Positions 1 to 64,000 of a stretch of 64,000 nucleotides of DNA are shown here, in pieces. The notes beneath the pieces were generated by a model. The model ran no database searches. It saw only the letters and a list, made by a program, of their open reading frames with translations, and was not told where the DNA came from. The position numbers and the translations under genes were made by a program. The first letter of the stretch is position 1. Every line of letters starts with the position of its first letter. Source of the DNA: Gymnodinialimonas sp. 202GB13-11 (lineage in GTDB: Bacteria > Pseudomonadota > Alphaproteobacteria > Rhodobacterales > Rhodobacteraceae); assembly GCF_040932485.1 (NCBI RefSeq), contig NZ_JBFRBH010000001.1, positions 2,790,001 to 2,854,000 on the forward strand, in the 5' to 3' direction.

Positions 1-36
1 AGGAAAGACAATGCGCGGATGCGCAAGGAGTGATCC

Positions 37-1536
37 ATGTTTGAGAATCTCTCAGAACGCCTTTCAGGCGTCTTCGACCGCCTCACCAAACAGGGCGCCC
101 TGTCGGAGGATGACGTCCGCACCGCCATGCGCGAAGTGCGCGTCGCCCTGTTGGAAGCCGACGTCTCCCTCCCCGTCGCGCGCTCCTTCGTCAAGGCGGT
201 CGAGAAGAAAGCCACCGGCGCCGCCGTCACCAAATCCGTGACCCCCGGCCAGCAGGTCATCAAGATCGTCCATGACGAGCTGATCGCCACCCTCACCGGC
301 GACAGCGACCCCGGCAAACTGAAAATCGATAACCCGCCCGCGCCGATCCTGATGGTCGGCCTCCAAGGCTCGGGCAAGACGACGACCACCGCCAAACTCG
401 CCAAACGCCTGAAAGATCGCGAGGGCAAGAAGGTCCTGATGGCCTCGCTCGACACCAACCGCCCCGCGGCCATGGAACAACTCGCCATCCTCGGCGTCCA
501 GATCGGCGTCGACACGCTCCCCATCGTGCCCGGCGAAGACCCCGTCCAGATCGCCAAGCGCGCCAAGACACAAGCCTCCCTCGCGGGCTACGACGTCTAC
601 ATGCTCGACACCGCCGGTCGGTTGCACATCGATCAGGAACTCATCGCCCAGGCCGCCGCCGTCCGCGACGTGGCGCAACCCCGCGAAACCCTTCTGGTTG
701 TCGACGGCCTCACCGGCCAGGACGCCGTGAACGTCGCCACCGAGTTCGACGACAAGATCGGCGTCTCGGGCGTTGTCCTCACCCGGATGGACGGCGATGG
801 CCGCGGCGGTGCGGCGCTCTCGATGCGCCAGATCACCGGCAAACCCATCCGTTTCGTCGGCCTCGGCGAAAAGATGGACGCCATCGAGACCTTTGAGCCC
901 GAACGCATCGCGGGCCGCATCCTCGGCATGGGCGACATCGTCGCCCTCGTCGAGAAAGCGCAGGAAACCCTTGAGGCCGAACAGGCCGAGCGCATGATGA
1001 AGCGCTTCCAGAAGGGCATGTTCAACATGAACGACCTGCGCAGCCAGCTTGAGCAGATGCAGAAGATGGGCGGCATGCAGGGCATGATGGGGATGATGCC
1101 CGGCATGGCCAAAATGTCGAAGCAGATCGAGGATGCGGGCTTTGACGACACAATGGTCAAACGCCAGATCGCGCTCATCAATTCGATGACCAAACGCGAA
1201 CGCGCCAACCCGCAGCTTCTGCAAGCCTCCCGCAAGAAGCGCATCGCCAAGGGCGCGGGGCAGGAAGTCTCCGACCTTAACAAGCTTCTGAAGATGCAGC
1301 GGCAGATGGCCGACGCGATGAAGAAGCTCGGCAAGATGGGCAAGAAGGGCATGATGAAGGGCGGCCTCGGCGCGCTCATGGGCCGTGGTGGCGGAATGCC
1401 CCCGGGTATGCCCGCAGGCATGGACCCCTCCAAGATGGACCCCGCCGCGCTTGAACAGGCCATGAAGGGCATGGGCGGTGGCCTTCCGGGTGGCATGCCC
1501 GGCCTTCCCGGTCTCGGGGGCGACAAGAAGAAGTGA
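37..1536 (+). CDS. ffh: Signal recognition particle protein Ffh (SRP54)
   Basis: GTPase of the signal recognition particle. It binds signal sequences of nascent membrane proteins together with SRP RNA and docks with FtsY. The 499-residue protein has an N-terminal helical N domain (about 1-95), then the G domain with P-loop GLQGSGKTTTTAKLA (about 108-122), DTAGR (191-195) and TRMDGDGRGG (249-258). The methionine-rich M domain (about 310-499) ends in a Gly/Met/Pro-rich lysine tail. AAGGAG at 25-30 lies 6 nt before the ATG. The stop codon overlaps a GTG start (GTGA) of the next gene, which suggests translational coupling. Confidence 0.98.
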   Translation: MFENLSERLSGVFDRLTKQGALSEDDVRTAMREVRVALLEADVSLPVARSFVKAVEKKATGAAVTKSVTPGQQVIKIVHDELIATLTGDSDPGKLKIDNPPAPILMVGLQGSGKTTTTAKLAKRLKDREGKKVLMASLDTNRPAAMEQLAILGVQIGVDTLPIVPGEDPVQIAKRAKTQASLAGYDVYMLDTAGRLHIDQELIAQAAAVRDVAQPRETLLVVDGLTGQDAVNVATEFDDKIGVSGVVLTRMDGDGRGGAALSMRQITGKPIRFVGLGEKMDAIETFEPERIAGRILGMGDIVALVEKAQETLEAEQAERMMKRFQKGMFNMNDLRSQLEQMQKMGGMQGMMGMMPGMAKMSKQIEDAGFDDTMVKRQIALINSMTKRERANPQLLQASRKKRIAKGAGQEVSDLNKLLKMQRQMADAMKKLGKMGKKGMMKGGLGALMGRGGGMPPGMPAGMDPSKMDPAALEQAMKGMGGGLPGGMPGLPGLGGDKKK

Positions 1537-2093
1537 CCGCGCACCGCTGCACCCAGGCACCCACCGGTGCCGCAGCCAAGGCTGCCACCTCCCACCGGGA
1601 CTCCATCCCGGTGCTGGAGACCGCGCGCCTGCGCCTCCGCGCGCCCACGCTTGATGACCTGCCCGCCTGGACCGCGATCTTCGCCGCGCCGCCGTTTGAG
1701 GCCGACGCCGAAGAAGCCTGGACGGAGTTCAGCTATTACACCGCCGGTTGGATGCTGCACGGCCACGGCCTTTGGGCGGTCGAACTGCACGACGGCACGC
1801 TGGTGGGTTTCACCCATGTCGGCCTCGAATGGGGCGACGATGAACCCGAGCTTGGTTGGATGTACCTGGCCGAGCACCACGGCCAGGGCTACGCCACCGA
1901 GGCCGCCAAAGCCGCCCGCGATTTCGGCCTGTCGCTCCTGCCCACATGCGTCAGCTACATCGACCCCGACAACGCCGCATCCAGCGCCGTCGCGCGCCGC
2001 TTGGGCGCAGAGCGCGATGCCACCGCCGAGTCGCAAATCGCGGAAACCGAAAACGTCACCATCGAGGTCTGGCGCCACGGAGATGCCGCATGA
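1533..2093 (+). CDS. GNAT family N-acetyltransferase (RimJ/RimL-like)
   Basis: Predicted acetyl-CoA-dependent N-acetyltransferase; the substrate cannot be told from sequence. The body shows the RimJ/RimL pattern: ETARLRLRAPTLDDL near the start, a central strand ending ELGWMYLAEHHGQGYATEA (acetyl-CoA-binding GxGxA region), and SYIDPDNAASSAVARRLGA near the C-terminus. The only upstream start in frame is GTG at 1533, overlapping the ffh stop. This gives about 26 residues of low-complexity N-terminus encoded over three hairpins, so the true start may be a non-standard downstream codon. It is the first of three GNAT genes in a row. Confidence 0.9.
   Translation: MTAHRCTQAPTGAAAKAATSHRDSIPVLETARLRLRAPTLDDLPAWTAIFAAPPFEADAEEAWTEFSYYTAGWMLHGHGLWAVELHDGTLVGFTHVGLEWGDDEPELGWMYLAEHHGQGYATEAAKAARDFGLSLLPTCVSYIDPDNAASSAVARRLGAERDATAESQIAETENVTIEVWRHGDAA
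1556..1613. repeat. Three consecutive perfect hairpins behind ffh
   Basis: Three inverted repeats lie back to back just after the ffh stop. GGCACC/GGTGCC is at 1556-1571 with a 4-nt loop. GCAGC/GCTGC is at 1572-1585 with a 4-nt loop. CACCGGGA/TCCCGGTG is at 1593-1613 with a 5-nt loop. They fall inside the N-terminal extension of the following acetyltransferase if that gene starts at its GTG. They may be a structured mRNA segment (attenuator or processing site) rather than selected coding sequence. There is no U-tract, so a classic intrinsic terminator is unlikely. Confidence 0.6.
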
Positions 2094-2185
2094 CCTTACA
2101 CATCCGCGCGCAACTCACAGCTTTATCCACGGTTTCCGGGCCAAATCGCAGCACTTTCGGAACATCCACCGGAGGTCGCGCATGA
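2090..2185 (+). other. Possible 31-codon mini-ORF linking two GNAT genes
   Basis: An ATG at 2090 overlaps the stop of the first GNAT gene (ATGA). The frame stays open for 31 codons and closes in a TGA that overlaps the ATG of the second GNAT gene (ATGA at 2182-2185). The predicted peptide begins MTLHIRAQLTAL and has no recognisable domain. It may act only to pass ribosomes along, or be a degenerate gene remnant, or be chance. GGAGG at 2171-2175 gives the next gene its own ribosome binding site. Confidence 0.25.
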
Positions 2186-2721
2186 TTCCCCGCCTTGTGG
2201 ATATCCCCCAGCTTGAGACCGAGCGCCTCATCCTGCGCGCCCCGCAGGCCAGTGATTTCGACGTGCTCGCCCCCTTCGTCATGTCCGACCGCGCCAGCTT
2301 CATCGGCGGCGGCACCGACAAGGATATCAGCCACGCCTGGCGTATCCTCGCGATCCTCTCGGGCCACTGGCACCTGCGCGGCTACGGCGTCTACGTGCTG
2401 GTTCCCAAAGGCTCCGACACACCCATCGGTTCCATGGGCCCGTGGAACCCCGAAGGCTGGCCGGAACCCGAACTCAGCTGGACGATCTGGGACGCGGACG
2501 CCGAGGGCAAAGGCTACGCGTTCGAAGCCATGACCGAGATCCGCCGCTACGCCTATGACGTGCTCGGATGGGACACCGCCGTCAGCTATATCGACGCCGC
2601 CAATACGCGCTCCATCGCGCTGGCCGAGCGCATGGGCTGCGTGATCGACGAAAGCGCAAACGGCCCGCATCCCGACGACGTCGTCTACCGCCACCCTGCC
2701 TTCGCAGAGGTGCTGGCATGA
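2182..2721 (+). CDS. GNAT family N-acetyltransferase, second of three
   Basis: Predicted RimJ/RimL-type acetyltransferase of 179 residues; substrate unknown. It starts at ATG 2182, 6 nt after GGAGG; the same frame is open further upstream but that part lacks family similarity. Visible blocks are LETERLILRAPQASDFD, ELSWTIWDADAEGKGYAFEA (acetyl-CoA site) and WDTAVSYIDAANTRSIALA followed by ERMGC. It is clearly paralogous to the next gene (shared GHW.LRG.G, WDTAVSYI, NxRSIALAER and GC.ID blocks), so the pair probably arose by tandem duplication. Its stop overlaps the next start (ATGA at 2718-2721). Confidence 0.92.
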   Translation: MIPRLVDIPQLETERLILRAPQASDFDVLAPFVMSDRASFIGGGTDKDISHAWRILAILSGHWHLRGYGVYVLVPKGSDTPIGSMGPWNPEGWPEPELSWTIWDADAEGKGYAFEAMTEIRRYAYDVLGWDTAVSYIDAANTRSIALAERMGCVIDESANGPHPDDVVYRHPAFAEVLA

Positions 2722-3227
2722 TCCCCGTCCTCCACACAGAGCGCCTCACCCTCCGCGGCCCCGAAGCGCGCGACTACTCCGCCTTCCGCGACTTCTTCCT
2801 GTCCGACCGCTCGCAATACACCGGCGGTCCGTACGAAGATGCGAAGAAGGCGTGGCTCCTCTTCGCCGCCGAGCTTGGCCACTGGCAGTTGCGCGGCTTC
2901 GGCATGTGGACAGTCGAACTGGAAGGCGACCCCATCGGCCTCGTCGGCTGCTGGTATCCCGATCAATGGCCAGAGCGTGAAATCGGCTGGCTGATCTGGG
3001 AGGAACATGAGGGCAAGGGATACGCCTATGACGCGGCTCTTGCCGCCCGTGCCCAATGCTACGGCCCCTTTGGTTGGGACACCGCCGTCAGCTACATCCA
3101 CCGCGACAATGCCCGGTCCATCGCGCTGGCCGAACGGCTCGGCTGCACCATCGACAATGCGGCGCAGCACCCTAACCCCGACGCACTGGTCTTCCGCCAT
3201 CCGTCCCCTTCGGAGGTTGCGGCATGA
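2718..3227 (+). CDS. GNAT family N-acetyltransferase, third of three
   Basis: A 169-residue acetyltransferase paralogous to the preceding gene. It begins MIPVLHTERLTLRGPEARD and has EIGWLIWEEHEGKGYAYDAA for acetyl-CoA binding and WDTAVSYIHRDNARSIALAE near the C-terminus. The start at 2718 overlaps the upstream stop by 4 nt. Its own stop (3225-3227) overlaps another ATG, so the overlap chain continues towards chorismate mutase. The target is unknown. Its setting between ffh and ribosomal genes hints at protein-terminal acetylation, but that is only inference. Confidence 0.92.
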   Translation: MIPVLHTERLTLRGPEARDYSAFRDFFLSDRSQYTGGPYEDAKKAWLLFAAELGHWQLRGFGMWTVELEGDPIGLVGCWYPDQWPEREIGWLIWEEHEGKGYAYDAALAARAQCYGPFGWDTAVSYIHRDNARSIALAERLGCTIDNAAQHPNPDALVFRHPSPSEVAA

Positions 3228-3322
3228 GCATCGGACCAACATCGCAAAGTGTAGTTACAGAAAAACTACAGAATAACTACAGCTTCACTACAGCGGTTTT
3301 CGCCGCCTCGGAGGCCCCATGA
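3224..3322 (+). other. Possible 32-codon mini-ORF ahead of chorismate mutase
   Basis: This ORF opens with an ATG that overlaps the stop of the third GNAT gene and closes with a TGA that overlaps the ATG of the chorismate mutase gene (3319-3322). It repeats the arrangement seen at 2090-2185. The peptide (MSIGPTSQSVVTEKLQNN and onward) has no known domain. It spans the 11-bp direct repeats at 3254-3293 and is AT-rich compared with its neighbours. That fits a regulatory leader at least as well as a protein gene. Confidence 0.25.
3250..3293. promoter_or_regulatory. Four 11-bp-spaced direct repeats, candidate operator
   Basis: (A/G)(C/T)TACAG-type heptamers start at 3254 (GTTACAG), 3265, 3276 and 3287 (ACTACAG), exactly 11 bp apart, so they lie on one face of the helix. 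The first two also form an inverted repeat, TGTAGTT (3250-3256) and AACTACA (3264-3270). The array lies 26 bp before the chorismate mutase start. Helical phasing suggests binding of a protein oligomer, but no regulator is identified. Confidence 0.45.
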
Positions 3323-3618
3323 CACAAGACGCCACCACACGCGCCGCCGAGATTTTGGCAGGCCACCGCGACAGCATCGACCGCCTCGATGCGATCCTGA
3401 TTTACACTCTGGGTGAACGCTTCAAGCACACCCAAGCCGTCGGTCGCCTCAAGGCCGAACACGACCTTCCGCCCTCCGATCCGGCCCGCGAGGCCAAGCA
3501 GATCGCCCGGCTCGAAGACCTTGCAAACCGGGCCGACCTCGACCCGGAATTTGCCAAGAAATTCCTACGTTTCGTGATCGACGAAGTCATTCGCCATCAC
3601 GAGCAACATCAATCCTGA
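3319..3618 (+). CDS. Chorismate mutase, AroQ type
   Basis: Converts chorismate to prephenate, the committed step to phenylalanine and tyrosine. The 99-residue all-helical protein fits the AroQ class: an N-terminal helix with HRDSIDRLDAILIYTLGERF, then GRLKAEHDLPPSDPAREAKQ and a C-terminal helix with FLRFVIDEVIRHHEQH. It has no fused dehydratase or dehydrogenase domain. GGAGG at 3310-3314 precedes the ATG. It follows the GNAT/mini-ORF chain and sits just upstream of rpsP, a placement seen in other Rhodobacteraceae as far as I recall. Confidence 0.92.
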   Translation: MTQDATTRAAEILAGHRDSIDRLDAILIYTLGERFKHTQAVGRLKAEHDLPPSDPAREAKQIARLEDLANRADLDPEFAKKFLRFVIDEVIRHHEQHQS

Positions 3619-3659
3619 GACTGCGGTCTCACCCAGCCATTCCATAGGAGATACTCACA

Positions 3660-4091
3660 ATGGCCATGAAAATTCGTCTCGCCCGCGGCGGCTCCAAAAA
3701 GCGTCCTTTCTATCGCATCGTGGCGGCAGACAGCCGCATGCCCCGCGACGGCCGCTTCATCGAGAAGCTCGGCACCTACAACCCGCTCCTGCCCAAAGAC
3801 AGCGAAGAGCGCGTGAAGATGGACATGGAGCGCGTGCAGCACTGGCTCGACAAAGGCGCCCAGCCCACCGACCGTGTGAGCCGCTTCCTTGAAGCCGCTG
3901 GTGTGCTCGAAAAGAAAGAGCGCGCCAACATGGAGAAGGCGCAGCCCGGCAAGAAAGCCGTCGAGCGCGCCGAAGAGAAAGCCGCAAAGGCCGCTGAAGC
4001 AGCCGAAGCCGCAGCCGCTCCTGCCGAAGAAGAAGCACCGGTTGAAGAGGCTCCCGCTGAGGAAGCCGCAGCCGAAGAAACGGCTGAGTAA
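3660..4091 (+). CDS. rpsP: 30S ribosomal protein S16 with C-terminal extension
   Basis: Small-subunit assembly protein. The first 85 or so residues are canonical S16 ([38 protein letters not shown]). The remaining ~58 residues form a charged Ala/Glu/Lys tail that is probably unstructured; such tails occur on alphaproteobacterial S16. The start at 3660 is preferred over the in-frame ATG at 3666 because AGGAG at 3646-3650 is 9 nt away. It heads the rpsP-rimM part of the usual rpsP-rimM-trmD-rplS group. Confidence 0.97.
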
Positions 4092-4101
4092 TCAGTGTAT
4101 T

Positions 4102-4125
4102 GGGCGCCCGTATCTGCGGGCGCCC
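4102..4125 (+). terminator. Strong hairpin between rpsP and rimM
   Basis: A perfect 9-bp stem, GGGCGCCCG (4102-4110) and CGGGCGCCC (4117-4125), with loop TATCTG, begins 10 nt after the rpsP stop and is followed by TTCCCC rather than a full U-tract. It may be a partial terminator or a processing/stability hairpin that sets the rpsP to rimM expression ratio. Confidence 0.55.
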
Positions 4126-4151
4126 TTCCCCATTCAGGACCAAGCATCGCC

Positions 4152-4694
4152 ATGGCCAAACCCGACCATATCTGCGTCGGCGCCATAATGGGCGCCTTCG
4201 GTGTCCGCGGCGAAGTGCGCGTCAAAAGCTTCTGCGCCGAACCCTCCGACATTGCCTCCTACGGTCCTTTGGAAACCGAGGATGGCACCACGACCTACAA
4301 GATCACCCTGACCCGCCCGGTCAAAACCGGCTACGCGGTCAGACTCTCAGGTGTGCAAACCAAGGAACAAGCCGACGCTCTCAAAGGCACCCGGCTTTAC
4401 GCCCCTCGCGCAGCCCTCCCAAACCTGCCAGATGACGAATTCTACCACACGGACTTGATCGGCCTCACAGTCCTCGACACGGGCGGAGAGACCATCGGCA
4501 AGATCGCCGCCGTCCTCAACCACGGCGCAGGCGACTTGCTGGAAGTGCGCGGCAAGGGCCTCGGCAACGGGGTCCTGATCCCCTTCACCGCCACCGTCGT
4601 CCCCACAATCGACTTGCAAGCTGGCCGCGCCATCATCGACCCGCCCGAGGGCTTGCTGGACCCACCGTCCAAGACGGACAAAAGCGCCAACTAG
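4152..4694 (+). CDS. rimM: Ribosome maturation factor RimM
   Basis: Assists 16S rRNA processing and 30S head assembly by binding S19. The 180-residue protein has the N-terminal RimM beta-barrel ([20 protein letters not shown]) and a C-terminal PRC-barrel ([20 protein letters not shown]). The frame is open from 4095, but the family starts at AKPDH..., so ATG 4152 is chosen; the upstream codons run through the hairpin at 4102-4125. trmD normally follows directly; here an oppositely oriented ABC exporter intervenes. Confidence 0.96.
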
Positions 4695-4784
4695 GGCCTT
4701 TCCTTGTCTCGAGAATACCTCTGAGGTGTCGCGCACCACGCGACGGCGAGGTGAAAGACGTGCGGCGCAAGCCGCTCCTTCAGA

Positions 4785-5546
4785 TCACGCGCGAATGCGC
4801 CAGCCGGTTTTGAAGATCCATCCGATAGTCAGGATGCACGCCCCGGTGAACCCAAGGATCGCCACGATGGACCAGACGAGCGCCACATCCGCCGTCCCGA
4901 AGAAACTCCACCGGAACCCGCTGACCAGATAGACTACCGGATTGAACAGGCTGATGGTCTGCCAGACGTCCGGTAGCATGGTGATCGAATAAAACGATCC
5001 GCCAAGGAAGACCAAAGGCGTCACGGCGAGCAATGGGATCAACTGCAACTGCTCGAAATTCTGCGCCCAAATGCCGATGATGAAGCCGAACAGGCTGAAC
5101 GACAGGCAGGTCAGGACAAGGAATGTCAGCATCCAGATCGGGTGCAGGATTTGCAGATCGACAAAGAAAAACGCCGTGATGAGGATGATGATCCCTATCA
5201 TGAAACTTTTTGTTGCTGCCGCCAGCACGTAGCCCGCCGTGATCTCAAGAAAGCTCGCGGGCGCGGACAGCAATTCATAAATCGTGCCAATGAACTTGGG
5301 GAAGTAGATGCCGAAGGAGGCATTCGAGATCGACTGCGTTAGCACCGTCAACATGATGAGGCCCGGCACGATGAACGCGCCGTAGCTGACGCCTTCGACC
5401 TGATCGATCCGCGACCCGATCGCCGTGCCGAACACCACGAAATACAGAGACGTGGATAGAACCGGCGACACGATGGATTGTGCAATCGTGCGGAAGGTGC
5501 GTGCCATTTCAAAGCGATAGATCGCGCGGACGGCTTGAAGGTTCAT
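4785..5546 (-). CDS. ABC-2 type transporter permease
   Basis: Membrane subunit of an ABC exporter (253 residues, about six transmembrane segments). The start [20 protein letters not shown] and the block [12 protein letters not shown] followed by [14 protein letters not shown] are typical of the ABC-2 family (NodJ/YadH-like). It overlaps the upstream ATPase gene by 4 nt (ATGA), so the two are cotranscribed and probably form a heterotetrameric exporter. The substrate is not predictable. The pair is inserted between rimM and trmD on the opposite strand. Confidence 0.93.
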
Positions 5547-6478
5547 GCCGCGTCTCCTTCCTGCACAAGGCCCACGAAGATTTCTTCAAGGCTCGATTGC
5601 TTGGTTTCCACGTCCGCCACTTGCACGCCCGCCTCTTGCAGGGCCCCCAGCAGCCTTACGATCCCTGTCCGCTCCGCCCGCGTGTCATAGCGATAGGTCA
5701 GGCGCTTTCCATCTTTGGCCAGCTCAAGGTCCCGGTCCGCGACTGCCTCGGGCACCGCCTCCAAAGGTGCGGCCAAATCGATCCGCAATTCCTTTTGACC
5801 CATCCGGGCCATCAGGTTGCCCTTCTCCTCGACCAACAGGATCTGACCCTTGTTGATCACGCCCACCCGGTCTGCCATCGCCTCGGCCTCTTCGATGTAG
5901 TGGGTCGTCAGGATGATCGTCACGCCCGACTCCTTCAGGCGACGCACGACCTCCCACATGTCGCGGCGCAGCTCCACGTCCACACCCGCCGTCGGCTCAT
6001 CGAGGAACAGCACACGCGGCTCGTGCGAAAGCGCCTTGGCTATCAGCACCCGCCGTTTCATCCCGCCCGACAACTCGCGGATCGCATTGTCCTTTTTGTC
6101 CCACAGCGACAGGTCCCGCAGGATTGCCTCGATCTTGGCATCGTCCGGCGCCTTGCCAAACAACCCGCGCGAAAAGCGCACCGTGTTGATGACCTTCTCG
6201 AACGGCTCAAGGTTGATCTCCTGCGGCACCAACCCGATCAGCGCCCGCGCCTCGCGGTAGTCGCGTTGCGTGTCATGCCCGCCCACCGACACCGCGCCGG
6301 AGGTCGGCTGCACGATCCCGCAAATCGCCGAAATCAGCGTCGTCTTGCCCGCACCATTCGGCCCGAGCAAAGCAAGGATCTCGCCTTCCATGATCTCCAG
6401 TGACACAGCGTCCAGCGCGGTGAACCCCCCATCATAGGTCTTGGTCAATTGATCGACTTTGAGGATCGGGGATGTCAT
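5543..6478 (-). CDS. ABC transporter ATP-binding protein
   Basis: Energy-coupling subunit (311 residues) for the adjacent permease. It has Walker [10 protein letters not shown], the signature [10 protein letters not shown], Walker [13 protein letters not shown] and the H-loop THYIEEAE, followed by a C-terminal extension typical of drug/NodI-type exporters. The ATG at 6478 has AAGGAGA upstream. The longer frame to 6577 lacks family similarity. It is divergent from trmD. Confidence 0.95.
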
Positions 6479-6624
6479 GGGCGTCTCTCCTTGGACAGCA
6501 ACAGCTACGCCGATGCGCAGCGCGCGACAAGGCGCGGGTTTGCATGGGACCTCTGCATTTCTGAACATTGCTGACACCGCCTGTCATGATTGATCCCGCG
6601 CCCTGCCCCGCGTAGACCCGCCCC

Positions 6625-7431
6625 ATGACCGACAAGCCCGCCAAATCCCACGGACGCCTCAGCCAATCCGCCAGCCTGCAACCGCGTGAGCTGATGACGG
6701 ACCGCCCCCGCCTCAAAGGGGCGTGGACGGCCAAGGTGCTGACGCTGTTTCCCGAAACCTTCCCAGGCGTTCTGGGCGCATCGCTGACCGGTAAAGCGCT
6801 AAAGGATGGGCTTTGGGCACTGGAACCCATCGGCCTGCGGACCTTCGGCACCGGCAAGCATCGGCAGGTCGATGACACGCCAGCCGGTGGCGGCGCGGGG
6901 CTGGTGATGAAACCCGACGTCATGGGCCGCGCGCTGGATATGGCGCTCGCGGGCACGCCAAGCGATCCCGTCAAATGGCCCCGCGTCTACCTTTCCCCAC
7001 GCGGCAAACCGTTCGACCAACGCGACGCCGAACGCTTCGCGCAGGCCGAGGGGATGACGCTGGTCTGCGGCCGGTTCGAAGGCCTCGACCAAAGGGTGAT
7101 CGACCACTACGCCCTCGAAGAAATCTCCATTGGCGACTACGTTTTGACCGGCGGTGAACTGGCCGCGCAGGTTCTGCTCGATGCCACCGTGCGGCTCATC
7201 CCCGGCGTGCTTGGCAATGCGGAATCCACGCAGGAAGAGAGCTTCCAGAACGACCTCCTAGAGCATCCGCAATACACCAAACCTGCCGAATGGCGTGGCC
7301 ATGCAATCCCGCCCGTGCTCCTGTCCGGCGACCATGGCGCAGTGGCGCAATGGCGACGGGAACAGGCCGAGGCCCTCACCCGTGCCCGCCGCCCGGATCT
7401 TTGGGCAAAACACCAAGACAATAAGGGTTGA
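6625..7431 (+). CDS. trmD: tRNA (guanine(37)-N1)-methyltransferase TrmD
   Basis: SAM-dependent SPOUT methyltransferase making m1G37 in tRNA, which prevents +1 frameshifting. Conserved blocks are LTLFPETFPGVLG, GKHRQVDDTPAGGGAGLVM, LVCGRFEGLDQRVIDHY and the knotted SAM site SIGDYVLTGGELAAQVLLDA. The 268-residue length includes about 23 extra N-terminal residues; ATG 6694 is an alternative start. Neither start has a strong ribosome binding site. It is separated from rimM by the ABC exporter. Confidence 0.96.
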   Translation: MTDKPAKSHGRLSQSASLQPRELMTDRPRLKGAWTAKVLTLFPETFPGVLGASLTGKALKDGLWALEPIGLRTFGTGKHRQVDDTPAGGGAGLVMKPDVMGRALDMALAGTPSDPVKWPRVYLSPRGKPFDQRDAERFAQAEGMTLVCGRFEGLDQRVIDHYALEEISIGDYVLTGGELAAQVLLDATVRLIPGVLGNAESTQEESFQNDLLEHPQYTKPAEWRGHAIPPVLLSGDHGAVAQWRREQAEALTRARRPDLWAKHQDNKG

Positions 7432-7579
7432 TCGCCCACCCCCTCCCCCGTATACGCAGCACATCGCGGCGGCCTGGGTGACTCGGGCCGCTTTGATCGT
7501 TTGCCGGAACGTGTCCTGCAGCAAAAAAGAATTGATCCGCGGGCAAACCGCGCAGAACCAGTGAAAAGGAGCGCATCAG

Positions 7580-7963
7580 ATGGACTTGATCGCACAGATC
7601 GAGGCGGAACAAGTCGCCGCCCTCGGGAAAGACATTCCCGATTTCAAAGCCGGGGATACCGTGCGCGTGGGCTTCCGCGTGACGGAAGGCACCCGCACCC
7701 GTATTCAGAACTTCGAAGGCGTCTGCATTGCGCGGAAGAACGGCGACGGCATTGCCGGCTCGTTCACTGTGCGCAAGATTTCCTCCGGTGAGGGCGTGGA
7801 ACGTGTGTTCCCCCTGCACTCGACGAACATCGACAGCATCACCGTCGTGCGCCGTGGCCGTGTGCGCCGCGCGAAGCTCTACTACCTCCGCTCGCGCCGC
7901 GGTAAGTCCGCGCGTATCGCCGAGGACACCACCTACAAGCCGCGCAAAAGCGCCGAAGCGTAA
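7580..7963 (+). CDS. rplS: 50S ribosomal protein L19
   Basis: Large-subunit protein at the 30S-50S interface, 127 residues. Diagnostic blocks are [50 protein letters not shown] and [18 protein letters not shown]. The ribosome binding site is AAAGGAG upstream. The 148-nt spacer from trmD probably carries its own promoter. rpmE follows after 12 nt. Confidence 0.98.
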
Positions 7964-7975
7964 GGAGACCACGAG

Positions 7976-8197
7976 ATGAAAAAGGATCTGCATCCCGATT
8001 ATCACGTGATCGACGTGAAAATGACCAACGGCGACATCGTTCAGATGCGCTCGTCCTGGGGTTCCGAAGGCGACACCCTGTCGCTCGACATCGACCCCAC
8101 GGTGCACCCGGCTTGGACCGGCGGCGGCGCCCGTCTGCTCGACACCGGCGGCCGCGTGTCGAAGTTCAAGAAGAAGTACGAAGGTCTGGGCTTCTAA
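7976..8197 (+). CDS. rpmE: 50S ribosomal protein L31 (zinc-free type)
   Basis: A 73-residue ribosomal protein beginning [20 protein letters not shown] and ending [11 protein letters not shown]. It has no CxxC motif, so it is of the zinc-independent C-minus type. AAGGAG lies before the ATG. It is cotranscribed with rplS and followed by a strong terminator. Confidence 0.97.
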
Positions 8198-8221
8198 GCC
8201 ACGTCACCTTCACAGAATTCG

Positions 8222-8252
8222 AAACGCCGCCCTCAATCGGGGCGGCGTTTTT
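8222..8252 (+). terminator. Rho-independent terminator of rplS-rpmE
   Basis: AAACGCCGCCC (8222-8232) and GGGCGGCGTTT (8240-8250) form an 11-bp stem around loop TCAATCG and are followed by further T residues. It lies 25 nt after the rpmE stop and also faces the minus-strand gene that ends at 8273. Confidence 0.9.
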
Positions 8253-8272
8253 CGTTGAAATCAGCTACGCGC

Positions 8273-9556
8273 CTAAGCGTATCCGGCGAGCGGTGCGGCC
8301 TCCGCAAAAATTGGCCGCCGCGTTGCCGCCGCACGCTTCGCTTCGTCCTTCCGGCCCAACCGCATCAGGCACAACATCCACGTCAGCTCCAACAGATCCC
8401 GCTGAGCTCGGCTCCCGCCGAACCGCGCATGATCTGCCATCACGGGCGTCAGCGCCTCCAACGCCCCCTCCCAATCCTGCCGCGCAACGGCCTGCCACCC
8501 CCGCGCCACAGGCCGCACCAGATCGGCGGCGAACCCGCGCTTGGCCTCTGCCAGCTTCGCCAATGCCTCTCCATTGCCCGCAATCGCATGGGCCAGCGCC
8601 GCATGCATGTCGGCAAAGCTCTGCCCGGGATTGGCGAACGTCTCACAAGCATAGGCCGAGACGGCCTGCCAGCGCTCCGGCGCAACCTCCTGCCCCGCCA
8701 ATTCCGCGCGCCACAACAACGCCGCCGCGTCGGTCAGCACGTTGATCGGCAAGGCCGACCCCGGTCCGGTGCCCGGCCCAACCCCGCCGTCATACCACGC
8801 CCAGAACGCCGCCATATCGCCCTGCTCAAGCGCCCAAAGCGCCGCGTGCCACGACAGATGCCCATGCAGCAGCCCGCGCGGATCATAGCCCTCCATCCAT
8901 GCATCCAGATAGGCGCGACCCTCCGCCGTCTGCCCCATCTCGTACATCGCGTGGGATTTGAAATGGCTAGCATTGGCATTGCCGTTGTTCAGCTCCAACG
9001 ACCGCTCCATCACCTCCAATGCCCGGTCGGGCCGACCATTCTCACACAGCGATTGCGCATGGACCGACAGGAACCACCAATCCTCGCCATAGGCCGGCGC
9101 CAGGGCCGAGGTATAGGCAAGCATCTCAGCCTCGCGGCCAGCACAGCCGGAAAAGCCGATCAGGCCGAACACCTGGCAGTTCAACTGCGCCACAATCGGA
9201 TCACAGGGCCAGTCACGCACATGGGCATTCACCGCCGCGCGCGCCTCAACCGGTTTACCGCTCATCAACAGTTCATAGACATGGATATGCGACCGCTCCC
9301 GATCACTCAGCCCATCGGCCAGCGCCACCGCACGGGCTACCGCTTCGCGCGCGCCAGCCATGTCGTTGGCATACATCAGTGCCCGTGCATGGCCGACATG
9401 CCCCAAGGCAAAGCGATCGTCCAACTCGACCACCCGCGCCAGCGCCTCCACGCCGCCATATGTGTTGCCCAGAACGTGATCCACACCCTCCACGTAGGCC
9501 GAAGCCGCGTCTGCCGAGGCTGTGCTCAAGGCATTCCCGTACCGATCCTGCTGCAT
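8273..9556 (-). CDS. Tetratricopeptide repeat protein (TTC38-like)
   Basis: A 427-residue cytosolic protein with no signal peptide. It matches the TTC38-like family found in many bacteria: LGHVGHARALMYANDMAGAR, GEDWWFLSVHAQSLCENGRP, HFKSHAMYEMGQTAEGRAYL and LSWHAALWALEQGDMAAFWA. These regular helical pairs suggest a protein-binding or unknown enzymatic role. ATG 9556 is preceded by GGGAGGGA. The frame extends to 9697, but the upstream part looks like non-coding sequence. No molecular function is assigned. Confidence 0.85.
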   Translation of the reverse strand: MQQDRYGNALSTASADAASAYVEGVDHVLGNTYGGVEALARVVELDDRFALGHVGHARALMYANDMAGAREAVARAVALADGLSDRERSHIHVYELLMSGKPVEARAAVNAHVRDWPCDPIVAQLNCQVFGLIGFSGCAGREAEMLAYTSALAPAYGEDWWFLSVHAQSLCENGRPDRALEVMERSLELNNGNANASHFKSHAMYEMGQTAEGRAYLDAWMEGYDPRGLLHGHLSWHAALWALEQGDMAAFWAWYDGGVGPGTGPGSALPINVLTDAAALLWRAELAGQEVAPERWQAVSAYACETFANPGQSFADMHAALAHAIAGNGEALAKLAEAKRGFAADLVRPVARGWQAVARQDWEGALEALTPVMADHARFGGSRAQRDLLELTWMLCLMRLGRKDEAKRAAATRRPIFAEAAPLAGYA

Positions 9557-9750
9557 CCGTGTCCCTCCCCGTTGCGGCAAAAGCGTCGCACGGGCGGCAC
9601 GATTCGGTCCATTGCCCTGCGCTTTCACCTTAACAGCCCCCCGGAGCGTCCCTATACTTCGCCCCAACACCTCGCGCCCCGTCAACGAAGGGCGCACGGA
9701 TAAGGCGATCCGTCACGCAGGGTCGCACAGCCAAAAGGCGGGACAGGCAG

Positions 9751-10560
9751 ATGGCACATATTATCGTGCTCGGGAACGAGAAGGGCGGATCGGGCAAATC
9801 CACCACCGCCATGCACATCGCGACAGCGCTTGCGCGGATGGGCCATGTGGTGGGCGGGCTGGATTTGGACCTGCGGCAACGCAGCTTTCACCGCTACCTG
9901 CAAAACCGTGAGGCGACGATTGCCCGCAAAGGTATGGACGTGGCCTGCCCGCTCGTACTCGACCTGCCAGACATGTCCCCCGACGACATCGGCGAAGGTG
10001 AGAATATCTATGACCGCCGCCTCTCCGCCGCCGTGGCCGACCATGAGGCGCGCTGCGATTTCATCGTGATCGACTGCCCCGGAAGCCACACCCGGCTGAG
10101 CCAGGTGGCCCATTCGCTGGCCGACACGCTCGTGACGCCGCTGAACGACAGTTTTGTAGATTTCGACCTGCTCGCAAAGATCGACCCTGAGACCTATGAA
10201 CTCAAGGGACCGTCCGTTTATTCCGAGATGGTCTGGCACGCCCGCCAGCTGCGCGCCAAGGCAGGGCTACAGCCCACCGATTGGGTCGTGGTGCGCAACC
10301 GCCTGCCTTCTCAGCAGATGCACAACAAACGCAAGATCGGCAAAGCGCTGGAAGAACTCGCCAAGCGCATCGGCTTCCGCGTCGCGCCGGGCTTTTCCGA
10401 GCGTGTGATTTTCCGCGAACTCTTCCCGTCCGGAATGACCCTGCTGGACCTGCGCGATCTGGGCGTTGAGCGGCTCAACATCTCCAACGTCGCCGCCCGG
10501 CAAGAGGTCCGCGATCTCGTCGCAGCCCTCAACCTGCCCGGCGTCAGCGTCGATTTCTAG
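9751..10560 (+). CDS. mipZ: Division plane positioning ATPase MipZ
   Basis: ParA/MinD-type ATPase that forms a bipolar gradient with ParB and blocks FtsZ assembly away from midcell. The 269-residue protein has deviant Walker A GNEKGGSGKST (about 8-18), the DLDLRQRSFHRYLQNR block and DFIVIDCPG, plus LADTLVTPLNDSFVDFD and the C-terminal RVIFRELFPSGMTLLDL. All are characteristic of MipZ rather than chromosomal ParA. It stands alone, convergent with cydB. Confidence 0.95.
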   Translation: MAHIIVLGNEKGGSGKSTTAMHIATALARMGHVVGGLDLDLRQRSFHRYLQNREATIARKGMDVACPLVLDLPDMSPDDIGEGENIYDRRLSAAVADHEARCDFIVIDCPGSHTRLSQVAHSLADTLVTPLNDSFVDFDLLAKIDPETYELKGPSVYSEMVWHARQLRAKAGLQPTDWVVVRNRLPSQQMHNKRKIGKALEELAKRIGFRVAPGFSERVIFRELFPSGMTLLDLRDLGVERLNISNVAARQEVRDLVAALNLPGVSVDF

Positions 10561-10575
10561 GCTGGTTGCGCTGCC

Positions 10576-11589
10576 CTAGTCGTAACGCAGCGCCGTCGCT
10601 TTACCGCGGAAGATGTAATAGGCGAGGATCGAATATCCCGCGATGGTTGGCACGACGAAGCACGCCCCCACGAGGATGATCATCAGGCTCTCCGGCGCCG
10701 CCGCAGCCTCGTAAATCGTCAGCTGTTCGGGAACGACATAGGGGTAAAAGCTGTAAGCCAGCCCCAGATACGCCAGCGCGAAAATCGCGGTGGAGACCGC
10801 AAACGGCAGCCAGGATCGCGCGTCGTTCTCAAACGGCATCTGCCGGATCATCCGCCACAGCACCACCACAAGGATCAAAGAGATGATCGGGATGGGCGCG
10901 AGGTAAAGCGCGTTTGGGAAATCGAGCCAGCGGTCGAAAATGCGGGTGGAGACCAAGGGCGTTGCCAGCGACACGGCGCCGATCCCGATGATGATGCCCC
11001 AAAGGCTTTCCTTCGCCCATTGCACGGCCTTCAACTGCAAGCCGCCTTCCGCCTTGTGGATCAACCATGTCGCCCCGATGAAGCTATAGCCCACGGCCAG
11101 TGCCACAGCCGTCAGCGCACCAAACGCGTAGGTCGCCAGCGTTTGCTCAAGCCCCATGATGTAGATGCCCAACATGAAGCCCTGTGACAGCGCCGTCAGG
11201 GTGGAGCCCACGAAGAACAGGTTGTTCCATAGGCGCTTGTGCTTCGCGTGCGCCTTGGCCCGGAACTCGAAGGCCACGCCGCGCAGGATCAACCCGATCA
11301 GCATGATGAAGACAGGCAGGTACAAAGCCGTCAGGATCATCCCGTGCGCCGTCGGGAAGGCCACCAGCAGCAGCCCAACCGCAAGCACCAGCCATGTCTC
11401 GTTGGCATCCCAGAACGGCCCGATGGAGCCAATCATCTTGTCCTTCTCGGCATCGTCGGCGAGGGGAAAAAGGATCCCCACGCCCAGATCGAACCCATCG
11501 AGGACAACGTAGACCAGGATAGAAAAGCCCATGAGCGAGGCAAAGGCCCACGGCAGCCACTCGGCGGGATTGGCGAAATCAGGAAACAT
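10576..11589 (-). CDS. cydB: Cytochrome bd ubiquinol oxidase subunit II
   Basis: Membrane subunit of the quinol:O2 oxidoreductase that works at low oxygen or when cytochrome c oxidases are inhibited. It has 337 residues with about eight to nine transmembrane helices. Typical pieces are LDGFDLGVGILFP (near residue 31), GPFWDANETWLVLAVG and AYYIFRGKATA at the C-terminus. It follows cydA by 6 nt. No cydX-like small ORF or cydDC genes are seen nearby; mipZ ends only 15 nt away on the other strand. Confidence 0.97.
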   Translation of the reverse strand: MFPDFANPAEWLPWAFASLMGFSILVYVVLDGFDLGVGILFPLADDAEKDKMIGSIGPFWDANETWLVLAVGLLLVAFPTAHGMILTALYLPVFIMLIGLILRGVAFEFRAKAHAKHKRLWNNLFFVGSTLTALSQGFMLGIYIMGLEQTLATYAFGALTAVALAVGYSFIGATWLIHKAEGGLQLKAVQWAKESLWGIIIGIGAVSLATPLVSTRIFDRWLDFPNALYLAPIPIISLILVVVLWRMIRQMPFENDARSWLPFAVSTAIFALAYLGLAYSFYPYVVPEQLTIYEAAAAPESLMIILVGACFVVPTIAGYSILAYYIFRGKATALRYD

Positions 11590-11595
11590 GATGCG

Positions 11596-13032
11596 TTACT
11601 CCGCCGGGGTCAGCGCCGCCACCTGCGCCTTGCCGGAATGTTCCATGTCAATCGCCCGGCCATCGTCACCGCGTGCCGCCTTGCGGGCGAGGTAAACGAT
11701 CACGCTGATATAGGCGAATAGCAGCGCTGCATAAGCCACGAGGTAGCCGATCAGCGTTCCGGCGACCATGCCAGCGGGCACTTGCGCCACAGCCTCGGCC
11801 GTTGTCACCACGCCGTTCACCAACCACGGCTGGCGGCCAATCTCGGTCGTGTACCACCCGGCCAAAGTCGCCACCCAGCCACTGAACGCCATTGGCACCA
11901 GCGCGAACAGGAACAGCTTGGGCAGGCCCTCAACAGCCAGCCAATGCCGCGTGGCCGAGGCTTCGTGCATATGCCGACGCTTCCACATCAGGAACACGGC
12001 CAGCCACGACATCGCCAGCATCGCCAAGCCCGTGCCAACCATCGTCCTGAAACTCCAGAAAACCGGTGCGACGGGCGGGTGCATCACGGTGCCGTCCTCT
12101 TCGACGAACTCGTTCAGGCCCACGACTTCCCCGTCCCACGAATGGGTTAGGATCAGCGAGGCGAGGCCGGGGATGCCGATCTCATAATCGTTCGAGCGCG
12201 TCTCTTCGTTGGGCAGCGCAAACAGGATCAGCGGAACGTTCGTGCCGGTCTCCCAATTGCCTTCCATCGCCGCAACCTTCGCAGGCTGATACTCCTTCGT
12301 GTTCAGACCATGCAGGTCGCCCACGAAAATCTGCACCGGGATCAACAGCGCGCCCAGGCATAGACCAACCTTCAACATGGTCTTCACCTCGCGCGTCCGG
12401 TCGCCCATCAGGCGGCGCAGCGCGCTGACGCCTGCGATCAGGAAGGCCACCGTCAGGAAGCTCGCCAACATCATGTGCATGAAGCGGTAAGGCATGGACG
12501 GATTGAAGATGATCTCCCACCAGCTGGTGGCGAAGGCCACGCCATCGACCATTTCAAAGCCCTGTGGCGTGTGCATCCAGCTGTTGAGCACGATGATCCA
12601 GAAGGCCGACATCGTGGTGCCAAAGGCCACCAGGAACGTTGCCAGCATATGCAGCCACCCAGGCACACGGGAAAAGCCGAACAGCATGATGCCGATGAAT
12701 ACCGCCTCAAGGAAGAAGGCCGTCATCACCTCGTAGGCCAGAAGCGGCCCCGCGATATTGCCCACGGTTTCCATGAATCCCGGCCAATTGGTGCCGAACT
12801 GGAACGACATAGTGATGCCGCTGACCACACCCATGGCAAAAGACAGGGCAAAGATTTTCACCCAGAAGCGATAGGCATTCATCCACTTTTCATCCTGGGT
12901 CTGCGCAAAGCGCACCCGGAAAAAGAACAACACCCAGCCCAAGGCGATCGTGATCGTCGGGAACAGGATGTGGAACGAGATATTGGCCGCAAATTGAATG
13001 CGGCTCAGCATAAGGGTATCGAGGGCTTCCAT
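11596..13032 (-). CDS. cydA: Cytochrome bd ubiquinol oxidase subunit I
   Basis: Carries the hemes and the quinol site. The 478-residue protein begins with SRIQFAANISFHILFPTITI, which contains the conserved His of the heme d site region, and continues FALSFAMGVVSGITMSFQFG, FWIIVLNSWMHTPQGFEM and EIGRQPWLVNG. It is shorter than the E. coli protein (522), which fits the short-Q-loop, cyanide-insensitive (CIO) subgroup. It lies between its regulator (14 nt upstream) and cydB, forming one operon. Confidence 0.97.
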   Translation of the reverse strand: MEALDTLMLSRIQFAANISFHILFPTITIALGWVLFFFRVRFAQTQDEKWMNAYRFWVKIFALSFAMGVVSGITMSFQFGTNWPGFMETVGNIAGPLLAYEVMTAFFLEAVFIGIMLFGFSRVPGWLHMLATFLVAFGTTMSAFWIIVLNSWMHTPQGFEMVDGVAFATSWWEIIFNPSMPYRFMHMMLASFLTVAFLIAGVSALRRLMGDRTREVKTMLKVGLCLGALLIPVQIFVGDLHGLNTKEYQPAKVAAMEGNWETGTNVPLILFALPNEETRSNDYEIGIPGLASLILTHSWDGEVVGLNEFVEEDGTVMHPPVAPVFWSFRTMVGTGLAMLAMSWLAVFLMWKRRHMHEASATRHWLAVEGLPKLFLFALVPMAFSGWVATLAGWYTTEIGRQPWLVNGVVTTAEAVAQVPAGMVAGTLIGYLVAYAALLFAYISVIVYLARKAARGDDGRAIDMEHSGKAQVAALTPAE

Positions 13033-13046
13033 AGTGATGTCCTCTC

Positions 13047-13595
13047 TTACTTGCGTTTCGTCAGCGACAGAGCGCCGCTGGTTCTGTCGATCAGGCCAGC
13101 AATCTTGCTGCCCAACGTCATGAGTTTGACCAATCTTTCGGTCTCCAGCTTCTCCATGTCGTCGTAGAAGCCGGTCATCAGTTCGATCATCTCGCGAAGT
13201 TCTGCGATCCGGGCCTCGGCGTAATCGTCGCCCTGCGGCCCCTCCATCTCCAGCTCGCGCAATTTCGTTAAGGTCGGGTCAATCTCGCGCTTCTTGCGTT
13301 CCGCAATCAGGATGCGCGTGATCTCCCACATATCCTCTGGGGTGGTGAAATAGTCCCGACGGTCGCCAGGGAAATGGCGCAGTCGCACCAAATTCCACGC
13401 CTGAAGCTCTTTAAGCCCCATCGACGTGTTGGATCGGCTGACGCCGAGCCCCTCAGTGATCTGTTCTGCATTCAGCGGCTCGGACGACAAGAACAACAGG
13501 GCATAGATTTGCCCCACCGTCCGGTTGATGCCCCAGCGGCTGCCCATTTCGCCAAAATGCAGGACAAACTCCTGCTGTAGATTTGTCAGTTTCAT
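13047..13595 (-). CDS. GbsR/MarR family transcriptional regulator
   Basis: A 182-residue winged-helix regulator. NRTVGQIYALLFLSSEPLNA plus EQITEGLGVSRSNTSMGLKE is the DNA-binding helix-turn-helix characteristic of the GbsR branch. The C-terminal half is a long charged helix, probably for dimerisation. It is the first gene of the cydAB operon and is followed by cydA after 14 nt. Together with the palindrome just upstream of its start, this suggests autoregulation and control of the oxidase. The ligand is unknown. Confidence 0.9.
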   Translation of the reverse strand: MKLTNLQQEFVLHFGEMGSRWGINRTVGQIYALLFLSSEPLNAEQITEGLGVSRSNTSMGLKELQAWNLVRLRHFPGDRRDYFTTPEDMWEITRILIAERKKREIDPTLTKLRELEMEGPQGDDYAEARIAELREMIELMTGFYDDMEKLETERLVKLMTLGSKIAGLIDRTSGALSLTKRK

Positions 13596-13619
13596 CAGTC
13601 CCGTTCGCGCGATTCTGAG

Positions 13620-13639
13620 ATTTCAGTAATTTCTGAAAT
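13620..13639 (-). promoter_or_regulatory. Palindromic candidate operator of the regulator-cydAB operon
   Basis: ATTTCAG (13620-13626) and CTGAAAT (13633-13639) form a perfect inverted repeat with a 6-bp spacer. It lies 24 bp upstream of the regulator start codon. It is the only clear palindrome in the leader and is a plausible autoregulatory site for the GbsR/MarR-type protein. Confidence 0.6.
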
Positions 13640-13709
13640 TGAGATAATGCTTGAAAACGCAAAGGCAAAGCTAAACCGGTGCGACACATCGCACCCTTCT
13701 AAGGACGGC

Positions 13710-14435
13710 TCACACCACAGCTTCGGGCAACAGCAGAGCCGCTAGGTGTTCAAAATCCCGCGCGACGCAGATTGCTCCTTCCGACAGCAATTCAACACCT
13801 TGGTTGTAGCCCCAGTTTACGCCCACGGCCCGAATGCCTGCGGCCCGCGCCATCCGCATGTCATAGCGTGAATCGCCTACCAGCAAGGTCTCACCAATGG
13901 ATCGCCCGGTCGCCATCATGGCCCGCCGCACCATCGTCGGATCGGGTTTGGACGGATTGTCATCGGCGCATTGGACCGTGTGGAAATACTGCCCCCAATT
14001 GTTGTCGGACAACATGAACTCCGTACTCCGCCGCGCCTTGCCGGTCGTCAGGCCAAGTACGAACCCCGCCTCCCGAAGCCGCCGCAGGGCCTTGTCAGCG
14101 CCGGGAAAGACCTCGGGCGTCTCTTCCTGCTCGACAAGGTCGAAATAACGCAGACGATAGCCAGACAGGATCTTCGCCTGCAGATCCGCTGACTGTTTGT
14201 CAGCCAGATGAGCGACCATCTCCGGCAACGAAAGTCCGATGATAGAGCGCACGTCAGCCGTGCGCGGAGGAGCCTCTCCCGCAGCTAAAAACGCCTCGAT
14301 CATTGTCCGTGCAATAAGATCACCGGCATCCAGAAGGGTGCCATCGACGTCGAAAAGTATGAGTGATCCGTTAAGCGGAACTAGATCGGGCTGGGACCCT
14401 TGCTGGGCCTTATGCGACCAATGTCGACCAGCCAT
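13710..14435 (-). CDS. HAD superfamily hydrolase (phosphoglycolate phosphatase-like)
   Basis: A 241-residue HAD-IA phosphatase. Motif I is LILFDVDGTLLDAG (nucleophile and acid/base Asp), motif II lies in GLTTGKARRS, motif III Lys in NPSKPDPTM and motif IV in GDSRYDMRMARAAG. A helical cap lies between motifs I and II. The nearest ATG is at 14435; a GTG at 14459 is an alternative, and neither has a good ribosome binding site. The natural substrate is open. Phosphoglycolate is attractive given glcDEF elsewhere in the window, but the link is only inferred. Confidence 0.88.
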   Translation of the reverse strand: MAGRHWSHKAQQGSQPDLVPLNGSLILFDVDGTLLDAGDLIARTMIEAFLAAGEAPPRTADVRSIIGLSLPEMVAHLADKQSADLQAKILSGYRLRYFDLVEQEETPEVFPGADKALRRLREAGFVLGLTTGKARRSTEFMLSDNNWGQYFHTVQCADDNPSKPDPTMVRRAMMATGRSIGETLLVGDSRYDMRMARAAGIRAVGVNWGYNQGVELLSEGAICVARDFEHLAALLLPEAVV

Positions 14436-14494
14436 GTTACCCGTGAGACAGAAGTACACTCTGATATTTCAAACGCTAGCATGAGTCCTTAGCA

Positions 14495-14516
14495 GCGATA
14501 AGTGTGGTATTATCGC
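14495..14516. promoter_or_regulatory. Inverted repeat between HAD gene and DUF4394 gene
   Basis: GCGATAA (14495-14501) and TTATCGC (14510-14516) form a perfect 7-bp inverted repeat with an 8-bp spacer in the 261-nt divergent intergenic region. It lies 59 bp before the HAD gene start. It could be an operator, but no regulator is adjacent. Confidence 0.35.
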
Positions 14517-14696
14517 ACTCTCCCCGGATAGGCCGGACGACGCAGCAACCCAGGCGATGGTAGAAAAAATGCTCTCCGATCGCGGCTTATTTTCTCGCCC
14601 GGCATCACACTGAAACTTTTGCAGGCGCTTACCCGTGTCTTCTCCATCGCCGCCGGACCAACCGGTCGGCCGCATTAGCTGGAGGACACTTTTCTG

Positions 14697-15557
14697 ATGA
14701 CCAACAACCTAACCAAAGCCGCCACCCTCGCCCTGCCCTTGACACTCGCGGCGCTGCCCGCCTTCGCCGATGGCCATGCTGGCACGGCCGGTTATGCGCT
14801 TGCCAATGACGGGGCGACACTCGTCGTGATGGCCTCCATTGCAGCACCGGGCGAGATCGAGACATTTGACCTCGCCACGCCGCTCCATGGCCTCGCCTAC
14901 CGCCCTGTGACGGGCGAGCTCTACGGCTTCACCAATGGCATGGTTGTCACCATCAACCCAATGACAGGGGAACAGACCGACCTCGGCGCAACCTTCGCAG
15001 ATGATGCGATGACCGCAGGCGACGCCGTCGCATTCGACTTCAACAACGCCATCGACGCGGTCCGCGCTGTGGGCTCCGACGGAGCCAATCTTGTCTATTT
15101 CCCGATGGACTTCGGCGACAATGACGAGCGCGCCAATTCCGTGCTGCGCTTCACCGATACCTTCTACTCAGACGGAGACATGAACGCCGACTTCACGCCG
15201 GAAATCTTCGCCAACGCCTATACCAACGCCATTGCCGGTCAGACCGCCGCAGGCACGGCGCAATTTGCGCTGGATGCGACAACGAACTCGCTCGTGGCTT
15301 TGGCCAACAATGCAGGTGAGCTGACCTCAGTGGCATTCCTCGAACTCGACGGCTCCGCCGTGGACCTCTCGCCCATGGGCGGGTTCGACATAATCTCGCC
15401 CGAAGAAGGCACCGACGCGGCCTATGCGATCCTGCAGATGGACGGCGCCGACACTGCTGGCCTCTACGCTGTGAACCTTGAAACGGCAGAGCTGACGATG
15501 CTGGCCGATCTTGGCATGGGTGGCTTCACCGGCTTTGCCGTCGCTCCCGCCATGTAA
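14697..15557 (+). CDS. DUF4394 domain-containing secreted protein
   Basis: A 286-residue exported protein. It has a signal peptide (MTNNLTKAATLALPLTLAAL, cleavage after PAFA) and then repeated beta-propeller-like blades typical of DUF4394, for example HGLAYRPVTGELYGFTNGMV and VVTINPMTGEQTDLGATF. The composition is acidic, as in many marine secreted proteins. TGGAGGA precedes the ATG. Function unknown; a periplasmic or extracellular binding role is likely. Confidence 0.82.
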   Translation: MTNNLTKAATLALPLTLAALPAFADGHAGTAGYALANDGATLVVMASIAAPGEIETFDLATPLHGLAYRPVTGELYGFTNGMVVTINPMTGEQTDLGATFADDAMTAGDAVAFDFNNAIDAVRAVGSDGANLVYFPMDFGDNDERANSVLRFTDTFYSDGDMNADFTPEIFANAYTNAIAGQTAAGTAQFALDATTNSLVALANNAGELTSVAFLELDGSAVDLSPMGGFDIISPEEGTDAAYAILQMDGADTAGLYAVNLETAELTMLADLGMGGFTGFAVAPAM

Positions 15558-15564
15558 GCTGTGC

Positions 15565-15592
15565 TCGACCCCGCCAAAGCAGGCGGGGTCGA
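15565..15592. terminator. Bidirectional terminator hairpin
   Basis: TCGACCCCGCC (15565-15575) and GGCGGGGTCGA (15582-15592) form a perfect 11-bp stem with loop AAAGCA. It sits between the convergent DUF4394 and RTX genes, so it can serve both. There is no long T-run on either side. Confidence 0.75.
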
Positions 15593-15598
15593 CACCCT

Positions 15599-16909
15599 TC
15601 AAAAGATGAACTGGTCCCCGGTCAGGTCGGCGGATTCCACGCCCCACAGAACCACACCGCCAAGGCTACGGTCGAACGCGCCATCATCATCGCGGAAGCG
15701 CAACAGGGTCGAGGCCTGACCATCCAGAATGTAGTCGACCATGATCACCTGATCGAAGCGGTCGACCTCGCCCGCAAAGCGCATCCGATCCTCGCCGGTG
15801 TCGAAGTCACCCACCACATCGAACCCCCAATCGAAATCCGTGAACTCGAACGTATCCGCCCCGGCCCCGCCCGCCATCATGTCACGGCCCGCGCCAGAGT
15901 TCAGAACATCATCTCCGAACCCGCCCTCCAGAAGGTCGTTGCCCGCCCCGCCCAGAAGCGTGTCCTTACCACCGCCCCCATCCAGCAGATCATTACCCGA
16001 TCCGCCATCAATCCAGTCCCAGCCCCAATCGCCCGAGATGATGTCGTTGCCGGCCTCACCGTGGATCACGTCACCGAACCCGCCGCCATCAATGCGGTCA
16101 TTCCCGTTCCCGCCGTGGATCGTATCGAGCCCGTTTTCACCAAGGATCACGTCGTTACCTGACCCGCCCCACACGACGTCATTTCCGTCACCTGCATGAA
16201 CCGTATCGTCATTGAGCCCCGCCGCGATCAGATCGCCCAAGTCCGAGCCTTCGATCAACGCAAGCGCATCGTCGCGGAACACATCCGTATCCTCAATCAC
16301 CAGCCCGCCATCGGCCTCAAACCCCGCGGGCACGTAGTTCACCGGGTCCACAAACGAAACATCGACAAGCGCGTCGAAATCAGGGGCTTCCATAAGGAAA
16401 TGCCCCTCCTGCGCCAGCGGGTCACTCATATCTTGGCGTGCGCCCTCCAGCGCGTAGAAGACATGGCCCGCGCCTGTATCAATCAAAAGCCATTGCTGCG
16501 GATCCATCACATCCGGCCCCAATGCACCTGCAAATTCCACCAGTCGCACGTTTTTGGGAAGGTTGTCGAAATCGAGCGTAACCCCGTCGATCAAGATACG
16601 ATCTCGCGAGCGGTCGAAATCCTCGATCCGTCCGACCACCGTTGTCTGAACATTCTGAAGCGAACGGAATTCGAACGTGTCGGCACCTCCGGCGCCCCGC
16701 ACGTGGTGGCCATGGCTGAACCCCGTCATCACACTGAAATCGAGGATCGTGAAATCATCCCCGTCCCCGGCATAAGTATGGATCTGGCCAAACCCCGGCC
16801 CCGCCGTCGCATGGATCGTGTCGATCCCGCCATAGGCAATGACACCGCCGCGCGTGGCTTCCAGAAAATCATCGCCCTCGGTGCCGAAAACCCGGTTGCC
16901 GTGATGCAT
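15599..16909 (-). CDS. RTX/hemolysin-type calcium-binding protein
   Basis: A 436-residue acidic protein with about ten RTX nonapeptide copies (GGxGxDxxx) in the second half, e.g. GGNGNDRIDGGGFGD and GGAGNDLLEGGFGDD. These form calcium-loaded beta-rolls. There is no signal peptide and the C-terminus is hydrophobic (DLTGDQFIF), as expected for a type I secretion substrate. The N-terminal ~240 residues are partly RTX-derived and no catalytic domain is recognised. No type I transporter genes are in the window, so it would be exported in trans. Confidence 0.88.
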   Translation of the reverse strand: MHHGNRVFGTEGDDFLEATRGGVIAYGGIDTIHATAGPGFGQIHTYAGDGDDFTILDFSVMTGFSHGHHVRGAGGADTFEFRSLQNVQTTVVGRIEDFDRSRDRILIDGVTLDFDNLPKNVRLVEFAGALGPDVMDPQQWLLIDTGAGHVFYALEGARQDMSDPLAQEGHFLMEAPDFDALVDVSFVDPVNYVPAGFEADGGLVIEDTDVFRDDALALIEGSDLGDLIAAGLNDDTVHAGDGNDVVWGGSGNDVILGENGLDTIHGGNGNDRIDGGGFGDVIHGEAGNDIISGDWGWDWIDGGSGNDLLDGGGGKDTLLGGAGNDLLEGGFGDDVLNSGAGRDMMAGGAGADTFEFTDFDWGFDVVGDFDTGEDRMRFAGEVDRFDQVIMVDYILDGQASTLLRFRDDDGAFDRSLGGVVLWGVESADLTGDQFIF

Positions 16910-17073
16910 GTCGTGCTCCGCTTGCTCAAACTGTTTGAACCAGCAGAACAGCCGACGGGATTAACAGGAGGTTAAGGGATGGACGTTGTTTGGAAATGCC
17001 ACAACGTCGCCCGGATTCTGACCCGCCCGCCGCACGGGAATTGCCACGTTACGCACACAATCCGCCAGATTGC

Positions 17074-17916
17074 TCAATCAGCCTGCCAGCGGAACGCGTC
17101 CCCCTTTGCAACGACCCGGCCCGTTGATGGCAGCAAGAAATGCGTCCCCAGCACCTTGGCCCCGCTTTCCGCGACGGTCTCCAACAGATGCCGCCGCGCG
17201 GCGACCGCGGCCTCTTTGTCGGCATCATAGACGAAATGCCAATCCGGATAGGCGCATTGCGGGGTGCAGTGGATCGCATCACCGGTGATGACCGCCTCCG
17301 CTCCGCCCGATGTGATCCGGACGGAGACATGGCCCGGTGTATGCCCGCGCGTCGCAATCAGCGAGATGGCATCCCCAATCTTAAAATCCGCCCCGACTTC
17401 TTCGACCTGCTCGGCCTCAACCACCGGCAACACGCTCTCGCGGTACTGATCCGGCCCCACCTCTTCGAGAAACGGCAAATCGGACGCGGGCATCAGATAG
17501 CGCGCGTTGGGGAAGGTCGGCAACCAGCGCCCATCCACCAGCCGCGTATTCCAACCAACATGATCGGTGTGCAGATGCGTGCACATGACGTAATCCACAT
17601 CGCCCGGTGCCGTGCCTGACGCTTCCAGCGCCGCCATGAACCGCCCGCTGTCGCGCATATTCCAATCCGGGAAATTGTTGGTCTTGTGATTGCCCACGCA
17701 GGCATCGACCAGCACAACATGGGTCCCGGTCTTCAACAGGAAGCCCTGTACCGGAAGAACCACCTTGCCCGCTGCATCCACCTGCCCCGGGGCCAGCTCG
17801 TTCATGATGCGGGCCACATCCGGCCCAGCCGTCGGGAACAGCATCTCCGCCTCGCGGAAGGGGCCGTTCATCTCAAGGATACGCCAGACTTCCACATCAC
17901 CGATTTTGCACAGCAT
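17074..17916 (-). CDS. MBL-fold metallo-hydrolase
   Basis: A 280-residue metallo-beta-lactamase-fold hydrolase. The zinc motif is CTHLHTDHVGWNTRL, with further ligands in TRGHTPGHVSV and VITGDAIHC and a late His in LGTHFLLPSTG. No signal peptide. The overall layout resembles lactonase/AttM-like members, but the substrate cannot be told. It stands alone, divergent from the next gene. Confidence 0.88.
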   Translation of the reverse strand: MLCKIGDVEVWRILEMNGPFREAEMLFPTAGPDVARIMNELAPGQVDAAGKVVLPVQGFLLKTGTHVVLVDACVGNHKTNNFPDWNMRDSGRFMAALEASGTAPGDVDYVMCTHLHTDHVGWNTRLVDGRWLPTFPNARYLMPASDLPFLEEVGPDQYRESVLPVVEAEQVEEVGADFKIGDAISLIATRGHTPGHVSVRITSGGAEAVITGDAIHCTPQCAYPDWHFVYDADKEAAVAARRHLLETVAESGAKVLGTHFLLPSTGRVVAKGDAFRWQAD

Positions 17917-18009
17917 GCGCCTACCCTCCGTTGCCGCTTCGCCCCACCTTATCGTGCAAATTCATCCTCGTCCCGTGACATCCGCCGCCCGCCCACGCAG
18001 GCTACCGCA

Positions 18010-18561
18010 ATGAAGTTGTTTGACGGAGAAGACGGCCTTTTCAAAGCCGCGCTGGAAGGCTGCCGCACCTATGGCGAATACGGGCTTGGCGCCTCTACGC
18101 TTTGGGTGGATGCCCATACCGACGCCTCTATTATTGGCGTGGAAACGGATCGCACTTGGGTTGAGCAGACGCAGGCCGCGCTCACCCGGCCGACCGCCCA
18201 TGACCTTCGCCATATCGACGTGGGCCCAGTGGCCAAATGGGGCAAGCCGCGCACCTATCGCAAGCGCCGCAATTTCATCCACTATATCGAAGGCCCATGG
18301 TCCAGCCTCGCCAAGCCCGAGGTCGTGCTGATCGACGGGCGTTTCCGGGTCGCCTGCTTTCTGACGTCCCTGCGCATCGCGGATCCCGGCACCGCCCTCA
18401 TCTTCGATGATTATTTGGGGCGAAAGACCTACCACATCGTCGAAGAGTTCCTGCGCCCGGAGGCCACGAATACCCGCCAAGCTGTCTTCGTCGTGCCAAA
18501 GACGCGCAACAAACCCGCGATTGAACGGATGCGCGACCAATTTCTCATGGTCATGGACTAG
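18010..18561 (+). CDS. Hypothetical protein, methyltransferase-like fold
   Basis: A 183-residue cytosolic protein. EYGLGASTLWVDAH, then IIGVETDRTWVEQ, resembles motif I and the acidic loop of class I SAM methyltransferases. EVVLIDGRFRVACFLTSLRI and ALIFDDYLGRKTYHIVEEFL fit later strands. A catalytic target residue is not evident. ATG 18010 is chosen because upstream in-frame sequence lies antisense to the MBL-fold gene. Such short proteins occur in Rhodobacteraceae near surface-polysaccharide genes, but here there is no such context. Confidence 0.6.
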   Translation: MKLFDGEDGLFKAALEGCRTYGEYGLGASTLWVDAHTDASIIGVETDRTWVEQTQAALTRPTAHDLRHIDVGPVAKWGKPRTYRKRRNFIHYIEGPWSSLAKPEVVLIDGRFRVACFLTSLRIADPGTALIFDDYLGRKTYHIVEEFLRPEATNTRQAVFVVPKTRNKPAIERMRDQFLMVMD

Positions 18562-18576
18562 CGGTGCATCCCGCGT

Positions 18577-18619
18577 CCTTGTTTCAAAATACCTCGGGGG
18601 GCGAGGGGGCAGCGCCCCC
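18577..18619 (+). repeat. Intergenic repeat with GC hairpin
   Basis: CCTTGTTTCAAAATACCTC (18577-18595) is followed by a G-rich run and hairpin GGGGGC (18605-18610)/GCCCCC (18614-18619). A near-copy of the first part is at 4702-4721, and a related element with a hairpin is at 44760-44809. All are intergenic. This looks like a dispersed extragenic element. Here it may also terminate the upstream gene. Confidence 0.5.
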
Positions 18620-18679
18620 AGATACGGGACGGCGGGAGGGGCGAGGTGCGGCTAGGCCGCAGCAGCGTCTCCCCGTCCC

Positions 18680-20044
18680 TCAACCGTCCGGCCACAACGC
18701 AGTGTTGGGGTGAAACTGCGACCAGGCGAACCAGAACGCCTCATGGCTGCCCAGATCTTCGCCATCGGGCCCCACAGCCCGCAATCCTCCTGCGGCTTGC
18801 ACGATCCGCACATCGTCAAAAGCAACCTCGGCCCCATCGCTCAACGCCGCCAGCGCCAGACCCCGCGGGAACGCGACCGGGCGCCCGTCACCCGTGAACA
18901 CACCGACCACATCCTCCTGCACCGGCAGGCGCGGATCGACATCTCCCACCGGAAAGATCGGCCCATCCGCATCGCGCGTATTGCGGAAATCGAAATCCCG
19001 CCCCAGCGCCAGCTCCTCCACCAGCACGGTCGTGTGCGGGTAAGCCTCCCGCCATGAGGCCCAGTCCGTGGTGATCACGCTGGCCTGCTGCAACTGAAGG
19101 CCCCGCACAGCCAGCGGCCCCGTCACCGCTTCGCCCGTGAAGGTATCAAAGACCGACATGGACGTGATGTCATACATCACCTTGTTCGACCGGATCAGCA
19201 GGCCCGAGGTGCGCAAGACGGGCCGCTCCACCCCGATGGGCAATTCATCCGTGAAATAGGCCTGCGCCGCACCGCACAAGGTGCAATAGGGCATGCCCAG
19301 ATGCCGCCCGCCCAACGTATCGTTGACCATCTCGCGCACTTCCATGATCTGGCGCGGATAGGCGCGGGCCTCTCCGTTGATCTCGATGCCGAAAATGATG
19401 TCATCATCGTCCAGCCATGTGGCCTCGTCCGCCGTCTGCACCGGCGGATTGTCCGAGGCCGGAATGCACTGGCACGGCGTCGCTGTGGTGTCATAGGGCC
19501 GGTCATCAATCCGCACCCCACCCCACGAGACGAGGTGCCAGTCGATGTCTCCCTCGACCATCAGCTCTTCAAGCCCCGGCAGATAGGCCGTAAAAATCTG
19601 CCTCTTGTGGTCCAGATAACCGGGATAAGCGGGCACCTCCCACGCGATCAGGTGATCGGCAATCTCGGCGCGCGGGCGGAAGGTCTGCGGCTCTACACCC
19701 AGTAATTCAACGCTCACGTCACGCAACGCCACGAACACCTCAGGCCGCCAGGTGAACCGCATCAGATCCGTGATCAGCCAGGCCGCTCGGGGATCGCCCG
19801 AGGCCGCAATCGTCTCAAACGCGTCTGTGTCCACGAGGTCCCACCCCGCCTGATCCCGCCCGATCTCAATCGCACGCTGCAACGCCACCTCAAGCTCCGG
19901 CGCCAATGGGCCTTCGGGAATGGCAGGCGGCTGGCCAAACGCTTCTATGACATAATCCGGCAGATCTGTCTGGGCTGCGGCCAGAGAGGGCGCCATTGAT
20001 ACGGCCAAGCCAAGAGCGAGTGCTTTAAGGATCGGGGGAAGCAT
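18680..20044 (-). CDS. DUF3179 domain-containing exported protein
   Basis: A 454-residue protein with an N-terminal signal peptide (MLPPILKALALGLAVSMAPS, cleavage after AAAQ). It has the DUF3179 hallmarks: GIEINGEARAYPRQIMEVRE, MPYCTLCGAAQAYF with a CxxC pair, then GLLIRSNKVMYDITSMSVFD and the C-terminal FWFAWSQFHPNTALW. The biochemical role of the family is unknown; a periplasmic redox or metal-binding function is possible because of the CxxC. It stands alone upstream of rpsA on the same strand. Confidence 0.85.
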   Translation of the reverse strand: MLPPILKALALGLAVSMAPSLAAAQTDLPDYVIEAFGQPPAIPEGPLAPELEVALQRAIEIGRDQAGWDLVDTDAFETIAASGDPRAAWLITDLMRFTWRPEVFVALRDVSVELLGVEPQTFRPRAEIADHLIAWEVPAYPGYLDHKRQIFTAYLPGLEELMVEGDIDWHLVSWGGVRIDDRPYDTTATPCQCIPASDNPPVQTADEATWLDDDDIIFGIEINGEARAYPRQIMEVREMVNDTLGGRHLGMPYCTLCGAAQAYFTDELPIGVERPVLRTSGLLIRSNKVMYDITSMSVFDTFTGEAVTGPLAVRGLQLQQASVITTDWASWREAYPHTTVLVEELALGRDFDFRNTRDADGPIFPVGDVDPRLPVQEDVVGVFTGDGRPVAFPRGLALAALSDGAEVAFDDVRIVQAAGGLRAVGPDGEDLGSHEAFWFAWSQFHPNTALWPDG

Positions 20045-20162
20045 GGCCAGGTTCCTTCATGCAGATACAGACTAGCCTGAAAGCTAGCACCGCCCCCGCA
20101 CGGCTTGTGTTCACATTCCCTTCAGACCAAGGCTACAGCCTCCAAGCCACTGACCCACAACG

Positions 20163-20193
20163 AAAAAGGCCCCGCCGCATCCGGCAGGGCCTT
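20163..20193 (-). terminator. Rho-independent terminator of rpsA
   Basis: On the minus strand the transcript forms AAGGCCCTGCCG-GATG-CGGCGGGGCCTT (20193 to 20166, one U-G pair) followed by TTT. It lies 24 nt after the rpsA stop. Confidence 0.88.
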
Positions 20194-20216
20194 CCCCAAT
20201 TCAATCGCCTTAAGGC

Positions 20217-21896
20217 TTAGTCGTCGTCGCTTTTCAGCGCCGCGCCGAGGATATCGCCCAGCGATGCACCGGAGTCGGAGGAGCCGAACTGTTCCACGGC
20301 TTCTTTCTCTTCCGCGATCTCGCGTGCCTTGATCGACAGACCCAGGCGGCGCGACTTGGCGTCGATGTTCGTCACACGGACGTCCACCTTGTCGCCAACG
20401 CCAAAACGCTCAGGGCGCTGCTCGGAACGGTCACGCGACAGGTCCGAGCGGCGGATGAAGGACTTCATGCCCTCATATTCCACTTCGATCCCGCCATCCT
20501 CGATCGCGGTGACTTCCACCGTGATGACCGAGCCGCGCTTCACACCTTCGACCGACTCCGCGAACGGATCACCGTCCATGGCTTTGATCGAGAGGCTGAT
20601 ACGCTCCTTGTCGGTGTCGACCTCGGTGACAACCGCCTTCACGATATCGCCCTTGCGGTAATCGTTGATGACGTCCTCGCCACGACCTTCCCAGGTCAGG
20701 TCGGACAGGTGCACCATGCCGTCGATCTCGCCTTCGAGCCCCACGAACAGACCGAACTCGGTGATGTTCTTGACCTCGCCCTCGACCTGCGTGCCCTCGG
20801 GGTGGCTCTCGGCGAACACTTCCCACGGGTTGCGCATGGTCTGCTTGAGGCCAAGGGAGACGCGACGTTTCACGGTGTCGATCTCCAGCACCATCACTTC
20901 GACTTCCTGAGAGGTCGAAACGATCTTGCCCGGATGGACGTTCTTCTTCGTCCAGGACATCTCGGAGACGTGGACCAGGCCTTCAACGCCCGGCTCAAGC
21001 TCAACAAACGCACCGTAATCCGTGATGTTCGTCACGCGGCCCGTGTGTACGGAATCTAGCGGGTACTTGCCTTGGACGGCATCCCACGGATCGTCCTGCA
21101 GCTGCTTCATGCCAAGGCTGATGCGGTGGGTTTCCTTGTTGACCTTGATGACCTGCACCTTGACCGTCTCGCCGATGGTCAGGATGTCTTTGGGGTCGTT
21201 CACACGGCGCCAGGCCATGTCGGTCACGTGCAGCAGGCCGTCCACGCCACCCAGATCGACGAATGCGCCGTACTCGGTGATGTTCTTGACGACACCGTCC
21301 ACCACGTCGCCTTCGTTCAGCTTGCCGATCACCTCGGCGCGCTGCTCGGCGCGGGATTCTTCAAGGATTGCCCGGCGCGACACAACGATGTTGCCACGGC
21401 GACGGTCCATCTTCAGAATCTGGAACGGCTGCTTGAGGCCCATCAGAGGGCCCGCATCGCGCACGGGGCGGACATCGACCTGAGAGCCGGGCAAGAACGC
21501 AACCGCGCCACCCAGATCCACGGTGAAACCACCCTTCACGCGGCCAAAGATTGCGCCTTCGACACGCTCTTCTGCGGCATATGCCTTTTCCAGACGATCC
21601 CAGGCGGCCTCACGGCGGGCCATCTCGTGCGACAGCACGGCCTCGCCACGGGCGTTCTCGACGTTGCGAAGGTAGACTTCGACTTCGTCACCGACCTCGA
21701 TCGAGGGCGCTTCACCGGGATTTGCGAATTCCTTGAGTTCAACGCGGCCTTCCATCTTGTAGCCGACGTCGATGATGGCTTGTCCCGCTTCAATCGCGAT
21801 GACCTTGCCTTTGACAACCGAGCCCTCTTCGGGCGTGTCAATTTCGAAGCTTTCGTTCAGGAGGGCTTCGAATTCCTCCATGGTTGCATTTGCCAT
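20217..21896 (-). CDS. rpsA: 30S ribosomal protein S1
   Basis: mRNA-binding ribosomal protein needed for translation initiation. The 559-residue protein carries six S1 repeats, for example VKNITEYGAFVDLGGVDGLL and VTNITDYGAFVELEPGVEGL. It ends in an acidic tail (LKSDDD). The family start MANATMEEFEALLNESFEID places the ATG at 21896, with AGGAAC upstream; the open frame to 22043 is not protein-like. cmk, usually next to rpsA in alphaproteobacteria, is 1.6 kb upstream, separated by two accessory genes. Confidence 0.97.
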   Translation of the reverse strand: MANATMEEFEALLNESFEIDTPEEGSVVKGKVIAIEAGQAIIDVGYKMEGRVELKEFANPGEAPSIEVGDEVEVYLRNVENARGEAVLSHEMARREAAWDRLEKAYAAEERVEGAIFGRVKGGFTVDLGGAVAFLPGSQVDVRPVRDAGPLMGLKQPFQILKMDRRRGNIVVSRRAILEESRAEQRAEVIGKLNEGDVVDGVVKNITEYGAFVDLGGVDGLLHVTDMAWRRVNDPKDILTIGETVKVQVIKVNKETHRISLGMKQLQDDPWDAVQGKYPLDSVHTGRVTNITDYGAFVELEPGVEGLVHVSEMSWTKKNVHPGKIVSTSQEVEVMVLEIDTVKRRVSLGLKQTMRNPWEVFAESHPEGTQVEGEVKNITEFGLFVGLEGEIDGMVHLSDLTWEGRGEDVINDYRKGDIVKAVVTEVDTDKERISLSIKAMDGDPFAESVEGVKRGSVITVEVTAIEDGGIEVEYEGMKSFIRRSDLSRDRSEQRPERFGVGDKVDVRVTNIDAKSRRLGLSIKAREIAEEKEAVEQFGSSDSGASLGDILGAALKSDDD

Positions 21897-22256
21897 GTGG
21901 CTTTGGGTTCCTATTCGGTTTTGATCTGGCCGCGCGGTTGTCTCCGCCGGTCTTTGATTGCGTTTTTCCGCGACGTTGCTCCGAAAACGAAAGAAGGCGG
22001 GACGTATCCCACCTGCCTGCACCTTCGCCCACGATTTATGCACCGCCTTGGACTGGCGCGCGTATAGCCGGGGTTCGCCTTATGCGCAAGGGGCGTAGGG
22101 TGGGTGCAACCCACCGCGCGCCAAACCGTAGGGCGGGACTTGTCCCGCCGCCCGCTCCCCCACTCAAACCACCGGTAAACCGGTCTATCGCCGTCACGCC
22201 GGAGTGGCGATCCGACCTTCGACGAAGGCCATTTATTTCTGCCAAACTATTCGAGG
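21897..22256. other. 360-nt region: rpsA leader and REP-like elements
   Basis: This gene-free stretch holds the rpsA leader (proximal ~150 nt) and the REP-like hairpin pair at 22095-22149. The rpsA promoter must lie here, but no hexamer pair stood out. I see no RNA gene. Confidence 0.6.
22095..22149. repeat. Pair of REP-like hairpins (GTAGGGYGGG type)
   Basis: Two related palindromic units share the leader GTAGGG. The first is GTAGGGTGGGTGCAACCCACC (22095-22115). The second is GTAGGGCGGGA, then CTTGTCCCGCC (22128-22149). The stems differ by compensatory changes (GGTGGGT/ACCCACC versus GGCGGGA/TCCCGCC). That is typical of mobile-derived extragenic palindromes dispersed by RAYT-like enzymes. 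Confidence 0.65.
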
Positions 22257-22700
22257 CTATCTATCCAAACACTCAGCCTCTGGCACAAGTCGCATCATTT
22301 CCACAAACACGTCTGCAGGCATGAGTAAAAATCTGCCCTCCGCTTCATGGTGCGAGAACTCAGTCGGACCTTCGTGCCGGTAACGCATTGAGTATCCATT
22401 TGGCCCCCGGACAGTCCACGTTGAGTTGCCGCTCGAAGGCGGGTTCGATGACAGCTCTCGCCACCAAATCTGCAGAGTCCTGAAAGCCTCTCCGCTCATG
22501 ACATGTCTCTGCCACCCTGAATTTGGTGACCTTTCAGGATCGGGCGACTTCCGAATATCGAGCCACTCAATGTCGCCCGGAACACTTTCCCAAAGTCGCA
22601 CTTCCCATTGAGCGGGTAGTGTCACTGCGCGGTCAGGAGGACCAACCGGCCCGCGCTGGCGCGTTATCCAATCGAGAACCTTCTTCGCCCAAGCGATCAT
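22257..22700 (-). CDS. Hypothetical protein
   Basis: A 147-residue protein with no recognised domain. It starts MIAWAKKVLDWITRQRGPVG at ATG 22700, with AAGGG 6 nt upstream. It is rich in Trp and Arg in the middle (WWRELSSNPPSSGN) and ends FLLMPADVFVEMMRLVPEAE. No signal peptide. Base composition is less GC-rich than the flanks and its upstream region is AT-rich, which may indicate recent acquisition. It lies between the REP-like pair and the YbjN-like gene. Alternative start: 22775. Confidence 0.55.
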   Translation of the reverse strand: MIAWAKKVLDWITRQRGPVGPPDRAVTLPAQWEVRLWESVPGDIEWLDIRKSPDPERSPNSGWQRHVMSGEAFRTLQIWWRELSSNPPSSGNSTWTVRGPNGYSMRYRHEGPTEFSHHEAEGRFLLMPADVFVEMMRLVPEAECLDR

Positions 22701-22775
22701 CCGAACCCTTGCCCAAGACACACGCCAAACCGGCTGATTTGATCCCACACACCTCACCAGCCGAACGCAGATCAA

Positions 22776-22883
22776 ACAACCGAAAACCCGTTTTAAATCC
22801 TTAAGAAAAGGTAAACGTTTTTCTCTATTTAATTTTATATCAGATACTTACCCCACTTGCTCACGTGTGAGCAGCCCGGTCCC
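22776..22883. promoter_or_regulatory. AT-rich upstream region with inverted repeat TGCTCAC-GT-GTGAGCA
   Basis: This is the most AT-rich stretch of the area (22776-22855) and probably carries the promoter of the hypothetical gene starting at 22700. At 22859-22874, TGCTCAC and GTGAGCA form an inverted repeat only 10 nt after the YbjN-like gene stop. It may be a weak terminator for that gene. Confidence 0.35.
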
Positions 22884-23396
22884 TCAAAGCTCCTCACCCA
22901 GCTCCAGCAGCTCCTCGATCAGCCCCCGCGTATCGCCGCCGCCAAACATCACCGCGCCCGAGGAATAGGTGTCGCCGTAGGTCTGCGCCAGCACCACAGT
23001 CTGCGCCACGCCCGAGATCAATTGATCCGTCTCCAGCGGCGAGAGCGGATGGATAAACGTCGACCAAACCCGGTTGTTGGCGATGGCGTATCTGGCATCC
23101 AAAGCCGTGTCGAAATTGGCCTGCATCAGCCGCAGCAGCGCGCCATCATCCAGCCCTTCGGCGGATGAGATCGGCACCAATATCCGCATCCGGTCCGCCG
23201 CCGGATCCATGATGACCGTGACGGGCACATTGGCGACCGTGAAGGACATGCCATTGGATTCGATCACAGCTTCCGGGTCCAGCGCCGTGAAGATTTCCGC
23301 CATCCGCTCCGGCGTCATCGGCGGTTCGGATTCCTGGGCCGCTAGGCTGAACGGCGAAAGTGCGATGAACAGGATAAGGTAGATGGCTTGGCGCAT
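22884..23396 (-). CDS. YbjN domain-containing exported protein
   Basis: A 170-residue protein with signal peptide MRQAIYLILFIALSPFSLAA (cleavage before QESE). The mature part has the YbjN/type-III-chaperone-like fold: FTVANVPVTVIMDP, RMRILVPISSAEGLDDGALL and RLMQANFDTALDARYAIANN, then VWSTFIHPLSPL. Function in the periplasm is unknown. It is on the same strand as cmk and rpsA but separated from each by more than 100 nt. Confidence 0.75.
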   Translation of the reverse strand: MRQAIYLILFIALSPFSLAAQESEPPMTPERMAEIFTALDPEAVIESNGMSFTVANVPVTVIMDPAADRMRILVPISSAEGLDDGALLRLMQANFDTALDARYAIANNRVWSTFIHPLSPLETDQLISGVAQTVVLAQTYGDTYSSGAVMFGGGDTRGLIEELLELGEEL

Positions 23397-23499
23397 GGCT
23401 GGGTCTCCGGCGACGGGTTGATCACCGTCAGCCTAGCCCGCACCCGGCAATCTCCCTAGACCCAATCGCCTCACCCCCGGTCACGAGGGCGGCACCGGA

Positions 23500-24114
23500 T
23501 CACGCGCCTTTGCGGGCCTCAACGGCGGCGACGGCAGCCGCTACTGCCTCATCAATGCTCATGTCGCTGGTATCGAGGACAAGGGCATCGTCGGCGGCCA
23601 CCATAGGCGCTGTCGCGCGGTCCGCATCGCGGGCGTCGCGGGCCTTCACATCCGCCAAGACCTCAGCGAAATTCGCGGCAAGGCCACGCCCCGCCAGCTC
23701 ATCCATCCGCCGCTGCGCGCGCACCTCGGCGCTGGCCGTGACGAACAGTTTCACCTCGGCACGCGGGCAGATCACCGTGCCAATATCGCGACCGTCGAGG
23801 ACAGCTCCGCCCGAACGGTTGGCAAATGCCCTTTGAAAATCAAGCAGATGCGAGCGAACCTGGGGGATCACAGCCACCTTCGAGGCCGCCTGCGCCACGT
23901 CAGGTGTGCGCAACGCATCGGGATCACCCAAATCCTCAGGCGTCAGGCCACGCGCCGCATCTTCTGCTTTCTCACCGGCCAGCATCCGCGCGCCCACGGC
24001 CCGATAAAGCAGCCCCGTGTCCAGATGTCCGAACCCAAACTTGGCCGCAACCGCGCGCCCTATGGTTCCTTTGCCCGCAGCGGCGGGCCCGTCGATGGCT
24101 ACTGTGAATCTCAT
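23500..24114 (-). CDS. cmk: (d)CMP kinase
   Basis: Phosphorylates CMP and dCMP for nucleotide recycling. The 204-residue protein begins [20 protein letters not shown] with the P-loop (8-16), followed by [39 protein letters not shown] (conserved DGRDIGT) and [15 protein letters not shown]. It lies between rpsA and aroA in the same orientation, an expanded version of the alphaproteobacterial aroA-cmk-rpsA order. Confidence 0.96.
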
Positions 24115-24146
24115 CTTGCTGTTCTAGCGCGGTTTTTCGCGGCGCA

Positions 24147-24557
24147 CTAGCGCGCCACCTGTGTCGTAAGGTTGGGATCGTATCCGCCCGCTTTGGGCAA
24201 ATCATCCGTCAACTCGTAGTACCCGCCCTTGTCGTCGCAGAAGATGTGGCCTGCCATGTCTAACCCGGGGTCCCCGTCCAGAGTCCCTGCAAAGATTGAG
24301 ATATTTGCCCCACCGCCGTCCCAAAACAGGTTCGATCCGCAGGCACCACAAAAGCCGCGTTTCGCAGTGTGAGATGAGGCATACCAAACCGGCTCGCCCG
24401 ACATGGAAATCTCATCTCGTGCCGCCGAGGTTGCAGCGACGTGATGGCCAGACGTTTTGCGGCATTGTGTGCAATGGCAAGCGATTACAGGGCGGAGTGG
24501 GCCTGAGATCTGAAATTCGATCGCCCCGCAAAGGCAAGATCCAGTGATGTTGGCCAT
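24147..24557 (-). CDS. GFA family protein (glutathione-dependent formaldehyde-activating fold)
   Basis: A 136-residue zinc protein of the GFA/CENP-V fold. Zinc-binding cysteines are visible in GSCLCGAIEF, ACHCTQCRKTSG and GFCGACGSNLFW. Members near other genes are rarely true formaldehyde enzymes, so the substrate is unknown. It lies 32 nt from cmk on the same strand and may be cotranscribed with it. Confidence 0.9.
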   Translation of the reverse strand: MANITGSCLCGAIEFQISGPLRPVIACHCTQCRKTSGHHVAATSAARDEISMSGEPVWYASSHTAKRGFCGACGSNLFWDGGGANISIFAGTLDGDPGLDMAGHIFCDDKGGYYELTDDLPKAGGYDPNLTTQVAR

Positions 24558-24612
24558 GGTACACCCTCGAACTGTGGTGCATCCAAACTAACTACGGAAA
24601 GCTATCAGATCG

Positions 24613-24960
24613 TCACGTCACCGACGGATCACCATCCGGTTCCGGCGCGCCCTGCTCCATCTCTTCACGCACTTCGCGGCGTAGCGCGCGCGACGGCGGG
24701 CAGACCTCTTGCATGAAGGTCCAGAGATGTCCGGCCAGATTCTCCTGCTCCATTCCATACAGAATGAACTGACCTTCACGCTTCTTCCAGATCAGCCCCG
24801 CCGATTCGAGGACCGACAAATGTTTGCTGACGGCGGGCTTCGACATATCGAACCGATCCGCAATCGCACCGGCGTGCAGCGGCCTTTCCCTAAGATAGGC
24901 AAGGATTTTCCGGCGCGTGGTCGAGGAAAGCGCTTCGAAGACTTTTTCAGGGCTTGACAT
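24613..24960 (-). CDS. ArsR-family winged-helix regulator (SdpR-like)
   Basis: A 115-residue repressor-type protein. STTRRKILAYLRERPLHAGA, then DMSKPAVSKHLSVLESAGL, is the ArsR/SdpR helix-turn-helix. It lacks the metal-binding Cys box ELCVCDL, so metal sensing is unlikely. It is divergent from the two desaturase genes with a 75-nt shared promoter region holding an inverted repeat. The obvious inference is that it controls the desaturases and itself. Confidence 0.9.
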   Translation of the reverse strand: MSSPEKVFEALSSTTRRKILAYLRERPLHAGAIADRFDMSKPAVSKHLSVLESAGLIWKKREGQFILYGMEQENLAGHLWTFMQEVCPPSRALRREVREEMEQGAPEPDGDPSVT

Positions 24961-24969
24961 ATTTCACCA

Positions 24970-25010
24970 GTTAACTCACAGGTTAAATAGAGATTTCACT
25001 TATTAGTTAA
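24970..25010. promoter_or_regulatory. Candidate operator between arsR-type gene and desaturases
   Basis: TTAAC (24971-24975) and GTTAA (24982-24986) form an inverted repeat with a 6-bp spacer. A third half-site, AGTTAA, is at 25005-25010. The sites start 10 bp before the regulator's ATG and fill most of the divergent intergenic region. Confidence 0.5.
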
Positions 25011-25035
25011 ATGCTGAAAGACGGAGGTGCAAGAG

Positions 25036-25941
25036 ATGATAGCGAAATTGAGTGCAACAGATCGGGTGACGCCATGTCCTGACAGCTCGGCCACCCACGG
25101 ACGCGTTGTGTGGGCACCTGCGAAATCTCTGTGGTTCACAGCAATGGCCGTCATGGGTGTGACCGGCGTTGTCTTCTTTCCCTCGTGGGAAGCCGCGGGC
25201 GTCACTTTCGCCCTGATGCTGTTGACGCTCTGCCTTGGCCATTCCGTAGGGATGCATCGCCTTCTGATCCACCGCAGCTTTGAAGCGCCGATCTGGTTGG
25301 AACACGTCCTAGTCTACCTTGGCACACTGGTCGGAATGGCAGGCCCGATTGGAATGTTCCGCATCCACGAAATCCGCGATTGGCAACAGCAGCAACCTGA
25401 CTGCCACTCCTTCGCCAAACACGATGTCGGCTTCTGGCGCGATGCGCTATGGCAGATGCACTACGAGCAAGTGCTCGATCACCCGCCTGTCCTGCACATT
25501 GAAGAGCGTGTGACCCGCGACCGTTTCTATCGCTTCCTTGAGGCGACATGGCGCTGGCAGCAAGTACCGCTTGCCCTCGCTCTCTTCGCGCTGGGTGGCA
25601 TCGGCTTTGTGCTGTGGGGCATCGGCCTGCGGGTGGCGGTATCGCTCGCCGGACATTGGGTGACGGTTCACTTCGCGCACACACGCGGTGAACGGCCTTT
25701 TGTGCAAAACGACATCGCCATTGATGGGCGCAATCTGCCCGCCCTCGGCCTCGTTACCTTTGGGGAGGCCTTTCACAACAACCATCACGCCTTCCCGCGT
25801 TCGGCGCGCATGGGCCATGACGCCAGCCAGATCGATCCCGGTTGGTGGGTAATCCGCACGCTCGCCGCCCTTGGCCTTGCCTGGAACATTCGCACCCCTC
25901 ACGGCGTGGAAGCCCCTGCCCTGAAAGGAGCCACCCAATGA
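25036..25941 (+). CDS. Acyl-CoA/fatty acid desaturase (first of a tandem pair)
   Basis: Integral membrane di-iron desaturase of 301 residues with four or so transmembrane segments. Histidine boxes are HSVGMHRLLIH, a degenerate second box HEIRDWQQQQ, and the third HNNHHAFPRSAR. The degenerate second box also occurs in the next gene, so it is a family trait rather than damage. ATG 25036 is chosen because GGAGG at 25023-25027 is 8 nt away; GTG 25027 would overlap it. Stop and next start overlap (ATGA). It probably introduces a double bond into membrane fatty acids; regiospecificity unknown. Confidence 0.9.
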   Translation: MIAKLSATDRVTPCPDSSATHGRVVWAPAKSLWFTAMAVMGVTGVVFFPSWEAAGVTFALMLLTLCLGHSVGMHRLLIHRSFEAPIWLEHVLVYLGTLVGMAGPIGMFRIHEIRDWQQQQPDCHSFAKHDVGFWRDALWQMHYEQVLDHPPVLHIEERVTRDRFYRFLEATWRWQQVPLALALFALGGIGFVLWGIGLRVAVSLAGHWVTVHFAHTRGERPFVQNDIAIDGRNLPALGLVTFGEAFHNNHHAFPRSARMGHDASQIDPGWWVIRTLAALGLAWNIRTPHGVEAPALKGATQ

Positions 25942-26888
25942 CCCTGATCGACACTGACCGCGTTTTCGCCGAGGCCAACACTTCCGCAACCCAAGGGCAG
26001 ATTGAGTGGGACATGCCCAAGTCGCTTTGGACGTTTGGCCATATGGCTGGGACTGTGGTCGCCCTCGTCTGGTTCCCAAGCTGGGGTGGATTCGCCGCGT
26101 TCCTCGTCTTGGCAGCTATCACCCTGTGTGCCGGTCACTCGGTCGGCATGCACCGCCTGCTGATCCACCGCAGCTTTACCGCGCCGAAATGGCTGGAGCG
26201 CACGCTTGTCTGGCTTGGCACCCTTGTTGGCATGGCGGGCCCCTTCGGCATGATCCGCGCCCACGATATGCGCGATTGGCACCAACGGCAGGTCGAATGC
26301 CCACCGCACCCGTCCCACGGCGCAGGCTGGCTGCGCGATGCCTGGTGGCAGATGCATTGCCGCTTTGCGCTGACCCACCCACCGCATTTCGAGATTGAGC
26401 CTGAGATCGCAAACGACCCCGTCTATCGCTGGATGGAGCGTCACTGGATGGCACAACAGTTGGTCCCGGCAGCCGTTCTGTTTGCGCTTGGCGGGATCGG
26501 TTGGGTTCTGTGGGGCATCTGCCTACGTGTATCGGTCTCGCTGATCGGTCATTGGGCTGTGGGGCATGCCGCGCATAAGGATGGGCATCAGGGGTGGGAG
26601 ATCCGCGGCCTGCCGGTGCAGGGCTACAACCTGCGCGGGCTCGGCTTCCTGACCTTCGGTGAAAGCTTTCACGGCAATCACCATGCCTTCCCACACTCGG
26701 CACAGCTTGGGGTCGAAGAGGGGCAGCTCGATCCGGGCTACTGGTTCATTCGCGCATTGGAAGGGGTCGGTCTGGCATGGGATGTGAAAGGCCCCCACTC
26801 AGAACCCGCGCGAGAGGGATTGGCCAGAAAGGACAGCTGCGAGGAGGGCCGCCGGCCCGAGGAGGCACTGGCCCATGTCGGTGGATAG
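25938..26888 (+). CDS. Acyl-CoA/fatty acid desaturase (second of a tandem pair)
   Basis: A 316-residue paralogue of the preceding gene. It shares CAGHSVGMHRLLIHRSF, LGTLVGMAGPFGMIRAHDMR, ALGGIGWVLWGICLRVSVSL and FGESFHGNHHAFPHSAQLG. The start at 25938 overlaps the upstream stop by 4 nt; the open frame to 25842 lies inside the first desaturase. The pair is likely a recent tandem duplication expressed as one coupled unit. The C-terminal ~35 residues are hydrophilic and unique to this copy. Confidence 0.9.
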   Translation: MTLIDTDRVFAEANTSATQGQIEWDMPKSLWTFGHMAGTVVALVWFPSWGGFAAFLVLAAITLCAGHSVGMHRLLIHRSFTAPKWLERTLVWLGTLVGMAGPFGMIRAHDMRDWHQRQVECPPHPSHGAGWLRDAWWQMHCRFALTHPPHFEIEPEIANDPVYRWMERHWMAQQLVPAAVLFALGGIGWVLWGICLRVSVSLIGHWAVGHAAHKDGHQGWEIRGLPVQGYNLRGLGFLTFGESFHGNHHAFPHSAQLGVEEGQLDPGYWFIRALEGVGLAWDVKGPHSEPAREGLARKDSCEEGRRPEEALAHVGG

Positions 26889-27285
26889 GTTTTCCCTTGG
26901 GTGTGGCTTGGCCTATTTGACTGGACTGGGTGTTGTGATGCTTTTTCTAGGCGGGCCATACCCATCGGAAAGCGGTAGCTTTGTTTTTGGCCTAACCCCT
27001 TTCATTGCATTCTGCGGCTTGATCTTGATGATCCCACTTTGCACTTTGGCGTGGACCATTGTTAAGCTCCTCGCGCGACTTGAGATCTTTGTTCCTTGGT
27101 GGCTTGGTGTTTGTGTCACGCTCCCTTTGACGGTTCTGGTGAACAACGTCTGGGTCGGGCAGTCGGGGTATTGGGATTGGCTCGGCTCGGTTTCATTCGG
27201 CACAACTACGGGCCTCGCTTTTTGGGTGGGAACGGTCGGGTTCAAGCGCCGGACCAAACTCTCCCTGGCGTCATATCCGGACTAG
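26875..27285 (+). CDS. Hypothetical four-helix membrane protein
   Basis: A 136-residue protein with about four hydrophobic segments ([56 protein letters not shown] and [15 protein letters not shown]). It overlaps the desaturase end by 14 nt and has GAGG upstream of its ATG. It is AT-richer than its neighbours. No family recognised. Its stop codon TAG and the aroA stop on the other strand share the palindrome CTAG at 27282-27285. Confidence 0.6.
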
Positions 27286-28637
27286 CCCCTGTTCGCCCGG
27301 TCCAACTGCCCACCGAGGCTACGCATGAGGGGCTCGAAGATCGGGAAGCTCGTTGCGATCGGCCCGGCATCATCCACGGTAATGCCCTGTTGGCTGGCAA
27401 AACCCGCGCACAGGAACGACATGGCGATGCGGTGATCGAGATGGGTGGCAACAGTCACCCCGCCTTTTACGCCACCCGGCCCGCGACCGTGGACGATCCA
27501 CCAATCCGGGCCATCCTCAACGTCTACACCCGCAGCGCGCAGGCCGTCCGCCATTGCGGCGATCCTGTCGCTTTCCTTAACGCGCAGTTCTTTCACGCCC
27601 CGCATCACGGTGGCGCCTTCGGCATTGGCCGCGACCACGGAGAGGATTGGATATTCATCGATCATGGAAGCTGCGCGTTCGGGCGGCACCTCGATGCCTT
27701 TCATGTTCGGCGAAAAGCGCGCGCGGAGGTCGGCGGCAGGCTCGCCCCCTTCTTCCCGCATGTTCTCGTAGGTGAGGTCCGCACCCATATCCCTGAGCGT
27801 CTCGAACAGCCCCGCGCGGGTCGGGTTAAGGCCGATATTGGGCACCAAAACGTCAGAGCCTTCCGTGATGAGTGCGGCACAGACCGGAAAGGCGGCGGAG
27901 CTTGGATCACGGGGGACTGCGATGGTTTGCGGCTTCAATTCGGGCTGACCGGTCAGGGTAATGACGCGGCCTTCGGGCGTGATCTCGGTGGTGATCTCGG
28001 CCCCGAAGCCCGCCAGCATCCGCTCCGAATGGTCGCGTGTCGCCTCGGCCTCAATAACGACGGTCTGGCCCGGCGCGTTCAAACCCGCCAACAGCACGGC
28101 TGACTTTACCTGGGCCGACGGCACGGGCGTTGTGTACGTCACGGGCAAAGGCTCCGCGGCGCCGACGAGCGTCATTGGCAATCGCCCCTGCGCCCGACCG
28201 TAGGACTGCGTTCCGAACAGCGTCAGCGGGTCAGTCACCCGCGCCATGGGACGTGACCTGAGCGACGCGTCGCCGGTGAACGTTGCGGTGATCGGAGAGG
28301 TCGCCATAGCGCCCATGATCAGACGCACACCGGTGCCGGAATTGCCGCAATCGAGCACATCCTCAGGCTCCGCAAAGCCACCGACGCCAACGCCGTGGAC
28401 ATGCCAAGTGCCGTCCTCGTCGCGTGTGATGTCGGCCCCGAATGCCCGCATGGCGGACGCCGTATCAAGGACGTCTTGGCCTTCCAGAAGACCCGTCACC
28501 TTGGTCTCGCCCACCGCCATTGCGCCAAGAATGAGGGAGCGATGAGAAATGGACTTATCGCCTGGCACCTCGGCCACGCCTTCCAACGCAGACCCCTTTC
28601 GGGCCGTCATAGGCTGGGGTTCACCATGTGCTGACAT
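27282..28637 (-). CDS. aroA: 3-phosphoshikimate 1-carboxyvinyltransferase (EPSP synthase)
   Basis: Makes EPSP from shikimate-3-phosphate and phosphoenolpyruvate in the chorismate pathway. The 451-residue protein contains the four class II EPSPS signatures: GDKSISHRS (26-34), SAQVKSA (174-180), RDHSE (201-205) and NPTR. In the PEP-site loop it reads [13 protein letters not shown] (97-109), with Gly where the glyphosate-tolerant CP4 enzyme has Ala. ATG 28637 is chosen; the open frame continues to 28700. cmk and rpsA lie further along the same strand. Confidence 0.96.
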
Positions 28638-28733
28638 GTGGGGCCTCTTCGCTGGCGATTGCGGGCCGGTGATAGACGCGGCATGGGCGGGCGTCCACAC
28701 CCCTTTGCGGCGGGCGGGACGTCGCGGTGATGC

Positions 28734-29426
28734 TCAGGTTTTTCGAAAAGTCAGGTAATGCGGCGTACGTCCTTCGCGGAGTGCTTTCTGTTCATACCGC
28801 GTCGAGTACCAATCATCCCAAGGTTCGCGCCAATCCGACGCGGCCTCAGCCAACCAGTCAAAACCTGCTTTCGGCACCTCTTCCAAGGTTTGGCGCACAT
28901 AATCCGGAATGTCCGTGGCCACGCGGAACTCGGCACCCGGCTTTAGGACCGTCGACAGAGGGGCTAGATGTTCTGGCGTGACAAAGCGGCGTCGGTGATG
29001 GCGCTTTTTCGGCCAGGGATCAGGATAGAGCAGGAAGGCCTTGGAGATGCTCTGCGGTGGCAGAACATCAAATAGATCTCGCGCATCACCGGGATAGACG
29101 CGCAGGTTTTCGACGCCAGCCTGCCGGATCTTACCCAGAAGCATCGCAACGCCGTTGATGTATGGCTCGCACCCGATGATCCCGACATCGGGGTTCGAGG
29201 CGGCTTGATGCACCAGATGTTCACCCCCGCCAAAGCCGATCTCGAGCCAGACATTTTTGCCGCCGAAAAGCGACTGAAGGTCCAGCGGTGCTCGGTCAGG
29301 GTTCACATCCCAGTCAACGGGCCCGGGCGATAACGCCTCTAAATCCTCAGCCAGGTAACGTTCCTGGCTGTCCTTGAGGTGCTGGCCCTTGCGACGGCCG
29401 TAAAAATTGCGGTGTGGACGTTCCAT
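28734..29426 (-). CDS. trmB: tRNA (guanine(46)-N7)-methyltransferase
   Basis: SAM-dependent enzyme producing m7G46 in tRNA. The 230-residue protein shows WLEIGFGGGEHLVHQA (SAM motif I), IGCEPYINGVAMLL and the signature LYPDPWPKKRHHRRRF. The C-terminal DIPDYVRQTL...WYSTRYEQKA is also typical. It belongs to the metK-hyp-trmB stretch at the end of the phoH-ybeY-corC-lnt-metK gene group. Confidence 0.97.
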   Translation of the reverse strand: MERPHRNFYGRRKGQHLKDSQERYLAEDLEALSPGPVDWDVNPDRAPLDLQSLFGGKNVWLEIGFGGGEHLVHQAASNPDVGIIGCEPYINGVAMLLGKIRQAGVENLRVYPGDARDLFDVLPPQSISKAFLLYPDPWPKKRHHRRRFVTPEHLAPLSTVLKPGAEFRVATDIPDYVRQTLEEVPKAGFDWLAEAASDWREPWDDWYSTRYEQKALREGRTPHYLTFRKT

Positions 29427-29457
29427 GGCTGGCGCTTAACGGTCCGGGTGCGGACGC

Positions 29458-29934
29458 TCAAGTCCCGCTGCGTTCGGCGCGTTTGATTTGCCCCCGGATC
29501 GCAGCCCAGAAAAACAGACGGTATACCAACATCAGGAATACGACGAGAACGCCAAGCGGCAGGAACGCGATAATGAAATCGCCGCCAATTTCTCGCTGCA
29601 AGTCCGCGAGAGCAGTGGGGTTTTGCCACAAACGCAAATAGACGACGCCGCACATCACGGCAACGAACAGGAGTGCACCGATGACCGCCAAGCCCCAGCC
29701 CTCGCCGCCGGTCATATGACGCTGTTCATGACGATAGAAGATCTGCGCCAACTGCAAGGGAGGGAAGATCATGACCCCTACGAAAATTCCAATCGCGAAT
29801 GGCCCGCTGGACAACGTCATGGCAATATCAGGCGCAAATTGCGCGAGAAGATTTGAGCCGCCCCAGATGAAGGCGAACAGACTAACTAGCGTCAGTGCGA
29901 ATCGCATGACGTAAAAGCCGAAAGACTTTTGCAT
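29458..29934 (-). CDS. Hypothetical four-helix inner-membrane protein
   Basis: A 158-residue protein with four predicted membrane helices (MRFALTLVSLFAFIWGG, FAIGIFVGVMIFPPLQLAQI, GWGLAVIGALLFVAVMCGVV and IIAFLPLGVLVVFLMLVYRL). The start MQKSFGFYVMRF at ATG 29934 is 4 nt after the metK stop, so it is cotranscribed with metK and trmB. No domain recognised. Confidence 0.7.
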   Translation of the reverse strand: MQKSFGFYVMRFALTLVSLFAFIWGGSNLLAQFAPDIAMTLSSGPFAIGIFVGVMIFPPLQLAQIFYRHEQRHMTGGEGWGLAVIGALLFVAVMCGVVYLRLWQNPTALADLQREIGGDFIIAFLPLGVLVVFLMLVYRLFFWAAIRGQIKRAERSGT

Positions 29935-29938
29935 AACC

Positions 29939-31120
29939 TTAGAGCGCGCCTTTGATTGCGTCAGCCAGATCGGTGCGTTCCCATGAGAAACCGCCATCGG
30001 CCTCCGGCGCACGGCCAAAGTGCCCGTAGGCCGCGGTGCGCTGATAGATCGGCTTGTTCAGACCAAGATGCGTGCGGATACCGCGTGGGGTGAGGTCCAT
30101 AACCTGCCCAAGGGCCTTCTCAATCTCGGCCTCATAAACCTGTCCCGTCTGGTGCGTATCGCAATAGATCGACAGGGGTTTAGCTACGCCAATCGCGTAA
30201 CTCAGCTGGATCGTGCAGCGATGTGCAAGCCCTGCAGCCACCACGTTCTTGGCAAGGTAGCGCGAGGCATAAGCCGCAGAACGGTCCACCTTGGTCGGGT
30301 CTTTGCCCGAGAATGCGCCGCCGCCATGGGGCGCAGCGCCGCCGTATGTGTCCACGATGATCTTGCGGCCCGTAAGGCCAGCATCCCCGTCCGGGCCGCC
30401 GATGACGAATTTGCCGGTGGGATTCACGTGCCACTCGGTCTCAGCGCTGATCCAACCCTCGGGCAGTTCTTCGCGGATATAGGGTTCAACAATTGCGCGC
30501 ACGTCGTCGGAAGACAGGCTTTCGTCGAGGTGCTGCGTGGACAAAACGATGGAAGTCACACCGACCGGCTTTCCGTCTTCGTAACGCACCGAAAGCTGCG
30601 ACTTCGCGTCGGGGCCAAGAGCGGGCTCAGCGCCGGATTTGCGGACATCTGCCAACCGTTTCAGCACGGCATGCGCATAGTGGATGGGGGCAGGCATCAG
30701 CTCAGGCGTTTCACCGCAGGCATAGCCGAACATGATCCCTTGGTCGCCCGCACCTTCATCCTTGTTATCTGCCGCATCGACGCCTTGCGCGATGTGGGCG
30801 GATTGTTCGTGCAGCAGGTTGGTGATCTCCACGGTTTCGTGGTGGAATTTGTCCTGCTCGTAGCCGATGTCGCGGATGCAATCGCGCGCAATGGCATCGA
30901 TGCGACCCATGTATTCCTTCAGCTTTGCCTGATCGCTCAGGCCCACTTCGCCACCAATCACAACGCGATTGGTCGTGGCAAAGGTCTCTGCCGCCACGCG
31001 CGCTTCGGGCTCTTCAGCTAGGAATGCATCCAGAACGGCGTCGGAGATGCGGTCGCAGACTTTATCCGGGTGGCCCTCAGAAACAGATTCCGAAGTGAAG
31101 AGGTAGTTGTTGCGCGCCAT
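29939..31120 (-). CDS. metK: S-adenosylmethionine synthetase
   Basis: Makes SAM from methionine and ATP. The 393-residue protein begins [20 protein letters not shown] and has [40 protein letters not shown] and [20 protein letters not shown], the MetK signatures with metal- and ATP-binding residues. It is preceded by a SAM/SAH-type riboswitch that includes its Shine-Dalgarno GGAG (31129-31132), so translation should fall when SAM is abundant. Confidence 0.98.
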
Positions 31121-31170
31121 GGGGAGTGCTCCATTGTCTGTTACGTCCCACGTCAGGAAGCCGTTGTGGG
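31121..31170 (-). ncRNA. SAM/SAH riboswitch upstream of metK
   Basis: The minus-strand leader matches the small Rhodobacterales SAM/SAH riboswitch. P1 is CCCAC (31170-31166) with GTGGG (31151-31147). It closes a loop reading AACGGCTTCCTGAC, and AATGGAGCA follows downstream. GCTTCC in the loop can pair with GGAGC (pseudoknot), which hides the GGAG Shine-Dalgarno. As I remember published examples, P1 and the pseudoknot strand are almost adjacent; here about 11 nt separate them. It should control translation initiation, since no terminator stem is present. Confidence 0.88.
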
Positions 31171-31205
31171 AATTGCGAAGCGCTTACGCCCCTTTGCAAA
31201 CAGGT

Positions 31206-32711
31206 TCAATGGGCCTTTCGGAAACGTGGCCATGCAATGCCCGCGCCTGTGACAAATACCGCAAGTAGGATCACCGGCAGATGGCCAAAGCGGGCGTAAA
31301 GCGTTGGTGGCAAGGCCGCTGGCAATTGGGCGTCAATCACGCCATCCACATCCATTGGCAACGCCTCAATGATTTGACCATGGGCATCAATCACGGCCGA
31401 GATTCCAGTGTTCGCTGCCCGGATCAAAGGCAGACCCTGTTCGGCCGCCCGCAACTGCGCCAGTGCAAGATGCTGGTAAGGCATGGCGAAACTGCCGAAC
31501 CACGCGTCATTGGTGACCTGTACCAACCAGTCGGGCCGGTCCACGCGTTCGATGTAGTGTGGAAAGATCGCCTCGTAACAGATCATCGGAAAGGCACGTC
31601 CGAATGGGCCGAGGTCCATAACCGCAGGCCCCTCACCAGGCCGATAGCCACCGGACAATTGCTGCGCCAACCCGGCGAGACCAAGGTCATCAGCGAGGCC
31701 GCGCAACGGCATGTACTCGCCAAACGGCACGAGATGGTGCTTGTCGTAGACCTGCACGACCGCTCCGTCGGCATCGAGATGGACCAGCACATTGCGCGGC
31801 TCGACCCCGGCATATCGCTGGCCGCCGATCAAAACCTCCGCGCCGTCGGCAGCAAGCGCAATCCTCGCCCGTGCCTCCTCTGAACTGCGCAGGATCGTGG
31901 GCAGGCTGGTTTCCGGCCAAATCACGAGATCGGGCTGGCTGCCTTCGGCCGTCAATGACAATCCACGGTCAAAGAAGACCGGGATCATGTCAGGCTCCCA
32001 CTTGAGGTGTTGTGGTGCGTTGATCTGCACGACCCGGATGGTGGGTGCTAGGGGCGCAGGCAGCGGCCCGGTCCAGGGAACCATGGCAACTGAAACGCCC
32101 ACAATCAGTGGGACCACCGACAGCAGCGGATAGCGCGTCAGAACCAAAGCGCCGGAAAGCGCCGCGATCAAAACGGTCAAAAGGGTGAGGGATAAGGGCC
32201 CACCCAAACTGGACAAAGCCAAAGCCTCCGTCCCGATCAGCCCGTGGCCGGGTTGCGCCCATGGCAAACCACTCAAAACACGGCCCCGAGCAGCTTCTAC
32301 CAAGGTAACGAGCCCCGCAAAAACGATCGCGCGCGACCCGTGCGGCGGGCAGAGCAGCGCGGCAGCACCACCCGCCGCAGCCCAGAACAACGCCAAGCCA
32401 CCGGCCATCAATACGATTGCAAAAGGAGCCATCCAGCCATGGGTCGTGGCATCCACGAAGAAAGGCTGCACGATCCAGTGCGTGGCAACGCCGAACCAGC
32501 CCGCGCCCGCAAACCACGCCCGCCAAGCCGCCGCTTTGGCGTCAGGCGCGGTCGCGACCAGGGCGCAAACCAGCGCCAGCGCCGGAAACAAAAGAGGCCA
32601 CAGATCAAATGGTGGAAGTGCCAGTGCTGCCAACGCGCCGCTGAATGCGGCCACGCCGCGCCCCTGCCATCGGCCCAAACCCTCAAGGCTTGCGCGCAGG
32701 CGCTGCCTCAC
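31206..32711 (-). CDS. lnt: Apolipoprotein N-acyltransferase
   Basis: Inner-membrane enzyme adding the third acyl chain to lipoproteins. The 501-residue protein has an N-terminal multi-helix region (1-220) and a periplasmic nitrilase domain with the catalytic triad visible: Glu267 in VIWPETSLP, Lys324 in VYDKHHLVPFGEYMP and Cys378 in FPMICYEAIFPH. The start is GTG 32711, overlapping the corC stop (GTGA). It lies in the phoH-ybeY-corC-lnt-metK order, with the riboswitch in the 85 nt after it. Confidence 0.97.
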   Translation of the reverse strand: MRQRLRASLEGLGRWQGRGVAAFSGALAALALPPFDLWPLLFPALALVCALVATAPDAKAAAWRAWFAGAGWFGVATHWIVQPFFVDATTHGWMAPFAIVLMAGGLALFWAAAGGAAALLCPPHGSRAIVFAGLVTLVEAARGRVLSGLPWAQPGHGLIGTEALALSSLGGPLSLTLLTVLIAALSGALVLTRYPLLSVVPLIVGVSVAMVPWTGPLPAPLAPTIRVVQINAPQHLKWEPDMIPVFFDRGLSLTAEGSQPDLVIWPETSLPTILRSSEEARARIALAADGAEVLIGGQRYAGVEPRNVLVHLDADGAVVQVYDKHHLVPFGEYMPLRGLADDLGLAGLAQQLSGGYRPGEGPAVMDLGPFGRAFPMICYEAIFPHYIERVDRPDWLVQVTNDAWFGSFAMPYQHLALAQLRAAEQGLPLIRAANTGISAVIDAHGQIIEALPMDVDGVIDAQLPAALPPTLYARFGHLPVILLAVFVTGAGIAWPRFRKAH

Positions 32712-33604
32712 TCCGCCGCCTCTTTCGGCATCCTTACGCGCAGACGCTTGATGCGACGGGGATCGGCATCAATCACTTCGAACTCAACACCTGATGGGTG
32801 CGGCACAACCTCGCCACGGGTCGGCACCCGACCTGACAGCAAGAAGACAAGACCGCCGAGTGTATCAACCTCCTCCTCCTCGTTCTCATCGACCAGATCC
32901 ATGCCGATCTCACCCTCGAACTCATCAAGCGGGGCACGGGCAAGTGCAAGGAAGGCACCGTCCTCTTCACGCATCCAGGGTTGCGCCTCTTCCACGTCAT
33001 GCTCGTCTTCGATCTCTCCGATGACTTGCTCGATAAGGTCCTCGATCGTCAGCAATCCGTCGACGCCACCGTATTCGTCGATAACCAAAGCCATATGCGT
33101 GCGTTCGGTCTGCATTTTGGTCAGCAGAACGCCAATTGGCATGGACGGCGGCACATAGAGAACCGGGCGGAGGCGTTCGGACAAAGTGAACTCGTCCTCC
33201 TCTCCATTGAAGCCATGCTTCAAGGCGATGTCTTTGAGGTGCACGAGGCCCACAGGCTCATCAAGCGTACCGTCATATACGGGCAGTCGCGTCAGGCCGC
33301 TGTCACGGAACACCTGCACCAGATCGGGCAGATCAGCGTCGATCCCGACCGAGACGATTTCGGCGCGGGGAATGGCAACGTCTTCAACCCGCATCTTGCG
33401 CAGGTTGGACATCGACGGCAGGGGCGGCCCAAGTTGCGCGGGCACAGCCTGACTATCCTGTTGAGGGTCATCATCGGGTTCAGCAACCGCAGGCGCGGCA
33501 CCGAACAATCGGGCGAAAAAGCCCGGCCTCTGGGCCGGTGCATCGTCACTCTCCGGGGGCGCGCCACGCGCCGCGGGAGACGACGGATCGGGATTTGAGC
33601 TCAT
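32708..33604 (-). CDS. corC: CorC/HlyC-type CBS-domain protein
   Basis: A 298-residue cytosolic protein with two CBS domains (VAIPRAEIVSVGIDADLPDL and onward; MALVIDEYGGVDGLLTIED with IEQVIGEIEDEHD) and a C-terminal transporter-associated domain (LGGLVFLLSGRVPTRGEVV). The family (CorC, YbeX) is linked to magnesium/cobalt efflux and ribosome function. The Pro/Ala-rich N-terminal ~40 residues are a linker. GGAAAGGAG precedes the ATG. Confidence 0.92.
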   Translation of the reverse strand: MSSNPDPSSPAARGAPPESDDAPAQRPGFFARLFGAAPAVAEPDDDPQQDSQAVPAQLGPPLPSMSNLRKMRVEDVAIPRAEIVSVGIDADLPDLVQVFRDSGLTRLPVYDGTLDEPVGLVHLKDIALKHGFNGEEDEFTLSERLRPVLYVPPSMPIGVLLTKMQTERTHMALVIDEYGGVDGLLTIEDLIEQVIGEIEDEHDVEEAQPWMREEDGAFLALARAPLDEFEGEIGMDLVDENEEEEVDTLGGLVFLLSGRVPTRGEVVPHPSGVEFEVIDADPRRIKRLRVRMPKEAAE

Positions 33605-33648
33605 GGCTCCTTTCCAAGAAACAAACCGGGCCTGAATTGCCCATGGCT

Positions 33649-34146
33649 CTAATATGGGTCAGGGACCCCCAGTGTGGCAAGTATACGTGTCTCTAACTGT
33701 TCCATAAGTGCTGCATCTTCGTCGGTTTCATGGTCAAATCCGAGGCAATGCATCAGGCCATGCACGACCAAATGGGTGATGTGATCGCTTAGCGGTTTGT
33801 TGCTTTCGCGAGCCTCGCGCGCGCAGGTCTCAAAGGCCAAGGCGATATCACCCAGTTCTTGCGGCGGGCTACCGAGTACGGAGTCAGGCAGTTTCGGCAT
33901 AGCACCCGGCTCTTCCGGGGACCGTTCGACCGCAGGCCAGGACAACACATTGGTCGGCACCGGCTTGCCGCGAAAATCTGCGTTGAGTGCTGCGATCCGC
34001 TTATCATCAGCGGCCAGAACCGAAAGGGCGCACCGGTCTGAATCCAGATCCAAGGCACCAAGCGTTGCCCGCACAGCGGCCTCTGTCAGCACTTCCAGGT
34101 CCAGCGTGTCCCAGGCCTCAGCCTCGATGAGGATGTCAATTTCCAT
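33649..34146 (-). CDS. ybeY: Endoribonuclease YbeY
   Basis: Single-strand RNA endonuclease for rRNA 3'-end maturation and ribosome quality control. The zinc site is HLVVHGLMHCLGFDHETDED (three His), and LNADFRGKPVPTNVLSWP is the other family block. The 165-residue form starts at ATG 34146 (MEIDILIEAEAW). A GTG at 34173 would add nine residues. It follows phoH on the same strand, the usual neighbourhood. Confidence 0.95.
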   Translation of the reverse strand: MEIDILIEAEAWDTLDLEVLTEAAVRATLGALDLDSDRCALSVLAADDKRIAALNADFRGKPVPTNVLSWPAVERSPEEPGAMPKLPDSVLGSPPQELGDIALAFETCAREARESNKPLSDHITHLVVHGLMHCLGFDHETDEDAALMEQLETRILATLGVPDPY

Positions 34147-34193
34147 GGGGCGGCGGATACCATGGACTGACACTCGGTCAATAGCCCGCCAGC

Positions 34194-35222
34194 TTATCCG
34201 ACCGGCGCGTCCTTGTCGTAGGCTTCGATGATTTTCGCGACCATGGGGTGCCGCACGACATCCTTGGCTGTGAAGTAATTGAAGCTGATCCCGTCGGTGC
34301 CTTTCAGGATGCGCTCTGCCTCGCTCAACCCGCTGGTGACGCCGCGCGGCAAGTCGACCTGTGACCGGTCGCCCGTAATCACCATTTTGGAGCCGCGCCC
34401 CAGACGGGTGAGGAACATTTTCATCTGCATGGATGTTGCGTTCTGCGCCTCGTCCAGCACGACATAGGCATTTGACAGCGTGCGCCCGCGCATGAAGGCG
34501 AGCGGCGCGATTTCGATGGTCTTTTCTTCGATCAGCTTGGCCAGTTGCTTGCCCGGCAGGAAGTCGTTCAGCGCGTCGTAGAGCGGCTGCATGTAGGGAT
34601 CGACTTTGTCCTTCATGTCGCCGGGCAGGAAGCCTAGCCGTTCGCCCGCTTCGACCGCCGGGCGGCTGAGGATGATCTTGTCGACATGGCCACCCATCAT
34701 CTGGTTCACGGCCACAGCCACGGCAAGGTAGGTTTTGCCGGTGCCAGCGGGGCCGATCCCAAAGGCGAGTTCATTCTGGAACAGGGCGTGGACATAGGCC
34801 TGTTGCGCCTGGGTGCGTGGCTCGACCGTTTTCTTGCGGGTTCCGATTTCCAGATCGCCGCCTTTGAACATTTCGATCTGGTCGCCGTCGCGCACGCCGG
34901 TGCCTTCGTCTGACCCGCCGAGGCGAACAGCGGCGTCGATGTCGCCGGGCTCTAGCGATTTTCCAGCCTCAACCCGTTCGTACAGGGCTTCAAGCACTTC
35001 GACCGCGCGGTCGCGTGCTTCACCCAGCACGGCCAGCGCATTTCCACGCCGTAAGATATGCACAGACAGAAGATGCTCGACCTGGGCAAGGTTGCGGTCA
35101 AACTCGCCGCACAGCTCAATCAGAAGCCGGTTATCGGGGAATTCGAGAAGGCGTTCCGGAGAATCGCTGGCAACTGGAGTTTCGCTGGACGGGTCAGGAT
35201 GGGGCAGCGGATTGATTGCCAA
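34194..35222 (-). CDS. PhoH family protein
   Basis: Cytosolic P-loop NTPase (342 residues) of the PhoH/YbeZ group, thought to assist YbeY and RNA handling. It has FGIGPAGTGKTYLAVAVAVN (Walker A), IILSRPAVEAGERLGFLPGD, NAYVVLDEAQNATSMQMKMF (Walker B) and LTRLGRGSKMVITGDRSQVD. No ATG is suitable; the frame opens with TTG at 35222, 7 nt after GGAG. The leader carries a tight GC hairpin at 35245-35265, so initiation may be regulated. Confidence 0.94.
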   Translation of the reverse strand: MAINPLPHPDPSSETPVASDSPERLLEFPDNRLLIELCGEFDRNLAQVEHLLSVHILRRGNALAVLGEARDRAVEVLEALYERVEAGKSLEPGDIDAAVRLGGSDEGTGVRDGDQIEMFKGGDLEIGTRKKTVEPRTQAQQAYVHALFQNELAFGIGPAGTGKTYLAVAVAVNQMMGGHVDKIILSRPAVEAGERLGFLPGDMKDKVDPYMQPLYDALNDFLPGKQLAKLIEEKTIEIAPLAFMRGRTLSNAYVVLDEAQNATSMQMKMFLTRLGRGSKMVITGDRSQVDLPRGVTSGLSEAERILKGTDGISFNYFTAKDVVRHPMVAKIIEAYDKDAPVG

Positions 35223-35244
35223 GGAAAACTCCGGTCAGGGTATG

Positions 35245-35265
35245 CACCCCGGACCATCCGGGGTG
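35245..35265 (-). promoter_or_regulatory. GC-rich hairpin in the phoH leader
   Basis: CACCCCGGA (35245-35253) and TCCGGGGTG (35257-35265) form a perfect 9-bp stem with a 3-nt loop. It lies 22 nt upstream of the TTG start of the phoH-like gene. It has no U-tract, so an effect on translation or mRNA stability is more likely than termination. Confidence 0.45.
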
Positions 35266-35324
35266 TCTGGCTACTCTGAGTCTGACCCCGCACAGGCCGA
35301 CTTGTCCACAGTCGATCTGCGAAT

Positions 35325-35346
35325 TTAACCAATATTTTGTGGTTAA
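35325..35346. promoter_or_regulatory. TTAACCA / TGGTTAA inverted repeat
   Basis: Perfect 7-bp arms (35325-35331 and 35340-35346) flank an AT-only-plus-G spacer in the region between the lipoprotein gene and phoH. It may be an operator or part of the phoH promoter. The half-site spacing does not fit the CtrA consensus TTAA-N7-TTAA. Confidence 0.35.
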
Positions 35347-35383
35347 GCAGCACGCTTGTCGCCAAACCTGCCCCTTCGCGCAA

Positions 35384-35414
35384 AAGAAACAGGCGGCCCC
35401 GAACGGGACCGCCT
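35384..35414 (-). terminator. Rho-independent terminator after the lipoprotein gene
   Basis: On the minus strand AGGCGGTCCC (35414-35405), loop GTTC and GGGGCCGCCT (35400-35391, one U-G pair) are followed by GTTTCTTTT. It lies 22 nt after the lipoprotein stop and separates it from phoH. Confidence 0.88.
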
Positions 35415-35436
35415 GCCTATGCGCCATAGCGCGAAA

Positions 35437-35805
35437 TCAGTTGCGGATGCGCGGCACGCGATCCGGGATACCCGGGCTGCCCGAGCTGTAATCACCCACG
35501 ATGGAGCCCGGAGGTGCAGGCTGGGTGCAGACCGGCAGACCCGAGCGCGGGTCAAGGCGGCGCGACCAGTAGCCTTCAAGGCCGTCGTCAATCATCCAGA
35601 TGTGGCAGCCGTCAGGGTCGATGAAGATCCCGGCCTCAAGACGGGAAAGCGAGCCCTCGTCTCGGCCACGGTCTTCGCCAATTGCGATGACGGGCGGTTC
35701 ACCATTGGGGCCGACTCGCGCGGCCGTGGTGCCTTCGAAGCTTTCCACGCAGCCCATCAGGGCCAGTGGCGCAACAGCCAGAAGGGGAAGTTTGAATAGG
35801 TTCAT
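35437..35805 (-). CDS. Small lipoprotein sharing a motif with the OmpA-like neighbour
   Basis: A 122-residue lipoprotein. The signal peptide MNLFKLPLLAVAPLALMGC ends in a lipobox with the acylated Cys at 19. ATG 35805 has AAAGGGAC upstream. The mature part contains GIFIDPDGCHIWMIDDGLEG, then YWSRRLDPRSGLPVC, closely matching the adjacent OmpA-like protein. It lacks the OmpA peptidoglycan-binding domain. Presumably anchored in the outer or inner membrane; function unknown. It is 19 nt downstream of the OmpA-like gene, so they are cotranscribed. Confidence 0.8.
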   Translation of the reverse strand: MNLFKLPLLAVAPLALMGCVESFEGTTAARVGPNGEPPVIAIGEDRGRDEGSLSRLEAGIFIDPDGCHIWMIDDGLEGYWSRRLDPRSGLPVCTQPAPPGSIVGDYSSGSPGIPDRVPRIRN

Positions 35806-35824
35806 CTGATTGTCCCTTTCCGGT

Positions 35825-36400
35825 TTAGCGGTAGCACACGATTTCAACGCGACGGTTGCGCTGCATGTTCGCGGCGCTGTCGTTCGGAGCGACCGGACGG
35901 CGTTCGCCATAGCCAATCTCACGTGCAACCCGCGCACCAACCGAGCGGGCTACATTGGCCACGGCCGCGGCACGACGCTCACTCAGGCGCATGTTGTATT
36001 CATCCGAGGCGCGGCTGTCGGTATGGCCATAAATGGCATAGGCAAATGCGCCGGCGCTTTGGAAGAACTGCTGAAGATGCGCACGACCGGACGAGGTCAG
36101 TCGCGCACTGTCTGTGTGGAACATCGTGTCGGTGTTCGCCACGCCGCACGGGTTCACGTCCAGACATACGGGCATGCCATTTTCAGGATTCACACGGCCT
36201 TCCATGTAACCCTCGATACCGCCATCAGCGACCCAGTGCAGGCAGCCGTCCGGGTCGACCCAAAGGCCGGGCTGAACTTGGCCACTTACGATGATTTGTT
36301 GTTGTGCAGCTGCCGGGGTTGCGAGGGCGAAGAAGGCCCCTGCAACCAGGGCCGTCGCACCAATCGCACCTTTGAGTGCGCGAGTCAGAGTGTTGATCAC
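35825..36400 (-). CDS. OmpA family protein
   Basis: A 191-residue exported protein. The signal peptide (VINTLTRALKGAIGATALVA to about AAAQ) is followed by a short Cys-containing motif, GLWVDPDGCLHWVADGGIEG and YMEGRVNPENGMPVC. Then comes a C-terminal OmpA domain: MFHTDSARLTSSGRAHLQQF, IYGHTDSRASDEYNMRLSER and NRRVEIVC. That domain binds peptidoglycan. The start is GTG 36400, with AGGGGG upstream. No transmembrane beta-barrel precedes the OmpA domain, so it is a soluble periplasmic linker-type protein. Confidence 0.88.
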   Translation of the reverse strand: MINTLTRALKGAIGATALVAGAFFALATPAAAQQQIIVSGQVQPGLWVDPDGCLHWVADGGIEGYMEGRVNPENGMPVCLDVNPCGVANTDTMFHTDSARLTSSGRAHLQQFFQSAGAFAYAIYGHTDSRASDEYNMRLSERRAAAVANVARSVGARVAREIGYGERRPVAPNDSAANMQRNRRVEIVCYR

Positions 36401-36876
36401 ACCTGCATCCCCCTGTTGTTCCGATTCTGCCGACCTTGCTTGCACAAGTTTCGGTCATTCAAGTTTCCCTCGCGGCAGTTCCCAACAGGCTTGGCAGCAC
36501 CATGTCTGAAAACGCCTTAGATTACGGCACGATAGCACCTTATCCACACATGGAAAGGGGTTTATTGGCACGCACGTTGCCTAATCGGAAACAGCAACCG
36601 GTCGATTCGGCCATTTTTTCGCCTCTAGCGACGCCAGCCAAGATATTGATGAAAGCCCAACACCTGATTTCGCGCCGTTCACGGACAAATCGGAGACAAT
36701 GGCCCGAATCGGCGACCATTGTTCGCCTTGGATCCGAATCTTAACCTTTTGGTAAGATGTGATGCGCGTTTCGCATGTCTTCGTGCTACCGTTCTCGGGT
36801 TCGGACTGCGGTGTTTATGTCTGCCAACTGGGAATTATCCCAAAGCGCCGCAGTCAGTATGATTGGGGGAACACGT
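36401..36876. other. 476-nt intergenic region with inverted repeat and DnaA-type box
   Basis: No convincing gene here. It contains the promoters of the OmpA-like gene (minus) and the small exported protein (plus). CGATTCGGCCAT (36603-36614) and ATGGCCCGAATCG (36699-36711) form an imperfect long-distance inverted repeat, one base differing. TTATCCACA is at 36540-36548. A TTAA-N7-GTAA sequence (36741-36755) resembles a CtrA site with one mismatch. Confidence 0.45.
36540..36548 (+). promoter_or_regulatory. Perfect DnaA-box sequence TTATCCACA
   Basis: Exact match to the classical DnaA box. It is a single copy; the nearest related nonamer is TTGTCCACA at 35312-35320. It could act as a DnaA regulatory site on the OmpA-like gene. 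Chance occurrence is quite possible. Confidence 0.3.
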
Positions 36877-37203
36877 ATGTTCAAAAAGTTTGCACCCGCC
36901 GCACTCAGCGGCGCTCTTCTGGTTGGCGCGTCTTTGCCTGCCACCGCCACGACCTATGAGTACCGGATGGTTGTGAATACGGTCCATGTCACTGTCAGCT
37001 GCTTTCGCGGCCCGTTTTCCGAGGTCATTTGGGACAGGCCGAACCCTGTGTTCATCGATAGCCTCGTGAACGCTGGCTACACCTTCCCGGAAGCCCACGC
37101 GATTGGGGAACGAGTCTGCCGCGATCCATCGACTGTGGATCGGCCAGATGCGGCTGTTCAGGTGATGTATCAGATCATCGCAGAAAACCCGCCGGGCCGG
37201 TGA
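36877..37203 (+). CDS. Hypothetical small exported protein
   Basis: A 108-residue protein with a clear signal peptide (MFKKFAPAALSGALLVGASL, cleavage after ATA or nearby). The mature ~80 residues contain two cysteines (VSCFRGPFSEVIW and GERVCRDPSTVD) that could form a disulfide. ATG 36877 has GGGGGA upstream; longer in-frame sequence to 36775 is not protein-like. It is convergent with miaB. No family recognised. Confidence 0.7.
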   Translation: MFKKFAPAALSGALLVGASLPATATTYEYRMVVNTVHVTVSCFRGPFSEVIWDRPNPVFIDSLVNAGYTFPEAHAIGERVCRDPSTVDRPDAAVQVMYQIIAENPPGR

Positions 37204-37241
37204 GCCATTAGAACAGACAGACCACCTTGGCCCCGTCTGGA

Positions 37242-38558
37242 TTACACCAGGCGGCCCTTGAGCGAGTTTGTGCGGCTTTCGACGATCTCAACCGGAGCGA
37301 TCTGACCGCGAAGGTCAGACGGGCCATCGACGTGCACGGCGTGGAGATACTCGGATTTGCCAACCATCTGCCCGGCCTCGCGACCCGGCTTCTCGAAAAG
37401 CACGTTTACGCGTCGGCCAATCATCGCATTTTGCGTGTTGCGCTGTTGTTCACTCAGAAGCGCCTGAAGGCGCTGCAACCGATCGCTGGCCTCCTCCTCA
37501 GGGACTTGTCCATCACGCTCCATCGCCGGAGTTCCTGGCCGGGCGGAGTACTTGAAGGAATAGGCCGTGCCGTACCCAACCCCGCGGACCAGATCGAGCG
37601 TGTCCTCGAAATCCGCTTCCGTCTCGCCTGGGAAACCAACGATGAAATCACCGGACAGGTGCAGGTCAGGCCGGGCCGCGCGAATCCGTTCAATCAGGCG
37701 CATATATTCGTCGCGCGTATGCTTGCGGTTCATCGCCTTGAGGATTTTGTCAGACCCCGCCTGAACCGGCAGATGCAGATAAGGCATGAGCTTTTCGCAA
37801 TCGCTATGGGCGGCGATCAGGTCATCATCCATGTCATTTGGGTGAGATGTTGTGAACCGAATGCGGGCAAGCCCTTCGATTTCCGCCATTTCACGGATCA
37901 ACCGGGCAAGCCCCCATTCCCGACCATCCATACCATCCCCGTGATACGCGTTTACGTTCTGCCCGAGCAGGGTGATTTCGCGCACGCCACGTTCAACCAA
38001 GGCTTGCGCCTCTCCCAGAAGACGCTCCGCCGGACGAGACACCTCGGCTCCGCGCGTGTACGGCACCACACAGAAAGAACAGAATTTGTCACAGCCTTCC
38101 TGCACGGTGAGGAAAGCCGTCGGGCCGCGCGTTGTCCTAAGCTTTGGCAGATGGGCAAACTTGTCCTCTTCAGGAAAGTCCGTGTCCAACGCCTTTTCGC
38201 CGTTCTCAAGCGCCTCCATCATTTTGGGCAACCGGTGGTAGGTCTGCGGTCCAACCACCAGATCGACCATCGGCTGCCGCCGCATGATTTCTTCGCCCTC
38301 AGCCTGCGCCACGCAGCCCGCAACGCCGATCTTCAGATCTGGGTTTGCCTCCCGCAACGGACGAAACCGACCGAGTTCGGAATAGACCTTCTCAGCCGCC
38401 TTTTCGCGGATGTGGCAAGTGTTGAGGAGGATCATGTCCGCACCTTCGGGGCGGTCGACCTGCTCATAGCCTTCGCCACCCAACGCCTCGGCCATACGCT
38501 CACTGTCGTAGACGTTCATCTGGCAGCCATAGGTCTTTACGAAGAGTTTCTTTTTCAT
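37242..38558 (-). CDS. miaB: tRNA-2-methylthio-N6-dimethylallyladenosine synthase
   Basis: Radical-SAM methylthiotransferase acting on i6A37 of tRNA. The 438-residue protein has the N-terminal UPF0004 cluster cysteines Cys12, Cys48 and Cys82 and the radical SAM triad Cys156, Cys160 and Cys163 in [19 protein letters not shown]-terminal TRAM domain follows ([20 protein letters not shown]). In alphaproteobacteria miaB commonly precedes phoH-ybeY-corC-lnt; here the OmpA-like and lipoprotein genes lie in between. Confidence 0.97.
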
Positions 38559-38701
38559 AAGCAGCGCGCCACCCCGAGGTGTAAGGAAAACTCAATCGCG
38601 CCCATGTATCGTGACCCTGCCCGCGCATCAACCGACGCTTGAATTGCAAAAGGGGCCGGAGACATGCATTTTGCGAAAAACACAGTGCGAGCAGACGCCA
38701 C

Positions 38702-39580
38702 ATGGAATTCAGCAACCTGAGCGACTTCAAAGGTGCAACAGCATCTTCCCTTGGGAAGGGGCCGTATGCTGTTTTGATTGCGGAAGACCGCGTGGAATTT
38801 GAGAGCTCGCTTAATCACCTGATATCGCTTGGGTTCAGAGCCATTCTAATTGTTGCTCCGGATGAGTTGCCGGTGCCAGACGAACCGCCGTCTTCAGAGA
38901 TTAAACAGCATGTGATCCGACACCCTTCCCGCCAACCGGGTGCAACCGAAGAGGTGGTCAATGCGCTGATCGAAAAGGTGCCCGGCCAATGGATCCACTA
39001 CTGTTACAACGGTGAATACCTTTTCTTCCCATTTTGCGAGGATCGCACGGTGGGCGAGTTGGTGACGTGGGTGATGGAAGAACGTCGCGAGGCCGTCTTA
39101 ACCTACGTGATCGATCTGTATGCCGGCGACCTGACAGCTCATCCAAATGCAGTCGATCTTGACGGCGCCCTTCTCGACAGTTCGGGATATTACGCCGACA
39201 CCCGTAAAGGCGGTGTCGAGGGCGATGAGGTTATGGAGCGGCAGTTGAACTTTTACGGCGGCTTACGCTGGCGGTTCGAGGAGCACGTCGCAAAACCAAA
39301 GCGCAAGATAGACCGGACCGGATTATTTCAGGCGAAACCTGGCCTTCGATTGCGTGAAGACCATACCCTGACCGACGAAGAGATGAACACATATGCCTGC
39401 CCCTGGCACCATTCGCTGACGGCATCGATTTGTTCGTTCCGCGTCGCGAAGGCATTGCGCACCAATCCAGGATCGCGCCACGACATCAGCGACTTTCGCT
39501 GGCACAAGTCGACACAGTTTCATTGGTCTTCCATGCAATTGATGGAGCTGGGCCTCATGGAACCGGGGCAATGGTTTTAA
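38702..39580 (+). CDS. Glycosyltransferase family 2-like protein (Rhodobacteraceae type)
   Basis: A 292-residue cytosolic protein resembling proteins annotated as family 2 glycosyltransferases in Rhodobacteraceae. It has an N-terminal Rossmann-like part (AVLIAEDRVEFESSLNHLIS) and WIHYCYNGEYLFFPFCEDRT. It then reads LTYVIDLYAGDLTAHPN, MERQLNFYGGLRWRFEEHV and HTLTDEEMNTYACPWHHSLT, ending LMELGLMEPGQWF. The usual DxD pair may be DLYAGD, which is not certain. ATG 38702 has a weak ribosome binding site. It is less GC-rich than nearby genes. Role in surface glycan synthesis is inferred. Confidence 0.6.
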   Translation: MEFSNLSDFKGATASSLGKGPYAVLIAEDRVEFESSLNHLISLGFRAILIVAPDELPVPDEPPSSEIKQHVIRHPSRQPGATEEVVNALIEKVPGQWIHYCYNGEYLFFPFCEDRTVGELVTWVMEERREAVLTYVIDLYAGDLTAHPNAVDLDGALLDSSGYYADTRKGGVEGDEVMERQLNFYGGLRWRFEEHVAKPKRKIDRTGLFQAKPGLRLREDHTLTDEEMNTYACPWHHSLTASICSFRVAKALRTNPGSRHDISDFRWHKSTQFHWSSMQLMELGLMEPGQWF

Positions 39581-39677
39581 GCTAAAATTCGATGGATTTT
39601 TTCCTACGCGTTTAACCGCAATTTATGCGCGCCTGCCACATGCCTGATCGCACTGAATACGCGACAAGAGGCATGAC

Positions 39678-40682
39678 ATGGCCACAATCGACGGAAGCGG
39701 CAATGACGACACGCTGAGTGGCACTGAAGGCGATGACACCATCAACGGCAGCTCCGGAGAAGACAGTTGCTCCGGCGGAGGGAGAAATGATTCCGTCGAC
39801 AGGGGTGATGACGGTGATCAGATCAGCGGCGACGCGGGCGACGATGGCAGTACGGTCCACGGTTACAACGATGACGGCACTCTCACCGATGGCAAATCAG
39901 AGGATGCATTCGTCATCCGCGATGGTCACGGCAATGACGTTATCACCGACTTTGATCCCGATAAGGAAATAATCGCCTTTGAGATGACGGAAATCGCGTC
40001 CTTCTCGGACGTTTCCGCAAGGTTGACCGAACAGAATGGCAATTCGATCATCACGTTCGACAATGGGGACCTGATCACCCTCTACGGCGTGACGAACGCT
40101 GATCTCTCCCCAAGCAATTTCGCCTATTCTGCCGGGCCCGTTTGCCTGATGGAAGGCACAATGATCCAGACAGAAAGGGGCGAGGTGGCGATCGAATACC
40201 TGCGTCCCGACGATATCATCTGGACAAAGGACAAAGGCTGGCAGGCCATTCGGTTGGTTACATTCGAACGCATGGTGTTCACACATCGGGACGATCCGGC
40301 GAAACCGATCCTTATTCCTTCAGGCGCCCTCGGAAGTGGGATGCCTAAGGTTGACCTGATCACGTCACCGCAACACCGGATCCTGCAAATCCTCCCTCGC
40401 ACTGGTGAGGAGATTTTGGTCCCGGCTGTAAAGCTCATCGGGGAAAACGGCATCCGACGCATGCGCGGAAAGCGACGCGTGCACTACCTGAATATCGTTT
40501 TGGAGCGGCACTCCATCATCCAAGCCTCAGGATGCTGGGTCGAGTCCATGTTGATTACGTCCCGCAGTCTCGAACGCCAAACTAAGGCAGCGCGGCGATT
40601 GCTGGCCCATTGCAAAGACATGAGGGCCGCCCGCCGCATCGAGCAAAAGGGAGCGCGCGTTCGCCGATTGCGGTCCGCCTGA
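39678..40682 (+). CDS. RTX-Hint domain protein
   Basis: A 334-residue protein. The N-terminal ~70 residues are RTX-like but degenerate (GSGNDDTLSGTEGDDTINGS). Then follows an FxIRDGHGNDVITDFDP beta-roll cap and, from about residue 150, a Hedgehog/intein (Hint) domain. That domain starts CLMEGTMIQTERGEVAIEYL and includes LITSPQHRILQI. Hint_2 proteins of this layout are widespread in Rhodobacteraceae and are thought to be type I-secreted. The start of Hint at Cys suggests autocleavage, but the C-terminal His-Asn is not obvious. Function unknown. Confidence 0.85.
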   Translation: MATIDGSGNDDTLSGTEGDDTINGSSGEDSCSGGGRNDSVDRGDDGDQISGDAGDDGSTVHGYNDDGTLTDGKSEDAFVIRDGHGNDVITDFDPDKEIIAFEMTEIASFSDVSARLTEQNGNSIITFDNGDLITLYGVTNADLSPSNFAYSAGPVCLMEGTMIQTERGEVAIEYLRPDDIIWTKDKGWQAIRLVTFERMVFTHRDDPAKPILIPSGALGSGMPKVDLITSPQHRILQILPRTGEEILVPAVKLIGENGIRRMRGKRRVHYLNIVLERHSIIQASGCWVESMLITSRSLERQTKAARRLLAHCKDMRAARRIEQKGARVRRLRSA

Positions 40683-40684
40683 CG

Positions 40685-40712
40685 GAAAAGGGCGGCCCGC
40701 TAAGGACCGCCC
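40685..40712 (-). terminator. Terminator of hsp20
   Basis: On the minus strand GGGCGGTCC (40712-40704), loop TTAGC and GGGCCGCCC (40698-40690, one U-G pair) are followed by TTTT. It lies between the convergent Hint-protein and hsp20 genes. The plus-strand version has a mismatch and is weaker. Confidence 0.85.
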
Positions 40713-40737
40713 CCAAAAGAACCGAATTGCTCTCTGA

Positions 40738-41202
40738 TCAGGCTTCGACAGCTTCCGCTTCGATGGCCTTAGCGCCGGATGTCCCAATCTCAATCCGGCG
40801 GGGTTTCAGCGCCTCGGGCACCTCACGCACAAGATCAATGTGGAGCATCCCGTTTTCGGCAACAGCGCCCGTCACCCGAACATGGTCAGCCAGTTGGAAG
40901 CGTTTCTCGAACGCGCGGGTTGCGATGCCGCGGTGCAGGTAAGTCCGCTTGTCGGCCTCATCCTTGTCCTTCTTCGCAGCGATCACCAACTGGTGCTCGC
41001 GTTGCTCGACGTTCAGGTCTGCCTCGGAGAAGCCCGCAACAGCGACAGAGATGCGATAGGCATTCTCATCGGTCTTTTCGATGTTGTAGGGCGGGTAGGA
41101 GTTGCCACCGGCATCCTGGGTCAACACCCGGTCAAGCATGTCAGCGACACGGTCAAAGCCAACGGTTGCACGGTAAAGCGGCGAAAAATCATAAGTGCGC
41201 AT
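40738..41202 (-). CDS. Small heat shock protein, Hsp20/IbpA type
   Basis: A 154-residue ATP-independent holdase chaperone. The alpha-crystallin domain runs from about NIEKTDENAYRISVAVAGFS to VREVPEALKPRRI, with the conserved blocks ADLNVEQREHQLVIAAKKD and RGIATRAFEKRFQLADHV plus ENGMLHIDLVREVPE. The N-terminus MRTYDFSPLYRATVGFDRVA is the class A type. GGAGG upstream of the ATG is exposed; I could not see a ROSE-type thermometer structure. Confidence 0.95.
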   Translation of the reverse strand: MRTYDFSPLYRATVGFDRVADMLDRVLTQDAGGNSYPPYNIEKTDENAYRISVAVAGFSEADLNVEQREHQLVIAAKKDKDEADKRTYLHRGIATRAFEKRFQLADHVRVTGAVAENGMLHIDLVREVPEALKPRRIEIGTSGAKAIEAEAVEA

Positions 41203-41325
41203 GGGTTATCCTCCATTGAGCGACAACGATATGGATGGGCTGCCCTTTTCAAAGGCGCAGGCCCGTTTGCGATAGATGTCGGCCCGCTCAGCGGCACCGA
41301 CACAGCAGATGTGGGAAATGATTTC

Positions 41326-41341
41326 GGGGCTTTCAAGCCCC
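41326..41341 (-). terminator. Hairpin downstream of the protease gene
   Basis: GGGGCT (41326-41331), tetraloop TTCA, AGCCCC (41336-41341) lies 6 nt after the protease stop on the minus strand. A short T-containing tract follows. Probable weak terminator. Confidence 0.5.
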
Positions 41342-41347
41342 TTGAGG

Positions 41348-42196
41348 TCAAGGCCTCACAAAGCGGGCACCGATCCCGTCGCGCGTGTCATTTGAAGGGG
41401 ACACGAAGCTTGTAGAGCCACCGAAGGTAGTAAAGGTCGCCGTCGCACCGGAAGCGTTTCTTTGCTGCATCAAGGTGTCCAACTGACCGTTCAACATGAC
41501 AGCCAGCGAAATATCCTCACCATCTGCATGGCCGCTGGCGGACATAACGGCGATGACCTGCGCCCGCCCTTGGTTGATGTGGAGGACCGGCGCACCTGAT
41601 GTGCCTTGCGCAACCTCGCAGCTCAGCGACCGCACTGCACCCTGTCGGGCCAGCACTTCGCACCCTTCTTCGATCGAGGCATAGGCTTCCCGATCCTCGC
41701 CGTACGATACGACGGTTACATCGCCATCTGGAACACGGGTCGCCGCAGCCCCGATATGTGGGATCGTCGCCGGAGAGATCGGTTGCCGCAGTTCAAGCAA
41801 GGCCAAATCACGCCCGATCATCTCAAGCTCTGGTCCAAGCTCATGACGGTATCCGGGCATGACAATTGTACGACGCACCTGCCGAATGGCCTCGGCGCGC
41901 CCGTTCCGCAAACCTGCAAGGAACGTCAGGTCTTCTGCGTCCAACAGCGCGTGCGTTTCCGGGTGGTAGACACAATGGGCCGCCGTCAAAACGAGGTCGG
42001 GCGCAATCAATGTGGCTGAGCAAAACGAAACGCCGGTATCAAGCCTGCCGACCGCGCGCCATTGGCGTGCCTCCGTCGCACTTGCCATGTCGCGCAGCCC
42101 GCTTTCCCCGTCACCAGGCCGGACCTGCGGCAAAACCTGTGCCGACAGCGGGATGGCAAGAAGACACGCGAGAAGGGCGAAATACACGCGATACAT
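41348..42196 (-). CDS. Trypsin-like serine protease (S1 family)
   Basis: A 282-residue secreted protease with signal peptide MYRVYFALLACLLAIPLSAQ. The catalytic triad is visible: His in VLTAAHCVYHP, Asp in IGRDLALLELRQP and Ser in AQGTSGAPVLH (GTSGAP instead of GDSGGP). The CSATLIAPDLVLTAAHC start is typical of V8-like bacterial members. The ~50 C-terminal residues are unusual and low complexity. It stands alone; substrate unknown. Confidence 0.88.
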   Translation of the reverse strand: MYRVYFALLACLLAIPLSAQVLPQVRPGDGESGLRDMASATEARQWRAVGRLDTGVSFCSATLIAPDLVLTAAHCVYHPETHALLDAEDLTFLAGLRNGRAEAIRQVRRTIVMPGYRHELGPELEMIGRDLALLELRQPISPATIPHIGAAATRVPDGDVTVVSYGEDREAYASIEEGCEVLARQGAVRSLSCEVAQGTSGAPVLHINQGRAQVIAVMSASGHADGEDISLAVMLNGQLDTLMQQRNASGATATFTTFGGSTSFVSPSNDTRDGIGARFVRP

Positions 42197-42269
42197 TGGC
42201 AGGCTCCGAAAGAACTCGTCGAGAGGAGCTAACCATTAACCGGGGCAAAAATATGACTATGACCGGACG

Positions 42270-43598
42270 TTACCTTAAGATCGGAACGGCAGGCTCCTCA
42301 CGCCCTCGGTCAAGCGCGGCAGGTCGGGGGCCGCCTGTCGCCCAATCCAGAAGCTCTACCGTGTGAACGATAGGAACGTCAGAGGCTGAGCCGATTTGCA
42401 TCATGCAGCCGATGTTACCGGCGGCAATGATGTCAGGTCTGGTGGCTTCCAGCGTTTCCACCTTTCGGGCCTGGAGTTGTTTCGAGATCTCAGGCTGCAT
42501 CAGGTTGTAGGTGCCCGCACTGCCACAACACAAATGGCTGTCGGCAGGCTCCGTCACCTTGAACCCCGCCCGCTCCAAGAGGTCTTTTGGAAAGGTTTTG
42601 ATCTGTTGGCCATGCTGCAACGAACAGGCGGCGTGGTACGCGACGCGAACGCCCTCCCCGCTTTGGGTCACTGCGCTTTCCGGCAGAAGGTCCATCAAGA
42701 CCTCGCTGATATCCTTCGCAAGACCAGCCACCGCTGCTGCATCGTCGGCCAATTCACCGTCTTCTCGGAACATGTGGCCGTAATCCTTCACTGTCGTCCC
42801 ACACCCGGAGGTGTTGATGACGATGGCATCCAGCCCTTGCCCCTTCATCTCATCCGCCCAGGCACGGATGTTCTTGGCAGCGGTCGCATGACTTTCCTGC
42901 GTCTTGCCCATGTGATGAGTCAACGCCCCACAACAACCGGCCCCTTCGGCCACGACCACTTCCGCGCCCAAGCGGGTCAGCAGGCGGATCGTGGCATCGT
43001 TGATGTCCGTGTTCAGCGCCTTTTGGGCGCAGCCGGTCATCAAAGCGACACGCATCTTCTTGTCCGGCACCGTAAAGACCTGCGGATCATCATTTCGACT
43101 GACCGGCGGGATGTATTTGGGTGCCATTTCCAGCATCGCGCGCAAACGGGCATCGGGCATCATCCATGCGAAAGGACGGCCTATCTTGGCCCCAAGCAGC
43201 GCAAGGCGAAACCGGGTCGGATAGGGAAGGATCTGCGCAAGGGTCCAGCGCAAGACACGCTCAAAGAACGGGCGCTTGTAGGTCTGCTCAATATACTCCC
43301 GCGCATGGTCGACCAGATGCATGTAATGCACCCCAGATGGACACGTCGTCATACAGGCGAGGCAAGAGAGACACCGGTCGATATGCTTCACGGTCTTCTC
43401 GTCGGCCGGACGCCCGTTTTCCAGCATGTCCTTGATCAGGTAGATGCGTCCGCGCGGGCTATCGAGCTCGTCCCCCAGCACTTGGTACGTGGGGCAAGTC
43501 GCGGTGCAAAACCCGCAATGCACGCAGGTCCGCAGGATTTCGTTGGACCGCGCGGTGGCGGGGTCTTTCAGTTGCTCAGGCGTAAACGTCGTCTGCAT
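42270..43598 (-). CDS. glcF: Glycolate oxidase iron-sulfur subunit
   Basis: Electron-transfer subunit of the membrane-associated glycolate dehydrogenase complex. The 442-residue protein has two [4Fe-4S] motifs, CVHCGFCTATCP and CLSCLACMTTCP, and the CCG domains (GCAQKALNTDINDATIRLL, AGCCGALTHHMGK, CCGSAGTYNLMQPE) that bind a heterodisulfide-like site. It follows glcE by 4 nt as the last gene of glcDEF. Confidence 0.96.
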   Translation of the reverse strand: MQTTFTPEQLKDPATARSNEILRTCVHCGFCTATCPTYQVLGDELDSPRGRIYLIKDMLENGRPADEKTVKHIDRCLSCLACMTTCPSGVHYMHLVDHAREYIEQTYKRPFFERVLRWTLAQILPYPTRFRLALLGAKIGRPFAWMMPDARLRAMLEMAPKYIPPVSRNDDPQVFTVPDKKMRVALMTGCAQKALNTDINDATIRLLTRLGAEVVVAEGAGCCGALTHHMGKTQESHATAAKNIRAWADEMKGQGLDAIVINTSGCGTTVKDYGHMFREDGELADDAAAVAGLAKDISEVLMDLLPESAVTQSGEGVRVAYHAACSLQHGQQIKTFPKDLLERAGFKVTEPADSHLCCGSAGTYNLMQPEISKQLQARKVETLEATRPDIIAAGNIGCMMQIGSASDVPIVHTVELLDWATGGPRPAALDRGREEPAVPILR

Positions 43599-43602
43599 TG
43601 GC

Positions 43603-44745
43603 TTAGGCCCCCATCAATCCCGCGTTCAGAATGCCCCGCGGGTCAAACTGCTGCCTCAACCCCCGCGACAGGCGCGCAACACCAGCAGCTTCGGGTTGGA
43701 ACACACTAACCTCGGACAGCACGGTTTCCGGGCCTTTCACCAAAGTCGCATGTCCCCCAACGCTCAGGCAAAGCTCCTGCAGCTTGTTGTGGAACTCGGT
43801 GACGCCAGCCTCTTCTGTCAAACGGACCCACGCCAAACCACCTGCCCAATCCAGCCGATAATCGAATCCAACGGTCTCATGCATCCCGGCGATCAATTCC
43901 TGCACCATGTCAGAAGGCTTCATCGAAATGCGCCAGACAGCCGCCGATCCTTCTTTAAAATCCTGAACGTCGCGCAGTCGTTTCCAAAGGTTTTCAGAGG
44001 CAACCGGATCATCGATCAGATCAATCTCACCACCGATCAGCGCCCGCAAACGCTCCGTCCGGTAGGAAACCGAGCTCTCCAATCCCTCGACCCGCAGATA
44101 GACCGCTTCGCCCGGCACGTAGGCCGCCCCATTCACGTCAAAGGGCGAGGTCGTGGCCTGCGTCATGGCCTCCAAAGCGGCGGCATCAGATTTCACCCGC
44201 ACAGCAAGAGTGGCCCCGTTCAGCTTCGGCAGAACCTTGAATGCGACCTCGCTCATCACACCAAGGGTGCCCCATGACCCCGCCATCAGCTTCACCAAGT
44301 CGTAGCCGGTGACGTTTTTCATTACACGACCACCGTTTTTGAGAACCGTGCCGCTTCCATCCACAAACCGCACACCGATCAGGGAGTCCCGGCACGCCCC
44401 CGCCTGAAAGCGCCGCGGGCCAGAGGCATTGGTGGCAACGACGCCGCCAATGGTCGAGGCGCCGTTGCGCCCCAGCAAGGCGCCCATATGGGGCGGCTCG
44501 AACGGCAGCATCTGTCCTTCCGCATCCAATAACGCCTCAATCTCTGCCAGTGGCGTACCGGAGCGCGCCACCAGGGTCAGTGCACCGGGTTCATACAATT
44601 CCACCCCCGACAGCGCAGACAGAGACAATACTTCCCCCGCATTAGGCGCACCAATCGACCGGGTGCCGCCACCGACGATCCTGAGCGGGCCCTTCGCATC
44701 CGCAATCATTCCGGCCAGCTCGGCCTCACTTGCAGGGCTCAACAT
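43603..44745 (-). CDS. glcE: Glycolate oxidase FAD-binding subunit
   Basis: Second flavin subunit of glycolate oxidase, 380 residues. FAD-binding type 4 domain: LRIVGGGTRSIG, LLGRNGASTIGGVVATNASG, and PRRFQAGACRDSLIGVRFVD. ATG 44745 has AGAGGGAC upstream; the frame extends to 44811 but crosses an intergenic hairpin. It is 78 nt downstream of glcD with the hairpin in between. Confidence 0.95.
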   Translation of the reverse strand: MLSPASEAELAGMIADAKGPLRIVGGGTRSIGAPNAGEVLSLSALSGVELYEPGALTLVARSGTPLAEIEALLDAEGQMLPFEPPHMGALLGRNGASTIGGVVATNASGPRRFQAGACRDSLIGVRFVDGSGTVLKNGGRVMKNVTGYDLVKLMAGSWGTLGVMSEVAFKVLPKLNGATLAVRVKSDAAALEAMTQATTSPFDVNGAAYVPGEAVYLRVEGLESSVSYRTERLRALIGGEIDLIDDPVASENLWKRLRDVQDFKEGSAAVWRISMKPSDMVQELIAGMHETVGFDYRLDWAGGLAWVRLTEEAGVTEFHNKLQELCLSVGGHATLVKGPETVLSEVSVFQPEAAGVARLSRGLRQQFDPRGILNAGLMGA

Positions 44746-44759
44746 CTTGCCCGTCCCTC

Positions 44760-44809
44760 TTTGTTCCAAAAAAATGCTGGGGGAGCGCGAGGGGGCAAAG
44801 TCCCCTCGC
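44760..44809. repeat. Intergenic repeat with hairpin between glcD and glcE
   Basis: TTTGTTCCAAAAAAATGC then a G-run leads into GCGAGGGG (44787-44794)/CCCCTCGC (44802-44809), an 8-bp stem. The layout resembles the element at 18577-18619 (TTGTTTCAAAATACC, G-run, GC hairpin). It could reduce readthrough from glcD to glcE. Confidence 0.5.
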
Positions 44810-44823
44810 ATTGGTCGACGCCG

Positions 44824-46269
44824 TCAGGCGGCGACATCTCTTTCCCGACGCGCTCGCGACGTCTCAAGCGGAAACACCTTCGCGGGGTTCAAAAGCCAAG
44901 CCGGGTCGAACACGTCCTTCACCCGCATCTGCGCTTCCATGTCGGCCTCTGTGAATTGTGCCCCCATCAGGTCGCGTTTCTCGATGCCGACTCCATGCTC
45001 GCCCGTCAGGCAGCCACCGACTTCAACGCATAGCCGCAGAATGTCCGCGCCGCATTGCTCACAAAGCTCCAGATCTCCGGGCTTGTTGGCGTCGAACATG
45101 ATCAGCGGATGCATGTTACCGTCGCCTGCGTGGAACACATTTCCAACCTTCAATCCGTACCTTGCCGAAATGTCCTCAATCCCCTTGAGAACACGGGGCA
45201 ATTCACTGACCGGGATCGTCCCGTCGAGGCACATGTAATCCGCCACCTGCCCCACGGCACCAAAGGCGCTTTTGCGACCAAGCCAGATGCGTCCGGCCTC
45301 TTCGGCCGTTTCTGCTTCGCGCAGTTCCACCGGGTTGTGGGACCTCGCAATCTGTTTGATCAGGCCTAGTTGCGCGTCGATTTCGGCTTCGCTGCCCTCC
45401 ACCTCCACAATCAGCAAAGCCTCGCATTCGGGATAACCCGCCTTTGCGTGCTTCTCGGTGATTTCCAGAATGGGCTTGTCCATGAACTCGATGGCGACCG
45501 GCAGAACACCCGCCTTGATAATGTCGCTAACGCAGGCACCAGCCACTTCGTTTGAATCGAAAGCAATAAGAACCGGCCGCGCGCCTTCGGGCTTGCGAAG
45601 GATGCGAAGCGTCGCTTCGGTCACCACCCCCAGCTGCCCTTCACTGCCGCAAATCAGGCCAAGCAGGTCGTATCCGCCGGAATCGAGATGCGCGCCGCCG
45701 ATCTCGATCACGTCCCCCTCCATCGTGACCATGGTCACGCCCAGAAGATTGTTCGTCGTCACGCCGTATTTCAGGCAATGCGCGCCGCCGGAATTCATCG
45801 CGATGTTGCCCGCAATCGCGCAGGCCAATTGCGAAGACGGGTCTGGCGCATAGAAGAAGTCTTCGGCTTCAACCGCGCCCGTCACCGACAGGTTTGTTCG
45901 CCCTGTCTGCACGCGGATGATGCGGTTGTCATAGTCCGTCTCCAGCACACGGTTCATGCGCGCCACGCCAAGAATAACCGAATCTGCTGTTGGCAGTGCA
46001 CCACCTGCTAGCGAGGTGCCGGACCCACGCGGCACCACGGGCACGCCCTCTTCATGGCAAACCTTCAGGGCGGCAGCGACTTCTTCGGTGTTGCTTGGCA
46101 AAATGGCCGCGAGAGGCGGGCATTTATAGGCTGTCAGCGCATCGCATTCATAGGCGAGCGTCTCTGCTTCATCGTGGATCACCGCCGATTTCGGAAGCAC
46201 CTTTTGCAGCCGTGCAACGATACGCGCTTTGCGTGCCAGAACACTGGCATCGGGCTTTGGCATTTCCAT
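44824..46269 (-). CDS. glcD: Glycolate oxidase subunit GlcD
   Basis: Catalytic FAD subunit that oxidises glycolate to glyoxylate. The 481-residue protein has the FAD-binding segments VPVVPRGSGTSLAGGALPTA and YAPDPSSQLACAIAGNIAMN, then SGGAHCLKYGVTTNNLLGV. The C-terminal VGGCLTGEHGVGIEKRDLM contains the conserved active-site His region. GAGGAG precedes the ATG. A good sigma70-like promoter with an overlapping inverted repeat lies immediately upstream. Confidence 0.96.
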   Translation of the reverse strand: MEMPKPDASVLARKARIVARLQKVLPKSAVIHDEAETLAYECDALTAYKCPPLAAILPSNTEEVAAALKVCHEEGVPVVPRGSGTSLAGGALPTADSVILGVARMNRVLETDYDNRIIRVQTGRTNLSVTGAVEAEDFFYAPDPSSQLACAIAGNIAMNSGGAHCLKYGVTTNNLLGVTMVTMEGDVIEIGGAHLDSGGYDLLGLICGSEGQLGVVTEATLRILRKPEGARPVLIAFDSNEVAGACVSDIIKAGVLPVAIEFMDKPILEITEKHAKAGYPECEALLIVEVEGSEAEIDAQLGLIKQIARSHNPVELREAETAEEAGRIWLGRKSAFGAVGQVADYMCLDGTIPVSELPRVLKGIEDISARYGLKVGNVFHAGDGNMHPLIMFDANKPGDLELCEQCGADILRLCVEVGGCLTGEHGVGIEKRDLMGAQFTEADMEAQMRVKDVFDPAWLLNPAKVFPLETSRARRERDVAA

Positions 46270-46293
46270 CGGTCACACTCCTCAAGCAATCGA

Positions 46294-46331
46294 ATTGGTA
46301 AAAATATATAACCAATATGGAAATTTGGCAA
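46294..46331 (-). promoter_or_regulatory. glcDEF promoter with overlapping inverted-repeat operator
   Basis: On the minus strand -35 TTGCCA (46331-46326), a 17-bp spacer and -10 TATATT (46308-46303) make a good promoter. ATTGGT (46294-46299) and ACCAAT (46311-46316) form an inverted repeat with an 11-bp spacer over the -10 box. The T-N11-A geometry fits LysR-type regulators and the ATTGGT arms resemble GntR-type sites, as for GlcC. No regulator gene is adjacent. Confidence 0.6.
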
Positions 46332-46397
46332 AGGAATTCATCTGCTGGCCGCGTCTCAACTTGCAGGCCGGTGAAATAGCCCCCAGAACCCAAAGCC

Positions 46398-46811
46398 ATG
46401 GAATGGGTCAAGGTCTTGCATCTGTTGTGTGTTCTGGGGTGGATGACCGGCATCTTCGCCGCCCCAAGGGCCATCATTTTCTGGAAACGGGAATATGCTG
46501 CAAGCGGGCAGTTTGGCCCAACGGGGGACCTGACGATCCGCATCTATCGCTTCTCCCTCGGCCTAGGGGTCATCGCGATTCTCTCTGGCCTCTACCTCGC
46601 GCACCTTTGGGGTTGGCCCACCTGGAGCCATGCCAAGATCGCGGTCGTTGCTGCGCTGGCCGCGCATTACGGTTGGACAGGTCGGCTGGTCCTGCGGGCG
46701 CGTAAAGGTATCTTCACCGAAAGCGATCGCTGGCTGCGCATCTACAACGAAATCAGTGTGCTTGGGGCAATCGGGGTGCTGATCCTCGTCGTTTACAAAC
46801 CCTGGGGCTGA
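46398..46811 (+). CDS. HemJ/CopD-like integral membrane protein
   Basis: A 137-residue protein with four predicted membrane helices. MEWVKVLHLLCVLGWMTGIF, then HAKIAVVAALAAHYGWTGRL and WLRIYNEISVLGAIGVLILV with VYKPWG at the end, resemble HemJ (UPF0093/CopD superfamily), including the conserved His near residue 8 and the C-terminal VVKP-type ending. The proposed activity, protoporphyrinogen IX oxidation, is not certain because other conserved HemJ residues cannot be checked here. Divergent from glcD. Confidence 0.6.
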   Translation: MEWVKVLHLLCVLGWMTGIFAAPRAIIFWKREYAASGQFGPTGDLTIRIYRFSLGLGVIAILSGLYLAHLWGWPTWSHAKIAVVAALAAHYGWTGRLVLRARKGIFTESDRWLRIYNEISVLGAIGVLILVVYKPWG

Positions 46812-46875
46812 GCTGCGGAATGCCCCTCACACCATTGTGGCTTTCAACCTTCGCCGCACCCGGTATCGTGACCGC

Positions 46876-47226
46876 ATGAAATATCTCATTCCATTCCTTC
46901 TCCTCGCCCTGCCTGCCCACGCTGATCCCGCCGAAATCGTCGGTATCGAGGCGCAGCCCGGAGCTGATGGGTGGCGCTTTTCCGTGACACTCGCCCATGC
47001 CGATACCGGTTGGGACGATTATGCCGACGGTTGGCGCGTTGAACTTGCGGATGGCACCGTTGTCGGGGACCGCCCCCTCGCGCACCCGCATGTGAATGAG
47101 CAGCCCTTCACCCGGTCCACGTCTGGCGTTGTGATCCCTGATGGAACGACTGAGGTCTATGTCAGGGCGCGCACCAACGTGGACGGTTGGGCGGACGAGA
47201 CTACCCCGTTCCAGCTTCCGCGCTGA
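46876..47226 (+). CDS. Hypothetical exported protein
   Basis: A 116-residue protein with a short signal peptide (MKYLIPFLLLALPAHADPAE, cleavage after AHA). The mature part has alternating beta-strand character (GWRFSVTLAHADTGWDDYAD, VELADGTVVGDRPLAHPHVN) suggestive of a small Ig- or cupin-like fold. ATG 46876 is preferred over 46837 because of the signal peptide. It lies between the HemJ-like and zinc-ribbon genes on the same strand. Function unknown. Confidence 0.65.
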   Translation: MKYLIPFLLLALPAHADPAEIVGIEAQPGADGWRFSVTLAHADTGWDDYADGWRVELADGTVVGDRPLAHPHVNEQPFTRSTSGVVIPDGTTEVYVRARTNVDGWADETTPFQLPR

Positions 47227-47311
47227 AAATCGCCTTACCCGCGCCTTAACTCGATCCTGAAATCGCCGCGATGCCCCTGCAACTGTTTCCTCAATAAACG
47301 GAGGCAGTCCT

Positions 47312-47548
47312 ATGCTCGACACCTACAAACCGCACCATGCGTCCCGCAAACCCAAGGCAGCTGTTGCCACGCGCCGTTGCCATCGATGCCGCTCCAGCGG
47401 GATGTGCCCCTGTCGCACATGCGGTGGTTCGGGCAAAATCTTCGCGGGCGCGGACCGCGCCGGGCGACCTTCGTTCCGGACGTGCCAAGGCTGTTCCGGA
47501 CGCAAGCAAATGCGTTGCACCACCTGCAACGGCGCGCTCTTCCTCTGA
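47312..47548 (+). CDS. Tiny DnaJ-type zinc-ribbon protein
   Basis: A 78-residue protein with four cysteine pairs in the DnaJ zinc-finger spacing: CHRCRSSGMCPCRTCGGSG, then CQGCSGRKQMRCTTCNG, covering residues 24-74. It has no J domain, so it is a free-standing cysteine-rich finger. ATG 47312 has GGAGGCA upstream. The N-terminal 20 residues are basic. It could bind zinc and act in protein folding or RNA binding. Convergent with the LRR-like gene. Confidence 0.75.
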   Translation: MLDTYKPHHASRKPKAAVATRRCHRCRSSGMCPCRTCGGSGKIFAGADRAGRPSFRTCQGCSGRKQMRCTTCNGALFL

Positions 47549-47568
47549 ACGGTCCGGATCAGCAGCGT

Positions 47569-48537
47569 CTAAGCACGCCCTACGCCTAGCAAGGCCGCAA
47601 TCGCTGGAACCAAACCCAGCTGGTATTGCCCCAAAGCAATCCTGTCCCCGTTGACAGATAGAGAGCCCGCCTCTGGATCAAACCAGACGCCATCAGGTGT
47701 CGGGCAAACGGCACCGATCTGTTCGGCCCAATCGTGGCCAGACCATTCAGGATCGTGAAATCCGTTCAGGTAATCGACATCGACGGTGAACCAGCCACCC
47801 TTGGAAACAGCCGATATGGCCCGCTTTCGATCAAACGGAAGGCTTTTGTCCATGCGGATCATGTCCAGCCGCTCGGCACGATCCTTCAGGGCCGCGAACG
47901 GCGTCGGGTCGGGGCCATTCACCGCATTCAGCCAAAGCAGCCGAAGCCGATGATCCGGCAGGCAATCCCAATCGGGCAGTGAAAGGCTTTGCAAGCGTAA
48001 CTCGGTCAGCGCCGCGCAGTCCTTCAGGGCAGAGATACCTTTCGAATATCCCATGACGTAGAGTTTCCTGAGGTGCTTTAACCCCGCCAAACCCGCCAAA
48101 TTGACAGCTTTGGATGCTTTGCCTTCTCGGATAAGAGATAGCTCTTCCAATTCAGGCCAACCGGCCAAAACCTCACCCAACGAGTACGCGGCACGGACCT
48201 CAAGATTGGCGGATTTCAGTTTGGTGAGAGACGCCAAGGGGGCTACGTCAGCGATTGCCGGAACGCCGTAATGCACATCGAGATGCTGCAGATCCGGAAG
48301 CGCCCGTAGCCCTTCCAGATCAACGGTTATACGGTGATCCATCGCAGAGTAGAGACGCAAACGCTTGGACGGGTGGGCCTCAAAGATCGCGTTGAGCGCC
48401 CCGAGCACATCGTCAGGTAGAGTTGCGAATTGGTCTGACAGGCATTGCAGCGTAATGTGGGCTGCATCATCGCCATGAAGATCACGTTCGACACGTTTCA
48501 AGTCGTCGACAGTTGCGGCGGGCAGCTCGACAATCAT
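47569..48537 (-). CDS. Leucine-rich-repeat-like protein
   Basis: A 322-residue cytosolic protein with irregular LRR units: LEGLRALPDLQHLDVHYGVP, VAPLASLTKLKSANLEV, LAGLAGLKHLRKLYVMG and CAALTELRLQSLSLPDW. The C-terminal ~100 residues lack repeats (GGWFTVDVDYLNGFHD). It follows the last gene of the MoxR-DUF58 operon by only 7 nt, so it may be cotranscribed. No function known. Confidence 0.7.
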   Translation of the reverse strand: MIVELPAATVDDLKRVERDLHGDDAAHITLQCLSDQFATLPDDVLGALNAIFEAHPSKRLRLYSAMDHRITVDLEGLRALPDLQHLDVHYGVPAIADVAPLASLTKLKSANLEVRAAYSLGEVLAGWPELEELSLIREGKASKAVNLAGLAGLKHLRKLYVMGYSKGISALKDCAALTELRLQSLSLPDWDCLPDHRLRLLWLNAVNGPDPTPFAALKDRAERLDMIRMDKSLPFDRKRAISAVSKGGWFTVDVDYLNGFHDPEWSGHDWAEQIGAVCPTPDGVWFDPEAGSLSVNGDRIALGQYQLGLVPAIAALLGVGRA

Positions 48538-48544
48538 GTCTGCC

Positions 48545-50614
48545 TCACGCCCGCCCCTCGCGAAGCCAACCTGCCAGCATCAGGGTTGCGGCAATCACTA
48601 GAAACAACCAGGCCGAGACCAAGGGTGTGACCGCCACATCGGTCGTTACGTAGGCCTCGCGTGTCGTCAGACCCAGCCAACCGCGGCCATGGGCCACCCT
48701 GCCCTCACCCACGCGACGGATATCGGGCAAGCCCTCTTCCAAACGGAAGGTCCGCCCGCCGGTTGCCTCGGCCAAAGGATCAATCTGATCCGAACCGGCT
48801 ATCGTTACCTCAAACTCGCGCGGGGCGGCGGGACCCAACGCAATGACGCGTTCCAGATCGCCTTCGACCAGCCGATAAAGGCCCTGCTCCGCCCCTTCGA
48901 TTTCGGCCGTGAATGCACCGGGAGAGGTCTCCTCAAGCAGCACTTCAATCTCTTCGCCATCCGGCGTTGTGACCGTGACGGCCCCGACTTCATCGGCCAA
49001 GGTCCGGCGTGTGATCAGGATGGTCTGGCCGTCGACTTCAGCGGTCAGGGCCTCTTCCTCAAGATCCGGCTCACCCATCATCCAATGGGCCAGACGGCGC
49101 AACAACTCCAACTGCGGGCCGCCGCCCTCATAACCGCGATCCCACAGCCAGGCATGGTCGGAGGCCAGTAGCGCAACACGCCCCTCCCCCACACGGTCCA
49201 GCATCAGAAGCGGCGCACCGTTTACGCCCTCCATCACCGTTTGCCCGCCTTGCTCGGTCAGCTCGATCTGCCGGAACCAACGGCCCCACGGGTCGTCGCT
49301 TGTGGGCAGCGGCGTATGTTCCATCTCCAGCCCAGTTGTGACCGGGTGGCGCGCGCCCAATTCACTAATGGTCGGCAGGTAAGGTTCTTCCAACACGCGC
49401 GCGGTGGGCCGCCCTGGCAAGATGTCCGCCAAGGGCGTTCGGAACAGCGAGGACGCGCCCGCGAAATCGGGTCCGGCCGCCAGCAAAAGCGCGCCACCGT
49501 CTTCGACATACCTGCGGATATTGTCGAGGTAGAGCATCGGAAGGATCCCCCGCCGCTGGTAGCGGTCGAAGATGATCAGGTCGAATTCATCGACGGCTTC
49601 CATGAACAACTCGCGCGTCGGGAACGCGATCAGCGAGAGTTCCGAGACAGGCACTCCGTCCTGACGGTCGGGCGGGCGCAGGATGGTGAAGTGGACAAGA
49701 TCCACAGACGGGTCAGACTTCAGCAGATTGCGCCAGGTGCGCTGGCCGGGATGCGGCTCACCACTCACCAGAAGAACGCGAAGCCGGTCGCGGATGCCGT
49801 TGATCTGCACGACAGCAGCGTTGTTGCGCGTCGTCAGTTCATCGGCGGCTTCAGGGACCGTGAACTGGATCACGTTCTGACCGGCGTGTTCCAGCGTCAG
49901 TGGCAATTCCAGGCTTTCACCAACGGGAACGGTGTAGGTCTGAGGCGCCCCCCCATCAACGGAGATGACAATGTCTGACCGCCCACCAATGACCGCGGGC
50001 GGCAACGCGCCCTGATCTTCGATCCGTAAGGTCAGGGTCAGTTCTTCGCCAATAATTCCAAAGGCAGGCGCCGTCTCGATCACCAAGCGCCGGTCCCAAT
50101 CCGTCTCACGCCCCGTGATCAGCGCGTGGATCGGCGCGGGCATGTCCGGCACCAAATCTGCGTCATGCAGACGGCCATCTGTGACCAGCAGAGCACCGGC
50201 GACACGGGCGCGCGGCTCCTCTGCCATCATCCGCTGCAATTCAGCCATCATGAGGGTTCCGGAATTGTCCTCCGCATCGCGCACACGGGCGATGCGGGGC
50301 TCCATCCCAAGGCCTTCAATCTCAGCTTCCAAGGCCTCCAGCGCCTCAGCCGTTTGTTCGGGTCGGTCGCTGATCCGCTGTGATGCGCTTTCATCGACGA
50401 CGACCAGAACGATATCCGTCAGCGGCTCCCGTTCTTCGTTTTGCAAAGACGGGTTCACCAGCGCGGCCAGAAGCGCCACACCCGCCAGCAGGCGATAGAA
50501 CCAGCCAGACAACCCGCGCCAGATGCCAAGCGCCGTGATCAGCACCAGCGCAATCCCAAGCCCGTAAATCACGGTCCATTGCAACAAGGGGTCAAACAGG
50601 ATCAGATTTTCCAT
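48545..50614 (-). CDS. Membrane protein with VWA-like and glutamine amidotransferase-like parts
   Basis: A 689-residue protein, member of the MoxR/DUF58 operon. Two N-terminal transmembrane segments (VIYGLGIALVLITALGIW; LLAGVALLAALVN) precede a VWA-like domain (DIVLVVVDESASQRISDRPE). A class I glutamine amidotransferase-like fold follows (LRVLLVSGEPHPGQRTWRNL, DLIIFDRYQRRGILPMLYLD, GALLLAAGPDF). A C-terminal membrane anchor (VTPLVSAWLFLVIAATLMLA) closes the protein. It is 2 nt from the DUF4159 gene. Probably part of an envelope complex with the MoxR ATPase; exact role unknown. Confidence 0.75.
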   Translation of the reverse strand: MENLILFDPLLQWTVIYGLGIALVLITALGIWRGLSGWFYRLLAGVALLAALVNPSLQNEEREPLTDIVLVVVDESASQRISDRPEQTAEALEALEAEIEGLGMEPRIARVRDAEDNSGTLMMAELQRMMAEEPRARVAGALLVTDGRLHDADLVPDMPAPIHALITGRETDWDRRLVIETAPAFGIIGEELTLTLRIEDQGALPPAVIGGRSDIVISVDGGAPQTYTVPVGESLELPLTLEHAGQNVIQFTVPEAADELTTRNNAAVVQINGIRDRLRVLLVSGEPHPGQRTWRNLLKSDPSVDLVHFTILRPPDRQDGVPVSELSLIAFPTRELFMEAVDEFDLIIFDRYQRRGILPMLYLDNIRRYVEDGGALLLAAGPDFAGASSLFRTPLADILPGRPTARVLEEPYLPTISELGARHPVTTGLEMEHTPLPTSDDPWGRWFRQIELTEQGGQTVMEGVNGAPLLMLDRVGEGRVALLASDHAWLWDRGYEGGGPQLELLRRLAHWMMGEPDLEEEALTAEVDGQTILITRRTLADEVGAVTVTTPDGEEIEVLLEETSPGAFTAEIEGAEQGLYRLVEGDLERVIALGPAAPREFEVTIAGSDQIDPLAEATGGRTFRLEEGLPDIRRVGEGRVAHGRGWLGLTTREAYVTTDVAVTPLVSAWLFLVIAATLMLAGWLREGRA

Positions 50615-50616
50615 GT

Positions 50617-53376
50617 CTACTGCCCCAGCCGGTCAAGAAGGGCGGGCACATGCACCTGATCGCTTTTGTAGTTGCCCGACAGGACATGCATCACAAGGTT
50701 CACACCGAAACGCAGCGCAATCTCGCGCTGCCGCTCGCCCGTTTGGCCGCGCCCGACCGGGAACATCGGACGTCCGCTTTCGTCTTGCGCCCACGCCGCC
50801 GCCCAATCATTGCCGCCGATCAGAACCGGCGTGACGCCATCGTTGAGGTTGCGGAAAGGCATGCCCTCGATCTGTTCCGCATCGGCAGGTGCGGCTTCGA
50901 CCCATACGTCGCGGCTGATGTGACGCCCCGGAAAATCCTGCAGCAGATAGAATGTGCGCGTCAGAACATGGTCATCGGGGATCGGCTCAAGCGGCGGAAT
51001 ATCAAGCGGGGCCGCGATCAACTGCAACCGCCGCCCTTCTGGCGTGCCGGATCCGAAGCGGCCAACATGGGCATCGCGCGTATCGAACACGATCATCCCG
51101 CCGCCGCGAAGATAGTCATTCAAACGGCGGTAGGCAGCAGCTGAGGGGATTTCCTGATTGGGCGTGATCGGCCAGTAAATCATGGGGAAGAATGCAAGCT
51201 CATCCAACTCAAGATCGACGCCGAGCGGGGGCGCGGGTTCGACGCTCGTGCGCTGGTAAAGTGTGTTGGATAAGCCCTGTAGACCGGCGCGAGAGGTCTC
51301 ATCGACATCTGCATCGCCTGTCAGAACATAGGCCAAAGTCGCCTCGGAAGTGGCGAGCAGTGCAAGCTCTTCCTCAACGGAAAGGCCCTGGGCGTCAGCG
51401 CCCTGCGGGATTGCAAACGCAGCCAGTACCATTGCCGCGCGGGTTAACCCACCAAGGCGTCCTGCCAGCCAAAGCGCGGCGATCGCGTCGATCAGAAGCA
51501 GGACCAAGGCCCCGGTCAGGAACGCAGCCATCAGATCAGTAGGCTCAACCACAACCATCCCCTCAACCGGCACATTCGCGGGCCACTCAGCAGCAGTCAG
51601 TGCAGCACCTTGCGCGATGACATTGCGCGCTAGGCGTCGATCCTCACCGGCATAAAGGCCCGGCAACAACTCCGCCGACAATGGCGCGGTCGCCAGATCC
51701 TCACCCAGCACGCCGGGGCGGGTTCCGGCGTCGCGCAGAACGCCATATCCATCCAGCACCTCTTCTGGCGTCCAGACCGTGCCTTCCAGATCCTCGGCTT
51801 CGGGTGCCACGGGCCGGGTCGAGACCGCCAGCCGCTCCAGCATCTGGACGAACAACCCGGAGAGCGGAAGGGTCGACCATTCCGCATTTGCCGTCACGTG
51901 GAACAGGACAACGCTGCCCTGTCCAAGCGGCGCGCGCGTCACAAGCGGTGTGCCGTCTGAAAGGCTCGCAATCGTGCGTTCGCTCAAAGTCGGGTCTGGC
52001 TGCGCCACAACTTGGCTGGTGACTTCCACATCTTCTGGGATCGACAGGCCGAAGAAGGGCGATCCCTCCTCAAAAGGCTCAAGCGATTTGGGTTCACCCC
52101 AAGACATGGCGCCGCCGACCGTGCGTCCACCAATGCGCAGGCGCACGGGCATTAGCGGGCCGGATTCATCCCGCGCCACGTCCGACCCCGCCAACCTTGT
52201 GCCGGCAAAGCGCACCAGCAACCCGCCGTTTTCGACCCATTCAATCAGCGCCTGCTCTTCTTCCGAGGCGAAGGTGGCAACATCTGCCAGCATGATCACA
52301 TCGGGCGATGCGACAAGGATGTCGGACAATGAACCTTCCATGAGATCGGCAGTCGGCTCCAAAGCTTCGCGCAGGTAGTGCAGCGGCGACAAAAGTGCCT
52401 GCTGCTCATCTTCCGCGCCGCCGGAAATCAGGGCCACTTGCCTGCGCTGCAAGGCATCATCCGTCAGCGCAACGGCACCGGCATGGCGTTCCGTGCTCAA
52501 CTCGAACCGCGTGATGCGGTTGCGCAATTCGGGCGGCAGATCGAATTCAACCTGCGCAACCATCGCGCCCGGCTCAAAAGTCGCGCTGGCCTGCGCTAAA
52601 TCCCGTGGCAGGCCGGAAGGGTCCAGCCCGTGGGCAACCACCGTGACCTCTCGCGGCGTGTCCGAACCAATCCGGGTCAAATCCGCACGGATCGCCCCAT
52701 CCTCAAATCGCGGCGGGGCAAGCGCGATCAGGTCGCGGTCACCCTGAAACACCGAAAGCGGCCCAAGATTTTCAAATGCTGATGTCAGATCATCACGGCC
52801 GTCATGGGCCACACCATCCGAGAACCAGAACACCTCAACCGGGCCGTCAATCTCCGCCGCCCATTCCATCGCCGCCGCCATATCCGGCGCGTAAGGTGCG
52901 GGTTCCAAAGTGGGGACACGCGGGGCCCAGGCGCTTGCCGTCTGAAAGGCGAGGTCCCCCGACGGCAAATCCGTCAGCTGTACAACAGCCACTTCACGGC
53001 CCGCACGACCGGCATCATCCAAAAGCAAGCCCGCACGGTCCAACCGCATGGGCCAGTCGCGGGCCGAGGCCCAAGAGCCATCCATCACAATCAGCAGCGG
53101 ACCATCGCCTGCCACGCGGTCCACTTGCGGGTTCAGCACCGGGCCAGCAAAGCCCACGATAGCCGCAGCAACCGCCAGCATACGCAGGAATAGCAACCAC
53201 CACGGCGTCTTGTCCGTTTGGCTTTCGTCGTCTTTGAGACCAAGCAACAAGGCGATGCCGGGGAACCGCCGCCGGATCGGCGCAGGCGGGACAGCGCGTA
53301 ACAGCCACCACAACACCGGCAAGGCGATTAGGCCCAACAACAGCAGCGGCGTGGCGAAGGCAAGCGATCCGATCAT
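50617..53376 (-). CDS. BatA-like/DUF4159 domain membrane protein
   Basis: A 919-residue protein. The N-terminus has the BatA-type membrane segments (LAFATPLLLLGLIALPVLWW; FLRMLAVAAAIVGFAGPVLN) followed by a VWA-like domain (DGPLLIVMDGSWASARDWP). A C-terminal DUF4159 domain includes FPMIYWPITPNQEIPSAAAY and GGGMIVFDTRDAHVGRFGSG. ATG 53376 overlaps the DUF58 stop (ATGA). This gene, DUF58 and MoxR form the conserved alphaproteobacterial stress/aerotolerance-like operon. A role in envelope maturation is inferred. Confidence 0.85.
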   Translation of the reverse strand: MIGSLAFATPLLLLGLIALPVLWWLLRAVPPAPIRRRFPGIALLLGLKDDESQTDKTPWWLLFLRMLAVAAAIVGFAGPVLNPQVDRVAGDGPLLIVMDGSWASARDWPMRLDRAGLLLDDAGRAGREVAVVQLTDLPSGDLAFQTASAWAPRVPTLEPAPYAPDMAAAMEWAAEIDGPVEVFWFSDGVAHDGRDDLTSAFENLGPLSVFQGDRDLIALAPPRFEDGAIRADLTRIGSDTPREVTVVAHGLDPSGLPRDLAQASATFEPGAMVAQVEFDLPPELRNRITRFELSTERHAGAVALTDDALQRRQVALISGGAEDEQQALLSPLHYLREALEPTADLMEGSLSDILVASPDVIMLADVATFASEEEQALIEWVENGGLLVRFAGTRLAGSDVARDESGPLMPVRLRIGGRTVGGAMSWGEPKSLEPFEEGSPFFGLSIPEDVEVTSQVVAQPDPTLSERTIASLSDGTPLVTRAPLGQGSVVLFHVTANAEWSTLPLSGLFVQMLERLAVSTRPVAPEAEDLEGTVWTPEEVLDGYGVLRDAGTRPGVLGEDLATAPLSAELLPGLYAGEDRRLARNVIAQGAALTAAEWPANVPVEGMVVVEPTDLMAAFLTGALVLLLIDAIAALWLAGRLGGLTRAAMVLAAFAIPQGADAQGLSVEEELALLATSEATLAYVLTGDADVDETSRAGLQGLSNTLYQRTSVEPAPPLGVDLELDELAFFPMIYWPITPNQEIPSAAAYRRLNDYLRGGGMIVFDTRDAHVGRFGSGTPEGRRLQLIAAPLDIPPLEPIPDDHVLTRTFYLLQDFPGRHISRDVWVEAAPADAEQIEGMPFRNLNDGVTPVLIGGNDWAAAWAQDESGRPMFPVGRGQTGERQREIALRFGVNLVMHVLSGNYKSDQVHVPALLDRLGQ

Positions 53377-54260
53377 TGCCGCTCCAACACCTGATAGAGC
53401 CACAGAAGCGCAGGCTCAGCCGGGCCATCCGTGTGGTGCACGTGAAACTGCCAGCCGGTGCGCCGTGCCATGGCCTGAAGTGCGTCTTTCCGGGCGGCCA
53501 ACCGTCCCAGATACTCTTCGCGCAGGGACTTTGCCTTCAATGTCTCAAACCGAATGGCACCCGACATCGACTCAAACAAAGTCCGCCCATCAAAGGGAAA
53601 CGCCTCCTCGTCGGGGTCCAGCACCATGACCAAAGCGCCTTTTACGCCCCGATCGGCGGACCGGCCTAGAACCGTTTCAATCGCGCTTGGCTCGCCAAGA
53701 AAATCGCTGAAGAACACAGCGCGCGCGCCGCTTGGCATCATCTGCGGCTTGGGCTCACCATATTCTGGCCGGTCATCCCCATCCATCAGCGCGGCTGCCA
53801 TCCGCATCAACTGGGCCTGCCCGCCACGCGGCGGCTCCGCAAGATGGGTCAGGCCCACACGCTCTCCACCCCGCACCGCAATCACGGCCAAGGCCATCGC
53901 AAGTGTCTGCGCGCGGCGGAGTTTTGAGGGGCGCGATTTCGAGCCGGAATAGGTCATGGAGGCCGCATCATCGACGCCAAGCATCACGGCCTGCGCGGCC
54001 TGCCATTCGGTCTGCCGTAGAAAATGTCCGTCTGACCGGGCCGAGCGTCGCCAATCAATGGCACGATAACTGTCACCGGCCTCCGCCGGGCGATATTGCC
54101 AGAACTCATCCCCCGTGCCTGCACGTTTGCGGCCATGCACACCCAGCAGAACCGACGCCGCCAGATGCTGCGCGTCGGCCAGCAGCGCGGGCATAGAGGC
54201 CGCAACAGCCTCCGACCTGGATCGCAGCGTGTCCGGAGTATGGAGGGAAAGCTCGCTCAA
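53373..54260 (-). CDS. DUF58 domain-containing protein
   Basis: A 295-residue VWA-like protein that partners MoxR ATPases. Conserved blocks are GDSYRAIDWRRSARSDGHFL (family signature), QAVMLGVDDAASMTYSGSKS and ALVMVLDPDEEAFPFDGRTL. The signature includes the GD.YR.IDWR motif. It overlaps moxR by 4 nt and the DUF4159 gene by 4 nt, so all are coupled. It acts in the cytosol next to the membrane proteins of the operon. Confidence 0.92.
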   Translation of the reverse strand: MSELSLHTPDTLRSRSEAVAASMPALLADAQHLAASVLLGVHGRKRAGTGDEFWQYRPAEAGDSYRAIDWRRSARSDGHFLRQTEWQAAQAVMLGVDDAASMTYSGSKSRPSKLRRAQTLAMALAVIAVRGGERVGLTHLAEPPRGGQAQLMRMAAALMDGDDRPEYGEPKPQMMPSGARAVFFSDFLGEPSAIETVLGRSADRGVKGALVMVLDPDEEAFPFDGRTLFESMSGAIRFETLKAKSLREEYLGRLAARKDALQAMARRTGWQFHVHHTDGPAEPALLWLYQVLERQ

Positions 54261-55276
54261 GCGGCCGCCTCGATCCGGGTAACGCGGGCCGTGACTTCGT
54301 CAATGACCTGCTCAAGCACCGCACCCTCAGCGCGGGCCGCAAAGGTCAGCGCCATGCGGTGCGACAGCACGGGGCGCGCCAATGCTGCGACATCGTCAGC
54401 GGAAGGCGACAGACGCCCATCCAACAGCGCCCTCGCCCGTGAGGTCAGCATCAAGGCCTGCGCCGCGCGAGGGCCCGGCCCCCAAGCGACAGAGGTCTTC
54501 ACAACGTCCGGCGCCTCAGCTTCATCCGGGCGGCACGCGCGCACCAGATCAAGGATCAGGTCCACGACAGCCTCACCCACCGGCATCTGGCGCACGACCT
54601 GCTGCGCCTTGATCAGCTCTTCGCCGCTAAAGACCTCGCGTGAGACGGCTTCCTCCGTGCCGGTCGTGGCGATCAAAATGCCGCGCTCGGTCTCCCGGTC
54701 AGGGTAAGGCACGTCAATCTTCACAAGGAAGCGGTCCAATTGCGCTTCCGGCAAGGGATAGGTCCCTTCCTGTTCAATCGGGTTTTGCGTAGCGAGGACG
54801 TGGAACGGTGCGGGCAGTGGCCGGTGCTCACCCGCGATGGTCACCTCCCGCTCCTGCATGGCCTGAAGCAAAGCGGATTGCGTGCGCGGCGAGGCGCGGT
54901 TGATCTCGTCCGCCATCAAAAGCTGGCAAAAGATCGGCCCTTCAAGGAACCGGAAATTGCGCGATCCGTCGTCCGCCGTCTCCAGCACTTCCGAGCCAAG
55001 GATATCCGCAGGCATCAGGTCCGGCGTGAACTGCACACGGTTGGCCGACAGCCCCATGACCGTCGACAGTGTATCGACCAGCAAGGTTTTCCCTAGCCCC
55101 GGAAGACCCATCAGAAGCGCATGGCCACCCGACAGCATCGCCGCCAACGACAACTCCACGACGTTCTCTTGCCCGATGATCCGTTGCCCGATGGAGGCCT
55201 TCGCCTCACCAAGTTTGGCCCCCAGGGCCTCAATATCGGCAATCAGCTGCGGGCCGGGAAGTTCGGGGGGGGTCAT
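54257..55276 (-). CDS. MoxR family AAA+ ATPase
   Basis: A 339-residue AAA+ chaperone-type ATPase of the MoxR group, first gene of the operon. Walker A is MGLPGLGKTLLVDTLS, Walker B and surroundings LMADEINRASPRTQSALLQA, and sensor 1 LATQNPIEQEGTYPLPEAQ, followed by LDRFLVKIDVPYPDRE. ATG 55276 has GGAGC upstream; the open frame to 55414 lies antisense to the divergent gene. MoxR proteins remodel VWA proteins such as DUF58, which fits the operon. Confidence 0.95.
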   Translation of the reverse strand: MTPPELPGPQLIADIEALGAKLGEAKASIGQRIIGQENVVELSLAAMLSGGHALLMGLPGLGKTLLVDTLSTVMGLSANRVQFTPDLMPADILGSEVLETADDGSRNFRFLEGPIFCQLLMADEINRASPRTQSALLQAMQEREVTIAGEHRPLPAPFHVLATQNPIEQEGTYPLPEAQLDRFLVKIDVPYPDRETERGILIATTGTEEAVSREVFSGEELIKAQQVVRQMPVGEAVVDLILDLVRACRPDEAEAPDVVKTSVAWGPGPRAAQALMLTSRARALLDGRLSPSADDVAALARPVLSHRMALTFAARAEGAVLEQVIDEVTARVTRIEAAA

Positions 55277-55401
55277 GGCAATGCTCCGCTGGGACGTTAA
55301 ATATGCATGTAATAGGTAGAGACCTATGCCGCCGACCACAAATGGCAAAAGCCAAAGGCGGACAAATGATCGTGAAAACGCGTGCACAAGGGAGGGCCGC
55401 G

Positions 55402-55983
55402 ATGAACCCGGCAACGGATCAACTGCTCAAAGCGGCGCAAGATGCGCAGAAACAGGGTAAATTACCCCCCGTCCACCTATGGAACCCCGCGTTCTGCGGC
55501 GATCTGGATATGGAGATTAAGCGCGACGGTACGTGGTTTTACGAGGGCACGCCCATTGGCCGGAAACCGCTGGTGCGCCTGTTTTCTACGATCCTGAAGC
55601 TGGAAGACGGCAAATACTTCCTCGTCACGCCGGTCGAAAAGGTCGGCATCCGCGTCGAGGATGCGCCTTTCGTTGCGGTCGATATAGAAGCCGCGGGCGA
55701 CGGCCCGACGCAATCCATCTCTTTCGCGACGAATGTGGGTGACACAGTAATCGCCGGCAAAGATCACGCCATCCGTGTGGAGCGCGATGAGACGGGCGAA
55801 CCCTCGCCTTACGTCCACATCCGCGCGGGGCTTGAGGCGCTGATCGATCGCAAAAGCTTCTACCGCTTGGTCGATATGGGCGAAGCGCATGAGGTCGACG
55901 GAACCGAGATGTTCGGCGTCTGGTCGGGCGGCCTGTTCTTTCCGATTATCCCGGTCGCAGACCTCGACCTGAGCGAAGCGTAG
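55402..55983 (+). CDS. DUF1285 domain-containing protein
   Basis: A 193-residue protein of the DUF1285 family. Characteristic parts are LPPVHLWNPAFCGDLDMEIK with DGTWFYEGTPIGRKPLVRLF, then ILKLEDGKYFLVTPVEKVGI and AFGVWSGG-like ending (TEMFGVWSGGLFFPIIP). No signal peptide; biochemical function unknown. GGGAGGG precedes ATG 55402. Divergent from moxR with a 125-nt spacer, a common arrangement of this gene pair. Confidence 0.9.
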   Translation: MNPATDQLLKAAQDAQKQGKLPPVHLWNPAFCGDLDMEIKRDGTWFYEGTPIGRKPLVRLFSTILKLEDGKYFLVTPVEKVGIRVEDAPFVAVDIEAAGDGPTQSISFATNVGDTVIAGKDHAIRVERDETGEPSPYVHIRAGLEALIDRKSFYRLVDMGEAHEVDGTEMFGVWSGGLFFPIIPVADLDLSEA

Positions 55984-55997
55984 AAGATCCGCTGTCC

Positions 55998-56582
55998 ATG
56001 GCTGACCACCTGAACCCAGTACGACGCGCCTTGCGTAAGTCAGCGATTTCCGCACCGCCCGACCCTTGGCGAGAGGTCGCGCGCCTTGCCGTGGGTGGCC
56101 TGACCGGCGTCGGATTTGAGCGTGAGAACGAGACGCTTCTGGTCACGTCAGCCAATGGCCAAAGCGTCATTGATTGTACAAACGGGGAGCGGCTCTACCG
56201 CAACCGCGACGATGACGGTTTGGGCCATGGCTTCCTGCAGGCGCAGCGCCTTGACCGGCCGCAAGACGCGCCGATCAGCACGTCTGGTATTGAAGGCGGA
56301 GGCCTGCCCTGCCTCACCACCGATGGCTGGACGTGCCGGAGCATCCCGCTGGATTGGCCAGAGACCTTTCACATTCTGGAGCCGCCGGGCGCTTCCATCT
56401 ATTTCTCCAAATCCCTCTTCGCTGGCAGCAACAAAGACGCCACTTTCTTCCTAATGGCGAAAGCCGCAGATGAGACGCGCGCCTTCGGGTTTTCATGGAC
56501 AGGGCAAACCCTGATTTGGGCATGTTCATCGGATTTGTTCATATGGTCGCGCGCTCCTGAAAACCGGGCGACACGCTCCTGA
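55998..56582 (+). CDS. Hypothetical protein
   Basis: A 194-residue cytosolic protein without recognised domain. It is Trp- and Asp-rich and contains VGGLTGVGFERENETLLVTS, GLPCLTTDGWTCRSIPLDWP and FGFSWTGQTLIWACSSDLFI. It follows the DUF1285 gene by 14 nt and is probably cotranscribed with it. Conserved function unknown. Confidence 0.7.
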   Translation: MADHLNPVRRALRKSAISAPPDPWREVARLAVGGLTGVGFERENETLLVTSANGQSVIDCTNGERLYRNRDDDGLGHGFLQAQRLDRPQDAPISTSGIEGGGLPCLTTDGWTCRSIPLDWPETFHILEPPGASIYFSKSLFAGSNKDATFFLMAKAADETRAFGFSWTGQTLIWACSSDLFIWSRAPENRATRS

Positions 56583-56646
56583 CACAACCCTGTCAGGAGG
56601 GGGGTGTTAGACCTGCTCCATCACAACCTCAGATGGAACGAAACAC

Positions 56647-57039
56647 ATGTCACATACCTGCATGAACCCCGGCTGCTGGTTCGAAATCGCGGTCGCAGAC
56701 CTTGAAGCTGCGCGGGATTTCTACGCCGCAATCCTTCAAACCGAACTTGCCATCACCGATGATATGGGCCCCAACCCTGTCGTGTTCTTCCCCCACAACG
56801 ACGAAAAGCCCGGCATCGGTGGCCACCTTTACCCAGGCACGCCGTCCCGTGACGGAAACACCGTTCATATGATGGCCCCGCCAGACCTCGACGCCATGCG
56901 CGAACGGATCACGGCGGCCGGCGGAACGGTCGAAAGCGCCGACATTCCCATCCCGTCAGGCGCGTTTTTCTACGCGCGCGACCCCGACGGAAACTCTATC
57001 GGTTTCTTCAACTTCAACGCCAAGGCGCAGGCGGCGTAA
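56647..57039 (+). CDS. VOC family protein (glyoxalase-like)
   Basis: A 130-residue vicinal-oxygen-chelate protein. WFEIAVADLEAARDFYAAIL and FFYARDPDGNSIGFFNFN are the two beta-alpha-beta-beta-beta modules, with the metal-ligand region around GGTVESADIPIPSG. The substrate is not evident. It is close upstream of the WYL regulator on the same strand, a common pairing. Confidence 0.9.
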   Translation: MSHTCMNPGCWFEIAVADLEAARDFYAAILQTELAITDDMGPNPVVFFPHNDEKPGIGGHLYPGTPSRDGNTVHMMAPPDLDAMRERITAAGGTVESADIPIPSGAFFYARDPDGNSIGFFNFNAKAQAA

Positions 57040-57121
57040 GTCGAATGGGCGGGCCCCTGAATGGCGGCCCGTCTCGCCTCACGTCTTTCAAGCAGCATCA
57101 ACCCAAGGTAGAATTTCATTC

Positions 57122-57823
57122 ATGCGCCGCGCCGACCGCCTTTTTCGACTGATCGACCGGCTTCGCCCCGGCAAGCTCACCACGGCCCGAGATCTGGCCG
57201 AAGCGATGGAGGTGTCGGAACGCACCATCTACCGTGACATCGCGCATCTTCAGGCCTCGGGCGTGCCGGTAGAGGGGGAAGCGGGCTTGGGCTACATGAT
57301 GCGCGACGGCTACGACCTTCCGCCCCTGATGTTCACCGAGGAAGAGATCATTGCGCTCAGCGTCGGTGCGCGCATGGTGCAGACCTGGGGCGGGACAAGC
57401 ATGGCGCGTGGAGCGGAACAGGCGCTTGAAAAGATCACCGGCGTGATCCCCGAAGCGACCCGAAGCAAGGCTGAACGATTGCAATTCAAAGCATGGGCCA
57501 GCCGACCGCTCGACGCCCATACGCGCACGACAATAGACACGGTCGAGGCCGCCATCCGCGCGCCAGAACGGATCATGCTAGAATATGCGGACGAAAAAGG
57601 TGCGCGCACCGAACGCCCGATACGCCCTTTGGGCCTATGGTTTTGGGGTGCTGTGTGGACCTTGGTGGCGTGGTGCGAATTGCGGAATGATTTCAGGATG
57701 TTCCGGTTAGATCGTATTCGCGATGCCGTATTGCTGGGGCCGTACGTGCCCGATGCATCTCAAACACTGGATGCATTCTACGAAAGTGATGCGGCTGGGT
57801 ATCATTCGACCGGCAACCCTTAG
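57122..57823 (+). CDS. YafY-type HTH/WYL transcriptional regulator
   Basis: A 233-residue regulator. The N-terminal HTH (MRRADRLFRLIDRLRPGKLT, ARDLAEAMEVSERTIYRDIA) is followed by a WYL-type ligand-sensing domain (RIMLEYADEKGARTERPIRP, LWFWGAVWTLVAWCELRNDF, RMFRLDRIRDA). It probably controls the preceding VOC gene or itself; ligand unknown. Its stop overlaps the stop of the convergent cobalamin-protein gene by 4 nt. Confidence 0.92.
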   Translation: MRRADRLFRLIDRLRPGKLTTARDLAEAMEVSERTIYRDIAHLQASGVPVEGEAGLGYMMRDGYDLPPLMFTEEEIIALSVGARMVQTWGGTSMARGAEQALEKITGVIPEATRSKAERLQFKAWASRPLDAHTRTTIDTVEAAIRAPERIMLEYADEKGARTERPIRPLGLWFWGAVWTLVAWCELRNDFRMFRLDRIRDAVLLGPYVPDASQTLDAFYESDAAGYHSTGNP

Positions 57824-58668
57824 CCTGTTGCCGATATCTGCGGCTGCTGTTGCCGCGACTTTGCACAATCAAGCGCGGCCTGGATATCCGTTTCCGCGGT
57901 TTCCAAACCTTCGATAATGCCATCACACTCGGGCAATTGCGCCATGGCCAACGGGTCTTGCGTAACAGCGCCAGCCAATACAATCGCAAGGTTAGGCCGC
58001 CGCGCTTGAACGTCTGCAACTAGCCGGCTCAACGTGTCCATCGTGAGCGACCCGGAACAGCTGATACCCAGAACCGGCCGATCGTCGGAAAGAATCTGTC
58101 GAACCAAGGCGTCATGGCCCAGCCCGACCAAGGCACTTACATCCCAACCCAAACGCCGAAAATGATCGGCGGCCATCAGCACACCCAAAGTATGGGTTTC
58201 ACCGGGCGTCGCAACGAACAGGGCTTCCTTCACATTGCCCGTCAGGCTCGCAGCCACACCACCTGGCAAGTTGCGCAAAATCGCATGCATCCGCGCGGTC
58301 GCCATGGAGACTTCTGTGAACGGTAGTTTGTCGCAATCCCACAGGCGGCCAAGCTCTCGCGCAGCCGGAGTGAAATAGGAAAGACAAAGTTCCCGCACTG
58401 TCAGCCCGGCGTCCAAGAGGTCACTGACCAAGGCCTCTGCTTCATCGCTATCGGCATTCGCCATTGCGCGCGCCATTGCACTGACATGGGGATTTGGAAG
58501 AGCAGCCATCGCTTCTGCCGATAATTCGGCCTCCCTCGGACCTGATGCAAGCTCAGCCAAGGCCAATGCCGCAAGGTCGCTCACCCCGTCCCGGCCCATA
58601 AGAGCCTCGGGGTTTTGCGTTACCACCGTGCCGCGCTTGCTGCCGGTCTCATCGAATCGGGTCGCCAC
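57820..58668 (-). CDS. Cobalamin-binding PpaA/AerR-like antirepressor
   Basis: Predicted light/B12-responsive antirepressor partner of PpsR/CrtJ-type repressors. A helical region (LVSDLLDAGLTVRELCLSYF, TPAARELGRLWDCDKLPFTE) precedes a B12-binding fold. That fold has ATPGETHTLGVLMAADHFRR (an ExHxxG site; canonical B12 sites read DxHxxG) and DDRPVLGISCSGSLTMDTL. The frame runs to ATG 58752, but a promoter -10 (58743-58738) sits inside that extension. GTG 58668 has GGAG 9 nt upstream, so it is preferred (282 residues). The box at 58763-58780 suggests the repressor also controls this gene. Confidence 0.8.
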   Translation of the reverse strand: MATRFDETGSKRGTVVTQNPEALMGRDGVSDLAALALAELASGPREAELSAEAMAALPNPHVSAMARAMANADSDEAEALVSDLLDAGLTVRELCLSYFTPAARELGRLWDCDKLPFTEVSMATARMHAILRNLPGGVAASLTGNVKEALFVATPGETHTLGVLMAADHFRRLGWDVSALVGLGHDALVRQILSDDRPVLGISCSGSLTMDTLSRLVADVQARRPNLAIVLAGAVTQDPLAMAQLPECDGIIEGLETAETDIQAALDCAKSRQQQPQISATG

Positions 58669-58737
58669 GTTCCTTCTCTCCACCTGAGCGGAAGAGGGAA
58701 TCAGCCGATCCGGAGGCTTCTCCTCGCGCTCACGATA

Positions 58738-58780
58738 TGTATACCACGGCATTCACTTAATGTGTCAATTTTTGTTTACA
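58738..58780. promoter_or_regulatory. PpsR/CrtJ-type box and promoter of the AerR-like gene
   Basis: TGT-N12-ACA (TGTCAATTTTTGTTTACA, 58763-58780) is a full match to the PpsR/CrtJ site. Its start overlaps a minus-strand -35 TTGACA (58768-58763). TATACA (58743-58738) is a candidate -10 with a long 19-bp spacer. Binding there would block the promoter. The region is shared with the divergent cytochrome P450. Confidence 0.65.
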
Positions 58781-58830
58781 CCATCAAAGCTTTGGCCGGC
58801 GTAAACCAGCTGCCAATCCTTTTCTTTTGC

Positions 58831-58860
58831 TTGTTATGTGTTGGTTTTCCCTGCAATAAT
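58831..58860 (+). promoter_or_regulatory. Candidate promoter of the cytochrome P450 gene
   Basis: TTGTTA (58831-58836), an 18-bp spacer and AATAAT (58855-58860) form a reasonable sigma70-type promoter. Transcription would begin about 14 nt before ATG 58881, with GGAGG at 58869-58873. The leader would be very short. Confidence 0.45.
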
Positions 58861-58880
58861 TTCAGCATGGAGGCGTACAC

Positions 58881-60089
58881 ATGCTCGACCTTTCCAGCTT
58901 CGATTTGAACGCCATCGACGCTGAATTCATTGACGACCCCTACCCAACACTTGCGCAATTGCGCCGGGATGCTCCGGTGCATCACAACGCTGATAGCTCG
59001 GTTTTCCTGACCCGGCACGATGATTGTCTAGCGACCTATCGCTCGCGCGACATGCTGTCGGACAAGACCGAGGCGTTTGGAGCGAAGTTCGGGGAATGCC
59101 CGCTAAAGGTCCATCACACCACCAGCCTGATCTTCAACGACCCGCCCTATCACACGACCGTCCGAAAACTGATCGCAGGGGCCTTCACGCCCCGAAAACT
59201 GGCAGAGATGGAGCGCCTGATCGAAGGCATCGTGGATCGTCTTCTGGATCGTGTTGAAGATCTGGGCGAGCTCGATTTGATTGCCGATTTTGGAATGATG
59301 CTACCAACCGAAATCATCAGCTTCATGCTGGGTGTGCCCGAAGACTACCGGGCCAAATTGCGCGGCTACTCCATCGCAATCCTTGGCGCGCTTGATCCGG
59401 TGGTCCCAGCCCAACGTATGGCGGCGGGCAACAAAGCGGTTGAGGAATTCGGCGCGATCCTTTCGGACCTCATTGACCATCGCCGCGCAAATCCAGATGG
59501 CGCGGGCGAAGGGGAAGTTTTGGAGTCGCTGATCTTCGGGGAGCATGACGGGCGGCGGCTGACGCAGGAAGAACTCGTGCAGAACTGTATTTTCCTGCTG
59601 AACGCGGGGCATGAGACGACGACGTCGCTGGTGGGCAACTCGGTGGGTCTGTTCCTTGATCACCCGGACCAGCACCGCAGATTGCTGGACGATCCTTCAT
59701 TGGTCGGCACGGCGGTTGAGGAATGCCTGCGCGTCGAAAGCCCGCTTCAGATCGGCAACCGCTTGGCGGGGGAGGATATTGCGTTGCCTTCGGGGACGGT
59801 CATTCCGAAGGGCACGTATATCCACACCTCCATTGCGGCCGCCAATCGCGACCCGGACGTCTTTGACAATCCAGACAGTTTCGATATCGCCCGCAAGCCG
59901 AACCCGCACATCGCCTTCATCACTGGCATCCATGTCTGCCTTGGCGCGAGCCTTGCGCGGATGGAGGGGAAGATCGCCTTGGGGCGGTTCTTTGAGCGCT
60001 TTCCGAAGCTGGCTGCGAACGGACCGAGAGAACGGTTGGGACTGGCGCGATTCAGGGGCTACACGAGCTTGCCGATCCGAGTGAAGTAG
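58881..60089 (+). CDS. Cytochrome P450
   Basis: A 402-residue soluble heme monooxygenase. The heme ligand is Cys353 in FITGIHVCLGASLAR (346-360). The I-helix oxygen-activation motif is AGHETT (242-247), and the ExxR is ECLR (281-284). The N-terminus DLNAIDAEFIDDPYPTLAQL is typical of bacterial class I P450s. It would need separate ferredoxin and reductase, which are not in the window. Substrate unknown. The divergent PpaA/AerR-like gene and shared PpsR-type box suggest oxygen- or light-related control. Confidence 0.95.
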   Translation: MLDLSSFDLNAIDAEFIDDPYPTLAQLRRDAPVHHNADSSVFLTRHDDCLATYRSRDMLSDKTEAFGAKFGECPLKVHHTTSLIFNDPPYHTTVRKLIAGAFTPRKLAEMERLIEGIVDRLLDRVEDLGELDLIADFGMMLPTEIISFMLGVPEDYRAKLRGYSIAILGALDPVVPAQRMAAGNKAVEEFGAILSDLIDHRRANPDGAGEGEVLESLIFGEHDGRRLTQEELVQNCIFLLNAGHETTTSLVGNSVGLFLDHPDQHRRLLDDPSLVGTAVEECLRVESPLQIGNRLAGEDIALPSGTVIPKGTYIHTSIAAANRDPDVFDNPDSFDIARKPNPHIAFITGIHVCLGASLARMEGKIALGRFFERFPKLAANGPRERLGLARFRGYTSLPIRVK

Positions 60090-60091
60090 GG

Positions 60092-60113
60092 CCGGTTGCG
60101 AGGTTGCAACCGG
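60092..60113 (+). terminator. Hairpin after the P450 gene
   Basis: CCGGTTGC (60092-60099) and GCAACCGG (60106-60113) form a perfect 8-bp stem with a 6-nt loop, 2 nt after the stop. No U-tract follows, so termination may be partial. The rest of the 179-nt gap to 60268 shows nothing further. Confidence 0.55.
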
Positions 60114-60268
60114 GGGCTAACACACTATTTTCGAATAGCTTTTCGGATCCCATTTGCTGAAAACTAGTAGTTTCCAAGCGGTTCTTCGCACCTCGAACAA
60201 TAGCGCGTGACGGTGAGGTCGGACCCTCTGGGGGAGCCGTATCGGCCAAGATGAAGGAGCGGGCGCGC

Positions 60269-62329
60269 CTAGCTCTTCGACCACTCCGCTAACGAAATAC
60301 CGCGTTCGGCACAGTCCGCGAGCACCGGCGAGAGTTTCCAAGCCACTGGGTCTTCAGCTTGCAGGGCGGTGATCCGTTCGACGATATGAGGAACGCCAAG
60401 CGTATCGGCGTAGTGCATCAGCCCGCCGCGCCAGCGCGGAAACCCGTAGCCGAAGACGGTCACAAGGTCGATGTCGGCGGCGCTTTGCGCGATGCCTTCG
60501 GCCAGCACATCGGCGGCCTCGTTGATCATGGCCATTGTCAGGCGTTCAACGATCTGCGCCTCGTCATATTCGATGCGCTCGATGCCCGCAAAATGCGCTT
60601 CTTCCAGCGCGAGGTCAGCAACGATGGGGTCTTCGACTTTGCCGCCACCGCCGGGGTAGCGATACCAGCCCGCGCCGACCTTTTTGCCGAGTTTGCCGAG
60701 TTCGACCATGCGATCCGCGATGGGGATGTAGCGCCGGTTCGGGTCGCGCGTGGCATCCTGCCTGCGCCGGGCCGCGTAGCCGATGTCGAGGCCGGAGAGG
60801 TCCGCGACCTCATAAGGGCCCATCGCGTAGCCAAAATTCTCCATGGCTTCATCGACCTCCCATGGGGTCGAGCCGTCCATGAAGACCGTATCGGCGGCCT
60901 CGCGGTAGCGCGAATAGATGCGATTGCCGATGAAGCCATCACAGACCCCAGCCAAGACGGGAACCTTCTTAAGCAGTTTGCCAAGCGCGTAGCCTGTGGC
61001 CAGCGCGTGATCCGACGTCTTTTTGCCCTTCACGATCTCCAGAAGGCGCATGATGTGGGCGGGCGCGAAGAAGTGCAGGCCAAGCACGCGGGACGGGTCA
61101 CGCGTGCTGGCCGCGATTTCATCGACGTCGAGGTAAGATGTGTTGGTGGCCAGCACCGCGTCAGGCGAGAGGGCCGTGTCGAGTTGGGCGAAGATCGCTT
61201 TCTTAACCTCCATATCCTCGAAGGCGGCTTCGATGGCGAGTGGGGCGTTCCCGGCTTTGCCGTAGTCCGTTGTTGCCGTCAGCCGATCTCGCAGCGCCTG
61301 AGCGCCGTCCTCAGAGAGGCGGCCGCGGTCGATGCCGGATTGGATCAGCTTGCCGATGTTCGCCTCTGCCCGGTCGACACCATCTTGGTCGGTTTCCAGA
61401 AGCGTGACCGGAAGGCCAAGCGACAGGCAGGCATAGGCGATGCCCGCACCCATCGTGCCGCCGCCCACCACGGCGATTTCCGTCAGTTCAGGCGCGGCAG
61501 GCAGCCCCTTGGGCGGCTTTGCAGCGCGTTCGGCGAAGAACATATGGCGCAGCGCGCGAGATTGATCGCCCTGTTTGAGGTCCATGAACGCTGCGCGTTC
61601 TTGAGCCATCGCGTCGGCGAAAGGCAAGGATAGGCCCTGCTCAATGACATCCACGGCGCGCAGCGGCGCAACTTGACCGGGCGACCGCTTGGCAAGCCTC
61701 TCGCGGATCGCCGTGAAGGCCGCTTCATCATGGTCGGGCGTGGGCAATTCCCATGTGGGCACGACGCATTGCAACTCCTCGGTGTTGATCATGTCGGCAG
61801 CCTCGACCGGATCATCTTCGACCGCGTGGATCAGGCCCGCCTTGAGTGCATCTACCGCACGCAGGGGCCGCCCGAAGGCGATCATGTCGAGCGCTTTTTC
61901 CAGACCCGTCAGGCGCATCGCGCGCTGTGTGCCACCCGCACCGGGGATTACGCCAAGGGTCACTTCCGGCAAACCGATCTGCGCTTTCGGGCCTGCAATG
62001 CGCATCCGGCAGGCCAGCGCGATTTCCGCGCCGCCCCCAAGGGCCACGCCGTTGATTGCGGCAATCCACGGCACAAAGCTGCGCTCAATGGCATCACAGA
62101 CGTCAGGCAGAAACGGTTCCAACGCCGCACCATCGAATTCGCGCGCATCGGCGCCGGCGGCAAAGGCGCGGCCCGCGCCCGTCACGATCACGCGGTCGAA
62201 ATTCTCCCGCTCGGCCCAAGCGACAGCCTCCATCAACCCTTCGCGCATCGCCTTGCCGATGGCGTTCACGGGCGGATTGTCGAGGGTAACGAAGCCGGTC
62301 AGGCCGTCGGCGCGCAGGGTGACAGTCAT
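60269..62329 (-). CDS. FadJ-like bifunctional enoyl-CoA hydratase / 3-hydroxyacyl-CoA dehydrogenase
   Basis: A 686-residue beta-oxidation enzyme. The N-terminal crotonase domain (FDRVIVTGAGRAFAAGADAR; AAINGVALGGGAEIALACRM) hydrates enoyl-CoA. The dehydrogenase domain begins near residue 290 with VGGGTMGAGIAYACLSLGLP and includes LGLHFFAPAHIMRLLEIVKG and VCDGFIGNRIYSRYREAAD. It overlaps the regulator gene by 4 nt (ATGA), making it the last gene of a tight operon. It may serve general fatty-acid oxidation or the lower benzoyl-CoA route implied by its neighbours. Confidence 0.94.
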   Translation of the reverse strand: MTVTLRADGLTGFVTLDNPPVNAIGKAMREGLMEAVAWAERENFDRVIVTGAGRAFAAGADAREFDGAALEPFLPDVCDAIERSFVPWIAAINGVALGGGAEIALACRMRIAGPKAQIGLPEVTLGVIPGAGGTQRAMRLTGLEKALDMIAFGRPLRAVDALKAGLIHAVEDDPVEAADMINTEELQCVVPTWELPTPDHDEAAFTAIRERLAKRSPGQVAPLRAVDVIEQGLSLPFADAMAQERAAFMDLKQGDQSRALRHMFFAERAAKPPKGLPAAPELTEIAVVGGGTMGAGIAYACLSLGLPVTLLETDQDGVDRAEANIGKLIQSGIDRGRLSEDGAQALRDRLTATTDYGKAGNAPLAIEAAFEDMEVKKAIFAQLDTALSPDAVLATNTSYLDVDEIAASTRDPSRVLGLHFFAPAHIMRLLEIVKGKKTSDHALATGYALGKLLKKVPVLAGVCDGFIGNRIYSRYREAADTVFMDGSTPWEVDEAMENFGYAMGPYEVADLSGLDIGYAARRRQDATRDPNRRYIPIADRMVELGKLGKKVGAGWYRYPGGGGKVEDPIVADLALEEAHFAGIERIEYDEAQIVERLTMAMINEAADVLAEGIAQSAADIDLVTVFGYGFPRWRGGLMHYADTLGVPHIVERITALQAEDPVAWKLSPVLADCAERGISLAEWSKS

Positions 62330-63222
62330 GAGGTCTCCGGTGGCAGAAAGCCGTGTTGGTCGATCAGGGCAAGCAGGTCAGTGATAGACGCGTCCAGTGT
62401 CGCGCGGGACGTATCCAGAATGGCATCGGCGCGGCCATATTCAGCCTCTCGCCCTGTCAGGATAAGGCGCAGTTGCGCCATGGCTTGCGGGTTGCCTTCC
62501 ATGGGGCGGGTGTCGCCTTGGGCCTGAACCCGGGCCATATGCTCTTCCGGCGTGGCTTTGACCCAAACGGTGTGGAACCGTGCGAGAAGGGCGGCAAAGG
62601 TCCGCGCCTCATCCACAATACCTCCGCCAACGGCGATGATGGCGCGGTCCTGGTCGGCAACGATGGCATCTAGCGCGTCAGCCTCAAGCTGGCGGTAGCC
62701 ATCGGTGCCGTAAAGCGCCATGATCTCGGCCACGGGCATCCCACCTGCCGCTTCAATCTGTTCATTGAGTTCGATGAAGGGCACACCCCGCGCCTTCGCC
62801 AAAGCCGCGCCGAGGGTGGATTTGCCCGCCCCGCGCAGGCCAATCAGGCAGATGCGGCTAGCCTTCTGAGCATCGGCCTGGTGCAACAGGGCCTGCACAC
62901 GCGCCTGAGTGTCGGCATCGGCGCGCGCAAAGGCGGAAGCCACGCGGGCGCAGTCAGGTGTTAGACTTTGGCGTGCGACGAGTGCCTCTATGGGCAAGTC
63001 GAGGGCAGATGCGACACGTAGAAGCAAGCCGATGGAAATATTGCCCTCACCGCTTTCAAGCTGCGCGAGATAGCGGGGAGAGACGCCCGACGCCTCTGAC
63101 AGGACACGGCGCGACATGCCCTTTGCACCACGGGCCGCACGTACACGGTCACCGACCTGCGCCTGCAGTGCGGTCACGGCTGTGTCGTTGGCGATAGGGG
63201 GATGGCCGGATTGGTCGGTCAT
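62326..63222 (-). CDS. BoxR/BzdR-type regulator (XRE HTH fused to shikimate kinase-like domain)
   Basis: A 298-residue regulator. Residues ~17-80 are an XRE-family HTH (GDRVRAARGAKGMSRRVLSE, ASGVSPRYLAQLESGEGNIS). Residues ~130-298 resemble shikimate kinase, with P-loop GLRGAGKSTLGAALAKARG and GVPFIELNEQIEAAGG. This fusion is the architecture of BzdR/BoxR, which sense benzoyl-CoA. ATG 63222 overlaps the thioesterase stop (ATGA); the longer frame to 63402 is antisense-like. It suggests that a box-type benzoyl-CoA gene cluster lies beyond the right edge. Confidence 0.9.
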   Translation of the reverse strand: MTDQSGHPPIANDTAVTALQAQVGDRVRAARGAKGMSRRVLSEASGVSPRYLAQLESGEGNISIGLLLRVASALDLPIEALVARQSLTPDCARVASAFARADADTQARVQALLHQADAQKASRICLIGLRGAGKSTLGAALAKARGVPFIELNEQIEAAGGMPVAEIMALYGTDGYRQLEADALDAIVADQDRAIIAVGGGIVDEARTFAALLARFHTVWVKATPEEHMARVQAQGDTRPMEGNPQAMAQLRLILTGREAEYGRADAILDTSRATLDASITDLLALIDQHGFLPPETS

Positions 63223-63650
63223 TTCGGGATGTGAGCCTCCACCAAAGTGCGGATGTCGTCGGGGGCGGGGCGGGATTTGAATTGGTCCGCGATGATGAAA
63301 ACGCAGGTGAATGCGCCCTCGAAACAGGTGGTGCCGTCCTGCACTCCGTCGACGCGAAAGGTGATCGACTTGGTGCCAAGCGCCGACGGCCAGGTGTGGC
63401 ACTTCAGGATGTGGCGCGGGGTGACGGGGCTTCTGAAATCCATCTCCATCCGCACGAATGGGGTCCCGACGTTTTTGTCGAGCTCCATCTCATACCAGCC
63501 TGCATCGGCGTAGTGCGTGGCCCACCAGGCGTTGATCGCATCGAGCGCGAACCAAGGCAGCCGCGCGGTGTAGGCAATCTGAGCCGGGTCGCAATCGCCC
63601 CAAGTGACACGGATGTCATGGACGAACGCACTGTTAGGGCGGGGCTGCAT
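63219..63650 (-). CDS. 4-hydroxybenzoyl-CoA thioesterase family protein
   Basis: A 143-residue hot-dog-fold thioesterase. VTWGDCDPAQIAYTARLPWF contains the catalytic Asp in the DPAxIxY pattern of the 4-hydroxybenzoyl-CoA thioesterase family. FVRMEMDFRSPVTPRHILKC supports the fold. It is coupled to the BoxR-like regulator (ATGA). Its stop is followed directly by the regulator. Possibly releases trapped CoA from aromatic acyl-CoA. Confidence 0.9.
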   Translation of the reverse strand: MQPRPNSAFVHDIRVTWGDCDPAQIAYTARLPWFALDAINAWWATHYADAGWYEMELDKNVGTPFVRMEMDFRSPVTPRHILKCHTWPSALGTKSITFRVDGVQDGTTCFEGAFTCVFIIADQFKSRPAPDDIRTLVEAHIPK

Positions 63651-64000
63651 TCAAGCGGCCTCAGCCTTGGCGAGACCCATGATTTCCTGCGCCCAAGGCA
63701 CGGCCACGTCCTCCGGCAGATCGGGGGAGGACGCGTCGTGGATGCCACGTTCACCGACCATTTTGGCGCCGCGTTCGATGAGCTTCTCCATCATGATCTT
63801 GGAGCCAAACGCGAAGGTTTCCGAGAACACCATGTCGCCGAGGCCGAAGACCGCGAACTTGACGTGGGAGAGGTCGGGTTTCTCGGCCTCCATCTTGTCG
63901 TAAAAGGGCTGCGCGGCCATCGGCAAGTCGCCGTTTCCATAGGTTGATGTCACAACGAAATAGAACGTCTCGCCGTCCAGATCGGCGGGATCGATATCGC
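63651..64000 (-). CDS. Flavodoxin-domain protein (partial, 5' end beyond the window)
   Basis: The C-terminal ~116 residues of an FMN-binding flavodoxin-like protein. FYFVVTSTYGNGDLPMAAQP holds the flavin-binding STYGNG loop, then FAVFGLGDMVFSETFAFGSK, the second FMN region. The reading frame is open to the window edge; the first in-frame GTG at 63953 is internal to the fold. Its stop immediately precedes the thioesterase start. It may donate electrons to an oxygenase encoded further upstream. Confidence 0.85.
   Translation of the reverse strand, partial: DIDPADLDGETFYFVVTSTYGNGDLPMAAQPFYDKMEAEKPDLSHVKFAVFGLGDMVFSETFAFGSKIMMEKLIERGAKMVGERGIHDASSPDLPEDVAVPWAQEIMGLAKAEAA

Follow-up and report, generated by a model that had tools for sequence, protein, structure and literature searches.

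The leader of metK in the window (the whole 64-kb stretch of DNA analyzed here) carries an ordinary SAM/SAH riboswitch of Rfam family RF01727 that controls metK translation, a reading to which we give a probability of about 0.96. It is an already-known riboswitch in its usual place and with the usual linker length, and the locus leaves the picture of the SAM/SAH family unchanged.

The aptamer and its genomic context

When the window was scanned against all of Rfam with cmscan, RF01727 matched positions 31127-31175 on the minus strand with a score of 55.4 bits (E value, 2.4e-9), above the gathering score of 40. The alignment covers the full model (positions 1-49 of 49) and contains neither insertions nor deletions. 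This element was the sole Rfam match at gathering score in the window; SAM-II and SAM-V, which resemble it in being pseudoknot riboswitches that bind SAM (as described in part of PMC7367207), gave no match at that score. A covariance-model search of the entire genome returned this single RF01727 match, and the same model found none in 14 control genomes. The first-pass annotation had proposed a SAM/SAH riboswitch on metK, with the conserved core, UGGAGCA, and a P1 helix of CCCAC/GUGGG. All of these are present on the minus strand, the family match and the adjoining metK bear out the proposal, and the covariance-model scan suggested as a check gives no low score to speak against it. The placement at 31121-31170 needs adjustment by a few bases.

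The aptamer lies between lnt and metK, and all three are on the minus strand. The upstream neighbor, lnt (31206-32711), encodes apolipoprotein N-acyltransferase (TIGR00546, 251.8 bits; cutoff, 132.9), and the aptamer starts 30 nt past its stop codon. The regulated gene, metK (29939-31120), encodes a methionine adenosyltransferase of 393 aa (TIGR01034, 493.2 bits; cutoff, 309.4); it directly follows the aptamer, with its ATG 6 nt downstream of UGGAGCA. A scan of 29300-31700 for sigma-70 promoters found none, with 0.6 expected, and is thus uninformative. A gene for a 186-aa protein of the ABZJ_00895 family (29458-30018; NF038216, 42.9 bits), flanked by metK and trmB, was also observed on the same strand.

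This arrangement is widespread. Of the 292 genomes searched in the order, 269 have an RF01727 match, as do all 13 genomes of the genus. Among the matches listed, 154 distinct sequences (the 152 of the linker survey described below plus loci L182 and L203) were compared for their neighboring genes. In 151 of these, metK is downstream; in the remaining three, the sequence stops 5-27 nt past the aptamer. The upstream gene is lnt in 145 of the 154. The window locus is consistent with the reports, in the parts of PMC2864571 and PMC4239095 drawn on here, of a family found only upstream of metK and only in Rhodobacterales.

P1, the predicted pseudoknot, and proposed control of metK

In the cmscan alignment, P1 is formed by UCCCAC (31166-31171, minus strand) and GUGGGA (31146-31151, minus strand). 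Six of its seven model pairs form in the window; the outermost is a U/C mismatch, a small departure that counts against an ordinary riboswitch. The helix itself is well conserved. In the 152 sequences from the matches listed, standard pairing at the four variable P1 pairs is seen 150, 141, 145, and 129 times, whereas 500 shuffles, which ignore relatedness, reached at most 129, 119, 128, and 115 for the same pairs. At the three positions beyond these pairs, toward the outside of the helix, pairing is at or below the shuffle level.

The pseudoknot would be formed by the loop strand GCUUCC (31156-31161, minus strand) and the 3' strand GGAGC (31128-31132, minus strand), the latter containing GGAG, the Shine-Dalgarno sequence of metK. 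We take this pairing by homology from the published structure. The window has every letter named in the pseudoknot pairs in the part of PMC7367207 that numbers them, so the pairing is possible; the same source describes the second U of the loop strand as bulged in the reference crystal structure. The two strands are invariant and were fixed by the survey pattern and therefore carry no covariation signal. When the leader is folded by a method that excludes pseudoknots, P1 appears in both the minimum-energy and the centroid structures, and the stability of the leader is not above that of shuffles (z, -0.51), as expected for an element so small that is folded without its pseudoknot. In the minimum-energy structure, the partner of GGAGC is not the loop strand but an upstream GCUUC. 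As a conserved competing strand, this upstream GCUUC was rejected: it occurs in 3 of 152 distinct sequences among the matches listed, against a shuffle mean of 6.2.

How would such an element act on metK? The published model, as given in parts of PMC7367207 and PMC10516623, is one of ligand-OFF translational control, in which SAM or SAH stabilizes a pseudoknot containing the Shine-Dalgarno sequence. By analogy with this family mechanism, we posit that in the ligand-free state the P1 stem-loop alone would be stable and the GGAG Shine-Dalgarno sequence accessible. SAM or SAH would then bind between P1 and the pseudoknot helix, and in the bound state the loop strand GCUUCC would pair with GGAGC and hide the Shine-Dalgarno sequence, thereby turning off the production of SAM synthetase.

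Could there be an additional layer of control in this genus? A palindrome is visible at 31118-31135, and a hairpin of AUGG, which overlaps the Shine-Dalgarno sequence, with CCAU at the start codon might compete with the pseudoknot or damp ligand-free translation. If so, the ligand-free state would be partly closed, and the switch would have a different set point. Of the 12 distinct genus members among the matches listed, 11 have CCAUG, versus 31 of 141 others, and the short segment folds with a mean energy of -2.85 kcal/mol in the genus versus -1.42 kcal/mol in the others, differences that are uncorrected for relatedness and involve letters common by descent. However, the hairpin has only four pairs and is weak, and the congener L161 is predicted to fold differently. 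We regard this extra layer as improbable and favor the ordinary riboswitch described above.

Length of the linker

The first-pass annotation had also held that the linker between P1 and the pseudoknot strand is lengthened and that this may change folding or the discrimination between SAM and SAH. The letters on which this idea rested are as described: on the minus strand, 11 letters, ACGUAACAGAC, separate P1 (CCCAC/GUGGG) from AAUGGAGCA. Is this long for the family? We compared distances from GUG to UGGAGCA by means of a survey pattern consisting of the exact core, any 3-33 nt, and then UGGAGCA, which occurred in at least 119 stretches of the genome collection. The survey was supplemented by whole-genome searches of the order (30 loci, the best scoring from the 269 genomes with a match) and of the genus. 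Together, these sources gave 161 loci and, with the window, 162; the pattern matched 160, of which 152 were distinct after dereplication on the core plus short flanks, a step in which the window's own copy (L001) was merged with the window.

The linker (31134-31145, minus strand) has 12 unpaired letters, and the distance from GUG to UGGAGCA is 15 nt, which is not unusual but the most frequent value in the relatives compared. Among the matches listed, the gaps of the 152 distinct sequences (window included) are 13 nt in 7, 14 in 38, 15 in 66, 16 in 26, 17 in 11, 18 in 3, and 19 in 1; that is, 45 are shorter than that of the window, 66 are equal, and 41 are longer. Loci L123 and L140, which the regular expression missed because CGGAGCA replaces TGGAGCA, also have a gap of 15 nt when counted by eye. 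Counting unpaired letters after the contiguous P1 gives 12 for the window and a median of 11; across the 160 matches listed, with duplicates included, the number is at most 11 in 105, exactly 12 in 25, and above 12 in 30. One of the window's 12 is due to the U/C mismatch at the outermost P1 model pair.

The closest comparison is with the experimentally studied reference, the SK209-52 RNA of Roseobacter sp. SK209-2-6 (RF01727; L068 in our survey), which was the original in-line probing RNA according to the part of PMC2864571 consulted. The window resembles it in the core, P1, the pseudoknot strands, and metK immediately downstream, and the GUG-to-UGGAGCA distance is 15 nt in both. The window differs in the letters of its linker, in a P1 that is rich in CCC/GGG and has the mismatched outermost model pair, and in having A rather than G at position 25 of the published numbering, A being the Rfam consensus as well.

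Two observations are in favor of a lengthened-linker variant. The linker letters of the window deviate from the A/U-rich consensus of the Rfam alignment, and among the 13 loci of the genus, 15 nt is the longest class (four loci, versus 14 nt in two and 13 nt in seven). Against it stand the modal length of 15 nt among the relatives listed, the identical length in SK209-2-6, and an Rfam alignment without insertion, and on these grounds lengthening was rejected. As for the supposed effect on the ligand, the contacts named in the available part of PMC7367207 are with the core and with U44 at the 3' end of the linker, and the same account states that the aptamer does not discriminate between SAM, a sulfonium, and SAH, a thioether. 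No sign of changed ligand discrimination was found in the linker survey, the Rfam alignment, or this published structure, and a literature search on linker length, SAH, and riboswitch returned no title concerning the SAM/SAH riboswitch. An altered folding or ligand choice by way of a longer linker is thus unsupported, the length being both modal and that of the in-line-probed RNA, and we consider this variant very unlikely.

Why, then, did the linker seem long? As described in part of PMC7367207, the crystallized construct was made without the segment that connects P1 with the pseudoknot strand, and we guess that this omission may explain why a shorter linker had been expected. Although the crystallized RNA lacks it, the linker is kept to a narrow range (13-19 nt, mostly 14-16, among the matches listed), so that an 11-nt linker is in itself no sign of altered ligand choice.

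A decayed, nonfunctional copy of the riboswitch is scarcely credible either: one P1 mismatch and a score ranking tenth of 13 genus members could be cited for it, but the core letters are all intact, metK is intact and correctly spaced, and the score is well over the gathering threshold.

Order genomes without a match and duplicated metK

Twenty-three genomes of the order had no RF01727 match, and the 20 of these that were listed were examined further. A search of these 20 with laxer filters found no RF01727 hit that reached the cutoff. Fourteen of them (L189 to L202) carry a single other genus label, g7, in which other genomes do have the riboswitch. In all 14, metK is divergent (56-58% identical to that of the window) and starts a few nucleotides downstream of an open frame whose translation ends in DHYRY; both of the two such frames that were scanned are ahcY, the gene for S-adenosylhomocysteinase. 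Judged from the sequences, this looks like replacement of metK, apparently displaced into an ahcY-metK operon, together with loss of the riboswitch.

The other six genomes (L183 to L188), with four genus labels, have a metK 68-80% identical to that of the window, and their metK leaders contain no recognized RF01727 match. One genome (G131; loci L182 and L203) carries metK in duplicate. The copies share 86% and 85% identity with the metK of the window, each has its own SAM/SAH riboswitch, and one of the two lies behind a frame whose end resembles that of ahcY.
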